A stretch of DNA of 64,000 nt from Apophysomyces variabilis (lineage: Eukaryota > Mucoromycota > Mucoromycetes > Mucorales > Mucoraceae), in contig MZZL01000403.1 in assembly GCA_002749535.1 (NCBI GenBank), positions 1 through 64,000 of the forward strand, written 5' to 3'. The notes beneath the pieces are model-generated. The model worked only from the letters and a program-made list of their open reading frames with translations, made no database searches and had not been told where the DNA came from. Of this stretch, positions 1 through 64,000 are shown in pieces (positions within the stretch are counted from its first letter, which is position 1; each line of letters begins with the position of its first letter). A program made the position numbers and the translations under genes.

Positions 1-297
1 GCGTTATTTTAGTGGCCAAAGAAATAAAATATCATATAGCTGAGCTCTTCCTGGTATCTAAAATGCTTTACATTGGTTAGTGACTCTTCCCGACAAGTCT
101 AAGCATTTAACACATCAAGAAACGCATACCAGCAATTTCTCCGGTATAATCGACAATTTGGATCAAAGCGATTCCATATCAATTCAGGTTCGCAGACGGT
201 TCTTACGGTGATAAGAACGTTGGATCGTATCCAGCGGAAAACAAACTTTGGTAGGATACACTTCGTGTACCGTAGTGTCGAAGTTTCTTTTTGTTTT

Positions 298-328
298 CTT
301 TACATGGCATTAACTAAGCCATGTAAAG
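298..328. repeat. Perfect 11-bp inverted repeat (hairpin)
   Basis: Positions 298-308 are the exact reverse complement of 318-328, with a 9-base loop. A shorter hairpin (five-base arms, three-base loop) lies at 257-269. No gene is seen in 1-450. The hairpin could be a remnant of a small inverted-repeat element or chance; no target-site duplication was recognised. Confidence 0.4.
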
Positions 329-450
329 ACTGTATACGCCGTTCGTCGGCTTGGCCCCTCTTGTCTTCCATCTGCTAGACTTTCCCACCTCTACTGAAAT
401 AAGCAGCTGTTTTTATTATCTGCAGTATCCCGTTTCCGTATTTTAGAGCT

Positions 451-805
451 ATGGACCAGACTAATCATGCTCAGGGACAAGGAAAGGTATTTGTTATCAA
501 GCAAGTGATCATATTTGCAAGTGAACAGTTTCATATAACGTCCATAATATCGTCAATAATTACTGCTACAGTTGATGTTCATCAAATTGCTGCTTATGTA
601 CAGGAACAGACAGTCTTTTTCCTTAACAATCAAGCGAGTTCCGCTCGTCAAGTTGGCTCATTAGCAAAAATATTAACAGGTATACACAAAGTAGATCTAG
701 TTAATGTATATGTTAAGCTACCTGGACGTCTCTCAAGAACAGTGCTTGCATAAACTCCGTCGTAAATTGGCCAATTCCTTTAAACCGTCAGATCATACTG
801 TGTGA
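451..805 (+). CDS. Possible small spliced gene, unidentified
   Basis: An ATG at 451 opens a frame that runs to a donor in the middle of the segment. Splicing the intron that begins GTATAC after the Lys-Ile-Leu-Thr codons to the acceptor ending CTCTCAAG keeps phase. It gives a basic C-terminus (His-Lys-Leu-Arg-Arg-Lys-Leu-Ala) ending at TGA 803-805. One more intron near 525-575 is possible, so the N-terminal part is uncertain. The product would be about 80-105 aa, partly helical, without a recognisable family. It could also be a chance reading frame. Confidence 0.3.
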
Positions 806-1103
806 TGGGTTCAAGTCCATACCTTCCAAGATGACATTGTATGCTAAATTTTGATTCAATGAATCATTCAGCATTCGCGAAAATTTGACATAGCCCGCTG
901 CGTTCAATTAATAGTGGGGCAGCCTTGCTTCTCAGAGTTTATGGCATGGTTGTACTATTTTCTGGTCGTCCTATCCATTCTCCATTATCATCCATGATAT
1001 AGCCCATAATATGTATCTGTTATCAAGGAGCTAACCTACGCTGTCGAGATGACTGCGTGCAGCATAGCCAGGTAGGTTCATGTACTCCGTCCGATCCAGG
1101 AAT

Positions 1104-3371
1104 TCAGACAGCCGACGCTGGTGTGCTTGGTTTATTTTTATGGACACTTCCACTATCAGTATTATCGATTGTGGCAGATGTAATCTGCGATGTTGATGAT
1201 GAATCCGTTGCTTCTTGGTGGCGAAGTCTTTCCATGAATTCGATCACCTTGGCAAACTCTAAATCGGGTGGGTCGCTCTCAATTACACGTGCAAGTGGTT
1301 CAATAAAAGCGTCCACTTCGTCGATGGGAAGGTTACAGCATGCGGCAATCACACGTTTGCACTGGATTTCTTTTTCTGCCGGCTCTGTCCGCAAATGCTC
1401 TATTTCATGTCCAGGGCCCGCGTTGTTCCTTGTGTATGCTTCTATCTTTGCTTGTAGCAACTGTACCTGCTGTTCCAGCTGCTGCTCTCGAAGGCTTGAA
1501 CTTTCCGAAATTGCCCTCCTATTGACTTCAGTTATTGGGTCGTTAATATTGAGCAACGCTTCGATGTCCTCGTTTGCATTTGTATGCTGAAGATTGGATG
1601 GTTGAGCATCGTTGCTGATATTGCCCAAACTGCTATGTAGTGCCAGTTCAAGCTCTCTGATACGTTGATGTGCTTCCACCAACTGTTGTTTTTCGGACTG
1701 CTGCTCTTCCAGCCTTTTGTTCGCTTCTTCCAGTCGTCGAGTTACTATCCTCAATTCTTTCTGAAGTTGCTGCAATTCCATGTCTCTTGCAACCAATTTG
1801 TCGTCATATTCTGCTTCTAATGCGTCCACAATCCGCTGGATAGCTAAAATTTTTCGTATGAGTACCATCTTCAAGTAATGAGAGCCTTACTTGAAACAAG
1901 TTCGCGTCCCTTCTCACTTGGACCGTAGCTGCGCTTAGTCAAGGGTGGCATCGACACTAACTGGTGGTCGGAGTGACGCGATATAGAAGTCTGGTTACAG
2001 CGCGCATTCTATTATAGATAAGTCATGTCAAAGAAAATGAACGGAGATAATATCATACCACTATAAAACAGTTGCCACCATCAAGAGATTCTTGTTCTCG
2101 AGATTGTGCTTGATAATTATTTCTTGTTCCGGACTGATCCAATAAGTCCATCATCTGTCTGCACCCCATCTTTTTCGCAATGCTAAATGCTGTATCTCCA
2201 TTCACGTCTCGTTGGTGTATTACGTTCATAGATTGGTTGTTACTATTTAATATATACAAAAGATGACGCATATAGTACAACGCAGCGTTCGTACGTCCAC
2301 TAATTCCAGCGGTTTGCGCAGTGTGGTGCAAAACTGTTCTATTTTTGTGGTCGGTGATGTGAATCGAAGGGGAAAGAAAATCGAGTAGTCTTGGAAAACT
2401 ATCATTGTCGAAGTTATTTGTCACCATAACTCCCCGCATCAATGGTGTTTCACCGACATAGTTGGCGCGACATATGTTGGCACCGTTTGAGACGAGAACT
2501 TCCACTGTCTTTACTCTTGCAAGGGCCGCAGCCCAGTGAAGAGCCGTGTGCCTTTGATCATCAATGGAGACATCGATATTAATAGCATTCGGATCACCAG
2601 GATCCCTGAGTAGATCTGGAATTTGTCCACCGTCATCTGAAAAGAATATTGCCATCAAAACATTTCGGTAGTTATCACTCTGAGACTGTAGATCTTGTGG
2701 TTCGCTAAATTTGGATGATGTCGTTTTAGCCTTCTTACGACTAACAGGGCTTCGCTCGTTAGGGCGGCGATGATTCTGTTGAGAGGAAGATCGATGGGTC
2801 GGTGGCGATGCTGCTGGTGATGGTGCGTACATCGGGGATGTTGGAGGGGATGTTTGGGTGGATGGTGAGTCAATCCTTTCATGCTGGTGCTGTTGTTTTT
2901 CTTGCAAGTGATGAGCAAAGATTGCTTGCTCCTTTGTTGGTAGCATATCTTCGTCAGTAATGTCTCCAAGATTCGAGATATCGAATTCAATCAAAGGCAA
3001 AATAAGATCTAAAACTTGATACCGTTCGGCTAGTTCTTTTCCTTTATCACATGGTATCCTATGATACTGTGTCAGTAAATACAAGCTTTTTCCATATGGG
3101 TTGATGACTACCAAGTTCCTTGGTATTTTCCATAGCCGCCCTGTACTTTCTCATGTTCTCCTGTTAAGACCTCCCTTTCAAGGATCTTGGTTCGTTTTCC
3201 CTTGTCCATGCCAGCAAGTTTTAATATTTGAGTTGCATTCAGGTAAGAATCAGCTCTTCGTCGCATGACGGCTACGCCTTGTATCATCATCTCGAACACA
3301 GGAACGCTGGAATAAACAGCTGTGTACACTCGGCTAATAGTAATTGGTTCGGCTTCAGTTATAGTGTCCAT
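1104..3371 (-). CDS. MBP1: MBF-type APSES transcription factor (Mbp1/Res/Swi4 family DNA-binding subunit)
   Basis: Predicted DNA-binding subunit of the MBF/SBF complex that drives G1/S transcription. Model: complement(1104-1843, 1891-2008, 2059-3058, 3112-3371), four exons with introns of 47, 50 and 53 nt, all phases consistent, 705 aa. Residues about 12-110 form the KilA-N/APSES DNA-binding domain: [20 protein letters not shown], then [17 protein letters not shown], with the conserved Trp split by the first intron. A Ser/Pro-rich linker with a basic patch (SRKKAK) follows. About 250-400 are four ankyrin-type repeats (TALHWAA, GETPLM, TVLHHTA, GDTAF). The C-terminal exon is a long Glu/Gln-rich coiled coil, as used for pairing with the Swi6-like partner. 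Length and order match the family. Which paralogue it is (Mbp1, Swi4, Res1 or Res2) cannot be decided. Confidence 0.93.
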
Positions 3372-3479
3372 TTGTTTATAATGACGTATGTATATATATG
3401 TGTGTATCTGTGCGTAAGAAAACTGTAGGATGTGTATGGTGAATGGTAAAAGGGCTTTCGGACAAAAAAAATGCTCGCG

Positions 3480-3526
3480 ACGCGTCCCGCGTCAAATTTC
3501 CCAATGAAGCGGATTTACTTACGCGT
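3480..3526 (-). promoter_or_regulatory. Two MluI cell-cycle boxes (MCB) upstream of the MBF gene
   Basis: The exact palindrome ACGCGT occurs at 3480-3485 and at 3521-3526, about 110 and 150 bases upstream of the MBF start codon. ACGCGT is the established MBF binding core in yeasts. Two cores within 47 bases in front of the MBF subunit gene itself suggest autoregulation. Function is inferred. Confidence 0.5.
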
Positions 3527-4107
3527 TTCCTTCTGTGACTGTGGGAGATGTTGGATGATACAGATTGCCGTGTCATTCTTATGGGATCACAAGTTAAGAG
3601 ACAATTGCATGAAAAGAAACAAAAAAAGCAATCGAGACATTTTTTTTAGGATGATCATGCAATTACTGACGGGTATAGATATCAAAGAAACAGTCGACTG
3701 GCCCAAGGATTAAACAACGATATTGCAAAAACTGAGATGCTATTGTCTAAATGGATTGTACGATACTATAGTTTGGCTTTCCATCCAGCAGAAAAAAGTA
3801 TCATTTAAAAGAGTATGTATTATTAACCGAAGTATGCTTCGTCTATATTACTGCCAAAGTCACCTCAAATCAGCCAAAATCGTTGCTTTCCATCGGTGCT
3901 ATGTCTCCTTCAGGTATTGTAAGTATAGTAAGATGCCATCTTATCGGGAACTTTAAGGCCATTCTGTAGGCTGCTGTCAAGGATAAAATAAGATGATATT
4001 TATCTGCTCAATTGGCACTCATAATCTAGTATGGTAAGAGCTTGCAACTATTTTAGTCCGTGTTAGCACTATATATAAGTTCATTTTGTCCAAGTAACGA
4101 GACATAC
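3527..4107. other. Intergenic, no gene seen
   Basis: This stretch lies between the MBF gene promoter and the end of the elongin C gene. It is AT-rich, with short unrelated open frames only and no RNA gene recognised. Confidence 0.5.
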
Positions 4108-4517
4108 TTAACACTCAAGGAAATCCGCAGTCATTAGTGTTTCAAGGACAAGTTCTGGATCGATCTTGAATTCAGGTATTTCGGTCGTGGATCCTTCATA
4201 TTGCCACTTGTAATAGAGATATCGACAGACAATCTCCAGAATGACCGCTCTAGTAACAGCGGTTTAGTATCACATTTTGAGTCCAAGAATCCTTACTTTA
4301 TATCGCGGAAAGGTATCTCATTTTCCACAGATTCTCTGAACTGAACTACAAAAACCGGAGCGTTTGGTACTCTAGTATCTCGAAGCATGTGATGCTAACC
4401 TGGGCCGACCAACATGTTCTTTATGGTGCCTGACCGCATCGCGGCTTCCCGATGGATAAAGAATTCGAAGCCATCACTGCTTATTAATTTCACGTATTCT
4501 GCAGGTGTCTCAGCCAT
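4108..4517 (-). CDS. ELC1: Elongin C (SKP1/BTB-fold ubiquitin ligase adaptor)
   Basis: Adaptor of elongin BC-cullin ubiquitin ligases; in yeast it acts with Cul3/Ela1 in degrading stalled RNA polymerase II. Model: complement(4108-4249, 4297-4345, 4400-4517), introns 47 and 54 nt, phases consistent, 102 aa against 99-112 aa in yeast and human. The start at 4517 gives the family N-terminus [19 protein letters not shown]. Visible family features are [24 protein letters not shown], the aromatic RYLYYKWQY segment (KVRYTN region in others) and the closing TTEIPEF...[10 protein letters not shown] longer in-frame upstream ATG (4631) exists, but the added residues do not resemble the family. The first splice junction gives Val where Gly is usual in the GPG loop. 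Confidence 0.92.
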
Positions 4518-4834
4518 GATTGCTACAAATAACTTTTCAAGCGAATAGCAACCAAAAGCAGGAATTACCACCGCTTTTGAGAAGGTGTGACTTAAATTTA
4601 CAGTAGCAGTACGCATAACTTTTACGCGCACCTAGGACAAAAGTTTTTCTTTCCCTTGCCATCATCATATTGTGGAGTCAAATATTATCTCTTCTTTCTT
4701 GTTGAGAGAACAGCAGACGCGGGCACCCCACATGATATTCACGGATTTTCATTGCTCGATTGATGACAAGTAATGCTGCTTTTGTTTCGTCTGTTTCACT
4801 TACCTTGCTATATCAAACATAGGGATTCGATTTG

Positions 4835-5470
4835 ATACAGTCAGAGTTTTGGATTTTTAATTTGTGATACAGTGAATATTGCTCAAAGCGCCCTCGCGAG
4901 TCATACAGAACTCAGCATCCTATCTGGTATATGCCCACAGTAGGCCATCTTATTCCAGCACTGCAGAAGGACGACCTTCTAAGTATTTCAAGTCTTGTAG
5001 GCAAAGACATAAATGAACTCATACAGTAGCAGAGACGATCCCAGACATCCTCAATTACGTTGAATTCAGGGGAATGCGGTGTTCGTCTTTAAATAATACA
5101 GCTTGCTTTTCTTATGAAGTCTAGCATTATGTTTGGAATATAAAGCCTGCTCCATACTATTCATTGAGTTTCTTACGCTTGGCATAAAGATATTTGTTGG
5201 TCAACTCAACTTAGACCACTTGCTTCATGACATTACCCAAAAATACCAGGGGTATTAGACCTCCAGGGAAATTGCAACCCAATCCCACCACAGAGACTTC
5301 GTTTCCTTGCATTTTCACCGCCAAGCATCCTTTAAACTACTTCTCACTTGTTGTAAGCCATGCGCCCATATCGCCACTGGTGTGAAAAGCGAGAAGGCGA
5401 TCTTGGTGCACTTCTTGTGTTCTTTGGCCCAAGCAAATCGTGCTTCTTAAGCGTCTTACTGTTATGCATG
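4835..5470 (-). mobile_element. Degenerate Tc1/mariner-like transposase relic
   Basis: Reading the minus strand with frameshifts recovers pieces of a Tc1/mariner DDE transposase in the right order. These are RFAWAKEHKK near 5430, then a decayed Q-D-N-A-type block (KHNARLHKKSK) near 5120, then SPEFNVIEDVWDRL near 5032-5080, matching the family block SPDLNPIENVWD, then a tail. Stops and frame changes separate the pieces and the catalytic Asp of the second block appears replaced, so the element is dead. Ends were not defined; a possible inverted-repeat end lies near 4835-4880. Confidence 0.6.
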
Positions 5471-6726
5471 GTTTTCTGCCAACCACGCAAATCCGTAGAC
5501 CAATGCTATGCAATTATTTTCGAGCAGTGCCAAAAATGAGATACTGAAGCTGTAGGGCAATGTGGAATCCGGCTGGACCTCTGTACTTCTTTGAGTGCAG
5601 AACAATGGCTTTGCATGATTTAACAAATTATCAAAGACAAATAACGGTGAAATCCAGGAACTTGTCAGAAAGGGGCCCCTGATTGTGTGAAATAACCTGT
5701 CACCGTTTCTCCCCGGTAAGTCATGATTGTACATATGGAATTCGTGAGTGCACAGCGCCATGGCCTGACCATGGGAATACTGCGGCCACAAAAATGACGA
5801 AACATGGAAGGATTCTACAGTATCGGAAGTGGATGCTGTATTTTCAGTACGGTGCCAATCTTCGTAGTACAAAAACTGTTTTGCCCTTTTTTGAATCTGC
5901 AAGGAAAGAAAAACATAGGGCCTGATGGAGTTAATAAATGGATACATTTGACATAGCGTCTTTTGCGCTATAGAATAAACGTAATCATTCTACGGAGGAA
6001 AACGAGACAAACAAGCTTTGTAGTCTCCAGCATGTCGTATTGCGCGGTTAATAAATAAGAAATCATGCCTTCCTCAATTGGGGCAATTTTGAAGCACAGA
6101 TTGTAAGAGCTTGCAGCGTCATGTCTTCACTCAGAAAATGTTAGTTTATATTGTAAATGATATGCTCATCATGAAGCGCTATGGGAAAGTGAAGAGAAAT
6201 AAAATCTGTAGGCTTGGATGAAAAGCGATCCATGTGGCAGCAAAACTTAATGGGTACACACTAAAGCTTTCCATCCTGCTGGCATGGTTATCTCGTTCTG
6301 CCAATGGAGAATCAAGCAAAGGAGACGAGCACTGTTGGAAAGTGAACAACAATAACCTCGGCCCAGGTTGGCACGGCTTCCGTCTGAAATACTTGTGACA
6401 TGGCACCCATTCCCCACAGAAAATTCTTTGCCGTAAATTTAACAGGTGATGTACGTCTAAGTACCAGAACGTCTTCCATAATTGAGCTCAGAAAGCATAT
6501 GGAACATCTTCTATTTCCAAGGAAATATTAGGGATTCCCCGTTTCAGAGATCGCGCGTCGCTATTTTGGTAAGAAATCTCGGTAGCTGACGTATTGTTTC
6601 AATATTTGTATGAGGCATGTTCCCATTATTTTTCGCGTTGTATTTCAGTTTTCCGTCATGATAAGTCTAGGCTTCCCTAAAGTGAGGAAGTGGGAGCATG
6701 TAATGTGTCTATCAATCGGGGTGGTT
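5471..6726. other. Gene-poor stretch, nothing confident
   Basis: A 161-codon open frame on the minus strand (5462-5947) and a 75-codon one (6179-6406) show no recognisable domain and no splice logic. They may be parts of the same decayed transposon region. No RNA gene was recognised. Confidence 0.4.
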
Positions 6727-7282
6727 TTATTGCTGAGTCTTGTTGTATTCAAGCTGGACGCCCTTTTCCTTCAATGATTTCTCGGCTTCCTTCTTAGCCC
6801 ATGATACAACGCTTTGGGGGAGTATGTCAACATCAATCCGAGCCATTTAGCTGTTTCTTCTTACCTGGTGTCAGGCTTATAGTACAAACCGGCAGCGATA
6901 AAGAGGAAACCGCCGCCCATTCCCCAGTAGTAAATGTCTTCCCAGTCCTCCTTGACTCGAGTCTATTTGACTCTGTCAGAAACGCACGATATCAACTCGC
7001 ATCCCCTCCTCAACGATTCAGACACTAGTACTTATTCTTATGTGTTATACGTTTTGTAACTGTAACCGTAGACTGGAGCAAGTCTGGTATTCCATAATTG
7101 ACAAGCAAGGTATTCAAATGCGTCATCGTTGAAAGAGGGGATTACGGAAAAATGGAACATACCTTTTCCGCGAAGAGGTATCCTCCGGGTTCGTTATATT
7201 GTGGTGCACCATGTCCACCACCGCGACGCATGAAAGTGGGGCGTGCTAAACGCGCGGAGCGGGTGATAGCTCTAGTAAACAT
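6727..7282 (-). CDS. Mitochondrial complex I ESSS/NDUFB11-type subunit
   Basis: Accessory membrane-arm subunit of NADH:ubiquinone oxidoreductase. Sure exons: complement(6727-6811, 6865-6962, 7163-7282). The N-terminus (MFTRAITRSARLARPTFMRR) is Arg-rich and free of acidic residues, as a mitochondrial presequence should be. The family block GGYLFAEK follows. After the intron come RVKEDWEDIYYWGM, a single membrane segment (GGGFLFIAAGLYYKPDTS), and the tail VVSWAKKEAEKSL, all typical of fungal ESSS. Joining 7163 directly to 6962 leaves a 200-nt intron and a 100-aa protein. A 33-nt exon at 7051-7083 with good splice ends is in phase and would give 111 aa. Stop at 6727-6729. Confidence 0.85.
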
Positions 7283-7895
7283 CGTATCAAGTGTCGTAAG
7301 AGGTTGGAGGCGCTTGTTTTTTTTTATGAAATGAGAGATCCCAACGTTTTTAAGACCCCGAAATCTATGACGTCGTTAACCTCCCGGAACGGCCCGTTTT
7401 CCCATCAGAATTTGCTGCTTCCCAACTATTATCAATCAATATCCATTCAACTGGAAACTGCTTAAGGGATAATGGTCATTAAGGGATGTCATTAAACTTT
7501 CTTTAATGAAAAAGTCATTTGGAAAGTCTTGCTCTTACGTACCATGGGTAACCCTTTTTGGTGCTGGCCCGCTTGCATACAAGTTTCCGGCATCTGAGTG
7601 AAGCTGATCTTCCGATCCGGGCGTTCACAGCTTACGAGGGCATCTCTTCTTCAATAATAAAGAAGCCGCTACTGTGATGCATATACTCTTTTTTTACCTA
7701 CCGGATAACGTATTGTATTCAATTAAATTAACAACTTCCTAAGAGCCGCGCATCAGAAAAAGCATGGTGAATAACCGATTGATGTCGGGATTATGTGACT
7801 TCATTCATGTTGGCACCCGAAGAGGCAATTCCCTACTTGGAATTAAGCATCTCTTGTGATCGCTGACAGATTCCCACTATACCTAACATTCCTCC
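7283..7895. promoter_or_regulatory. Divergent promoter region between ESSS and NBS1
   Basis: About 610 bases separate the two divergent start codons. No coding frame is supported. Transcription start sites cannot be placed from the sequence. Confidence 0.4.
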
Positions 7896-10115
7896 ATGTG
7901 GTTTTTAATAAAAACGCTCAAGGGCAAAGGTACAACATTAATGATCGGGATTCTTGGTATTCTAAGTCGGTTAGACACGGATCATAAAATCCTGCTGCGA
8001 CCGGGAAAGTCATACACCGTCGGTCGAAGAGGTATGCTAACTCCATAGTAAAAGCGAGAGTGACAAGGTGTTGTTTAACAAGCGAGATAGATGCAGACAT
8101 TACCATTGCCGATGATAAATCAGTTAGTCGCACGCATGCCATTGTGAATGTGGAAGCAGTCGACTACGAACAAACAGTATATTTCTCGGGGGAAAGATAT
8201 TGCAGTAGCTGATCGGCATCCTATCGCAGGTCAACATCAACAGCCGCCCAGCCATATCAATTAAAGACCAATCCAAATACGGAACTTATATTAACGAAGA
8301 GTTGCACCACAATTCAACTGGCTTCGTTCACGAGCATGATATTGTCAAATTCGGGACATTAAATTCTTTGTTAAGGTAACTTCCGATCGACTAGTTAGAC
8401 ATAATGCTTACCAGACAAAGGTTGAGATGGATTCCTATGATAGTATGTCGAGCCTCGTTAAGTAGACAGAAAAAGGAGGAATTATTTCGATATGCATATG
8501 AGCTTGGTATATGGAAAGTTCATGCTTATGACCGACTAAACCATATCGTATTCAAGGATTCAAAATCACTAAGGATTGGCAACTTCGCTGCACTCACCTG
8601 TATGTACTCACTATTCGCATGAGCCTTAAAGTGGTCTATTGCTTGCTAGGTGCGCGGCCAATTATATCCAATGAATACTTCGAAACAATGTTGAGAACAA
8701 AAGATGACGGATTTTCGATGCCGATCAACTCAATTCCACCTCCCGCTGACGAAGATTTTCAGGGTCCATTTGGCATACCTGATTTTTCGCCACATCTTGA
8801 TCGACAATCCATATTTTCAGATACCGAATTTATTCTATACGATCAAAGCCAGGTACTGATTATCTTCTTACGGTAAAACCTGTGAACTAGTGATATTTAT
8901 GAATGGATAGTTGGATCGCGTAAGAAATATGATTGAGTTAGGTGATGGCACGGTGACTCTAGCCAGCTTTGAGGATAGGCGCATGAAATATGATATTGTA
9001 AAAGAAAACCGTGTTGTGGTGGAACCCAAAGGTATAGAGATGCACAATGAATTTTGGAGGAACGTCGTCAAGATATTACATCAGCGGTATGGCAAAGTAC
9101 GAAATGATTTATTGCACATATTTAAGAAACCTACAGTAACAAGCGACCAATATGTGAGGATGAGATTGGCTGGGCGATCGTATATAATTCCAATGACCGT
9201 CTCGCTAATCCAAACGTTGCTCTCTCGCTTGATGCTTTATGTCAATCAAATATGGCAGGATCAAGCTGTAACCTTCAACAAAAGCAGGAGACCGCTGACC
9301 GCGTCCATCCACATTTGACAACCACAGTTGAAAAGTCCCTTGAAGATATATTTGATGATTTTATTGGAGAAACCGATTCACTACCTCCGGTATCGAAGAA
9401 GAAATTGCAATCAGCGCCTTCGCCGCCCACAGTTACTCTTGGAAAAAGAGCACGCTCAGAAACGAGCGCTTCAAATGCCGCTACTCTCTCTGACAGTGCA
9501 CGGCAGCCTAACAACGAGGTTCTACCAAAGCTAAGTACGGTGCAGTCCGATAATACGGTGAACATTATTAGGCAACACGAAGATAGAGAGTATATAACGG
9601 ATATGGAATCGTATATCAGCGGGAAAGAAGGAGAAATGGCGGAGGAAGAGAGACAGGAAGAGATACAGCAAGAATTTCTGCCTGGCAAAAAATATCTAAA
9701 GTTTCAATCGATCAAGGTCACAGTCATACCAGCTACTGCTTTAACCGAGAATTTAATAGACAAAGACGCGGAAATTGTCAATACCAAACGTTTCAAGAAG
9801 GTGAGCGTGTGGAAACAGCATGACGATATCTGAATCATGTCCATTATCTTAGATATGGCCTCTGCAAAGGGAGAACTCAATGGGTATCATATCAATGAGT
9901 TTAAGCGACTCAGATATACGCTCCCAATTACGTGCGTAAAAGAACTATTTACCAGTTTTGTATTGTAACCTTGTTCATTAGAGCCTTCCAAAGAGGACTT
10001 TGCTATCTCTTCCTCACAAACCACTCATCCGACGAGCAATAGTACCAGTATTGCTCCAGATCCTGATATCTGCATCAATTCTCGTGAATTGCATCCACTC
10101 CAAACTACGAGATAA
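7896..10115 (+). CDS. NBS1: NBS1/nibrin, MRN complex regulatory subunit
   Basis: Partner of Mre11-Rad50 in double-strand break sensing. Exons: 7896-7929, 7975-8031, (about 8083)-8176, 8230-8375, 8415-8506, 8557-8852, 8911-9086, 9137-9800, 9853-9931, 9982-10115. It starts MWFLIKTLK, then an FHA domain (SYTVGRR, SVSRTHA, KYGTYINEE), then tandem BRCT domains (CTHLYVL, GARPIISNEYF, then MIELGDGTV, RPICEDEIGWAIVYN). A disordered acidic region leads to TKRFKK, the Mre11-binding block (KNFKKFKK in human). All phases agree except between the second and third exons, where the canonical acceptor at 8081-8082 leaves the frame one base out inside the FHA domain. Reading on at 9800 instead of splicing would end the protein at 9833. 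Confidence 0.88.
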
Positions 10116-10291
10116 AATGAACGTTATTTCCTTGTTTGGATCTGCCAAGGTAGACGTTGATTGATGACTGTCATTTGATGTTGTAAGCTTCTTCTTTATA
10201 CCGAAGTTGCTATGAACGTACGAACTTTGGAAATCGATTGTCGTCAGAGTTTCAGCAGCATCTCAACCTATACTAAACCAACCATAAATCT

Positions 10292-11000
10292 TTAAACGCA
10301 ATTCAGCAAAAGAATTGCATAGGGCGGCTTAAAGAAAAGGTTGAGCAACGTAGTTGACCAAATAAAATTTTGCGCTCTTGCTAGGTTAATTTCTGCGTCG
10401 AGCATGAACAACGTCTGCCTAAGAGATAAGCGTGTGTCATTAAAACAGGAACCAAGTGCTTAAACTTACACTTACGTAGAATGGGCAGGAAACCGACGCA
10501 GAGTCGGGTAGAGTTATCCATCGTTAATACCTTTGATAACACTGTACGAACGTTGTCTTATCTTCGAAGTAATTCTCGTGCAACACGGTGACCAGCATCG
10601 CATCGCATCGAATCGGAGTCAGCGTCTGTGGTATCTGTTGTGAAGATCCATTTCGAAGATTTGTAGTAGCAGAGCTGGCAGCATAAAAAAACGAGGAGTG
10701 TGATTCCTTTCCTTCGAGGGGCTCATAGCACAATTTGCAAGTTTTCTATGTACAAAACTCGGTAATCATGCGCACCGAAGGATGCTATGTAATATCAATT
10801 TTCAATGAGCGAGTATCCACCTGCGCACAATGCTCGTATTGAAATTTCAGAAAATCAAGCTTTCGAGCAATCAATGTTTTTATAAAGCTTGTTGTTTTTG
10901 TCTGTGTTCGATGTAACGAACATGAACTGGGTGGGTAAACATTTTGAAAAGGATATGTATAGATGAACTTCAACATAACATTTTGCCTATGTTTATACAT
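10292..11000 (-). CDS. Unidentified spliced gene, about 173 aa
   Basis: Three open segments join in phase: complement(10292-10418, 10531-10745, 10821-11000), with introns of 112 and 75 nt. The junction of the first two brings Cys residues together (EHCAQ then KTCKLCYEPLEGK), suggesting a small zinc site or a disulfide. The last exon is hydrophobic (FIWSTTLLNLFF). No family was recognised. The assumed start at 11000 lies only 16 bases after the stop of the methyltransferase on the same strand; a later ATG at 10976 is possible. Phase agreement across both junctions is the main support. Confidence 0.4.
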
Positions 11001-11016
11001 ATGGTTTTAGCGGTTT

Positions 11017-12162
11017 TTAACAACTAGTTGACTTAACACCGTGAATAAGTCTGAACCGCGTAAAGGGATGATAACTGTTGGTTTCCTTAAGTGCCTTTGC
11101 CATTGTTTTCAGATACTCTTCTTCCGTAACATGTACCAGCTCGGTAACCATGACTTTGACAGCAGCAAGTGCCATACGCTGTATTGCCAAGAACATTTTG
11201 CCAATGTCGCCTCCCCATGTACCTAAATAACGGGTAAACTGTGTAAGATAACGTCTATCTTTTGCCAGTTACGTTACCAATGGGTATGTTGTAGTTGAAA
11301 TCCGTGATATTGCAGTATCCTGCGTCTTGTAGATATCCTGAAATTTTGTCTGCGATAAACGAGTCCAATCCACGAGCTTGCATAGCATCATTAACTGATA
11401 GAGAAATTGATGTTAGATTGGAAAGATGGATCCGATCAAATTATGTATCTGGATATTTACTCCATGATGAAATTTGACAAAGTGCAGGACCAGCGTCGTC
11501 ATAAACGTTCACAAGTTCCAGTATCTCAATGGAACCTCCGGATTTCAAAACGCGCTTCATCTCTTTCACAGATTGCAGGTACTGTTCTACAGAAAAGCCC
11601 ATGACAAGGAATCGCTGAAAGACGAAATCGAATGACTCATCCGGGAAGTCCAATCCTGTACCGGCATTCATGACTTGGAATGACACGTTGGGAGGGACAT
11701 TCTTGGTGACAAATATGTCTGCCATATCAATGCCTACAAACTCAGAGTTGGGATAAGCCTTGGCCATATCCTTGGAAAAGATCAGTTGGATGTGCGATAC
11801 TGATGCGTATCTGTTCTTCATTGATTACCAGTGTCCACCATCCAGGTCCACAACCGATGTCCAAGACACGAATGCCCTTGACGAGTTTTTCGTGTATAGG
11901 CGATTTGTATAATCTTGAAAATAACCTGGTTTAGTTGTGTGCTCATCGATATGGTAGCCTCACCCCTGTAGTACAATCCTAGAGAGACTGGATCAATAAC
12001 AAGCCTTTATAGTTTATATATAACTGACTTCCACATCTGGTGATTCAGTTGAAGTCGGTCCACTTCGCTTTGGTCACTTGGAAGAATATAGGCGACATCC
12101 TGATTGTCTGCCAGTCGTCGTCCACCTTCCCAGCGAAAGTTGATAGACTTGTAGTTCAGCAT
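11017..12162 (-). CDS. Class I SAM-dependent methyltransferase
   Basis: Model: complement(11017-11222, 11278-11394, 11461-11770, 11829-11925, 12029-12162), five exons with consistent phases, 287 aa. N-terminus LNYKSINFRWEGGRR and YILPSDQSEVDRLQLNHQMW match the lead-in of fungal methyltransferases of the LaeA/TAM-like fold. Motif I, VLDIGCGPGWWTLDMA, is split by an intron after Leu. The acidic SAM-ribose residue follows in FVGIDMAD; LDFPDESFDFVF and MKRVLKSGGSIEILEL are motifs III-IV. The C-terminal half (RGLDSFIADKISGYLQDAGY, then PIGTWGGDIGKM) is typical of this fungal group. No transit or signal peptide is seen. The substrate cannot be predicted. Confidence 0.88.
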
Positions 12163-13459
12163 AGCAATGGAAGATAAGAAGATGGAAGGAGAAACAAGCT
12201 ATATCTCTGTATGCAGCGCTCGTAAAGAGCAGTAAATGTGTGCAATATTTATACTTTACCATATTATTATTCCCATTGGCTGATAACTTCAATGGACTCA
12301 TCAAATATGCATGCAGAATATAAAACTTCTTTTTCTCTCGATTATGTGAGAGTTTACTGTCGTTTTGCCATATATGCACGCGATTGCCAAGCCAAAAGAC
12401 AAAGAAATGATGCTGGTTCCCACCATCTGCTTTCTGAAAAAGATAACAAGAAAAGGCATGCACCAAGCAGGCCAAATTTGACCTAGTAAAACTCTAGAAT
12501 GTATGCATGCTATCTCACACTCATGCTGGCTGAAGACGTTCTTCATAGAGTGTTGGCCGCTTATAACAACAAGGATTCTTATTTTCTAATTCTTTGATAT
12601 CCCAACTTGTAAATAAGTCGTCTGTTAAAGGAAACATATTTGTCCTTCTTCCTTTTTGTTTTTTGGTTCTTTCCTTGTTTATCCTAGTGATACTGTATAT
12701 GCGAGTCAAGATCGGCATGATCATCAGACATTGAGCTTCAACCTGTTTATCCGTCTTTGTATTTTACTTAAACAACGAAACCTTTAAAGCAGATATTTGA
12801 AACTAAGTCAGTTTTGTCTAATAAGATACAGGGCTACAGTTCTTGTTCCCACCAATATCGACTCCATCGCGATACCAAATTTAGTAAAATTACGAAGACT
12901 GCAGTTGTTGTTCCTTAGCATATGATTTTAAATAATCTTCTTTTACTAAGCAAGTCAATAAAAGCGAAAGGAGCAGTTGCTGGTCCAATAGATCGCGTAA
13001 TATTGATGAACGTTTTTCATCCAAGAAAAAGATGTTCTTTTTTTCTTTTCGCTTAATCTTTATTTAGGTGTCACATTTAATACTAGCATTCAAGCCTCAT
13101 ATTGTAGCATTCGTTGGCTGCAGTTTGTAGTGTCAGAAAGTCAATTTTGTCTTTACAGTTAATCTTCTGGAATTACCAAACTGCATTATTCAGATACGCT
13201 ACGTTATAAATGGGATGTCGCCTGAAAACGTAGTACGTAGTACCTGCCATATAGTACTATTGTGTTTGGAGCTATGACAATTGTATGGAGGCAGTTGCTT
13301 GTCCGGAGACATAAGCCGAACCATTTGAGCGGTCACCCCGGAATTTTCCGAGAAAGCCAATCCTGGGTGCGAGTGAAGCGGTTTTAGAAAACGTCCTATC
13401 AAAAGCCAGGTGCTCTTACCCAGTCGTAACCCATTGCATCTTTTTGATCAAACGCAAAT
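12163..13459. other. Intergenic, no gene seen
   Basis: About 1.3 kb between the divergent methyltransferase and FAM50 genes. Only short open frames without recognisable products are present, and the composition is AT-rich. Confidence 0.45.
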
Positions 13460-14883
13460 ATGGATTCGAAAGTAGAAGGTCAGCGTCAAGTGATGCTGGA
13501 GAAAGCGCGACGAAAGATATACGAAGAATCGGAAAGAGAAAGGCAGAAGATCTCTAAAGTGAGTTTGCATCTGTTAATGATCGTCATTTATTTCTAATCG
13601 TTCTGGATCTAGCAAAATGAAGTTCGTGTCGGTGCGGACAAATTTGTGGCAACGACCACAGATATCGAATCACAGCTGAAGAGCAGCACGATTGGTTTGA
13701 CGGAACTAAGGGATTACCGAAAAATCAAAGAGAATCTCGAAGAACAACAGCAACGGGAAGCTGCCAAGACAGCACCATTGGGGTGAGTGTGCACTATTCT
13801 AGCTATTGGATTGTTGGGAAACTGATTTATCTAAAGAGAGGAAAAGAAAAAGAAAAGAAAGAAGAAACAAGTGATGAAGCTCTCATTTGCCAATGATGAA
13901 GAAGAGGAAGCGGAAGATGTAGAAAGAGACGATGAAGTACCCGTGAATGACGCAGGATCGTCAGGAGGAGAATCAAACGGCAAATCAAAAAGGCGCAGGA
14001 TGTTAAAAGATCCTACTGTAGACACCAGCTTCTTGCCAGATCGAGAAAGAGAGGAGAAAGAACGGCAGGAACGTGAAGAGTTGCGCAAAGAGTGGTTGAA
14101 AAAACAGGAAGAAATCAAAAGTGAGTTCAAGCATGGATAACTAAAACGGGGCAGATCCATACTTATGGGCTTCAGTCCTTACTTTGCATATACAGAGGAA
14201 ACAATCAGTATCACGTATTCATACTGGGATGGCAGTGGTCATCGAAAGATGGTTCAGGTAACACTATAGCACTTTAGTCAATATTTCCATGACATTGCTG
14301 ATATAATTTATAGTGTAAAAAAGGAGATACAATTTCACAGTTTTTGGATGCCTGCCGTCAACAATTTCCTGAACTGCGTGGTGTGAATGTAGATAACTTG
14401 CTGTATGTTAAGGAGGACATAATCATACCTCATGTAAGTTGCGAGAAGCTGTTACGCTCATAGCTCACGCGGGGTTTTCTGCAGCATTATACGTTCTATG
14501 ATTTCATTATCAACAAAGCACGAGGAAAATCAGGCCCATTATTCAACTTTGACGTTCACGATGATGTCCGACTGATTAATGATGCTACTGTAGAGAAGGA
14601 TGAGGTACGAACTTGTGGAAGGATTTGGGAATACTGATAATTCGGAATAGTCTCATGCAGGCAAGGTGGTAGAAAGAGGATGGTATGAGAAGAACAAACA
14701 CATCTTCCCTGCTAGTCGGTGGGAAGTATTTGACCCGGAGAAGAATGTAAGGAAAAAGCATACGCTATGTTTAGCGCTCTCTTACCTGTTTTTTTGAACT
14801 ATTTTCATTAGTATGGTAAATACACCATCAAAGATAGCAAGAAAAGTCTCCCAAAGCAAGGACTGTTCGACTTTAATTTTTGA
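13460..14883 (+). CDS. FAM50/XAP5 family nuclear protein
   Basis: Spliceosome-associated nuclear protein conserved from fission yeast (Xap5) to human (FAM50A). Eight exons: 13460-13558, 13613-13782, 13837-14120, 14196-14257, 14314-14433, 14485-14604, 14651-14746, 14812-14883. All phases agree and the protein is 340 aa against 339 in human FAM50A. The N-terminus is a charged helix ([20 protein letters not shown]), followed by a Lys/Glu-rich region with KKKRKKK. The family core follows: [47 protein letters not shown], then [20 protein letters not shown] and the closing GKYTIKD. Family members affect splicing and transcription; the exact role here is inferred. Confidence 0.95.
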
Positions 14884-14918
14884 ACAGCGCTCCTCTTAAA
14901 TGATTATTTGTAAGAAAC

Positions 14919-14924
14919 AATAAA
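14919..14924 (+). terminator. Possible polyadenylation signal of the FAM50 gene
   Basis: AATAAA lies 36 bases after the FAM50 stop codon and 50 bases before the next start codon on the same strand, so the two genes are packed tightly. Confidence 0.4.
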
Positions 14925-14973
14925 AGGTTAAGACTTGGGCAATATTACAGTTTCCTTCGCCTTCAGTATCAAA

Positions 14974-15666
14974 ATGAATCCTTGGTCGGATAAAGCTGGT
15001 CCTTCCACACAAAAGTCTATTCGGCATGACGAAACTCTGGCATCCACCAGTCGATATACCCCATCGTCATCAACATCACAGGGGTCATTTCGAACTCACC
15101 ATGAACAAACGACAAATAGCTTGGACGATCATTTTGAATCGTTTGGACAGTCTGGAAAGTCAGGATCATTCTTTCCGGGAAACACGCTTGCTGAGCCATT
15201 GCAAAAGCCTACTGTGCATATGAATGACGGGGCAGAGGTGCGTGCGTTCCTGAATACGACCAATTACACCGACGAACTCCACGGTGAGGATATGGACATT
15301 CATTCAAGCAGTTACAGATCCTATCGTCATCAGTATGACCATGAACACAGCATTGCAGAAAAAGAACGACAAAAGCAAATGTCCCATTTTCTGGAGATTG
15401 AAGACATCGTTGCTTATCTGCAAGAATCACGTTATGTTGATGATATCTATGGTCTTCCTCCGGCATTACAAACCATTGTTAAAGAAGCGCAGCAAGAAGT
15501 GCAAAATGAGGATGGACACGGCCCGAAAAAAGCAGTGGAGCGGTTAAGGATGATCCGGGAACATTTGATAGGGCGGACACAAGGCAATGCCAGTTCCGCA
15601 GCGCAACAGGCTTCACAAATGAATGACTCTGAATGGGATGTATTGGCGAAAAGTTTTGGATTTTAA
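14974..15666 (+). CDS. Uncharacterised intronless protein, 230 aa
   Basis: Single exon starting MNPWSDKAGPS. The first 100 residues are Ser/Thr/Gln-rich and likely disordered. The C-terminal half is helical and looks conserved-like: AEVRAFLN, FLEIEDIVAYLQESRYVDDI, then YGLPPALQTIVKEAQQEV, AVERLRMIREHL and the closing DSEWDVLAKSFGF. No catalytic motif, signal peptide or membrane segment is visible. The ATG at 14974 is the first in frame. It sits 90 bases downstream of FAM50 in the same direction. I do not recognise the family; the shape (disordered N-terminus, helical C-terminus) suits a scaffold or adaptor. Confidence 0.7.
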   Translation: MNPWSDKAGPSTQKSIRHDETLASTSRYTPSSSTSQGSFRTHHEQTTNSLDDHFESFGQSGKSGSFFPGNTLAEPLQKPTVHMNDGAEVRAFLNTTNYTDELHGEDMDIHSSSYRSYRHQYDHEHSIAEKERQKQMSHFLEIEDIVAYLQESRYVDDIYGLPPALQTIVKEAQQEVQNEDGHGPKKAVERLRMIREHLIGRTQGNASSAAQQASQMNDSEWDVLAKSFGF

Positions 15667-16955
15667 AGAATAGGATGTTTTGTGGTTGGACTTGGTATAA
15701 AACAAAAGGAAAGCGTACATATGAACCGGCAGCTTAATGTCGAGACTAAAGTCAATTTGACCTAAAAGTGAGGACGCCCGTATTCTTAATCAGCATGAGT
15801 ACACACCCTCCTTTTGGCTTTGGCCTTATTCTGTATGCTGCTTTTTTTGCTAAGCTACAAGTTACTGAAACACTCATGTTCCGTGTTTACGATATGGGCG
15901 CCATTTAAGAAACAAAAAAGAAGAAAAAGGGAGAAGCAATAGTCATTGCAAAGCAGCCCTGGCTGCAACTGCGACACATAACTATTTCAATCACTAAAAA
16001 CTTTCGCATTGTTTGTCATCACGGGAGGTGTCACGTAGTATGCTGTGGCTCCAGGGTACAAAACTTTTACTGCTTCTAAATCAGCTCTTTGTGCAACGAT
16101 TCTCCTAGCCAAGCAAAGGAAAAAGCCCATTGCGGAATAAACCAAAGTTATGTCGTATGTCTATGGTTGGGATTCGTGTTGTGTTTTATGCCGCTATTAT
16201 AGAAACCCCACTTTTATTCGCTACTCTACACCTGATGAAGTTTATATGGAAACCTTAAGTTCGCTCGCCACATCATGAATATAAAGACATTACAGAATTC
16301 CAGTAACTACCCAGGGGTCTGGATCAAAACCGATCATGTCGGTTTTGCATTTGTCTTCTTTTGGACTCATATGCAGCGGCATTTTGCGATTTAGGCCATT
16401 TGCATCCAACAGACACGGATATGGTAAAATGTGATAAATAGTGTTTGTGATCTGTGGTCTTCTATAGTAATGGTAACCTTAGCTGTCACCATCCATTGTT
16501 TCAGGAAGGTTTTTGTGCAAGTTAACATGACAGAGGGGTCAATGTCAGGATGACAGGTTTCAGAACTGGGACCTGTTCCGTACGGCTGATATCTGACTCA
16601 AATGTTCTAGAAAGATCCTTAAATTGACAAGCTCTGTTTAATCAATTTCCATGGCAAGTTACGAGCGAACGTTTTGGTATGTTTAATCTCTCTTTTCACT
16701 TCCCTACATTACTTATTCTCGATAGAACAAAAGGAGTAAAGCTTAACCGGTCGCCGGGGAGATAAAGCGTCCTTTTTTGGGAAAGCCTTCCTTCCATTTC
16801 AATGGTGGATCGGAGATCGTGTCTTCGGTTGCACAAGAAAAAAAAAGCCAAAATTTTTGGACCATAAAAAAGTTTTGATTTTGGGTTCTTTTTTTTTCTT
16901 TTTCTTTCTCTCTTTTCTTTACCTTTTATTCTCTTATTCTTATAATAACAAAGAG
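15667..16955. other. Intergenic, no gene seen
   Basis: About 1.3 kb upstream of the MATE transporter, AT-rich, with a T-rich tract (16890-16940) just before its start codon. Confidence 0.4.
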
Positions 16956-18740
16956 ATGCGTTCCCCATCTCCTGAGGTTGATGAGTCTGCATCTTACGCA
17001 TCATCTGTTTCTCAGACGCCTACCGAGAGAACTCCACTTGTTCCTGGAAAACTAACCGAAGATGAAAGAGACACCACTTGGTCCATCGAATGCCGATGGC
17101 TATTGTTGAATAGTTTGCCAGTAATTGGAACTTATTTGTTACAAAATTCCTTACAACTAGCTAGTATCTTCACTCTTGGCCATCTCGTAAGTCAACTTAG
17201 AATTCCCAATCGACCGAATTCGGTTTTAGTACACAGACCACTCACACATCACGAACTATTCTCTCTTCCAACAAAGGGTCCAACTGAATTGGCTGCATCT
17301 GCTTTAGCCACGATGTTTGCGAATGTCTCTGCTTGGAGGTAAACCTGTCAAACGTCGTCCTAGATACGCAAGTCTAAAAAAAGAAACTTTTACAGTGTTG
17401 CTTTTGGCACGGCAACGGCATTGGACACTCTGTGCTCCCAGGCTTGGACAGGTGCCCACGACAAGACCCTTGTGGGAATTCATCTTCAACGAGCTTTGTT
17501 AATCCTTGGTCTCATGTTTATACCCATTGCCATTGTTTGGTGGAATGCAACTAGTATTCTGTTATCACTGGATCAAGAACCAGAATTGGCTCACCATGCA
17601 GGTAACTTTAAAGACAAACAAACGATTGGTGTGACCAAGAAAAACAGATTACTTAACTTTCACCATTTAGGTTTATTCCTACGCATATTATTACTTGGTG
17701 CTCCTGCATTCATTGCATTTGAAGCAATTAAAAAGTATCTGCAAGCCCAAGGGATCATGAAGGCATCTACTTACGTCTTGATGATCGTATCCCCGGTGAA
17801 CTTTGGAGTTAATTATATGCTAGTGTATTGCGAACCATTCAAGCTGGGCTTTGTTGGTGCTCCTCTGGCAACCGGTATTAGTTACTGGTTGATGCTTATC
17901 ATGCTTCTTGGTTACATTCATTATTTTGAGGGCAAGGCAGCTTGGGGTGGATGGAGCCGTGAAGCCTTAACTGAATGGTGGCCATTTATTCGTTTGGCAG
18001 TACCAGGCATTATGATGGTCTGCAGTGAATGGTGGGCTTTTGAAATTTCCGCATTAGCTTGTGAGTCATCATTCCTTTGTTGCTTACGGTTGGGTAAAAC
18101 TAAATATGGCAATTTCTCTTTTTTAGCTTCGTACTTGGGAACTGTTAACTTGGCTGCGCAATCGATCTTACTTACTTCGTGTTCGGCTACATATACCATT
18201 CCGTTTGGAATTTCTGTCGCAGCTTCCAATCGGGTCGGCAATGCATTAGGAGCCGGCCTGCCTGATAGAGCAAAGCAAGCTTCATCCATGGCTTTGATGT
18301 TCGCCGTCGGTTTCGGCCTACTCAACTCGTTCTTTTTCTTCACGACACGTTCGTTCTTCGGTTATCTGTTTACTTCGGATGTTGACGTTGTCCAACGGGT
18401 TGCGCATATTCTACCTCTCTGTGCATTGTTCCAGGTTGCCGATGGTCTTGCCGGTGTTTGCGGTGGTGTGATCCGCGGACTGGGACGCCAGAAAGTAGCA
18501 GCCTATATCAACTTGTTCGCTTATTATCTCCTTGCTATTCCTTTTGGACTTGCATTGACCTTCAAAGCTGGATGGGAACTTACCGGATTGTGGGTCGGCC
18601 TAACCGTCGCCTTATTCCTTGCCTCTGGAGGTGAAGTCTTGTTTTTGACGATGATCGACTGGTATACTGAGACGAGAAGAACGCTTGCCCGAGTGCGACA
18701 GGAGGAAGGAAAGATTCACGAACAAGACATGGATGACTAA
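16956..18740 (+). CDS. MATE-family multidrug/toxin efflux transporter
   Basis: Integral membrane antiporter exporting organic cations or metabolites against H+ or Na+. Five exons: 16956-17186, 17277-17338, 17396-17601, 17671-18060, 18127-18740, phases consistent, 500 aa with about 12 membrane segments in two halves. A Ser/Pro-rich cytosolic N-terminus ends in TERTPLVPG, a dileucine-like motif seen in fungal MATEs. The first half has TELAASALATMFANV and FGTATALDTLCSQAWTGA, the standard MATE signature. The second half has NLAAQSILLT, GISVAASNRVGNALGAG and GVIRGLGRQKVAAYINL. The C-terminus is short and acidic. Substrate and membrane (plasma or vacuolar) are unknown. Confidence 0.95.
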
Positions 18741-20372
18741 GTTCAATGCGATGGGTTCATTTTTTATTTCTTCCTTTATTTCTAGTTTGATCCCCCTCTT
18801 TTTCCAATTCCTCGATTCCTCATGCATTCTGTATAACATTTCAACGTTGGCGACCTTTCTAGCCATAAGTCATTTCATATTACTTAGTTATATTTGTTAT
18901 TCCTTTTTTCTTTTTCGCTTTCACTGTAGATTTTCTATTTAGATGCTCGAAAATAAAGCACACTTTTCTTCACCCGTTTCTTCGCACGCTCTTTCGGGAA
19001 CGGTAAAATGCGCGGCTTGTTCCTTGTTCGTATGTGTAACAATGAGTCATCTGCATGTACCTGAATGTTACACAAATCAGGTCCAATTGATCGTTACGGT
19101 ACACAGAGCTACGATAGTAAGTTTGAGTCATCAACGACCGTACGCTAAAAGCAGTGTCCAATCACTCCATTTTCTGCGTTACGCTTTTCTTGAATACAGC
19201 CGACTATTTGAACCCGACTCTACCCAAGTTTTATAGTGCCTGTGGCACGGATCAGAAAAGCTTTGGCAGCGAAAAAAGATCGCTTAAAGATACGTATGTC
19301 TTACCCATGAAGACAGCATGGCAGAAAAGTTGTGCATCAACACTTGTCATACGCTATGAACTTATTATATACGTCCTTAGCAACGAACGTCGAATATGTA
19401 GAATACGAAAGTATTATCAGCTACAAGAGCTTCGCTACAGAAGGTTATTGAACATTCAATGGATTAACATGCCCCCACTTGCATAGGAGATATTCACGAA
19501 GGACGTATGAAGCAGACTTATCTCAGAATAGGACAAAGTAAAACGGCAGGGTGAAGGGGGCTATTGCCAAGCTAAAAATGGCCTGTTATTTGTTGGTTAC
19601 GCGGAGCTCAAAAACGTCTTGGACCCAGGGGTTGATGTGATCGTTGCTGAGAGGCAAATGCTTGCTAAAAGTGGTACATTGCAAACGGACAATCCTTATA
19701 TTTGCGTTTCTATCTGTTGCACCTATGTGTAAAAGAAATTAATGCTAAGCAGCTAAAGTGATCGTTACTTACTGCAAACTCTTTCCTACTTGGGATACTA
19801 GCCGTTTAACAACAAAGTCGAACAAAGCTTTAATGAAGAATTATCTAAGCAAAGCTTGCTCCATCGCTGCCTTTTAGCCGTAACGTCAAATTCGCTTGTA
19901 GGATCATATGGACAGAATAACCAAACCAGGAACACGATGGAGAATTAGCTTGTTTTCCCATGCGCGCCATAAACCGAATATTTAAGAGCACTCATTATCT
20001 GAGAAGATTAGTGGATCCAATGATTGCCTCGGGCCCATTCTTCCTTTCTCTTTCTTTGGTCGCTCTCTGCTTTGAAAAAACAATATAAAGTTAGCTGGTC
20101 TCTCTTTCAGACAAAAATGGAGCGGATGATAACACATTCATGGAAGTCATCCTTGGGAGGATAATGATGCATTGTAAAGCCATGAGTTCACGATAACGAA
20201 GTATTACTTGGTCTATGTAACCTTACGTCATTAGCACGTTGCGCGTGGTTCAGCAAGGATTGTTACAAACTACATGCATTAGCTTATATTGTCTGCAAGT
20301 GATTCAATCAGTTCAAGTCGTACATATGCTGATTTGATGTTGAAGTTCTTTAGTTCTTACTTTGATTGCTCG
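18741..20372. other. Gene-poor stretch after the MATE gene
   Basis: AATAAA at 18952-18957 is a possible polyadenylation signal for the MATE gene. Open frames up to 110 codons occur, but none carries a recognisable domain or consistent splicing. No RNA gene was recognised. Confidence 0.4.
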
Positions 20373-20921
20373 TTATTTTAACTGTGTGTGAACAATAGAC
20401 TTGTATTTGACAGTTGAGATAGTAAAGTTTTTGTGATCGTCATGTGTTGTAGAAGAATGTAGTGCACCAAATCCGAGGGCAGCGTAAGGCAGCACATCAT
20501 GACTAATTTCAGATGTGTTCCTTTCATAGACGCTTGCTGGATCACTATCACTTTGTTTTCTTTTTGAGAAAAGCATGTAGCAATTAATGATTGCATGAGG
20601 CAACCCAAGTTCAGCTGTTGATAGAAGGGTATCCTCCTGTACCGGTGAAGATAATGTTACGACCTTGTTTTCTACCTTGAATAATGGAAATTGATTGTAG
20701 ACATTCCGGTACCTTCCTACCAAAAGTATATTGTCGCTTTGCTCGATCAGTATGAAAGCAGTCAAATACGCTTTTCTCATAGAATAAAATAATTTGTTGT
20801 TCTGAATGTAATTATTAGAAAAAATCATCTTAACCATTATAAAGTAAGTCATGTATCCAACTTCTCTCTGCATGCAGAGGAAAGCATTGGCGAAGTTGTG
20901 TTCAGTGATGAATGGCTTCAT
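20373..20921 (-). CDS. Doubtful open frame, 182 aa
   Basis: The longest open frame in this desert. It is Phe/Tyr/Asn-rich, with no recognisable domain, signal peptide or neighbouring exon. A second overlapping frame covers part of it. It may be chance or a decayed gene; transcription would be needed to believe it. Confidence 0.15.
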   Translation of the reverse strand: MKPFITEHNFANAFLCMQREVGYMTYFIMVKMIFSNNYIQNNKLFYSMRKAYLTAFILIEQSDNILLVGRYRNVYNQFPLFKVENKVVTLSSPVQEDTLLSTAELGLPHAIINCYMLFSKRKQSDSDPASVYERNTSEISHDVLPYAALGFGALHSSTTHDDHKNFTISTVKYKSIVHTQLK

Positions 20922-22761
20922 CCCCTATCTGCCCGATCAAAATGCGCCGGCATCACCGATAGATGCAGCGGGTATCTCTAAGCCAACGCTACGCAAACAT
21001 GTGCTAACATCAAATCCTTGTGTTACGAGTGGCTGTTTCAAAGATCATATAGAATCTAAGGTTTTTAAAAACCCAAACATCTCCTTAGTAGTCATTGCCA
21101 TTCAACTGGGATACTGGTGAAAAGCTCGCAAGATAACTGATGCGAATAGAAGGCCTTCCTATCCAACTTCAATGATAACAGTTTTCTCGGGCCTCAATAA
21201 CAATGACTATCTGTCATTGATACTTTGTCTTCCTATATGCCACTTCTGTAATTGTTCTTAAGGATAGTCGTTTCAAAGTGACAACTTTCTTACGATAGAA
21301 CTTTTTATGGAAACGTACGGGGTTAGGATACAGTTACAGTGATCAGACTTGTGAAAACGTTCAGCTCACGGATGCTGCGTTCCGTTATAGATAGAAATTC
21401 CTTAACAACCCGTTCAGGGGCCGGTGACAATTCTAGTTAGCAAGAAGACAAGTTGAAAGACATCTAAAGATTCTCTGGAAAGTTCCAAACCACTCCTTTG
21501 CTTCTGAATCTAGACTGAGAAAGGATAGCTACTCTCAAACACTTTGTACCGGGATATAGCACTAATTTGGCAGTTATGTATATCAAGGTTTACATTGTTT
21601 GTTTCCACATATGTAGTCTAGCCTTTTTAATCAAATGTCAAAAGGAAAAGGGCAGAGATAGACCAATGCGCATAGTTATGTTTTCTATGGTGTGATTCAG
21701 GCACTTGATCACTACTGTGTTTCCCAAGAAACATGTTCACAATGCATGACAAGGAATATCGCAGCCCATTAAAATTAAACGATTGATCTAGTTTGGGTGG
21801 GCATTTCTATCATTTTTTGCGTCCAATACGACAATTACATAAAGACAAGATTGCTAATCAAAATTAAATGTAACAAGGAACGGAACTTTATGTTCTCTCC
21901 TCCTCTTCTACAAAGTTCCATAGTGTGAAAAATGAATGTAATTTCCAAAGCTCTATAGGACGCCTTCATGGGATGCAAACCACAATATGACACACCTGAT
22001 GCATCTTAAGAATATCTCACATGGAGAATCCCAGTTTTGATATCAAAGTTTGAGATCTACTGCTAGTGGTCAAGATTTCCTGCTCGCGAAAAGAGCAGCA
22101 AAGAGTTCTTTGGATACTCTTTCGCTTACACTACAATTGATATGATGAGGTAAAATATTTAGAGCAATACGGTTTGACAACGTCAAGCTCAGTTTTCCAA
22201 ATGCGCCAAGCGAATTTGCAAGAAGCGACTGGATATTTGTAAATATATTATGCCATATATTTAATGTCACTCGACTTGTCAACAGAGATAGAATAAATAT
22301 TTTATCCTGATATTATCACTGACGGCACTGGTCTATTTTGGATTTTATTTGGTTAACTTAATCAGATGGCGACACCTGTACGGTACTTTTAACGAAGGTT
22401 GAATGTCATGGTGTCACCGCTGACATGTGTTTTGAACAAGAATCCTCGAAAGTTTATGTCCGTGTATGACTGCAATGTTTATTTTCTGTTTCCAAGTACG
22501 CAAATATACGGGATAGCTAAGCCTACAATAATTGACCAATCCATACGAGTAAATTTTACGCATTCTATCTACAGGACAACAATCTCTATACATCGTATCA
22601 AGCACTGAAATAAAAGTTCTAATGTACCATTTGCATGTTCGCCCTGTATGACGCGCGTAATCCGTGTGGATAGAAAATCTTCTACTCTTGCTTACTGCGC
22701 TTTCAACATCAAATTGATAGTCACGGTATGGGCCAAAGTTTCGAAAAAAAAAAAAAAAAAA
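20922..22761. other. Gene-poor stretch before the assembly gap
   Basis: Only short frames (up to about 90 codons) without family resemblance. The sequence is AT-rich and looks like decayed intergenic DNA. Confidence 0.4.
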
Positions 22762-22991
22762 NNNNNNNNNNNNNNNNNNNNNNNNNNNNNNNNNNNNNNN
22801 NNNNNNNNNNNNNNNNNNNNNNNNNNNNNNNNNNNNNNNNNNNNNNNNNNNNNNNNNNNNNNNNNNNNNNNNNNNNNNNNNNNNNNNNNNNNNNNNNNNN
22901 NNNNNNNNNNNNNNNNNNNNNNNNNNNNNNNNNNNNNNNNNNNNNNNNNNNNNNNNNNNNNNNNNNNNNNNNNNNNNNNNNNNNNNNNNNN
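22762..22991. other. Assembly gap (230 N) inside an A tract
   Basis: The unknown bases are flanked by 18 A on the left (22744-22761) and 16 A on the right (22992-23007). The missing segment is probably homopolymeric or low-complexity sequence. It lies about 100 bases upstream of the eIF2B alpha start codon. Confidence 0.95.
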
Positions 22992-23091
22992 AAAAAAAAA
23001 AAAAAAAGGATCTGTACAGGAGTTGAATACAAATCACGACTTACCGTAGTGCTTTTTTAATCAGCAGCGACCTTATATAAAGAAAATAAGC

Positions 23092-24642
23092 ATGACAACG
23101 GACAGCGGAAACAGTTTTGATGTGATTACATCTTATCAGACATATCTCGAAGACCCTGTAAGTTCGTCATTCCCAACTACGCACTGCCCTGTCCGAGAAA
23201 ATAAAAAAAATGACCGACCAAAGGAGGAAAACTTTCCCTCTTCTGCAAAAGCGAAAAACAAACAGCTGAGCGAAAGTCTGACGATGAGAGCTTTCATAGG
23301 AAGTCTCGACGCCTGTAGCAATATTCAAAGCGCTGACCGATTTTGTTCGCCACAGTAAAGGTGAGAACTTGGATATTTCCGTAGCGACGCGCCATCTAAT
23401 TGAGTTACATTTAAACCTTTCAGCACCAACCATGTCCGAGTTCATGCAGACATTAGAAAGAGCTGCACAGAAGATTCGCGAGGATTCAGCGAACCAGACG
23501 GATATAAGAAGAGCAGATAAAACAGAGACTCAGCACAAGGCGACGATTGCCACGTTAGCCGGTCTCGATCTATTTATGAGATTCGTCACGCGCAACTCCC
23601 ATGATTTTTCGGTAAGGAAAACAGAGACTTCAAACACGCTGTCCTGTTTTAATCCATGATACGTTCATGAGAAGATCTGGCTTTGGGGGCCAACGTAATT
23701 GATCCTCCTTCCTTTTTTTTTCTTCTTCTTTAGCTTTCGGCAGAGGCGAGGAGCTTTGAGGATTTCAAGGAAAGTCTGTTGTCTCGTGCTGGTTTGATTC
23801 TGGACAAGGCATCATCAGCACGTCTTAAGGCTGCAGAAGTTGGAGCACAATTTGTGCATGACAATACTGTTATCCTTGTTCAGGCCTATTCTCGTGTGAT
23901 CATGAGTGTCCTGTATCACGCAGCGAATGTGCAGAATAAGCGATTCAAGGTGTATGTGACAGAAGGAAGACCTAATAGTGATGGGTAAGGGATATGCAAA
24001 CAAAGATTGAGATGGCATCCCAATGGTTCTGAACCTAGTATGACTTAGTCTACGTGCTGTCCATGCATTGAGAGAAGCCGGTATTCCTTGCAGAGCTATT
24101 TTGGATTCATCTGTCGGCTATATCATGGATAAGGTGGATATGGTATTTGTTGGCGCCGAAGGTGTTGTGGAGAATGGAGGTGTAATAAACAAGGTAAAAA
24201 TGAAACCCTGGATTCCCGTTTTGCCCTGACTTTTTGTGTACAGGTCGGCACTTATCAGATTGCATTGGTGGCAAACGCTCTGGGAAAACCTGTGTACGCA
24301 GTTGCTGAAAGGTAAGACAAGGCGATGAATATATGTATATATATGTATGTGAGATTGTGGCAGCTTATGAAAGGAAATGATTATTTTTTTTAAAGTTATA
24401 AGTTTGTTCGCGTGTATCCATTGAATCAATACGACCTTCCATCTGAAACGCCGGAGATTGTGCGATTTACAACACGAAGGAAGTCATTTAGCAGTGATTG
24501 TCCCGAAGGAGCAGATGATCTAGCTGTGAGCAATCCTTCGGTTGACTATACACCTCCGCAATATGTCACGCTGTTACTCACGGATTTGGGTGTATTAACT
24601 CCAAGCGGAGTCAGTGATGAATTGATTAAATTGTACCTTTGA
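23092..24642 (+). CDS. GCN3: Translation initiation factor eIF2B subunit alpha (Gcn3)
   Basis: Regulatory subunit of the guanine-nucleotide exchange factor for eIF2, sensing eIF2 phosphorylation. Seven exons: 23092-23157, 23300-23360, 23424-23611, 23734-23984, 24049-24193, 24244-24311, 24396-24642. Phases agree and the protein is 341 aa (human and yeast 305). The N-terminal helical domain includes [20 protein letters not shown] and [11 protein letters not shown]. The Rossmann-like C-terminal domain shows [57 protein letters not shown] and [15 protein letters not shown], all family blocks. It lacks intact hexapeptide or catalytic exchange domains, as expected for alpha. AATAAA at 24666-24671 is a likely polyadenylation signal. 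Confidence 0.95.
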
Positions 24643-25655
24643 TCTAATTTTCAATCAACGAGCACAATAAACCATTACCGTAAATAGCGCACCATTCTCC
24701 ATATGAGCCAAAAAGATCCCCGAAAAAGAGAAAGGTGGTTCCAGTTCATGCTTACAAAAGTCATCCCTCTCTTTCTTTCTTTCTCTCTCTCTCTTTCTCT
24801 CTCGCTGTCTCTTTCCATTCTCTTATCAGCGGAACAAGTGGATATATATGCCCGTGAAACCACCAAAAAAAAAAAAAGAAAATAGTGGGCGCATAAATGA
24901 AACACCCAGGGCGGAAAATGATGCAAGATTTTCGTTTATCGTCCTTGGGAAAAAAAGGGCATAGTTCCATTCTTTACACAAGCCCCTTATTTCTGTTCTG
25001 TTTTAGCAAAGAACTTATTTGACGTAATGTGTGCTGTAAAAGTACGTAGGTAAGTGAAAGTGTAAGTTAAAATAGACCGAATGTTGTATTCAATTTGCAT
25101 TCCGGTCGCACATGTCTGTGGAATACGCAAATTGAACTACCAATCCAAGGTCATCTTTTTTTGGTTTGTACACCTTTTTGCCCAGCCGGAAACAGAAGCC
25201 ACGCGCTCTCAGCTGTGTTTTTTTTCTCTTTTTCTCTCTTTCTCTATCAGACTCCTTCTCTTCTTCTTCTTCTTCCTCCCCTTTATAACCTCATGACAAA
25301 CTGATTAGCTCATTCACCCTCCACATATACACCACACTTCTCCTCCTTTTTTTTTTCTTTGCGCTTTGCCGCCTTTTTAAAAAACGACAGTTTACATACT
25401 ATATATACCCCCCGCCAATTTTTTTATATTTCCCTATTTGTCTGTGTCTCTTTCTCTTTCTCTCTTTTAATTTGCTTTGCATATCGAACCAGGTTATACT
25501 GACATCATTTGACTTTTCATTTTATTGTTGTGCAAAGGGGCAAAAAGTTTTAAGACAAAGAATAGAATAAAGGTAAGCCTCGCATTCCGAAAAAAGAATA
25601 TGGCCGATGTAACGTTTCCCTTTTCTTTTATTATAGAAAAAGCCTATCATACGAT
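24643..25655. promoter_or_regulatory. Pyrimidine-rich region upstream of the KAR9-like gene
   Basis: TC-rich tracts (24766-24815, 25220-25275, 25445-25467) and a TATATA at 25400 precede the gene. No coding frame is supported. CT-rich promoters are common in front of active fungal genes. Confidence 0.35.
25573..25636 (+). other. Probable intron in the 5' leader of the KAR9-like gene
   Basis: A GTAAGC donor at 25573 and a pyrimidine-rich acceptor ending ATTATAG at 25636 enclose 64 nt, the size of neighbouring introns. It ends 19 bases before the start codon. The coding sequence itself is intronless, so this would be the gene's only intron. Confidence 0.5.
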
Positions 25656-28553
25656 ATGACAGCCGCGGTGGCCCAAAGTACTCTACTGGAACCTTCATTA
25701 TCCAGTCAAGAGGAATCGGTACTTCACCAGTTAAATACCATGCATATCCCCGACACTGAACTGGACGACCTATTAAACCAACATGAATCCATGTCACTTC
25801 AAGAGATACTAGATGCATTTAGCACCGCTACAGACAAGATGCATCGCTGGATGGAAGCTGCTCATCTTACGGTATTCACCTTGGAACAGACACTCAAGGA
25901 CGATGATAACAGTATCCAAGATACTGAGTCTCTTGATAAGGCATTTAACCGAATGCAACCGATCGTCACTTTATTGGTCGAAATTGGGGATATCATCGAA
26001 GAAAAAGAGGAAGTATCGCCGAAGAAAATGTCCGCCAAAATCGCCATTACGAAGATACAGTCTGAATGGTCAGGCCTACAACATTTTCTAGCCTCCGTTA
26101 AAAAGGCGGTAGAAGATGCCCATGAAAAGAAATTGCTTATGACAACAATGGATAATATATTGCTTCGAATCGATGATCTCTCGGTCCTGATCTTTCAGTT
26201 TCAAGAAAAGAGACATGCGGCTGCAGCTGCGGTGGAAGCCATTCAAGATGGCGACTCACTTATGGACCATGGAAAATCGTTACAGCAAAAGGACGAGAAA
26301 ATATTAGTGGAGATTGACAACAGAGTCGGGCCTCTCTTCAATGATGTCGAAAAGGTCTATGCACGAATGACCTCCGGTTCACCACCGCAGGATGCAGCTG
26401 GCATTCTGACACGGAAGCATCACATGGTGCAGGAGCGGTGGGAATGTTTGCGAATTGAGATCGATGAACTCAAGGATGAATTGAAGGAAGACAAATGGCT
26501 TGCTGTGTTTCGAAAGGTGGCCGACCAGGTTGATTCTCTTATTGATGGACTGGACAAGACGGTGAATCAGTGTTATGCCATGATCCAGCAGGTCCGCGAT
26601 TGGCAGGCCACACAGAACACAGGATCTCCCCAATTCCCTTCCAAAAGTATCTTGCGTAACGCTCCCAAGTCCAACCATTCGAATGCTTCGGTTTCCTCAA
26701 CCTCCTCTTCTGGCTCTACAGGCGCCAATGGACCCATTTTACCAGTTGAACATTCAAAGTTTAGATCCGTCGAAAAGGGTTTTGAAGCCAAGTTCAAATA
26801 CTGCACACCGTCGATCAGTAAGATGCTCGATACCCTGGGAAACGAAATTGCGGCACGTGCGACACAAGATAGCGCCACCTTGCTGCGTCACGACGCCATG
26901 GTACAACGCTGGGCTCAACTAAGAGCTGTCATGGATGATTTACGGATACGCGATCTTCCGGAAACCGAGAGGATATTGATGTCTGAACGGCCGATCAGTC
27001 CGGCCTGGTCAAAATTCAGTGACATGAGCGATCGTAGTCAAGGAAGTTGGAAAGATTTACGTTACCGTAGCCCAGAGCCAAGTTTACACGAATTTATTGA
27101 CTATCGAAACTCTGGTGGGGCTCGTTCTGGCAGTCCTTACTCCAAGATGATCGGCAGCCTACCAAAAAGAGACCAATCTCCGACCAACTTCTACCATGCA
27201 TACGACGAAACACGACGCGGCCGCAGTGCAACCCCCAGCAGTGGCAGCATGCGGCGGACCATGAACAATGGTGGTTCACCGAGTCCCGCTTTTAATCGGT
27301 CCCAGCGTACAGGTAGCCCATTGTCAACCTCACGCGACGTATCTTCCCTTGCAGGTAGTACGCTTCGGCCTAGTTCCTCTGACTCGTCGACCAATTCCAG
27401 TCTCTCTTTGTTGCGGGCCAATAATAAAGCTCGCTCAAAAACACCGACCTTGCCAGCGAAGAATGCAAGTGCCAAAACATCAGGTACAGAATGGCTGGAG
27501 GATCAAGAGAACAGGAGAGAAATGTCCTGGATGAAACCTACCAAAAGTACTCTATTACGTAAACAGAACGAAAAGAACGATATTCCACCTAGACCTTCTA
27601 TTCGGTCCAAGACACCGTCTGGCCATCGATCCAAGACACCCACCATCCGGTCTCGGAGCAGTATGGGTCAGCACGAGTCTGCTGAACATATGTCTCGCGA
27701 TAGATCGGAGACGCCAGTGAGACGGTCTGGAACGCCATCACTAATCCCACGACCTAAGACTCCATCAAGTGGCGGTGATGGTGGTGGTTATATGCGGGCG
27801 GCGTCGCCCTGCTTTATCCCACGGCCACGGTCGTCCATGGCTCGCTTACCCACGGCAACAAGGCAACAAGGATCAAGCATGTTACATGTAGTATCAAGTG
27901 ATTCAGATGATTCGTATCCCACCAACAACTCATTTTTGTCCGTGCCTGATAGCTCCCATCGTCCAAGCAATGCAGTCCAAGGCAGACGCACACTGCACAA
28001 GAAATACTCCACACCTGCGTTGAGACAACGATCTCAGTCTCCTTTCCTCGCAAACCAAGTCCCCATGGCGCAAACACCGCCACCCCAACGTCAGAGACGA
28101 GGCGGCAGCTTCTCGTCGGAGGACGAGGACTCGGAGGAACAGCTGCAGATCGCATTTAGAGACTATCCACTCTATGTGGCAGATCCAAAAGATCCATTAG
28201 ATGTGGAGGTAGCTAATATTGTGAATGGAAGCCCAATTTCAATCAAATGCCAGAAAGGTCCTCATGGACCAGGACGATATTATTTTGGAAACGAACTGAA
28301 TCCGTCACTAGGAGGAGGTAAAAAACTATATACATGTAAATTAATGGACTATACCGATCGAGACGCACGACGAGGAGGAGGAGCAACAGCAGCAGGAGGA
28401 GCCAAGGTAGCAAGGAAGAAAGTATTGGTTCGTGTGGGTGGTGGATGGCAAGACCTGGAGATCTTTTTACTGGAACACGCTAATCTGATGACCAGTGATG
28501 TGATTGTGCGATCCTTTGTAAATACGAATACCAAGATGGGATGGAGAAACTGA
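25656..28553 (+). CDS. KAR9: KAR9-like spindle-positioning protein with C-terminal GAS2 domain
   Basis: Predicted microtubule-plus-end adaptor for nuclear/spindle positioning. It is one uninterrupted exon of 965 codons. Residues 1-450 are long helices, spectrin-like, of the fungal Kar9 type. Residues about 480-850 are a disordered Ser/Pro/Arg region with repeated phosphosite-like units (RSKTP, RSETP, RRSGTP, RPKTP). At residues 695-698 the sequence SLIP inside basic/proline context fits the SxIP motif that binds EB1/Bim1. Residues about 880-960 form a GAR/GAS2 microtubule-binding domain: DVEVANIVNGSPISIKC, YYFG, then RKKVLVRVGGGWQDLEIFLL. Budding yeast Kar9 lacks the GAS2 domain; filamentous fungi commonly have it. 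No introns in the CDS is unusual for this window. Confidence 0.85.
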   Translation: MTAAVAQSTLLEPSLSSQEESVLHQLNTMHIPDTELDDLLNQHESMSLQEILDAFSTATDKMHRWMEAAHLTVFTLEQTLKDDDNSIQDTESLDKAFNRMQPIVTLLVEIGDIIEEKEEVSPKKMSAKIAITKIQSEWSGLQHFLASVKKAVEDAHEKKLLMTTMDNILLRIDDLSVLIFQFQEKRHAAAAAVEAIQDGDSLMDHGKSLQQKDEKILVEIDNRVGPLFNDVEKVYARMTSGSPPQDAAGILTRKHHMVQERWECLRIEIDELKDELKEDKWLAVFRKVADQVDSLIDGLDKTVNQCYAMIQQVRDWQATQNTGSPQFPSKSILRNAPKSNHSNASVSSTSSSGSTGANGPILPVEHSKFRSVEKGFEAKFKYCTPSISKMLDTLGNEIAARATQDSATLLRHDAMVQRWAQLRAVMDDLRIRDLPETERILMSERPISPAWSKFSDMSDRSQGSWKDLRYRSPEPSLHEFIDYRNSGGARSGSPYSKMIGSLPKRDQSPTNFYHAYDETRRGRSATPSSGSMRRTMNNGGSPSPAFNRSQRTGSPLSTSRDVSSLAGSTLRPSSSDSSTNSSLSLLRANNKARSKTPTLPAKNASAKTSGTEWLEDQENRREMSWMKPTKSTLLRKQNEKNDIPPRPSIRSKTPSGHRSKTPTIRSRSSMGQHESAEHMSRDRSETPVRRSGTPSLIPRPKTPSSGGDGGGYMRAASPCFIPRPRSSMARLPTATRQQGSSMLHVVSSDSDDSYPTNNSFLSVPDSSHRPSNAVQGRRTLHKKYSTPALRQRSQSPFLANQVPMAQTPPPQRQRRGGSFSSEDEDSEEQLQIAFRDYPLYVADPKDPLDVEVANIVNGSPISIKCQKGPHGPGRYYFGNELNPSLGGGKKLYTCKLMDYTDRDARRGGGATAAGGAKVARKKVLVRVGGGWQDLEIFLLEHANLMTSDVIVRSFVNTNTKMGWRN

Positions 28554-29569
28554 TCCTTCCGTCCTTTTTTTTTTTTTTATCTATGTTCATTTTTCTTCTC
28601 TTCTATCTCTCTCTCTTTTTCGCCATGCTTTGCATTTCCTCACCATCTTTTTCACTCTTTTGTGCCATTATGTAACGCCCATCATCGTCCTCTTTTAATT
28701 TTTTTTTTCCATTGCGCTCCATTCCTCCTCCATGTTGATCCACTAAAAGAAAGGTTTGATATGTCCTTTACGAGGTAAACGTTTGTTCGGGCTAAAGGGA
28801 CACTAAATGGCCATTTTTGGGCTGCTAATTGACTCCGCCCGCAAGAAAGACCCGAAAAAAAAAAAGATGCGGAAACAACACTTTGCGATGGCTATTTTAC
28901 CAAAATGCATTTTGTAATATTTGCTTCTAAACACAGAAGCCTCCCTCTCCTCTCAAAGTTCGGTCAGGAAAAAACCAAAGAGAGCAAAGCGCAATGCTAA
29001 GAGATCGTCAAAGTAGTTGATAGCTTGTAGTGACTAGATGGCTTCTTTTCTTTTGTTATATATTTAAAAACCCTTTATATCTTTTCTCTTGGCATGAGTG
29101 GTTGTGTACATTCTTTGTGATATCTTTTGAATATGCAATTTCTTTTCGTTCACCGTTCTTTCCAGTGGCAAACTTTGGCATAGCTGAGAACCAAAAACAA
29201 GTTGGGTCGTTTGACAACTGCTTTGCATGCATGCGGTCGGTGCTGGAAATGTCATTATTAAGGTTTAGCGCCATGTTGTCATACTTGTTTCGAGGAGAAT
29301 CCGTCTGGTATGTTCATCTTAAATATCGTTTAGCGGGTATATTTTAGCGGACTATAAGAGCGAAAAAAAAAGAGGTGGCTGCAAGCATTGTATGAAGGTT
29401 CAATGGGGGAAAAAACAATTACCTAGTGGATATCCATCCATTCGGGGAGAAGATAACATACCCGCCTATTGAACTTATTGATAAGGTTTCGTTCCCATTT
29501 GACAGACACAGAATGGATAAGAGCTTCCTAAGCGTTTCCTTTCTTTGTCACGCCACAAAATCCGTTTCC

Positions 29570-29611
<42 letters not shown>
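29570..29611. repeat. TC microsatellite followed by TA repeat
   Basis: About 30 bases of TC followed by TATATATATATA. Similar short simple repeats occur at 24766-24815, 33479-33506, 43243-43266 (AG), 47067-47086 (AC), 51080-51097 (AG) and 54198-54215 (AG). All are intergenic or intronic. Confidence 0.9.
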
Positions 29612-29612
<1 letters not shown>

Positions 29613-32600
29613 CAGCTCCAATCGGAAAGTCAAAAAACCAAAGTTAAGATAAGGGCACTTAGCCCGTAGATAACAAAAGACAGCAAGACAAACTGTGTTG
29701 CGACACCAGGCCCCTTTTCCCAAATCGAGTCAAGCTGAAACCAACTTTCCTCACATTTAGCTCTCTTCGGTTGGGAAAAACAACCACTTGAGTTCCTCAA
29801 GATCTTAACTACATTGAGCCAAACAAAAAAAAAAAGTTTACCTGGTTCTAACCAAAGATCGATGCTAATGCGCGGACATGTAGTTTCATCAAGCATGGAC
29901 AGAAATTTACCATTCAACCTAACGTCATCACACAACTTGTTTTTTCTCTCTCTCTCTCTCTAATGGTACAATAGTGTTTGGTGGCCTTGTAACTGTATCC
30001 AACTTTTGACCGCCGGGAATCCCATTGTTTAGGGAAAAAAAAACAAGCGGTCCATAGAGTGGGAAAAGTTATGTATACATGATTGGGGCACAGAGGATTA
30101 AGCTTTCATTGGGTCATTTACATGTTTGTGAACTCTTTTTCTAATCTTTTGGCGGTCCAGCTATTGACGTTGACGCGAAAAGAGAATATTACTATTCCTG
30201 CTGAAACCTTAGCCTATGATATACCGTGATTACCATGTTTTTCTTTAGGTACCGTCTCCTTCAGATCATTTTAATTTCGATTTATAATGCTATCCGTTTC
30301 TTCGCTAAAAAAAAGTCGAGTTGTCTTAGCACATCGGTTGAGATTTTTCTATTATCACATAACCAAGTCAATAACCATATTACTGCTATAAAGAAATGTT
30401 TTGCATATTGTTCGTATACTTTGTACGACAAATTCTCCCGTCTGTATTAGTCGTCCTGATTAAATCACGGATTGATGTAGAACAGCTTTCTAATGATCGA
30501 ATTCAGTTACCTACAGAGGTTGGATAGCTACTGATGGAATTTTCCTTTCTATCTTTTCGCTTTCTCTGTATTTCTCTGTCGCATGTTTGATAGTCCTTTT
30601 ATATGCAGTTGAGCGCATCGTCATGTATTTTTGGATACATAAAAGTTATGTTCTAACTATCCAATGTGGCGTTTTGATGGTATCCAAAAAAAAAACAAGG
30701 AAACAAGTTAACGAGAAGATCACAGTTATTCAGGTTTGAACCAGCCCATCGTCCTCAATTTATATTACAGGCCAAGGAAGAGGAGTGCACCAAAGCTGGT
30801 AGTTATCCTTAGGATGCATTGCGAGATACGTGGTAATCACTTCATGCCTTCATCGGAGTGTAATTGCCTAGGAAGCATTTCAGATTTCACATTCGCACCC
30901 ATGGTTTTTCGATTGGTTCCCGAATTTCCTTAGAAAATTTTCAAAAACGTTTTTGTGGATGTCTTTGCATTCACTGATCAGCAGGTGTACATACAGGGAG
31001 GGAACCATTTAAGTAAATTCTGATTTAGGATTTTGACCAACGTATTGAACCACGAGGGTCAATTACCGCCTTTTTACTGGAGGAATCTTTTTCTTTGCCC
31101 GTCATTTCAACGAAGTGAATTGTTCTATTCTACCCACGATAGACTGTGTCATAGAATGAAATACTCTTGAGACACAATAGGGTTTAAGCAAGTCTTTGAT
31201 TCCATCACAAACATCTTTCCATAGAAGATAGAGAAAGAGATAGCAAAGAGGATTGTCAAAGAAACAAAGGATTGTAGTGCTTTCTTATACCTCGAGGATC
31301 CTTGTCAAACCCATTGACTGGGTGTATCCATTCTTATTTTTCGTCTTGTTCTTTACCCTTTATTAGCTGTGCCTGTCTTCGCAGAATAACCATTTTCTGC
31401 ATTGATTCAAAGGTAAAAAAACAGGCGAGATTATGTTGGATAATAAATAGAGAAAATTTCCAGGGAAAGAGAACATAGGATTTGGGGAAAAAGAAATCAG
31501 GGTGGCGAATTAAAAAAAGACCAAGAGAGTTCTTAGGTTTTCTGCACGTCGGCAGATCGTTTAACAATGGCAAATCGAGCGGTAGTTTTTTTTCTTTTTT
31601 TTTTTTTTAAATCCATGTGCGTGCGTTCTTCAAGAAGGCGAGACAGAGAGGAAAGTTCAGCAAAACTATGAACTTATTAATTTTTTTCTTTCTTTCTTCC
31701 CAATTACGATGTTATTCTGAGATTTTTTTGTTTTTTTTTCTTATTTCAGTCTGTGCGCCATCTATTTCGTTTGACTGCTAAAATATGGGGGAGTTGATCA
31801 CACAGCTTGACTGACAGATCTGACAGATAACGACCACATGAACCCATCTTATCGTTATCAAAGCAAGGGGACTGCTAGATGATGATTACTTAATATGCAT
31901 ATCATCGCACATTTAAGGAGTTTAAAGCTACTTCATTATACATCTATAGGGTATGGAATAAGGAGGGTGAAACAAAAATATTTTGTTATGTATCCCAACT
32001 TTGCTAAGCGTTTCAAATGAACTTCTTTAAGGAAAAAGTGCTAGAGCAAGGAGTACGTGTTTATTTGTTATAGGATGAAACCCAGTTTAAGCTGCAATAC
32101 CCAAATTGTGTTTCATGTGAGACAATAGGGTCATCTGGTTTAAATCGATTGACCCATTTCAGTTTAAATAGCCATGCTAAGGAACTAAGTTGTCATGGCA
32201 AATGGAAAATGAAATACCCTTTTTTTTTTACTGCGTTGACGTCGGGAGTCGAATATGGGGCTGATAAGATAGCTGCAATGAAAGAGGGAAAAAAAAATGA
32301 ATCCATCCCAATTTTTTTTAGACCGGCGATCTAACTTGGAGGGGCGCATAAAAAAGGGCCGTATATCAAAAGGCAAGTCGATGCAACACTAGGTTTCCCC
32401 GTCACGAGCGCCCAGACCTTGGATCCACCAATAGAACCATGGGCCATGAAAAGAAAAACGCAAGAGGAAAGAGGTGAAAAAAGAAAGCGAAGTCTACCCT
32501 GCGTTGAATCGCCGAATACCCGTTTCTTTTTTTTTCCCTAAACAGTAGGGTATTATCTTAGCTTTATAAGATAAAGAGAGAGATAGAGACAGGGTTGTCA

Positions 32601-33746
32601 AGGTGCAGAAAAAGGAAAATAAGCTTTTTTGCTCGGCATTTGTTATTATTGGTCAATGCATTCTACAGTGGTTTTTTTTTGGCCCGCCTTTTTTTTTTTC
32701 CCTTCTTCTCTGTTGCTTTAGGAAACAAAGTGTGTGAAAAATTGTCGGGCCGATAAAAGTAAATGTAAGTAAACAGGCATACACCTGTCAAATCATTTTG
32801 GTGGTGCCTGAATAAAACCTTGTTTTTCTGGGTGATTTGAATGGGAGAATTTCCCGATATAATGGATTAGAGTAATTTGAGAACCAGTTGCAGAAACAGA
32901 AAAAGAAAAGGGTTCTTATAATTTTCTTTTTTTTTACCCCATATCTATGCACTTTATATATAAGAAGATTGTGTATGTATAAATTTGGTCGGGGGGGGGG
33001 AAGGGGAAGAAGTAGTTTGCAGTGGAGATGGTCATTCGTTAGTTTTCACGGGCAGATCGCAAATCTCTCTTAATTCTCTCCGATCTATGAATTGCTGATA
33101 TTCACGAGGGTAAGAGGTATGAAGTGACACTCTTTTTACTTTATTTTCATTTTTAATTAAGAACACACAACTTTTAATAAGGAACTTTTTTTTGGGGGGT
33201 GTGAAGGAGGGAAAGGGTAAGTGTTGTTTCGTGATGTGTGGGAAGAAGTGACCCTTTGGAGCGGGTATCTCTCTATGATCCGTTGTGTTATATTTTTTTT
33301 TATTTCTCCAAAGGGTAAGTAGGCGAGGGAAGTTCCTTTTTGAAGGAAAGAAGGACTTGGTTGAGTATTACGTGAGAAACGATTATCATGATTGGTTTGC
33401 TGGGAACTTATTATATTATTAGTGACTGGAACTGTACTGTACGGCGATTCCCCACATTCGATTTCCCTGTCCCCCCCTTTCTCTCTCTATCTCTCTCTCT
33501 CTCTCCCATCGACTAAAAGTTTAAGCATTGGGAAATTTTTGGGTTTCAGATCCAGACAGTGACAAAGACAGAGGGTGACTGGGGAAAACGCATCCCAAAA
33601 AAAGAGAAAGAAACCTTATCGCTTGACGGGTTTTTTTTATCAGACACCTATATAATAAACCCATCTCTTTTCTTTTTTTCCTACCCTTTCCCTCTTTTCA
33701 CTTACTCTCTCTCTTTTCTTTTCCCTTTATCTTTTCTTTATATCAG

Positions 33747-33824
33747 GTACGTAGCATTTACCAGCAAAATGAGACATATCAATCCGCACTCTCCGTTATA
33801 ACACCGTTTTCTTCTCCCGATCAG
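33747..33824 (+). other. Possible intron in the PYC 5' leader
   Basis: GTACGT donor at 33747 and a pyrimidine-rich acceptor ending CGATCAG at 33824, 16 bases before the PYC start codon. Size (78 nt) fits. Support is splice-signal shape only. Confidence 0.35.
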
Positions 33825-33839
33825 ACACAGAAATTTATC

Positions 33840-36800
33840 ATGCCACACGTTCGAGAGCACTCAGTAGAAACTATCCGCAGAAACAGTGAGGTCATGGGAA
33901 GCCTCCGGAAATTGATGGTGGTCAACCGTGGTGTAAGTTGAAAGAAGAGAGAATCATCCTAAATGCTTTTGTTCATATTTCTAATCTGATAAATAATACA
34001 TGCTTTCTAAAAGGAAATCGCCATTCGCGTTTGCCGTACCGCTCACGAACTGTCTATGCGAACTGTGGCTATTTTCTCACATGAGGATCGATTGTCAATG
34101 CACAGATACAAGGTAAAATAACATAGCGAAAGAAAACGGATGGGCAAAAAAAAAAAAGGGTTTTGTCTTTCCCCACGCTTGCCCATCCCCGGTTCGTAAC
34201 AAGTCACCTTCTGGTTTTACTGATTTCACATCTTGATAAATGGATCCATCTAGGCCGACGAATCTTACCAGATTGGTCAGCTGGGTGAATTTACCCCAGT
34301 CGGTGCTTATTTGGCTCAAGATGCCATTGTCAAAATCGCCAAAGAACGCGGAGTATCGATGATCCATCCTGGTTATGGTTTCTTATCCGAAAACGCAGAA
34401 TTTGCACGCAAGGTGGAAGCAGCAGGTATTACCTTCATTGGTCCATCTCCCGATGTCATTGAAAGTCTGGGTGATAAGACCAAAGCAAGACAAATCGGTA
34501 AGTTTGGATTTTCAGAAAATACATTTAAGAAGGAAAAGGCAAAGGCATTGGGAAAATTCCAAAAAAGGTTCGGTTCATGTAAACCTTACTTTCTTTTTTC
34601 TTTTTTTTTCTTTTGTTTGTGTTCCTTTAATATTTTTTGTTTCATGCGCATGTTGCATACGCGTGGGAGAGAAATATGAAAGACAAGAAGAAGCAAAGAA
34701 AAAAGAAAAAACAAGAAAAAGAAAGCGAGGTGTACTAGATTATCTGTGCTTGTGTTTCGCGCGCGACAAAAGATCAATAATAAGAGAGAAAAGAGAGAGA
34801 GACAGAGAAATTGATAATGCTAATTTTAATTTTTTTTTTGTGTACCTTTAGCCATGGACTGTCAGGTCCCTGTGGTCCCTGGTACTCCCGGTCCAGTGAG
34901 TGAGTTTAGCGAAGCCAAGGAGTTCATCCAGAAATACGGTTTCCCTATCATTATCAAGGCGGCGATGGGTGGTGGTGGCCGTGGTATGCGTGTGGTACGT
35001 GATGAAGCTTCCCTGGAGGATGCCTTCAATCGAGCCAAGTCCGAAGCCCTCTCTGCTTTCGGTGATGGCACGGTATTCATCGAACGTTTCCTGGACAAGC
35101 CCAGACACATTGAAGTTCAACTGTTGGGTGATCGTGCTGGTAACGTCGTCCATCTGTTTGAACGTGATTGTTCCGTGCAGCGTCGTCATCAAAAGGTGGT
35201 TGAAATTGCCCCGGCTAAGAACTTGGATAATACCGTACGTGAGGCCATCTTGAATGATGCGGTCAAGATTGCCAAGCATGTCAAGTACAAGAACGCCGGT
35301 ACTGCTGAATTCTTGGTCGATGCCCAGAACAGACATTATTTCATTGAGATCAACCCACGTATCCAGGTCGAGCACACCATCACCGAAGAGATCACCGGTA
35401 TCGATATTGTGGCGGCTCAGATCCAAATCGCGGCCGGTGCCCTGCTGCCCCAATTAGGTCTCACCCAGCAACGTATCCGTCAGCGTGGGTTTGCTATCCA
35501 GTGCCGTGTAACGACGGAAGATCCCGAGAAAAACTTCCAACCGGACACGGGAAAAATCGAGGTCTACCGTTCCTCGGGTGGTAACGGCGTCCGTCTCGAT
35601 GGTGGTGCAGGTTATGCTGGTGCCATCATCACCCCGCACTACGACTCTCTCCTGGTCAAGGTCTCATGTTCCGGTTCGACCTACGAAGTCGCCCGACGCA
35701 AGATCGTGCGTGCCCTCGTGGAGTTCCGTATTCGTGGTGTGAAGACCAACATCCCTTTCCTTCAACGTCTCTTGACCCATGACACCTTTATAAATGGCAA
35801 CTGCTGGACTACCTTCATTGATGACACGCCTGATCTTTTCCGTCTTGTCCAGTTCCAGAACCGTGCTCAGCGTTTGTTAGGTTATCTTGGTGACGTCGTT
35901 GTCAATGGCTCCCCTATTAAGGGTCAAATCGGCGAACCCTCGTACAAACATGAGATCGAGGTTCCCGTCCTCCGCAACAATACCGGTAATGTCGATGTCT
36001 CTGCCCCACCTACCGAAGGCTGGCGTAAGATCATTGTTGAACAAGGTCCGGATGCTTTTGCCAAGGCCGTTCGCGCTTATCCCGGTGTGTTGATTATGGA
36101 TACCACCTGGAGAGACGCTCATCAGAGTTTATTGGCCACACGTGTCAGAACAGTTGGTAAGGGCCTATTTTTTTTTTATTTTTCGATGCAGCTCCCCCAC
36201 TTTTTGGATTTAAAACACCGGCAGACTAAAAGAAAAAAAAACTCATCACAATATTTTTTTTTAAGATCTCCTCCGAATTGCTCCCGCCACTTCGCACGCT
36301 TTGAGCAACGCATTTTCTCTGGAATGCTGGGGCGGAGCCACATTTGATGTTGCTATGCGTTTCCTGTTTGAGGATCCTTGGGATCGTCTCATTCAACTCC
36401 GCAAGGCCGTGCCCAATATTCCCTTCCAGATGCTCCTTCGTGGTGCCAATGCTGTCGGTTACACTTCTTACCCTGACAACGTTGTGTATGAATTCTGTGA
36501 CAAGGCTGTCAAGGCCGGTATGGATATCTTCCGTATCTTTGATTCGTTGAATTACATCGAGAACATGAAGTTGGGTATTGATGCCGTCAAGAAGGCCGGT
36601 GGTGTGGTCGAAGCCTCGATTTGTTACACGGGGGATGTGTCTGATCCGCAAAAGAAGAAGTACGATCTGAACTACTATGTCAACCTGACCCAGGAGCTTG
36701 TGAACGAAGGCATTCATATTCTTGGTATTAAGGATATGGCTGGCCTGCTTAAGCCCGAAGCAGCCAAGTTGTTGATCGGTACCATCCGTCAGAAATTCCC

Positions 36801-38049
36801 TGATCTTCCTATCCATGTTCACACCCACGACACGGCCGGTACCGGTGTAGCCTCGATGATGGCTGCTGCTGCTGCAGGTGCTGATGTGATCGATGTGGCT
36901 ATTGATTCCATGTCCGGTATGACCTCCCAGCCCGCCATGGGTGCCCTCGTGGCTGGACTTGAGCAAACCAACCTGGGTACGGGTATCCGTATGGAAGACG
37001 TCCAGGCGTTGAACTCCTACTGGGAGCAGTGCCGTCTGTTGTATTCCTGCTTTGAGGCCAATGTCAAGTCGGCCGATTCGGGTGTCTATGAGCACGAAAT
37101 GCCTGGCGGTCAGTACACCAACCTGATGTTCCAGTCGCAGCAGCTTGGTCTGGGTACGCAATGGAAGCAGATCAAGAAGGCCTATGCCGAAGCCAATGCC
37201 CTCTGTGGTAACCTGGTCAAGGTCACACCTTCCAGCAAGGTGGTTGGTGATCTGGCCCAATTCATGGTGTCGAACAAACTCTCGGCTGAGGAGCTGGTCG
37301 AACGTGCTGCCACATTGTCTTTCCCTACTTCCGTTGTTGAGTTCATGCAAGGTTACCTTGGTACTCCCTATGGTGGTTTCCCTGAACCTTTGCGTTCGCG
37401 TATCATTCGTGATCTTCCCCGCATTGAGGGCCGTCCTGGTGCCAGTCTGCCTGCTTTGGATCTGGCCAAGTTGAAGGAAGAATTGACAGAGAAGTATGGC
37501 AAGAGCATTCGTGATTATGATGTCATCTCTGCGGCCTTGTACCCCAAGGTCTTTGCTGAGTACCGTGATATTGTGGCCCAATACGGTGATTTGTCGGTGG
37601 TACCCACACGTTACTTCTTGGCTAAGCCAGAAATCAATGAGGAGTTCCACGTTGAGATTGAAGAGGGTAAGACGTTGATCATCAAGTTGCTTGCCGTCGG
37701 TCCCGTCAACAACACCGGCAAGCGCGATGTGTACTTTGAACTCAATGGTGAGGCTCGTGTGGTCGGTATCACGGACAAGAACGCGGCTGTGGAAACCATT
37801 ACTCGCGAGAAGGCCAACCCCTCCAAGCCTGGTGATGTCCCTGCCCCCATGTCGGGTGTGGTTGTCGAAGTCCGAGCCAAGGAAGGTACCACCATCAAGG
37901 CCGGTGACCCAATTTGCGTGCTCAGTGCCATGAAGATGGAAACCATCGTTTCCGCTCCCGTTGCTGGTCGCGTCGAACTGGTTCCCATCCAAGAAGGCGA
38001 CTCCCTCTCCTCTGGTGATCTGGTCGCCAGATTGGTCAAGGAGGCTTAA
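33840..38049 (+). CDS. PYC: Pyruvate carboxylase
   Basis: Biotin enzyme converting pyruvate, bicarbonate and ATP to oxaloacetate; cytosolic in most fungi, and no transit peptide is seen. Five exons: 33840-33932, 34014-34112, 34254-34497, 34852-36156, 36266-38049, phases consistent, 1174 aa (yeast 1178). Order: biotin carboxylase ([13 protein letters not shown]-grasp loop [20 protein letters not shown]), carboxyltransferase ([57 protein letters not shown]), tetramer region, and the biotinyl domain with the carrier lysine in LSAMKMET. Codon use is strongly biased (GGT, GTC, AAG), which suits high expression and creates long antisense open frames. The third intron is 354 nt, far longer than its neighbours. 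AATAAA at 38314-38319 may be its polyadenylation signal. Confidence 0.98.
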
Positions 38050-38420
38050 TTCTTCTTCTTTATTCCCACCGCGAAAAAAAAAAAAAAAAAACAAACACAT
38101 TTCTTTCTCACATACACTTTATCTCTTTTCTCTCGCTCTCGCTATCTAGTTTTTCTATTTTCCTCTTCCCTTTTTTGTGGTCTCTCTATTATAACGGGTG
38201 GTTCATGATGTCGTACGTACAGGGTGTTTTCTTTATTTTCCCTTATAAAAGGTAAAAGAATGAGTAAAAAACCATTTTTTTTGTTCTTTTGTATCAACGT
38301 CTTTTTTTTCCTGAATAAAAATTGATTATGTATTTGACATGTTCATTTGTCCCAAGTAGTAATATACCTATTATCCATCTCAAACAAAAATGTTACATTG
38401 GGAAAAGAGCATGTTTTGGA
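38050..38420. other. Convergent 3' regions of PYC and LEO1
   Basis: T-rich sequence between two converging genes. It has an A run at 38073-38090 and no coding frame. Confidence 0.5.
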
Positions 38421-39984
38421 CTATTCGTCTTCCTCGTCACTTAGCAGTCTTCTACGTTTCTGTCGTCGAACAACGACTTCGTCTTCTTCTTCTTCTTCCT
38501 CTTCTTCCTCCTCCTCTTCGACTTCTTCTTCCTCCTCTTCGTCCTCATCTTCATAGCGATCCGCTCTAAAGTGTCCCGACCTGCCGCTCTTTGCTCGTGC
38601 TAGTCGTTCTTCTCTAGACCGTTCTTCTTCTGCTTCGTATTCATCATCATCCACCACAAAATCTTCCTCGTAGGTGTCTTGACGACGTCTCGGTTCGTAC
38701 TCGGTCATTGATTCTTCATAATCGTACTCTCGGCGCGAAGATCGACTGTCCATACCCATGAGGCGTTCTTCTGCCTTCCTTCGTTGATTCTCCAGTTTCT
38801 TTTGAGCACGCAACCGTTCACTTTCTAATAACTCGAGTTCTTGTTTCACTTTCTCCGGATCTTTCTCGGTATAGAACATCTTTGTCTTGATCTTTCGTAC
38901 ATGTTTATCAGCAATCTGAGCGGTAAGATGACGATGTGTTTCACTCTGCAGATCACTCGGGCGGAACGTCATATGGTCTGTAAATTGAACGTGGCTTTCC
39001 AACACACCCGAAGCCGTCTGGTGGGCTAACAAAAAGACGTGTTCATCCTTTGTCATTGGCTTCCGACCGATATCAAAGCATTCGTTTCCAATCATTAATG
39101 ACATATTTCCATCCTCCCATTCCACAATATGTGCGTTGGATTCCATAGCCTATTGTGTAATAAAGAAAAAGATTGAGTGAACCATTTCTCTTTCAGCAAC
39201 TTGTCTTTCATTTACCGCATGTCCATTCATACCACGTCGCCATCGAATCGTACTTTGGATCTGTTGTCGAAGATAGGCTTGTTTCTGGGATTCTGTCAGG
39301 TCTTCTTCTATGGGGATCTCAAATTCATCCGCTTCAAACGGTTTCATTTCGATATCAAGAAATCGAGGCAACTTGGCCAAATAATACTAGAAATGGGGAA
39401 AGCCGAGTATGAGAAAGCGTTTTCACCGAAGCCCGAAGAGGATTAAAAAAAGGATACTAGGAGGTTTGCCGTGTGGTGCATGGCGAACTGTTTTTTTACT
39501 GTACCTTGTCATCGTCGGCTTTTGGCAATGGTAGTGTAGGCATATCCAGTGCAATCTCTATACGTTGTCTATCCTCTACTTCGTCTTCCGATGACAAGGC
39601 TTCGTCTGAAAACTGATTCAATCCATCCGGACTTGCTGATCGCTCATTGTCATAACTACATCGAAAGTGTTAGCTGTCTTTATTCTTGTTCCTAAAATAC
39701 GCCAAGGTTCAATATTCGTTTTTATACCTTGACTGTCGTTTTAATTGCCGTCGTTTGCTTTGGTCTATTGTATGATTGGGTACGTGAATTTGTTCTCTTT
39801 CATCCTCATCGTTCTCCTCTTCCTCTTCTTCTTCTTCCTCTTCTTCGTTTGCTATTGCTGCTGGTGCCGAATCTTCCACAGAGCGTTCTCCCCGTGAAGA
39901 TATGGATCCTGCGTCATCAATATCTGAAGCTTCATCGTCGGAACCAAACAGGTCTCCAAAATTGTGTTCTTCGTCGATGGACAT
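38421..39984 (-). CDS. LEO1: LEO1, Paf1 complex subunit
   Basis: Subunit of the RNA polymerase II-associated Paf1 complex (elongation, histone modification). Model: complement(38421-39149, 39216-39386, 39505-39655, 39728-39984), introns 66, 118 and 72 nt, phases consistent, 435 aa (yeast 464). The N-terminus is acidic (GDLFGSDDEASDIDD, then a run of Glu). The conserved core includes YYLAKLPRFLDIEMKPFEAD, RWRRGMNGHA, NAHIVEWEDGNMSLMIGNE and HVFLLAHQ. A charged helix (QELELLESERLRAQKKLENQ) leads to a long Glu-rich C-terminal tail ending in RRQKRRRLLSDEEDE. Both acidic ends are encoded by GAA/GAG runs. Confidence 0.95.
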
Positions 39985-40598
39985 GCTTTATGAGAGGAAG
40001 CTTTTTTTTTCTTTTGAAAGATAGGCCACATACGCCAAAAGTCATGGCTGCTTACTTTTCCCGTAGTGTGACCTGCTTCTCCCCGAATTCAATCCTATAA
40101 GAGGTAACTTATTCGCCTTAGGGTTCAGTAAAAATGCTCGACTTCTATTCTTCATTCGAATAAACGTTTTAACCTATGAGAACTGCAACAGTTTGCTCAC
40201 CTATCTCATTCCATGGTCGACCTTTGGTTCGTTTGTGTTCTTTTTTTTCTTATTTTTTTAGTATGTTCCTAAAGTAGTCTTTCTAGTTTCTTTTTATTTC
40301 AAGTTAAAGTTAAACCAGGACACGCAGCAGCAAAGGGCTTGAATTAGGTATACAAGATATATCTCATTTACTTTATGCCCTTCCTCTTTATTTTTTTCCC
40401 TCTCTTCGGTGATATTGTTAGTGCATATCCATGGTTTCTGTAACTTGGTGTTTTCTCTGGTGTTTGAATTCTGCAATCCCGGTCAAAAATGGGTCAATCA
40501 AAGCCACTGAATGAGCGGGGGCCGTTTGCCTGTGTAACGAACTGCCATTTGTACTTGAACCCATAGTTCTTTTTCATTGTCTTTGTCTTATTCCTTGC
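39985..40598. promoter_or_regulatory. Divergent promoter region between LEO1 and MRS2
   Basis: About 610 bases with T-rich stretches between the two start codons. No coding frame is supported. Confidence 0.4.
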
Positions 40599-42025
40599 AT
40601 GTGGGCCCAATGTGTCAAGTTAGTCGTCGGTTCATGCCCAAAAGTACCTTTCTATACTTCCAACAGAGGTTGGAATCATAGCATGAAGCATATCCCCTGT
40701 GCGTCACGGACATGGCGACCAGCACCACCACCTGTCCGTCGTTTCACCACCCGGTTTCCACCTCCACAACGGGTGCTGTCTCTGCCAACCAAAGTGGCCG
40801 AACTCAAATTGAGATGTACGTTGATTTTGTTTTCATTAGTCAGGGAATGAAGAAAAGAGAAAAAACCACAACTCATGAGACGAAGTTTAGGCACGGAATT
40901 CGACCACAATGGCCATGTCAAAACCACGGCGGGAGAGTTTCTAAAATCCGACTTTTGTCAACAGCATTCTCTCTTGCCGCGGGATTTACGAACCATTGAC
41001 ACGAATTCATTTTATGAAAAGCCGACCATTCTCGTACGATCGGAGGCCATCCTGGTGAATATGGCGCATATGAAAGCGCTGCTCAAAAGTGATCTCGTCG
41101 TCTTGTTTGATACCTTTGGCTCGACCGATAGCTATAACCAGAGCATCTTTATCTATGATCTACAAGAGAGATTGGGATCACAAAAAGACGGTTTACCCTT
41201 TGAATTCAGGCAAGCATGGAAGAAAAGAAAAGAAAAGAAAAGGGAGAGGGAGAGGCTTCCCTTTGTTGATCTTGACCAAAAGAGTATTGATGTATGTATG
41301 TAGAGCCCTTGAGGCGATCCTTATCTCGGTGACCTCTTCGCTTCAGACAGAGTTGGAAGTTCTCGAAGGGCCTGTGTACAAACTATTAAATGATTTAGAA
41401 GATTTGGCGGATATTGAGGAGTCGATGAATGGTGACCGATTAAGAGATCTCTTACAGTATTCGAAGAAATTAGCTAAATTTGAGCAGGATGCTTTATCGA
41501 TCCGTGATGCCATTGATGAAATACTGGATCATGGTAAGATTAAAAAAAGTTGGAAAGAATTGGGAAAAGCTTAGACCATGTTGTTGTTTTTCTTTCTTTC
41601 TTTGTGTAGATGAGGATCTGGCGGCTATGTATCTCACTGCTAAGAAAGCGGGGAAACCTCGTGCGCCATCGGATCATGAGGAGATAGAGCTCTTACTGGA
41701 GGCCTACTATAAACAAACGGAGGAAATTGCTGCCAAAGCATCGACGTTGCGTACCCATATGCGATCTACTGAGGAAATTATCCAGATCATTCTTGATGTG
41801 TCCCGTAACTCATTGATGTGGTATGACATACGACTGACGATCATCACACTTTCTGCTACGATTGTCAGCGGGTTCGGTGCTATATTTGGTATGAACCTAA
41901 AAAATTACTTTGAAAACGATCCGTATGCGTTCGGACTTGTATCAGGTCTTGCGCTTGCATCGGGTATGGGCGCTTTTGCGGTCTCGCTTCGTAAACTGAA
42001 AACACTAGCGAAATTTAAGCGATAG
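40599..42025 (+). CDS. MRS2: Mitochondrial inner-membrane Mg2+ channel (MRS2/LPE10 family)
   Basis: CorA-type Mg2+ channel of the inner mitochondrial membrane. Four exons: 40599-40815, 40891-41209, 41304-41533, 41610-42025; phases agree, 393 aa. The N-terminus to about residue 60 is rich in Arg, Ser and Pro with little acid, as a presequence. The family block LRCTEFD follows, then ILVRSEAILVN and the long matrix helices (ELEVLEGPVYKLLNDLEDL). Two C-terminal membrane segments flank the signature FGMNL. The second intron is of GC-AG type (AG|GCAAGC ... GTATGTAG|A); only that junction restores FEFRALEAIL. A later in-frame ATG at 40683 is possible. Confidence 0.95.
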
Positions 42026-42499
42026 TATAGAGCCTTAGAACTTGTTGGTTTTCTTTCCTTTTTCTTTTTTTTTTGACTGTACCCTATTCTGTATATTAAT
42101 CTCTCTCTCTTTTTTTTTCTTATTCACCCCGTTTCGTCATGTATAAAAGAAAGGAAGGCGTCTGATATACGATAGTCACGAGGTCCAAGCTGAATACAAT
42201 GATTTGTTTTTGTTGACAAGGGTCTGAACCGTATCATTTTGTAGCACCAAAAAGGAGAATATCTTTCTTACTCTTTCTTTCTCTCTGGATGGACGCGTAT
42301 TTCTATGTGAGAGTTCAAACTGCCAAATTTAGGTTTGTTCTGTATGGAACATACAACCCGATCCGATGAACAAAAAAAGCACCGAAGAGCAAATCCTCTT
42401 TGATTCAGTAAGTAAATAAAAAGAAAGAATTAAAAAATACACTTTTTATTCATTACATAAAGATGATAACCTTTTTCCTTTTGTGTTTTGTACAGTTTT
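42026..42499. other. Convergent 3' regions of MRS2 and the stress protein gene
   Basis: T-rich 3' sequence, no coding frame. An isolated ACGCGT at 42292-42297 is not in a promoter position. Confidence 0.4.
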
Positions 42500-43021
42500 T
42501 CAGATAGTCGCGTTACGAACCACAAGAACAGGGCAAGGGCATTCATGAATACAGCGATCGGATACGGAACCAAGGATGACACTTTTGACGGCACCCAGGC
42601 CTCGGGAACCCACGATGAGTAAATCGACCGGATGATGTTGAGTGAAACGGGGAATCAGAATTTTTGGTTCACCAAAGAGGATATGTTCTTCACTTGAAAT
42701 ATGTAATGTCCGCAGATGGGCTGACATGGCTTGAAGGCGTTCCTGGACGGTCTTTCCTTCGGGATGACTTTGGGACTTCTCGATCGCTTCATCGACCTTG
42801 GTCACGGTGGTGGAGAGCATGGGAAGGACTTTTTCGTCTGTTTTTCCAAGCAAAGGCTTTTCATGATGTGTCACTGCCGAGAGAAGGATCAAATGATCTG
42901 TTGCTGGATTGATGATATTTTTGATGGACCAGTCAAACAACTTGCTAGCATCTTCACTTCCGTCATAAGCCAAGGCAACTCTTCGTTTTTCAGTAATAGA
43001 TAGAGGTTGTTGTGTAGTCAT
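42500..43021 (-). CDS. Universal stress protein (UspA-like)
   Basis: Single exon, 173 aa, one Usp domain. It begins RRVALAYDGSEDASKLFDW, the usual first strand with the Asp that contacts ATP. It ends with DLLIVGSRGLGAVKSVILGS followed by CPCPVLVVR. The glycine-rich loop (G-x2-G-x9-G-S) is intact, so ATP binding is expected. Usp proteins act as stress-linked nucleotide binders; the precise role in fungi is poorly known. It is transcribed away from CHS7. Confidence 0.92.
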   Translation of the reverse strand: MTTQQPLSITEKRRVALAYDGSEDASKLFDWSIKNIINPATDHLILLSAVTHHEKPLLGKTDEKVLPMLSTTVTKVDEAIEKSQSHPEGKTVQERLQAMSAHLRTLHISSEEHILFGEPKILIPRFTQHHPVDLLIVGSRGLGAVKSVILGSVSDRCIHECPCPVLVVRNATI

Positions 43022-43384
43022 AATAATGATATATCAATTGTATAGAGGTTTTAAGTAAATTTGCTTTAAAGTAATGAAATGAAACTAAAACCCCAAGAGG
43101 TTCTTTTATACCAGCATGAATAGAATTATGCGTCATAAGCATTTTTTTTATGGAAAGCGGCGGAGTCTGAAGCTTGAAAAACAAATGGCCTGATTGCCCA
43201 ACCACAGAGCCGGAATAGGAACACTGAGATAGAGAGAAAAAGAAAGAGAGAGAGAGAGAGAGAGAGTATAAGTTAGCCTGGTTTGAAATAGGCAGAGGGA
43301 AATAATCATCTTATTACAAACGGAAGATAGAGGTAGAAAAGTCTCTTCTTTTTTTTTTTACTTGCGTCACGCATTATCTTATTG
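43022..43384. promoter_or_regulatory. Short divergent promoter between the Usp gene and CHS7
   Basis: About 360 bases shared by two divergent genes, with an AG microsatellite at 43243-43266. Confidence 0.4.
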
Positions 43385-44600
43385 ATGGTTTATATCCCAT
43401 TCAAATTTCAAGCGTTTAAATTTGATGGCATCTGTCAAACCGTCGCACTGTCTCTATGTCCGCTGATTGGAAAATTCGACGGAGTTGAACCCATTTGTTA
43501 TGCACGGAACGTAGAGATTGCTGGGATACTAGTGTTTCAACCAGGTGAACTGCCAAAAAAGAAATGAAGAAAGCCTTAAACCTCATTACCCTAACTGATC
43601 TATTGGGTTTCCATTTTGTTATATAAAAAAAAACATAGCTACGTTGATCATGGGATTGGTGGCTATCTTTATGACAAGTATTATGTTATATCATGTTAAG
43701 ACCAAATACACGGCAGTAGGTAAAAAAGCGGGAATGAGAGATCAAAAGGAAAAAAGGGAAATAGTTACAATAATGAGGAAATCGGTGATTAGGACGAAAA
43801 GAAATCACCATGTTTTTTCAACATTACCTGATTACGGTGTTGTTCGAAATATTATTGGTCACTAACATCATTCCGACCGCATCCATTCTTTATCCAGTAA
43901 GTCTAGGCTTGTATTATTTGGCACACTGTTCTATTTTCTTTCTTTGCTTCTTTTTTTCTTTTCTCATGTTCTTGGCTTAGGTATTTACTGCAGCTCATTT
44001 GGGTCTAATTAGCGCCACATTCTGGTGTCTATTATTGAATGGGTTTGTTGGGTTTCAGTTTGCAGAAGATGGAACACCAATCAGTTTATGGGTAACACAA
44101 AAAAATCACCCGATCATGAAATGTCAGTGTGGTGGCTTGACATGTGTTCTTGTAAACTTTTTAACTAGTCCATCCGGATCAGTTCATTTGCGGTCTTTGT
44201 CGTTGTTGGATTTATCGCCATCGCTACCTTCTATAACATCGGCCCATTTAACTACACAACGCCTATTGTTTTGTGGCTGGTTTTCTATGTTATCAACACA
44301 GCATCCTTCGTGATTTATACGCTATCCCAGATCCTACTTGTGCTATGTACGTTGGATGACCGATGGCCGTTGGGTGACATCCTGTTTGGCACGTTCTTTT
44401 TTGTGTCTGGTCAAGTAGTCATGTATGTATTCTCTGCAGCATTATGCGAGCAGGCAAAACATTACTTAGACGGTCTATTCTTGGGTTCTATGTGCAATCT
44501 CTTGGCAGTGATGATGATATACAAATATTGGGATTCCATCACAAAGGAGGATTTGGAATTTTCAATCGATTCGAAACATCACCACACACTTGCAACGTAA
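43385..44600 (+). CDS. CHS7: Chitin synthase export chaperone
   Basis: Multi-pass ER membrane protein needed to fold and export chitin synthase (Chs3 in yeast). Five exons: 43385-43544, 43639-43719, 43793-43896, 43981-44091, 44169-44600, phases consistent, 295 aa (yeast 316). Family blocks: CPLIGKFDGVEPICYARNVE, MLYHVKTKYTAVGRKE rebuilt exactly across two introns, FWCLLLNGFVGFQFAEDGTP, then PFNYTTPIVLWLVFYVI and ALCEQAKHYLDG. About seven membrane segments. The start at 43385 is the first in-frame ATG; the first 10 residues are uncertain. It is one of several wall genes in this half of the window. Confidence 0.93.
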
Positions 44601-44842
44601 CTCAGTCCTTTTTATTTTCGCACACACACACACAGAACATGCGCACATTATGGATACACAAGCACCCAGAAAAAGAGAAAAGGACACCAAAAATTAAAAC
44701 GCCGTTTTTGGCAAGGCCTATAAATTAAAATTTTCTCAAACCGTTTTTTTTTTCCCATGTTTTCTATTTTGATGTGTTGATTCATTTATTACTTCTCTCT
44801 CTTAATCTCTCTCTGTTTTCCATATACACATATATACAAACG

Positions 44843-45172
44843 ATGACAGTGTTCATGCGGCATTTTCGGGCACTCATCCCAGAAAAGAAGCAATCAGCAA
44901 AGAAATCATTGCAAGTCAAGATCAGCAAGGATCCACCAACCATCCAATACTACGAACGAGATCAACTGGAAGATACCTTTGAATGCATCTTTGATCCCTT
45001 TGTATGTCATGATGAAGAAAAAGATCATCCTGACCTTTTCAAATCACGAAATCAACTTAAACCATGGCAAAAACCGCCCTATTCTAATGCTCGATCTTCC
45101 TTCCTCTCCAAACGGGTCTCTTTTGGCTTCTTCCGAAATAACAAATCACATCTCAACCTAATGGCTCTATAA
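44843..45172 (+). CDS. Small uncharacterised basic protein, 109 aa
   Basis: Single exon starting MTVFMRHFRALIPEKKQ. It is Lys/Phe-rich with an acidic Cys-containing middle (DTFECIFDPFVCHDEEKDHP) and a Ser/basic end. A pyrimidine tract and a TATA-like run (44824-44836) precede the ATG. No signal peptide, membrane segment or known domain was recognised. It sits between CHS7 and the SPX-phosphatase gene in the same direction. It could be a lineage-specific protein or a chance frame. Confidence 0.45.
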   Translation: MTVFMRHFRALIPEKKQSAKKSLQVKISKDPPTIQYYERDQLEDTFECIFDPFVCHDEEKDHPDLFKSRNQLKPWQKPPYSNARSSFLSKRVSFGFFRNNKSHLNLMAL

Positions 45173-45468
45173 ACCAAAAAATTACTATTCCTCTTTTCTT
45201 GTATAAAACTTCTATCCTTATTTACCCTTTGTCATCTTACCACAATCCGCTTGTACATTCCTTTCTTTTTTTTCACTTCTACTTCTTGTTTATGACTACT
45301 TGGTTAAAAAATGCATTAAAGTCATCTAATCCAATCACTTGAAGCAAAAACAACATTGTCTGATCTGAGTCAACAGGACTGTGTTTTTTCCCTTTTTTTG
45401 TTCTCCCAACCCGACGGAATTGCCGAAGAGAAGAGAAAGAGATACCCCTTTCCTTCTCGCTTTTGGAT

Positions 45469-47649
45469 ATGAAATTTGGCAATTATCTTGACGAGCGTAA
45501 GGCGCATCTTCCTTCTGATTATGCCGCACACTGTATTGATTACAAGGCGCTGAAGTTTCTACTGAAAAGCACCGTCTATACACATTCGATCAAAATCGCG
45601 CCAACGGAAGAGCCCCAGCGACCGTTTGCGGAAGTCGTTTCGCTTCGTCTAGGTCAGCTGCAATACGTAGAAGCAGCTTTTATTCGGGAGTTGGATGCGC
45701 AGGTGGAGAAAGCATGTGCTTTTTTCGAGCAGGAGTCCGCTAGACTGGTGACAGAGAAGTCCATGTCAGACATGGATTTGCTGCAGAAGATCCTGACCCT
45801 CGAACGCTTTGTCTTCCTCAATTATACCGGCATTACAAAGATTCTCAAGAAGAATGACCGTCATTCTGGCCTTTCCCTGTCAGAACCTTACCTTCATCGC
45901 GTGGCTCAACTTCCATTAGTCCAGGCCAAAGAATTAACACAACTGAAGCAGCAGATCATGACACGTTTGAATGAGACGGATGTGAACCAAGTTCATCCTT
46001 TGTCCCCCGTCATGTTACGCAGCCGGTCCCAGTATCACCTCACTCGTTCCAGCGTTCTCCCGCCTGCCTTGGTCGGTCCTAACCAGAAAGTGCTTGTTTC
46101 TCTTTCAGGACCCCATGGAACGGATATCATTGGTGCTGTTCTGGAGTGTCTGGCCCGTCATCCTTGTACAGTGGATGACTTTATGCTCTCTCGTCTTTAC
46201 CACAATGTCACGTTTGGTGTCCTTCTGACATTGGGTTCAGACAATGTGAATATCTTCCGTGACTTGGCCGAAGCTGCACATAAGTGGGATGCTTCCTTGA
46301 CCTTCGACGTGCCTGATACTCAGGCCACCGAGCCCTCCGTACGTCATCAGTCCAAGTTAGAGGATAATCGACCATTGAACGCCGTTCCGGCTTCCTTGGA
46401 GGAGGCACCCTATGCCAACCGTATCAAATATGCGGCTACAATCCTTAATCAAGATGGTCTTGATTCGGCCTTCTTGAGAGACTGGACCCAATTTCTTTTG
46501 AAAAACCGCATTTCTGTTGAAAAGCTTTCACGATTGAACTTGGACGCCAGCAAACTCTCCTGTGCCGATATGCGCTTGAGTGTACCTAACACGGTGGATG
46601 TCGATGCCTTGCGTGCTGATCTCATTGCTCTCTCGGCAAGCCATAATACTGACGTCGCCTTGCAACCCGATGATGTCTTCCGCAAGAACAAACGTCTTGT
46701 TGTGTTTGATATGGATTCAACACTAATCCGTCAGGAAGTCATTGACGAGATTGCTCGATATGCGGGCGTGGTTGACCAAGTTGCCGTAAGTGAGATAGTG
46801 GATGCCTTCGTTCATAGCCGAACTGAATCTATTTATTTTAGGCTATTACCGAAGCAGCCATGAACGGAGAGATTGACTTCAAGGAATCCTTACGACGTCG
46901 TGTGGCTTTGTTAAAGGGGACGAATGTGAATGTGATCGAAACAGTCAAACAAAGCTTGACCTTCACTGAGGGAGCCCATTACTTATGCCGTGCTTTGAAG
47001 AAATTAGGGTTTAAACTAGCCGTGATCAGTGGTACGTCTCATTTGGTTTGAAATGGAAACGAGATGACACACACACACACACACACGCATCGTTCTTTTT
47101 TTATTAACACACTCAGCTTTTTCTTACTTATTCTAGGTGGATTCATGCCACTAGCGTTGTATGTCAAAGCCGAATTAGGATTAGACTATGCATTCGCGAA
47201 TCAGGTGCGAGGATCTTTTTTTTTGTCTCTATCACTATCTATTTTACTGATCCGCCCATTGTGTAACAGCTGAAGGTATCGCCCGATGGTTTGACATTCA
47301 CTGGTGAAACGATTGGACCAGTCGTGGATGGCATTCGCAAAGCAGAATTATTGGATGTGATTGCACAAACCGAAGGTGTTACGTTGAATCAAGTCATCGC
47401 AGTAGGCGATGGTGCCAATGATCTTTGGATGTTGAATAAGGCAGGCCTGGGAATTGCGTTCAATGCTAAACCCAAAGTACAAGAACAGGTATATATACCC
47501 ACATACGATTTTTATTCTGTATATATTCATGCAATTCATGCGTCTCTTTCTTTTAGGCACGAGCAAGAATCAACCAGAAGAGTCTGAAATATGTCTTGAC
47601 ATTACTTGGTTATTCCGAAAAGGATATGGAACAACTTGGCAGAGAATAG
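45469..47649 (+). CDS. SPX domain fused to ACT-type phosphoserine phosphatase (SerB)
   Basis: Predicted phosphoserine phosphatase (phosphoserine + H2O to serine + phosphate) with an N-terminal SPX sensor. Five exons: 45469-46785, 46842-47031, 47137-47204, 47270-47488, 47557-47649; phases agree, 628 aa. Residues 1-140 are SPX: MKFGNYLDE, YKALKFLLK with Tyr25, Lys29 and Lys33, then LNYTGITKILKK with Lys124, Lys127, Lys128 and Arg131, matching the inositol-phosphate pocket. Residues about 207-282 and 318-395 look like two ACT domains as in bacterial SerB. The HAD domain has FDMDSTL (Asp414, Asp416), ITEAAMNGEIDFKESLRRRV, VISGGF and GDGANDLWML, all intact. SPX, both ACT domains and HAD motif I lie in one 1317-nt exon, so the fusion is not a model error. 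SPX control of activity is inferred. Confidence 0.93.
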
Positions 47650-48172
47650 GCGACAAGACAATGAACAATATCCATTTTATACATATTCGATATACTTTTA
47701 AACCAATAGACATAACATTACGACAGATAGAGCGGAGGAGATTCCGAACTTTTGTCTTACTAAAGGACTATTCTTTTCTTTTTTTGCATTTCACTCCAAC
47801 TCCCCTCGCAACTTTTTTTTTTTCGTATTTTGTGACTTGCTCCATTTGGAAAAGGGCAAACGCGGGCTCTCGCGTCTTATTTGGAGTGTCCCTTTCTTTT
47901 TCTTCTGTCCTCTTAAAGAAAAAGAAAAAAAGAAGTCTGATTCCTGTTGTGTGTACGGCTTAGTTTGAAGAAACAAGTCCACTTAAGTTGTAAGCGAAGC
48001 AAAAGAAATGAACGACTTGCCAAGAGCATAACAAAAAGAATGAATAACCTTTTGTTCCTTTTCTCTCTGTCAAACGACTCGTAGACTCAACAAGAGAAAA
48101 AGAAAACCGCTCGTCATCCTAGATATAGTTTTCTCTCGCATCGCATCGCTAGTAGAGAAACGGATTCGCCCA
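47650..48172. other. Intergenic, no gene seen
   Basis: 3' region of the SPX-phosphatase gene and promoter of the SET gene, with T runs at 47810-47824 and pyrimidine tracts. No coding frame is supported. Confidence 0.4.
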
Positions 48173-50896
48173 ATGGAATCTACAAAGGCGTTGAGCATTG
48201 CACGACCTGAAGATGTTGTTGACTCACCTTTATCGTCTGTCGTGCCTGAAGGAATGACCAGTGTGGACTTCACGGACCAGGAGTGCGAAAATAGCAATGG
48301 GACTGACACGGATAAGGAGAATCATTACCATCACCATGATATCAATGAGAAGGTGGAGAAGGAAAAGACGGTAATTTTAGGTGAAGGTCAGCATCCAGCA
48401 ACAAAACAACAGGAAGACGATATCAACCACGCTATCCCATCACCGCCATCTTCCTTGGGGTCCCATTCACCGAATTCGCCTCCTACATTTAAGCCAGTTC
48501 CTTGTAAACGAAAATTAGACGACACTTGCATTCAAAGTGGGGAAGAAAAACAGACCAAAGCTGTTCGCCTCGATGATTCAGATACATGTTGCAACCCGTC
48601 ATTATCATCGTCACCCTCCTCCTCCTTGTTATCACCGCCACCTGCAGATGATCTTCCGACTACCGAGCAATCAGGATCTACCGAGGAGCCGCCAATATGG
48701 TGTCGTCGATGTGGTGTGACCGAATCGGTCCGCTGGCGATATGGTCCTTTAGGGAAAAGCACGTAAGTAGAGCGGTTAAGAGATCGACAGGCGGTGAAAA
48801 AGAGGGCAACATGTGTAAAGCAGCAAGAAGACTGATTGAAGGATATCTGTTTTTACTTGCTCATCTTTCTTTTCAGACTTTGTAATGCTTGTCACCTTCG
48901 TTGGAAATCAGTAGGGAAACCGGATGAAGGTTATAGTTATACGACATATCCTCCCGAGGGAGCTGCATCCATTCAGGCAGCAAGAAAACCTAAATCCAGA
49001 TTGTCTGGAACCAAATCGAAGAATAGATCGTCAATACCAAGGCCAACAATTGTAAAATCCGCGAAAACGACGATAGAAGCAGAAGAAAAGACAATAGCAA
49101 GGCCTATCAGACGTAAGTTACCAGCTCATCGTGATTCTACCTTGGTGATATCTTTGGATTAAAAAGGCATGATTGTAGAACGAAAGACAAAGGCACCTAC
49201 TCCTGAAGCTTCCAAAGACGCATCATCACCATCATCAATACCATCATCATCCTCATCAGCTTCGACGGAGAATCTTAAGCCTACCTTAGAAAATCCGTTC
49301 AGCCACATCCCGACGGACGAAAACATGGTTCAGAAAGAGTGCTGCACTTTATGTAATGCAACGTCAACATCACTATGGAGAAAAGGTCCAGCTGGTCCTA
49401 GAACGTAAGATGTTCCTCCCTTCTATTTTTTTTTTAGCGAATCGTTGAATGGGATAGCTGAACTTTTTTTTATTTCTCTACCTATATTTATATATTAGTT
49501 TATGTAATGCTTGTGGATTGCGATGGGCTAAATGGCAGCAGGAATCAGGAACCATGACGACAACCACATCGAATAGAGCTTTATCGAGTGCGACTAAAAC
49601 GGTGACAAATGATAAGACGAAAGAGGCCATGGCTGCTGACCTTGGACAGCAATTATTACGTAACAGAAAAGTCTTTCTGAAAGCCGGTATGTATGCTGCT
49701 CTTCACAAATCCGTAGCGACAGCGACTACTTCAAGACCGCGTAAAGCAGCAGCAGCGATGAAAGGACCTCCGAAAATGCATTGGAAAGGCAATGGAAGTC
49801 AGACAGGGGGAAGCTCCAAATTTACCGTTCCTACACCTATTCATCAAGGCACGTTTATTATGTCGACCGTCAGTGATTTCTGTCTTCCACCGGATATCAT
49901 CCAAGAGTATGAATTGGGCTTGATTGGTAAATTTGGCTCAAGGCCTACGTTGATGAAGAAACCGTCCTTTGTCCGAATTCGCTCAAGTAAGAGGGTATGC
50001 GTGCCTGTTTTCTTTTGTCTAAATGCGTGGGTTAGATATCTTTGTGGAGCGAAAAGCAAACAGAACCGAACATCAGGTAGCATGCCAATGCATACCTCCT
50101 ACCAATGGTGAACTGGGTTGCGGAGAAGATTGTTTGAATCGGTAAGTGAGATTCCAAGGAAGAAAAAAAAAAGAAGAGAGCGGGGGTCTTTCTAATACGA
50201 GCCATTGGAATTAGTATGTTATTTTACGAGTGCGAACCTAAATCGTGTCCTTGTGGTGACAAATGCTCTAATCAAAGGTTCCAGCGGCGAGAAGGACGAA
50301 AAGAACTGGACATTTTTCTGGTAAAAGATTCAATCTCTTCTATTTGCTTGTTGTAGGTATTTTTAGGTTGTAGACGGCTGATTTCCCTTTCATGTTTTAC
50401 AGACGCGTGAACGAGGTTGGGGTTTACGTACATTGGCCGAAATCAAACGAGGTGAATTGATTATTGAATATCGTGGTGAAATTATATCCCACAAAACGTG
50501 TGAAGAACGCATGAACACATTGTACAAACATCAAAAGAATTTTTACTTTCTGGATTATCGGAACGGCGAAGTGATTGATGCGTGTACGAAAGGAACCGAA
50601 GCACGATTTATCAATCACAGCTGTGATCCGAATTGTCACATAGAAAAATGGTAGGTGTCCTCCATTGTGTGTGTTTTCTTATTCGGACGCCTTTTCTTAT
50701 ATTCGGTTCGTTTTCTAGGGCTTTAAGAGGTGAACTACATGTTGGTGTCTTTGCATCCAAAGATATTCCAGCGAATTCCGAACTATTTTATGATTATAAT
50801 TTCTCAGTATTTGGCAATACCGAAAGTCAACAGCGTTGTTATTGTGGCAGTACTAATTGTCGTGGAACGATTGGCAGAAAAACAAAGTCGACGTGA
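48173..50896 (+). CDS. SET-domain histone methyltransferase with two GATA zinc fingers
   Basis: Likely H3K36-type lysine methyltransferase of the ASH1/NSD/SET2 group. Eight exons: 48173-48762, 48877-49112, 49167-49404, 49499-49986, 50036-50141, 50215-50320, 50403-50650, 50719-50896; phases agree, 729 aa. A Ser/Pro-rich disordered N-terminus leads to GATA finger 1 (CRRCGVTESVRW...LCNACHLRW) and finger 2 (CTLCNATSTSLW...LCNACGLRW), both C-x2-C-x18-C-x2-C. Then AWS (CQCIPPTNGELGCGEDC, CPCGDKCSNQRF), SET (RGWGLRTLAEIKRGELIIEY, RFINHSCDPN, ELFYDYNF) and post-SET (CYCGSTNCRG), all catalytic and zinc residues present. The domain order with DNA-binding fingers is unusual. The WW and SRI domains of Set2 are absent. 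Confidence 0.93.
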
Positions 50897-51336
50897 TACC
50901 CCGTCTATTTCAAAAAGAACAACAAGAAAAAAGAAAGCATTCGCGACTCTCATATGACCTGTATCAATTAAAGTTTCTTTCATGCTTGATTTCTTTTTTG
51001 TTTTCTTTTATACCCTTGTTCGCTACTATGTGTGAGATAGACAAGTCTATCATAGCGACATACTATATATAATTTCCTGCAGAGAGAGAGAGAGAGAGCT
51101 TAAGGTGCGTGGAATTTAGTTTAAGTAAAGAATATACGTCTGTATAGATATGATGACTTTAATTTTCTTATAAGGTTAAAAACAGAAAAGAAAAGAAGAA
51201 AGAAGTAAAATTGGTTGAAATGTATTACTACTCCAGTCCATGCTAGGAATGAATCACGACAAAAAGAAATAGAAAGAAAAAGAAACAATAGAGAAATTCC
51301 ATTTTTGTTGGGAGGAATTCATTTCTTTTTTTTTTT
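50897..51336. other. Convergent 3' regions of the SET and deacetylase genes
   Basis: AT-rich sequence with an AG microsatellite (51080-51097). No gene seen. Confidence 0.45.
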
Positions 51337-54129
<2,793 letters not shown>

Positions 54130-54408
54130 CACTAATACAACGGAAAGAAAGGAAGAGGAGGATGCAAAGAAAGAAAAAAAAATAGAGAAAAGTAAAAGAG
54201 AGAGAGAGAGAGAGACCAGGTAAGCAAAGGGAGTGCTATTCTCTCCTATAGAAGTACCCCTTTGGACTACCCCCTTCTGTTTTGCAACAGCTATCCTATA
54301 CTGGCGCCTTTTTTGTTTCTTTGTTTCTTTGTTTTTGTGTATTTTTCTTCTTTTTTATAAGTACAATTTCCCTGTAGGAAAAGAATAATACAAGAAGTAT
54401 TTCTATTT

Positions 54409-56015
54409 TTACTTGCGATGTCTAGTACAAAATTCGTTGATACGCTTGTAGGCTTCCTCCAAACGATCAGCGGGCGGAGTGGTCACAATACGAACATAGT
54501 TGGGATACTTGAAGCACTACAAAAATGATCAGTTTATGTGTGAGAAAACCAGCAATTTCCTTGGTGCTATTGGACTTACTTCACCGGGAAGACACAAAAC
54601 GGATTCTTCGGCAAGTAGTTTCTGACTGAATTCCTCATCCGAGGAAATATCCTTGAACTTGTCGGTTTGGATGCCAACCATCATGTACATCGCACCCTGG
54701 GGCATGACTGGTTTCAAACCGTCAATCTTGGAAAGGGCTTCCATACTGAGGATGGTGTTTTTCTATGATACAATCATATAGTGAGATCAGAAATCCCACC
54801 AAAGCAGAGCCATGTTTGAAGTATTTTAGTTAAATTCTTTACCTCTACTTGGGCAATGGTCTCGCCATAGAAGCGCGCGGGTGTGTTGTGCAAGATGTCA
54901 CGAAGAGCGGCCTGGATAAGCGAATTGGGGCCGAGAATGATCTGGGAAAGATTCAACAGACCTTCCTTGATCTCCTTGAATGCACCGTTGCGGTCATGCA
55001 CCAGGATCCAGCCCAAGCGCCAACCGGGGACGAGCCATTTCTTGGCCAGGCCACCGACTGAAAGGACCGGGACTTCGGTGGTCAATGACGCCATAGGGTA
55101 AAAGGCGCTGCCCTTGAAGACAAAGCCACTGTAGATCTCATCCGCAATGACTGGCACGTGGTGTTTAGCAGCAACAGCCAGGATCGCTTTAAGATGTTCA
55201 CGGGTGTAAACCGATCCACATGGGTTAGATGGGCTAAACCGAATTATATGAGATTTGGATGGCTTCCGTTTTGGTCTTTTTGCCTTACTTGTTCACCAAA
55301 ATAGCAGATGTCTTATCATCGATGAGAGATTCCATGTGTGCAAGATCGATTTCCCAGTTGCTTTCGGGCTAGATTCATGAGCTGTTAAAGATGGGAGGAG
55401 CAAAAACTCGATAGAGCCGTACCAGAAGATTGTAGTATTTCGATTCGACGAAGCGAGTTGTTGCCAAACTACCATAGAGAGAAAATCCCGGACGAGGCAG
55501 CAAGATGTTTGAACCTTTGTTGCACAATACGTTGACGCACAATTCCAATGCGCCTGAGGCACCGTTAGCCAGGATAACATCGTTGGCTGTCAAAGGAGCC
55601 TCAGGGACAGAGTGGGCTTCAGCAACTGCTTCGCGAGCTTGCAGGGTACCTATGTTGTTTCCCGTCAACCAATCCATTATCATCGGCTATTTCTATCACT
55701 TTACCATGGGCAGGAGGGTAGCCATTGGCCTTGTAGCTCTTGACATGGTTAATGATCGATTCATTGATAGTTGGGTCAGTGTTGAAGTTGCCAAAGATAG
55801 TTGGATCGCCTATCCAAGGGAAGAAAAAGAGCTTAGTCGAAAGCGTGGGAAAGTTTTCTACGAGAGACAAGGACATTACCGACAGAAAGACTAATGAAAG
55901 ACTTTGTTGCATTGGGGTCAATCTTCAGCTTGTCGACAATAGCACGAATGGGGTTGTGCGCGCGTTTGGCGACATCGGATGACTTGATGTTCCAGGCAGT
56001 TCGGTCTGAGCTCAT
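54409..56015 (-). CDS. Class I aminotransferase, tyrosine aminotransferase-like
   Basis: PLP enzyme of the tyrosine/nicotianamine aminotransferase group. Model: complement(54409-54516, 54580-54762, 54843-55233, 55289-55368, 55423-55649, 55705-55809, 55880-56015); seven exons, phases consistent, 409 aa. It begins WNIKSSDVAKRAHNPIRAIV, as in animal tyrosine aminotransferases. Further blocks are LSVGDPTIFGN, ANGYPPAHGTLQAREAVAE, LANGASGALELC (PLP phosphate loop), LLPRPGFSLYGSLA, NPSNPCGSVY, VIADEIYSGFVF (Asp and Tyr to PLP), then SVGGLAKKWLVPGWRLGW with the Schiff-base lysine, and the closing NYVRIVTTPP with the substrate Arg. No targeting signal is obvious. The exact amino acid specificity is inferred from resemblance. 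Confidence 0.95.
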
Positions 56016-57642
56016 GGCTTGTGTTTGTGAGAAGGAAACAAAGACAGGAAGAACAGAAGGAAAGCTGGACTTAATAATGCTTTGATTGACTCATCCAGTC
56101 GCGGGGTTGTAATCCAAAGGCAAAGTTTTCCCACAGTTCAAGCGCCTGTTACCTGGATCCATGATTCTTCTATATCCTTCCCCACACGCAAATACTCTCT
56201 CTTTCTCTCTCTCTTTATAGTGTCACATTGGAGAATACACTGCGGCCAACCAATCTCCATACTGACATCAACCCCCCGAAAAAGAAACTCGAGTGACAGG
56301 GAAGTACTTATTTTTAATATCTCTATCTATTTCCTTTTCCGTCTCTAGTTACCCAGGCAAAGGCTAAGTATTGCAGAACAAAACCTTATAAATCCCAAGG
56401 GACCCTTGTCTCGTAAGGTAAACACCCAAGGTCTTTAATTATATAATACTACTATTAGCTCCTGTTGCACAGTCCTTGTGAAGACAATAAACAGAAGGAG
56501 CATTCGGTCAATAAAATGAAAACTCCCTCTTTGGGCAAGATCATAAGCAGGGAATCGGTGTGTTATATGAAAATAAAGGGGATGCAAAAGGGCTGTATGC
56601 CGGTATGCTGACATACAGGAACTGTGTATTGTTTGTTTCGAGAGTTTTTCTTGTGTTAGTTAGTTGATAAGTTGTTCCCAAGCATTAATGTATGTAGGCG
56701 CCCAAAAGTCTTTTCAATGTATATTTCACGGTCAAATTAGAAAAGAAGCAAGCTTACTGCTGACAATCCCTGACAAGCTCCTCCATAAACCCAAATTTAA
56801 TTTGAATTTCACCAGATACGTTATTTTTCTCGCTTCGTTTGTCGAGTGTAAACCATACAGGCTGATTCACCGGGTCAGTATAATGCCGAGACACTTCTGT
56901 TTAAAAGTCTAGCACTGTTACGATCAAAGAGATTCTTGATAGTAATGCTGATTTCTCCTACGAAATCCCGACTAAATGTCTCCTATGCAGCAATGCTAAT
57001 GACGGTTTGGTAATTTGCCTTGTTGAATGGGAGATATCAAACTCAAGGCTTCAGACAGGATCTAAAGGTCTGTTGAATGACTCTGGTCGTGTATGTTTTT
57101 TCGCTGAGGGAGACGATTGGTTATTGCAAGGAATAAGACGTAGCAATTCTTTATGTGACCCTGTTCAATTGCGTAAAAACTGGAAAAACTGGCCTTATCA
57201 TTATTTAACTCTTTTTTAATATATTAGTCAGTATCATTCTGGAAATTTTGGATAGCCATAGGCAAAGAAGAAGGACATTTTACGCGGCAATAAAGGTCAT
57301 GGGCATTGATAACATCCAGTAGTAGCAGTAGTCTTAGATTGGGTATTGAAGGCTAAAAGAAGTATCAAGAGAAGGGGTGAAAAAGTAAAGTGTAGGTATC
57401 GTTCTCTTTCTAGACCGTGTTCAAGCTTGTGTTTGGTTCATGTAGGTGTGTATTTTTAGAGTCGAATTCTGTTCGCATTGTCTCCAAACAAATCCCACAC
57501 GTGCGTCTATTTTTATATGGCGAAGTGAGAAAGATAGAGAGAAATGAGAGAGTCACAACTCAGACCCTCTAATGGTTACCCTGATCTCCCCTTTATAATT
57601 GTGTGTACCTCTTCCCTTTTTCTTCCTTTGTTTTAGATTTCC
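56016..57642. other. 1.6-kb divergent intergenic region
   Basis: Between the aminotransferase and the LRR gene. Open frames of 70-88 codons are present but show no recognisable product. A TC tract (56190-56217) lies upstream of the aminotransferase. Confidence 0.4.
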
Positions 57643-59983
57643 ATGAAATTAAAACTTAGGTTATTCATCCTCTTACTAGCCATCGTAGTCTTGGTTAGAG
57701 CACAAGGTTAGCATTTCCTCCCCTTTTCCTATCGATTTAAAAGTCCATTGACTGATATTGAATTGCGCTCAGATCCCTCTGACGGTGCTAATCCAACAGA
57801 CAGCACCGATGATGGATCCACTCAACCAACGGATAGCGGATCTCAACAGCAACAACCAACGAATTCTGTGACAGCCCAACCAACGGAAAGTGCTTCTCCT
57901 TCACCAACACCTAATCCTACGTTCGCCAACACTCAGCCGACACAATCTACTACCGATGGACCCACACCCACCGATTCCGCTAACCCGCCGCCAAGTTCTT
58001 CCACAGACGAGCCCACGCAAACTACAACACCGCCATCCACCATAACCGACGTGCCACCCCCTGCACAACACACTCCACAAACAGTAAACCCAGAAACTTG
58101 TGCTGCCTTGAGTCAGTGGTTCAAATCGCTCAACGGCAATCAATGGGTCATTCGAAGCGGTTGGGATTCCACAGATATGACAAGTTGCTGTTCCTGGTAT
58201 AATGTCCACTGCAGCAGCAATGGATTGGTGATCAAAATGTAGGTTTTCCTTCTTCTTTTTTCCGATCAGCCTAAAAAAAAGCATGGTTCTTTGTACGACT
58301 TATCTAAACGTCTCGTTATCTTTTTTTTTGGGTTAATTTTTATTACCCAGCGACCTATCGCACAACAATCTCGTCGGTCAACTCCCAGACAACTTTGACA
58401 AATTGCCAAGCTTGACCACTCTGTAAGTATCATATTCATGTAAAACATCCCGCAAACAAAGAAAGCACGCAGATAGAAGAAAGGAAAAAGAGAAAAATTG
58501 AAACCAGTGCCACAGGGTTCTAAACACAGAATCAATTTTTTTTTATCTAGTGACCTGAGTTACAACCATCTCACTGGCTCTATTCCGGCATCCATCGCTT
58601 CGGCAACAAAGCTTGAGGGCATGTATGTGAGAAACAGAATCCCATTGTATACTTTTTTCTTGTATGCTAGTAACTGATCAAGCGTTTTATATTTTATTTT
58701 GAACCAGTAACTTTGATGTCAATAACTTAAGTGGACCATTACCAGCAGTGATTGGAAATTTGCCTCTCATCAAGAATATGTAAGTGCAAGTTTCTTTATT
58801 TTGCATGCGGCATCTGATTTTCCCTTTTTTGTCATTAGCCACTTAAAAAATAACTCTTTCACCGGAACTGTGCCTGCCAGCTGGGGACAGTTATCCGTCG
58901 CAACAGGTTGCGTATTTCATTCTTTGGAAATAGCAGATTCTCTAGAATTACTAACAGTCTAGTACATTTTAGGTATCTTTTTGAGCAATAACAATATTAC
59001 GGGGGCCTTTCCTACTGTCCTCACACAATTACCTCTTCTCCAATACTTGTACGATGTTTACATCACGTTCCCAAAAATAACAACAACTCACGTTTTCCTT
59101 TTCACTTACTAGGTCACTCGAAAACAATGAAATCAATGATTTCATACCACCAAGCATCGGTAACATGAAAAACTTGCTCAACTTGTAAGTGATACTCTAT
59201 CTTATTCAAAGAGATGCGTGCCGTTACCTAACCACAAACGAAAACAAAAAGAAATCTCAAGGGTAATCATTTACTGGGGCCAATTCCTGCAACGATCGGC
59301 AACTTGACAAATTTGAACTCCTTGTAAGTATAAATTTACCAAAGGTGTGACCAAATCAATTTACGATGTCCTTTGTGTCACCAGGTCGCTTTCACATCAG
59401 ATGATTAATGGAACGATACCCGATTCTCTTTTCAACCTAGTCAACCTGGTGATGCTGTAGGTATTAGAAGCAGCAAGGTGAAAGTGTTTAACAGAGTCAT
59501 CGTCATAGCGATCTGTCCAACAACCGAATGACAGGTGGTATTTCCGAAAAGATCGGTAATCTCGGCAAATTGAAGAAATTGTAAGTTTTGTACACTTTCA
59601 AGAGCGAGCGAGAGAGATTCAATGATTTAACTAATGGTACTCGGTATAGAATGCTCGGTCACAATTCTTTGAGTGGACCTATTCCGAACCAAATAGGTCT
59701 CCTAAGCAGCCTCGAATTCCTTCAGTTGAACTTCAATGCTTTGAATGGCCAATTCCCCCCGCTACTTGCTCCCGCACCTTTAGGTTTCTGTTATATGGTC
59801 CCTAACCAATTCCAGACTTGCCCTGATCCAAGCATTACCTCAAACGTCAACAGTCTTGCATTCCAATGTTCGATTGATTGCGCTGTGGCCGGCCACAAGA
59901 AGAAGAACAGTGCAAACATCTTGTCCGTCAACGCAGCGCTCGTTACCGTTATCCTTAGTGTCTTGGTTTCTCTTATGGCTTAA
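57643..59983 (+). CDS. Secreted mucin-stalk LRR surface protein, GPI-type
   Basis: Predicted cell-surface protein with plant-type leucine-rich repeats. Twelve exons: 57643-57706, 57773-58238, 58351-58422, 58551-58622, 58708-58779, 58839-58906, 58973-59048, 59113-59184, 59252-59323, 59385-59456, 59509-59580, 59650-59983; phases agree, 503 aa. The signal peptide is KLRLFILLLAIVVLVRA. It is followed by about 110 residues of Thr/Pro/Ser/Gln-rich stalk (likely O-glycosylated) and an N-cap with a WF...LNGNQW...CCSW motif typical of plant LRR proteins. Ten repeats of the form LDLSxNxLxGxIPxxIxxLxxL follow. After a Cys-containing C-cap comes a hydrophobic tail (VTVILSVLVSLMA) suited to a GPI anchor. 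Seven repeat exons are exactly 72 nt. Ligand and role are unknown. Confidence 0.9.
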
Positions 59984-60659
59984 GTTGGCTGACCCATAAT
60001 TTCATTCCTATAATTATCTTCTTATTTGGCAGGAACATATGGACTTGTCATAGAACAAACGACTTGTGAAAAACGAAAAAAAAGAAGACCAATGTGTTAT
60101 AATGCATAGAACTACTTGTCTATTTTATTTTACTTTTTTTTCCATTTTACTATGTCCCCAGTTTGCCTTCTGTGTTACAAGGAGTCGTAGGAAGAGAAAG
60201 AAAACTAGTTTTAGAGATGCAAAACGAAATAAGGTTTTAACGTGATCGACTAGACTCACATGGGGAAGATTTGACAGGTTTGGAAATAGACCTTGAGTCT
60301 TCTTGTTCCGGACCACGAGAACAGAAAAGCGTATTTTACTTCTTCTGTCTCTTTCTTCTTCTTTACCCCCTTTTTCTTCTTATGCACCCCTTCTACGTTC
60401 TATTTCTCGAGCAAGAAAGGAGAACTTAAATAACAAAAAAAAAAAAAAAGAGAAAACATATCCAAAATAAAGAAAGACCTGCAGCATTAGAAAGTAAAGT
60501 ACAGGGGAAAATTCTGTTCCAATCAAAGGAGATCGCTTCAAGTTAGCGAAGATCCCCTTAACCAACAAGAACCGTTGATGATTTTGTGTATAAAAGATCA
60601 TGTATCAATTGCTAGACGGGGACCTTTTTTTTTTCTTTTTTCTTCTGCCTTGAATCACA
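59984..60659. other. Intergenic, no gene seen
   Basis: About 680 bases between the LRR gene and the Kre9-like gene, with pyrimidine tracts near 60340-60370 and a T tract just before the next start. No coding frame is supported. Confidence 0.4.
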
Positions 60660-61451
60660 ATGAAGATCTCTGCCGTCTTTTTCATCTCTCTACTCTTGTC
60701 TATTGCTTCTGCCCAAGAGGGACCGATCGTGTCCATCACATCACCTCTTGAAGGAACAAAGACTACAGCTGGACAGACTCTTATTCTCTCATGGATCAAT
60801 CCCAAAGTCCCTACCATTAGCCAGATCGTCTTGATGCGCGGTCCGCCCACAGCATTACAACCTGTCTCGGTCATCGCTCAGAATGTCAACGCTGCTGATG
60901 GTTCCTACTCCTGGAAAGTCCCCACAGATCTTCCTAGCGGCAACGACTGTACGTAATTTTTTCTTATTGTCCTTTTGCCTGCTGTTGTTTTGCTCGCGCA
61001 TTATTTTAACATTTGTGTTACCTTAGACGCTCTCGAATTTGGTACCTCGCCCCAACTAGCTTACACCGGACAGATCACCATCCAAGGAAGCGGTGCTCCA
61101 CCTAATGCTGCTCCCAACAATGCTTCTTCCGGATCTACCCCTACTCCTTCAAGCTCAGGTGGTGCTGCTGCTTCCACTCCCTCCGTCACTGCCTCTTCCT
61201 CTGGTGCAGCTTCTACTGGTCCTACTTCTGCGAATGCAGCTCCCACTTCCGATGCGGCAACACCATCCTCCTCTGCAGGCGCTGCTGCTAGCACCTCCAG
61301 TGCAGGTAGCAGTAACAGTGCTTCTCCCGCTGCTCCAGGAACCCCCAGTGCCTCTGCAAGCACTGGTACCTCGGATGCCTCGCGTCATATGGCAGGCAAA
61401 CTTCTCATTGCCGTTTCTGCTGCAGCCTTGGCCTTTGTCCACGTAATCTAA
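60660..61451 (+). CDS. Kre9/Knh1-like GPI-type cell wall protein
   Basis: Small secreted wall protein. Two exons: 60660-60948 and 61027-61451, phase consistent, 237 aa. Signal peptide MKISAVFFISLLLSIASAQ. The N-terminal domain fits the Ser-Thr-rich Kre9/Knh1-like family: VSITSPLEGTKTTAGQTLIL, then SWINP, a VNAADGSYSWKVP strand and GTSPQLAYTGQITI. A low-complexity Ser/Ala/Thr/Pro stretch of about 120 residues follows, probably O-mannosylated. It ends in a hydrophobic tail (LLIAVSAAALAFVHVI) after small residues, a GPI-anchor pattern. In yeast, Kre9 relatives support beta-1,6-glucan assembly; here the role is inferred. AATAAA at 61566-61571 is a likely polyadenylation signal. Confidence 0.88.
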
Positions 61452-62029
61452 TTGCCTTTTTTCCTTTTTTTCTACATGTTTGCGTAAAGTTTTTAATAGT
61501 ACAAGTATTCTCTTTCTATTTGCTCTTTGTTTTACATTCTGTGTTTTTTTGCTGCTACGCAAAAAAATAAAAGAGTAATAAATTTAGTAGATATCTATCT
61601 GACAACAACGAGTTGCCTAATATGCATATGATCTCCTTATTTTGTGTGTTCCCCTAATTCAAACATACATACCCTACAAACCAAGCCTTTCTGCTCGTTT
61701 AGAAGCGAACTGGCAAAAAGAAGTACATTAGCAAACGAGACTGTTATTTTCTGACTTATTCTTGCTGCAGCAGATAATTTCCTTGTATGAAAATGGAAGA
61801 AAGGTGTTAAAAGAAAGAAATTCATCAGATTTTCCGATTTCATTCGATACAATATAGAGTTCCCTTTCCGCTTCTCGCTATTCCATTTTCTAAGACTCTA
61901 ACCCAACTTTATACGTGCGTTTTCTACCAAGCCATAAGGGAAAGCAATGATCACTAAAGATGCTAGCAATACTGTCATGAGGTAGTATATTGGGTTTAGA
62001 TAAAGTGTCTCTTTATATTATGGAAAAGG
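61452..62029. other. Intergenic, no gene seen
   Basis: 3' region of the Kre9-like gene and AT-rich spacer before the retroelement relic. Confidence 0.4.
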
Positions 62030-63000
62030 CGTTCCTCAATACGAAATATCCTTCGGACGGCGTGGACAGTGGCATATCAAACAAAGTTGGACGTCGTTCT
62101 TGCTTCCGCAACCGAGGGTAACATAGCTGCCATCCCGAATACCCAGGCTCCTACGCTATCACGGCTCCAAACAGTGTCGGTTAACTGCAAGTCTCAGGGG
62201 AAAATGACACCAGTCATATCGGCGACAGTGGAAGCGTTGGTTAATGTTCGCAGGGACATAGCACGCATTTCGACAAGAGGAGGGGAATGGCACAATGCTA
62301 GCACCCCTCCCCTTTGACGAGGAAGGAATGGAGAGGATCTACTATGGTAGGAAAGCTTGGTCACTCTTGAGGAATGGATTCACGATTCATAAGAAAATAC
62401 CAACCGAATGTAAACAATGATCAATCTATGTCGACGCGTCAAACACGGGTGAGAAATCCACTCGACCATGTCCGGATAGCGTATTCTAGTAAACAAAAAT
62501 ATCAATACACGTGAGAGAACTGAAGTCGATACTATTTGCGTTGAAGCTACACCTAAAAAGCGCGAGAAACGAACACATACAATATCACCACAAATCTTTT
62601 AAGACATCCTAGGGAAATAGAAAGCATTCGAAAGGATCAGCTAAGCAGAAGGAATGGATACTCTCGTGAAATTGGTTTCCAATCATATAGCGCATATGGG
62701 GACACTACATAATCGATACATTTCTTCAACTGTGGCCAAAGAAGGGCCTATATCTATGTCTGGTATAGATGTGGTTGGGTGTCGTGCACTAGTTCTTGCG
62801 AGAAGTTCTGGTATCCGATAGTTTTGTGGACGGCCTACAGCTTCCCTAATCCTGATAACATAAATACGAAATGGACCTTGGCTGCTCGGATATTATCGCA
62901 TACTCTAGCAAAAAACTCGGCATAACCAGGCAGGTGCAAGAATTACAACAAAAAAAAGCTATATGAGTGAGCATGGTCAGCCAGAACACGATGGTGCTAG
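62030..63000 (+). mobile_element. Decayed retroelement (DIRS-like reverse transcriptase/RNase H)
   Basis: Translating with frameshifts gives the end of a reverse transcriptase and an RNase H in the order seen in DIRS-like (tyrosine recombinase) retroelements. The thumb helices appear at 62120-62290 (VEALVNVRRDIARI), followed by FDEEGMERIYYGRKAWSLL, then IYVDASNTG at about 62427-62453 (RNase H first Asp) and HVRELKSILFALKLHLKSA at about 62505-62565. At least three frame changes and several stops interrupt it, so it is dead. Termini were not found. Assignment to DIRS rather than another class rests on the RNase H wording. Confidence 0.5.
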
Positions 63001-64000
63001 TTGATGATTCTTCCGAAGCTTCCCAAAATCACTTTGTTTATCCAGGCACAACAGGAATCACGAAGCGAAGCAGCCGCCAAACGGTTGTTATTATGGATGG
63101 ACAAAGTGTTGGGTACTTCACCTTGTGTACATTTATTGACAAGTCGGAACAGTTATGGCACCCACTGCCTGCCCGGAAACAGCCTTTCTTGGCCTGCATC
63201 ATGGACACTGCAGGCCTTTTACCCACACTCTATTCGCTCCGCATCAGGGTTAAAAGCACTGCCATAAGAAATGTGCCAATTGGAGTGTAAACATGGGTAC
63301 CCGTTTGAAAATATTATTGCAAACTAGTAGAGCAGTAGATACCAGACGGATAAGATCACAGAGCCGAGTTTTTCTTTTTACTACCACACCTGAAGCTCGG
63401 TGGACCAATCAGGTTTGGAGTGGGAAACGACCTGGTATCCAAAGATTGACGAAATGGAGACGGAGGGTGTGGTATGGCTGACCTGATTGGTACCAGCAGC
63501 TCTTTCAATAGAGTTACTATTAGAAAATAGTAGAGGATATAGATAGAGTGCAGTTCCCTTTTCAGCAATATTAAAGCATAACTTGGGAAGTATCAAATCC
63601 TGTGTCTCCCTTTCCTGAGCTTTGGGTTTTTCTTATAAGATTTATCTTTTACAATCTCCTGTCTCGAAATATTTGTTGTTGCATTTTCCTTATATAGATC
63701 TTGTTGGCCGAGTAATGATTGTATTAAACAAGGAAACAGACAGAGTCCGGTTCCTGAAGTCATTCGATGCAACTCATCGCTTTAGGAAACATAAAGAATA
63801 TTATGGGCCGTATCCTAGAGTTCCAATGCAGACTGACTCTCCTCGAAGATTCTTCCAATAGTAAATATCAATTGGACAGGTTAAACCTGCTAGTTGGAGA
63901 AGATGCAGGATCTGCGGATTCTGTAACAGGTTTCTGTTCACAATTTGTAAACAGGAGCATCTTAGATAAATTAACGTTCCATCAAAAAGATCTACCTTGC
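63001..64000. other. Repeat-like decayed DNA to window end
   Basis: Higher-GC sequence than the genuine intergenic DNA, with open frames of 60-107 codons in several frames but no intact domain. It is probably more of the same decayed retroelement or of a second one. Confidence 0.35.

Follow-up and report, generated by a model that had tools for sequence, protein, structure and literature searches.

The window analysed here is a stretch of 64,000 nucleotides from Apophysomyces variabilis, and its plus strand carries a gene whose product joins an SPX domain to two ACT domains and a HAD phosphoserine phosphatase. The features of this gene are as follows.

45469..47649, plus strand: whole gene, start codon to stop (628 amino acids, 5 exons)
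45469..46785, plus strand: exon 1, with SPX, ACT1, ACT2 and the HAD nucleophile motif (1317 bases, 439 codons, unbroken frame)
45469..45984, plus strand: SPX domain, residues 1-172 (profile, sequence and predicted fold)
45541..45555, plus strand: Y25 to K29, a span bounded by two PBC contacts (Y25 and K29) in the site for inositol phosphates (Vtc4 alignment, invariant columns)
45838..45861, plus strand: K124, K127, K128 and R131, KSC and PBC contacts on helix 4 (Vtc4 alignment, invariant columns)
45985..46077, plus strand: linker, residues 173-203, probably flexible (pLDDT below 50 at residues 173-197)
46078..46317, plus strand: ACT1, residues 204-283 (ACT_6 match; predicted fold)
46420..46668, plus strand: ACT2, residues 318-400 (structure model; alignment to M. 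avium SerB2 chains)
46681..47649, plus strand: HAD phosphoserine phosphatase, residues 405-628, exons 1-5 (TIGR00338)
46786..46841, plus strand: intron 1, GT-AG
47032..47136, plus strand: intron 2, GT-AG
47205..47269, plus strand: intron 3, GT-AG
47489..47556, plus strand: intron 4, GT-AG

GT-AG borders were found in all four introns, and the spliced frame encodes 628 residues. The open frame of exon 1 starts at 45364, just past a stop codon, and the SPX start is its first ATG. This stop-free frame of 499 codons covers SPX, ACT1, ACT2 and the HAD nucleophile, with the joint between SPX and the enzyme lying inside it. Since exon 1 alone holds all of these parts, the fusion is written in the DNA itself and does not depend on how the gene was modelled. 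GC3 along the gene ranged from 0.44 to 0.61 (SPX 0.51, linkers 0.61 and 0.54, ACTs 0.48 and 0.50, HAD 0.44), and a mis-joined gene model was ruled out by the continuous frame across the joint together with this level GC3. SPX, ACT and HAD were the only Pfam families above cut-off in the whole protein, with no membrane domain. The original prediction of an SPX domain, two ACT-like domains and a HAD phosphoserine phosphatase in one gene was borne out by the Pfam scan and the spliced gene model, as was its statement that SPX, ACT and the catalytic Asp motif share a single exon.

The gene is flanked upstream by a gene for a Chs7 chaperone and downstream by one that is probably of GATA type (19.7 bits, under the cut-off); neither has an evident functional link to the fusion gene. 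The CACGT motif was absent from the 296 bases upstream (45173-45468), which gave no sign of PHO-type transcriptional control there, and Rfam yielded no match across 43500-50000. Elsewhere in the window, 498 consecutive T at 51623-52120 form a remarkable homopolymer, unless they arose as an artefact of assembly or polishing, and a minus-strand frame at 22414-23040 has a long run of X (N bases) between runs of Phe codons. Two further minus-strand open frames, at 34848-35453 and 36226-38118 (201 and 630 codons), lie antisense to a pyruvate carboxylase gene and are probably a by-product of codon use.

The N-terminal domain has the helical SPX fold in the predicted structure and scored 35.2 bits with PF03105 against a cut-off of 27.8 (42.4 bits with its neighbours in the frame). 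Similarity to SPX is modest, at 35 Pfam bits and 21-29 % identity to six other SPX copies of the same genome. In Vtc4, mutation of Y22, K26 and K133 (PBC) or of K129, K132 and K136 (KSC) lowers InsP6-stimulated polyP synthesis, according to the accessible part of Guan 2023. Alignment placed Y25, K29 and K128 at the first three positions and K124, K127 and R131 at the others, so that five of the six contacts are identical and one is changed from K to R; R also occupies the R131 column in two of the six other SPX copies. Across the seven SPX sequences from the A. variabilis genome, the columns without variation include Y25, K29, K124, K127, K128 and D130. K33, on SPX helix 2 (residues 25-33, 45541-45567), is Glu in the Vtc4 row and adds one more basic side chain close to the ligand contacts. 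The earlier claim that the SPX ligand residues are kept held for Y25, K29, K124, K127 and K128, which match Vtc4 contacts. Judged by these residues, the SPX surface appears competent for an inositol-phosphate ligand. Kept contacts are not proof of a sensor, because the contacts in the SPX of Vtc3, though present, are described in the same accessible text (Guan 2023) as partly buried, and mutating them has little effect in the complex.

The C-terminal part scored 270.8 bits with TIGR00338 against an equivalog cut-off of 144.15. It keeps the M. jannaschii PSP residues at 11 of the 11 catalytic and substrate positions compared. By profile and alignment, the HAD part is a SerB phosphoserine phosphatase with its active-site residues intact. 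Two ACT folds precede it, as in tandem-ACT SerB2; the assignment of ACT2 is based on the structure model and three alignment rows, the model itself having been built on an alignment that includes tandem-ACT SerBs. The structure models gave no predicted packing of the domains (pTM 0.36 and 0.43). In ACT1, the GxDxPG motif of tandem-ACT SerB2 is replaced by GPHGTD (residues 214-219), whereas the prokaryotic relatives keep D in 15/15, P in 15/15 and G in 14/15 rows. H216 aligns with Asp17 of M. avium SerB, a hypothesised L-Ser contact in the accessible text of Pierson et al. (Pierson 2023). These replacements weaken the proposal, made earlier, that serine controls the enzyme through ACT.

We carried out profile searches over the A. 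variabilis genome (38.7 Mb, 126 contigs), in which match counts are lower bounds. At least 23 SPX matches were obtained and grouped into 15 genes; partner domains came from a Pfam scan of 20 chosen frames, several genes combining frames by position alone. The 14 SPX genes other than the fusion comprised three of SLC13 type, one EXS, two ankyrin genes with GDE1-C2 (GDPD being seen in one of the two), one RING and seven VTC. Three of the SPX-VTC genes form a tandem trio on the same strand (L027, G000:C94:125500-135300). At another locus (L022, G000:C73:195000-199500), SPX frames are followed by a RING-finger frame, an arrangement resembling the SPX-RING type such as plant NLA; Pqr1 of S. pombe is a RING-type SPX protein. 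Phosphoserine phosphatase was absent from the partners of all 14 genes, in agreement with the original prediction that it is no known SPX partner.

No other SerB locus was found in the genome with TIGR00338, PF12710 or the protein itself as query. The fusion protein matched its own locus and gave three weak SPX matches. Of the 15 TIGR00338 matches, three are exons of the fusion gene and the other 12 are weak, at 36 to 19.9 bits. Of the two weak matches inspected, the one on contig C75 was a P-type ATPase by eye and the one on C24, matched by PF12710 also, was a different HAD protein without SerB motifs. PF12710 gave four matches, two of them below cut-off; the two above it were the C24 protein and, on C92, a P-type ATPase by eye. 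This negative is weak because the search missed the fusion gene itself, and intron-split HAD genes may escape it. Going by these searches, the fusion gene is likely to be the sole SerB of A. variabilis, and its product the sole enzyme for the final step in making serine. The remaining steps of the phosphorylated serine route seem to be present, with a PSAT match of 410 bits within one exon (443.6 being the cut-off for a complete protein) and, at three loci, PGDH-like matches that all stay below cut-off. Three loci have IPK-family genes and one matches the N-terminal domain of PPIP5K (Vip1), and therefore the inositol-pyrophosphate ligand can probably be made in A. variabilis.

SPX carriers named in the accessible literature are transporters, VTC, Pho81, Gde1, RING, MFS, EXS and SPX-only proteins, and phosphoserine phosphatase is absent among the partners named there, again as predicted. 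No SPX-phosphoserine phosphatase was found in the searchable literature, which covers few subscription papers and no preprints. Both terms occur in PMC7614388, where they are unrelated, and in PMC9657601 (sugarcane miRNA). Both halves of the protein are canonical; what is new, as far as the literature searchable in this way shows, is their pairing and what it implies, and database entries with this architecture may exist.

The pairing suggests that the phosphate supply of the cell tunes serine production, itself a phosphate-releasing route, and phosphate gating of SerB through SPX is plausible. Our main reading, to which we give a probability of about 0.6, is that inositol pyrophosphates bind the SPX of this SPX-ACT-ACT-PSP protein and alter phosphatase output. 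Inositol pyrophosphates would report cytosolic phosphate and bind SPX, and the bound SPX may pack differently on the ACT pair, or dimerise beside it, thereby altering phosphatase output. Tied to ACT1 by about 30 flexible residues, SPX could shift ACT packing or the oligomer state. Since control of tandem-ACT SerBs works by way of the ACT interface and the oligomer state, an SPX linked to ACT1 would be well placed; such oligomer- and ACT-based control of activity is reported for M. tuberculosis SerB2 in the accessible texts of Pierson 2023 and Yadav 2014. The ACT route is not general, because the oligomer change induced by L-Ser in M. tuberculosis SerB2 is not found in two close orthologues (Pierson 2023, accessible part). 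It is possible, if speculative, that the amino-acid switch in ACT1 of an ancestral tandem-ACT SerB decayed and that SPX took over, inositol pyrophosphates replacing or supplementing serine feedback.

As to the sign of control, we lean tentatively, from metabolic logic alone, towards restraint by ligand-bound SPX when phosphate is plentiful; at low phosphate, release of the enzyme would let serine synthesis return phosphate to the cell. If inositol pyrophosphates turn on a phosphate sink, VTC, they should restrain a source. PMC7864628 (accessible text) counts serine synthesis among the sources of phosphate and expects it to increase when phosphate is limiting. The opposite sign, activation by inositol pyrophosphates, appears the less likely of the two.

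SPX might instead bind inositol phosphates as a docking, localisation or turnover module that leaves catalysis unchanged, for example by contacting VTC, an SPX-RING protein or another SPX carrier. This alternative is supported by SPX domains that act by protein contacts, namely in the homotypic interaction within VTC (PMC10167327) and in the plant SPX-PHR and NLA-PHT1 pairs, all as given in accessible text, and by the SPX-RING candidate on C73 of the same genome. However, the SPX is attached directly to a regulatory ACT pair and has no known partner, and we consider a pure docking role rather unlikely. Still less probable is an inert SPX passenger, left by a neutral accident that survived since the enzyme works. 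The modest Pfam score fits such an origin, and with the fusion compared in one genome purifying selection on SPX is at most presumed; but the ligand residues are kept despite 21-29 % identity to other SPX copies, which is not expected of a drifting domain. That annotation or assembly wrongly merged an SPX-only gene with a SerB gene has a negligible chance, with nothing found in its favour and both the unbroken frame across the joint and the steady GC3 against it.

If phosphate control through SPX is correct, a central biosynthetic enzyme would be under direct SPX control, a class not listed in the accessible SPX literature, and serine synthesis would be a directly controlled internal source of phosphate in A. 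variabilis. The SPX proteins known from the same accessible literature serve as phosphate transporters, in polyP synthesis, as a phosphodiesterase, as a kinase inhibitor, as ubiquitin ligases or as plant regulators; with SPX on a phosphoserine phosphatase, the direct sensing of phosphate would reach into amino-acid and one-carbon metabolism. The fusion would also allow a concrete molecular test of phosphate-releasing biosynthesis as a phosphate source, an idea set out in the accessible part of PMC7864628. The protein is a single chain without a membrane domain, and therefore binding and kinetics should be measurable together.

Relatives of the enzyme part were sought in prokaryotic contigs with query-derived patterns, which bias the resulting list of taxa; 80 of 108 confirmed loci were retained. 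Scans of viral contigs with exon 1 (6 patterns) and the SPX alignment (1 pattern) confirmed nothing and are weak negatives. Among the 80 loci retained, the closest sequences were tandem-ACT SerBs of Desulfuromonadales, Myxococcales and Flavobacteriaceae. One of them (L046) reached 43 % in its best segment, with a match extending over residues 4-424 of the ACT-PSP query, and the HAD part of the fungal protein was 63 % identical to prokaryotic tandem-ACT SerB over 221 residues. A tree was built from the fusion gene and 25 of the 80 loci, 26 rows in all; L051, also chosen, was left out because its extracted sequence contains a stop. In this tree the fungal row adjoins Bacteroidota and one Desulfobacteraceae row. 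This placement is unstarred (85/86) and the branch is long (1.31), and therefore we claim no origin for the fungal SerB.

Compared with known systems, the fungal protein differs from prokaryotic tandem-ACT SerB, which has no SPX and keeps GxDxPG intact in 14/15 rows, while the motif is lost in the fungal ACT1. Mycobacterial SerB2 (ACT-ACT-PSP; M. avium SerB 3p96, 5jlp) likewise has no SPX; the GxDxPG motif is lost in the fungal protein, which has His216 at the position of Asp17 in M. avium SerB. The known SPX subfamilies (VTC, EXS, SLC13, MFS, RING, GDPD and SPX-only) are defined by partner domains, or by SPX alone, that do not describe the fusion. Gde1-type SPX-ankyrin-GDPD proteins, represented in the same genome by L025 with ankyrin repeats, GDE1 C2 and GDPD, also carry SPX on a soluble enzyme of phosphate recycling but differ in the partner enzyme and pathway, Gde1 hydrolysing glycerophosphocholine (PMC7381174, accessible text). 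Vtc4 and VTC resemble the fusion in that SPX stands at the N-terminus and the ligand contacts agree, and in VTC inositol phosphates control the enzyme attached to SPX, as far as the accessible text goes. VTC, however, is a membrane complex in which phosphate is stored as polyP, whereas the fungal fusion is a predicted phosphate-releasing biosynthetic phosphatase without a membrane domain.
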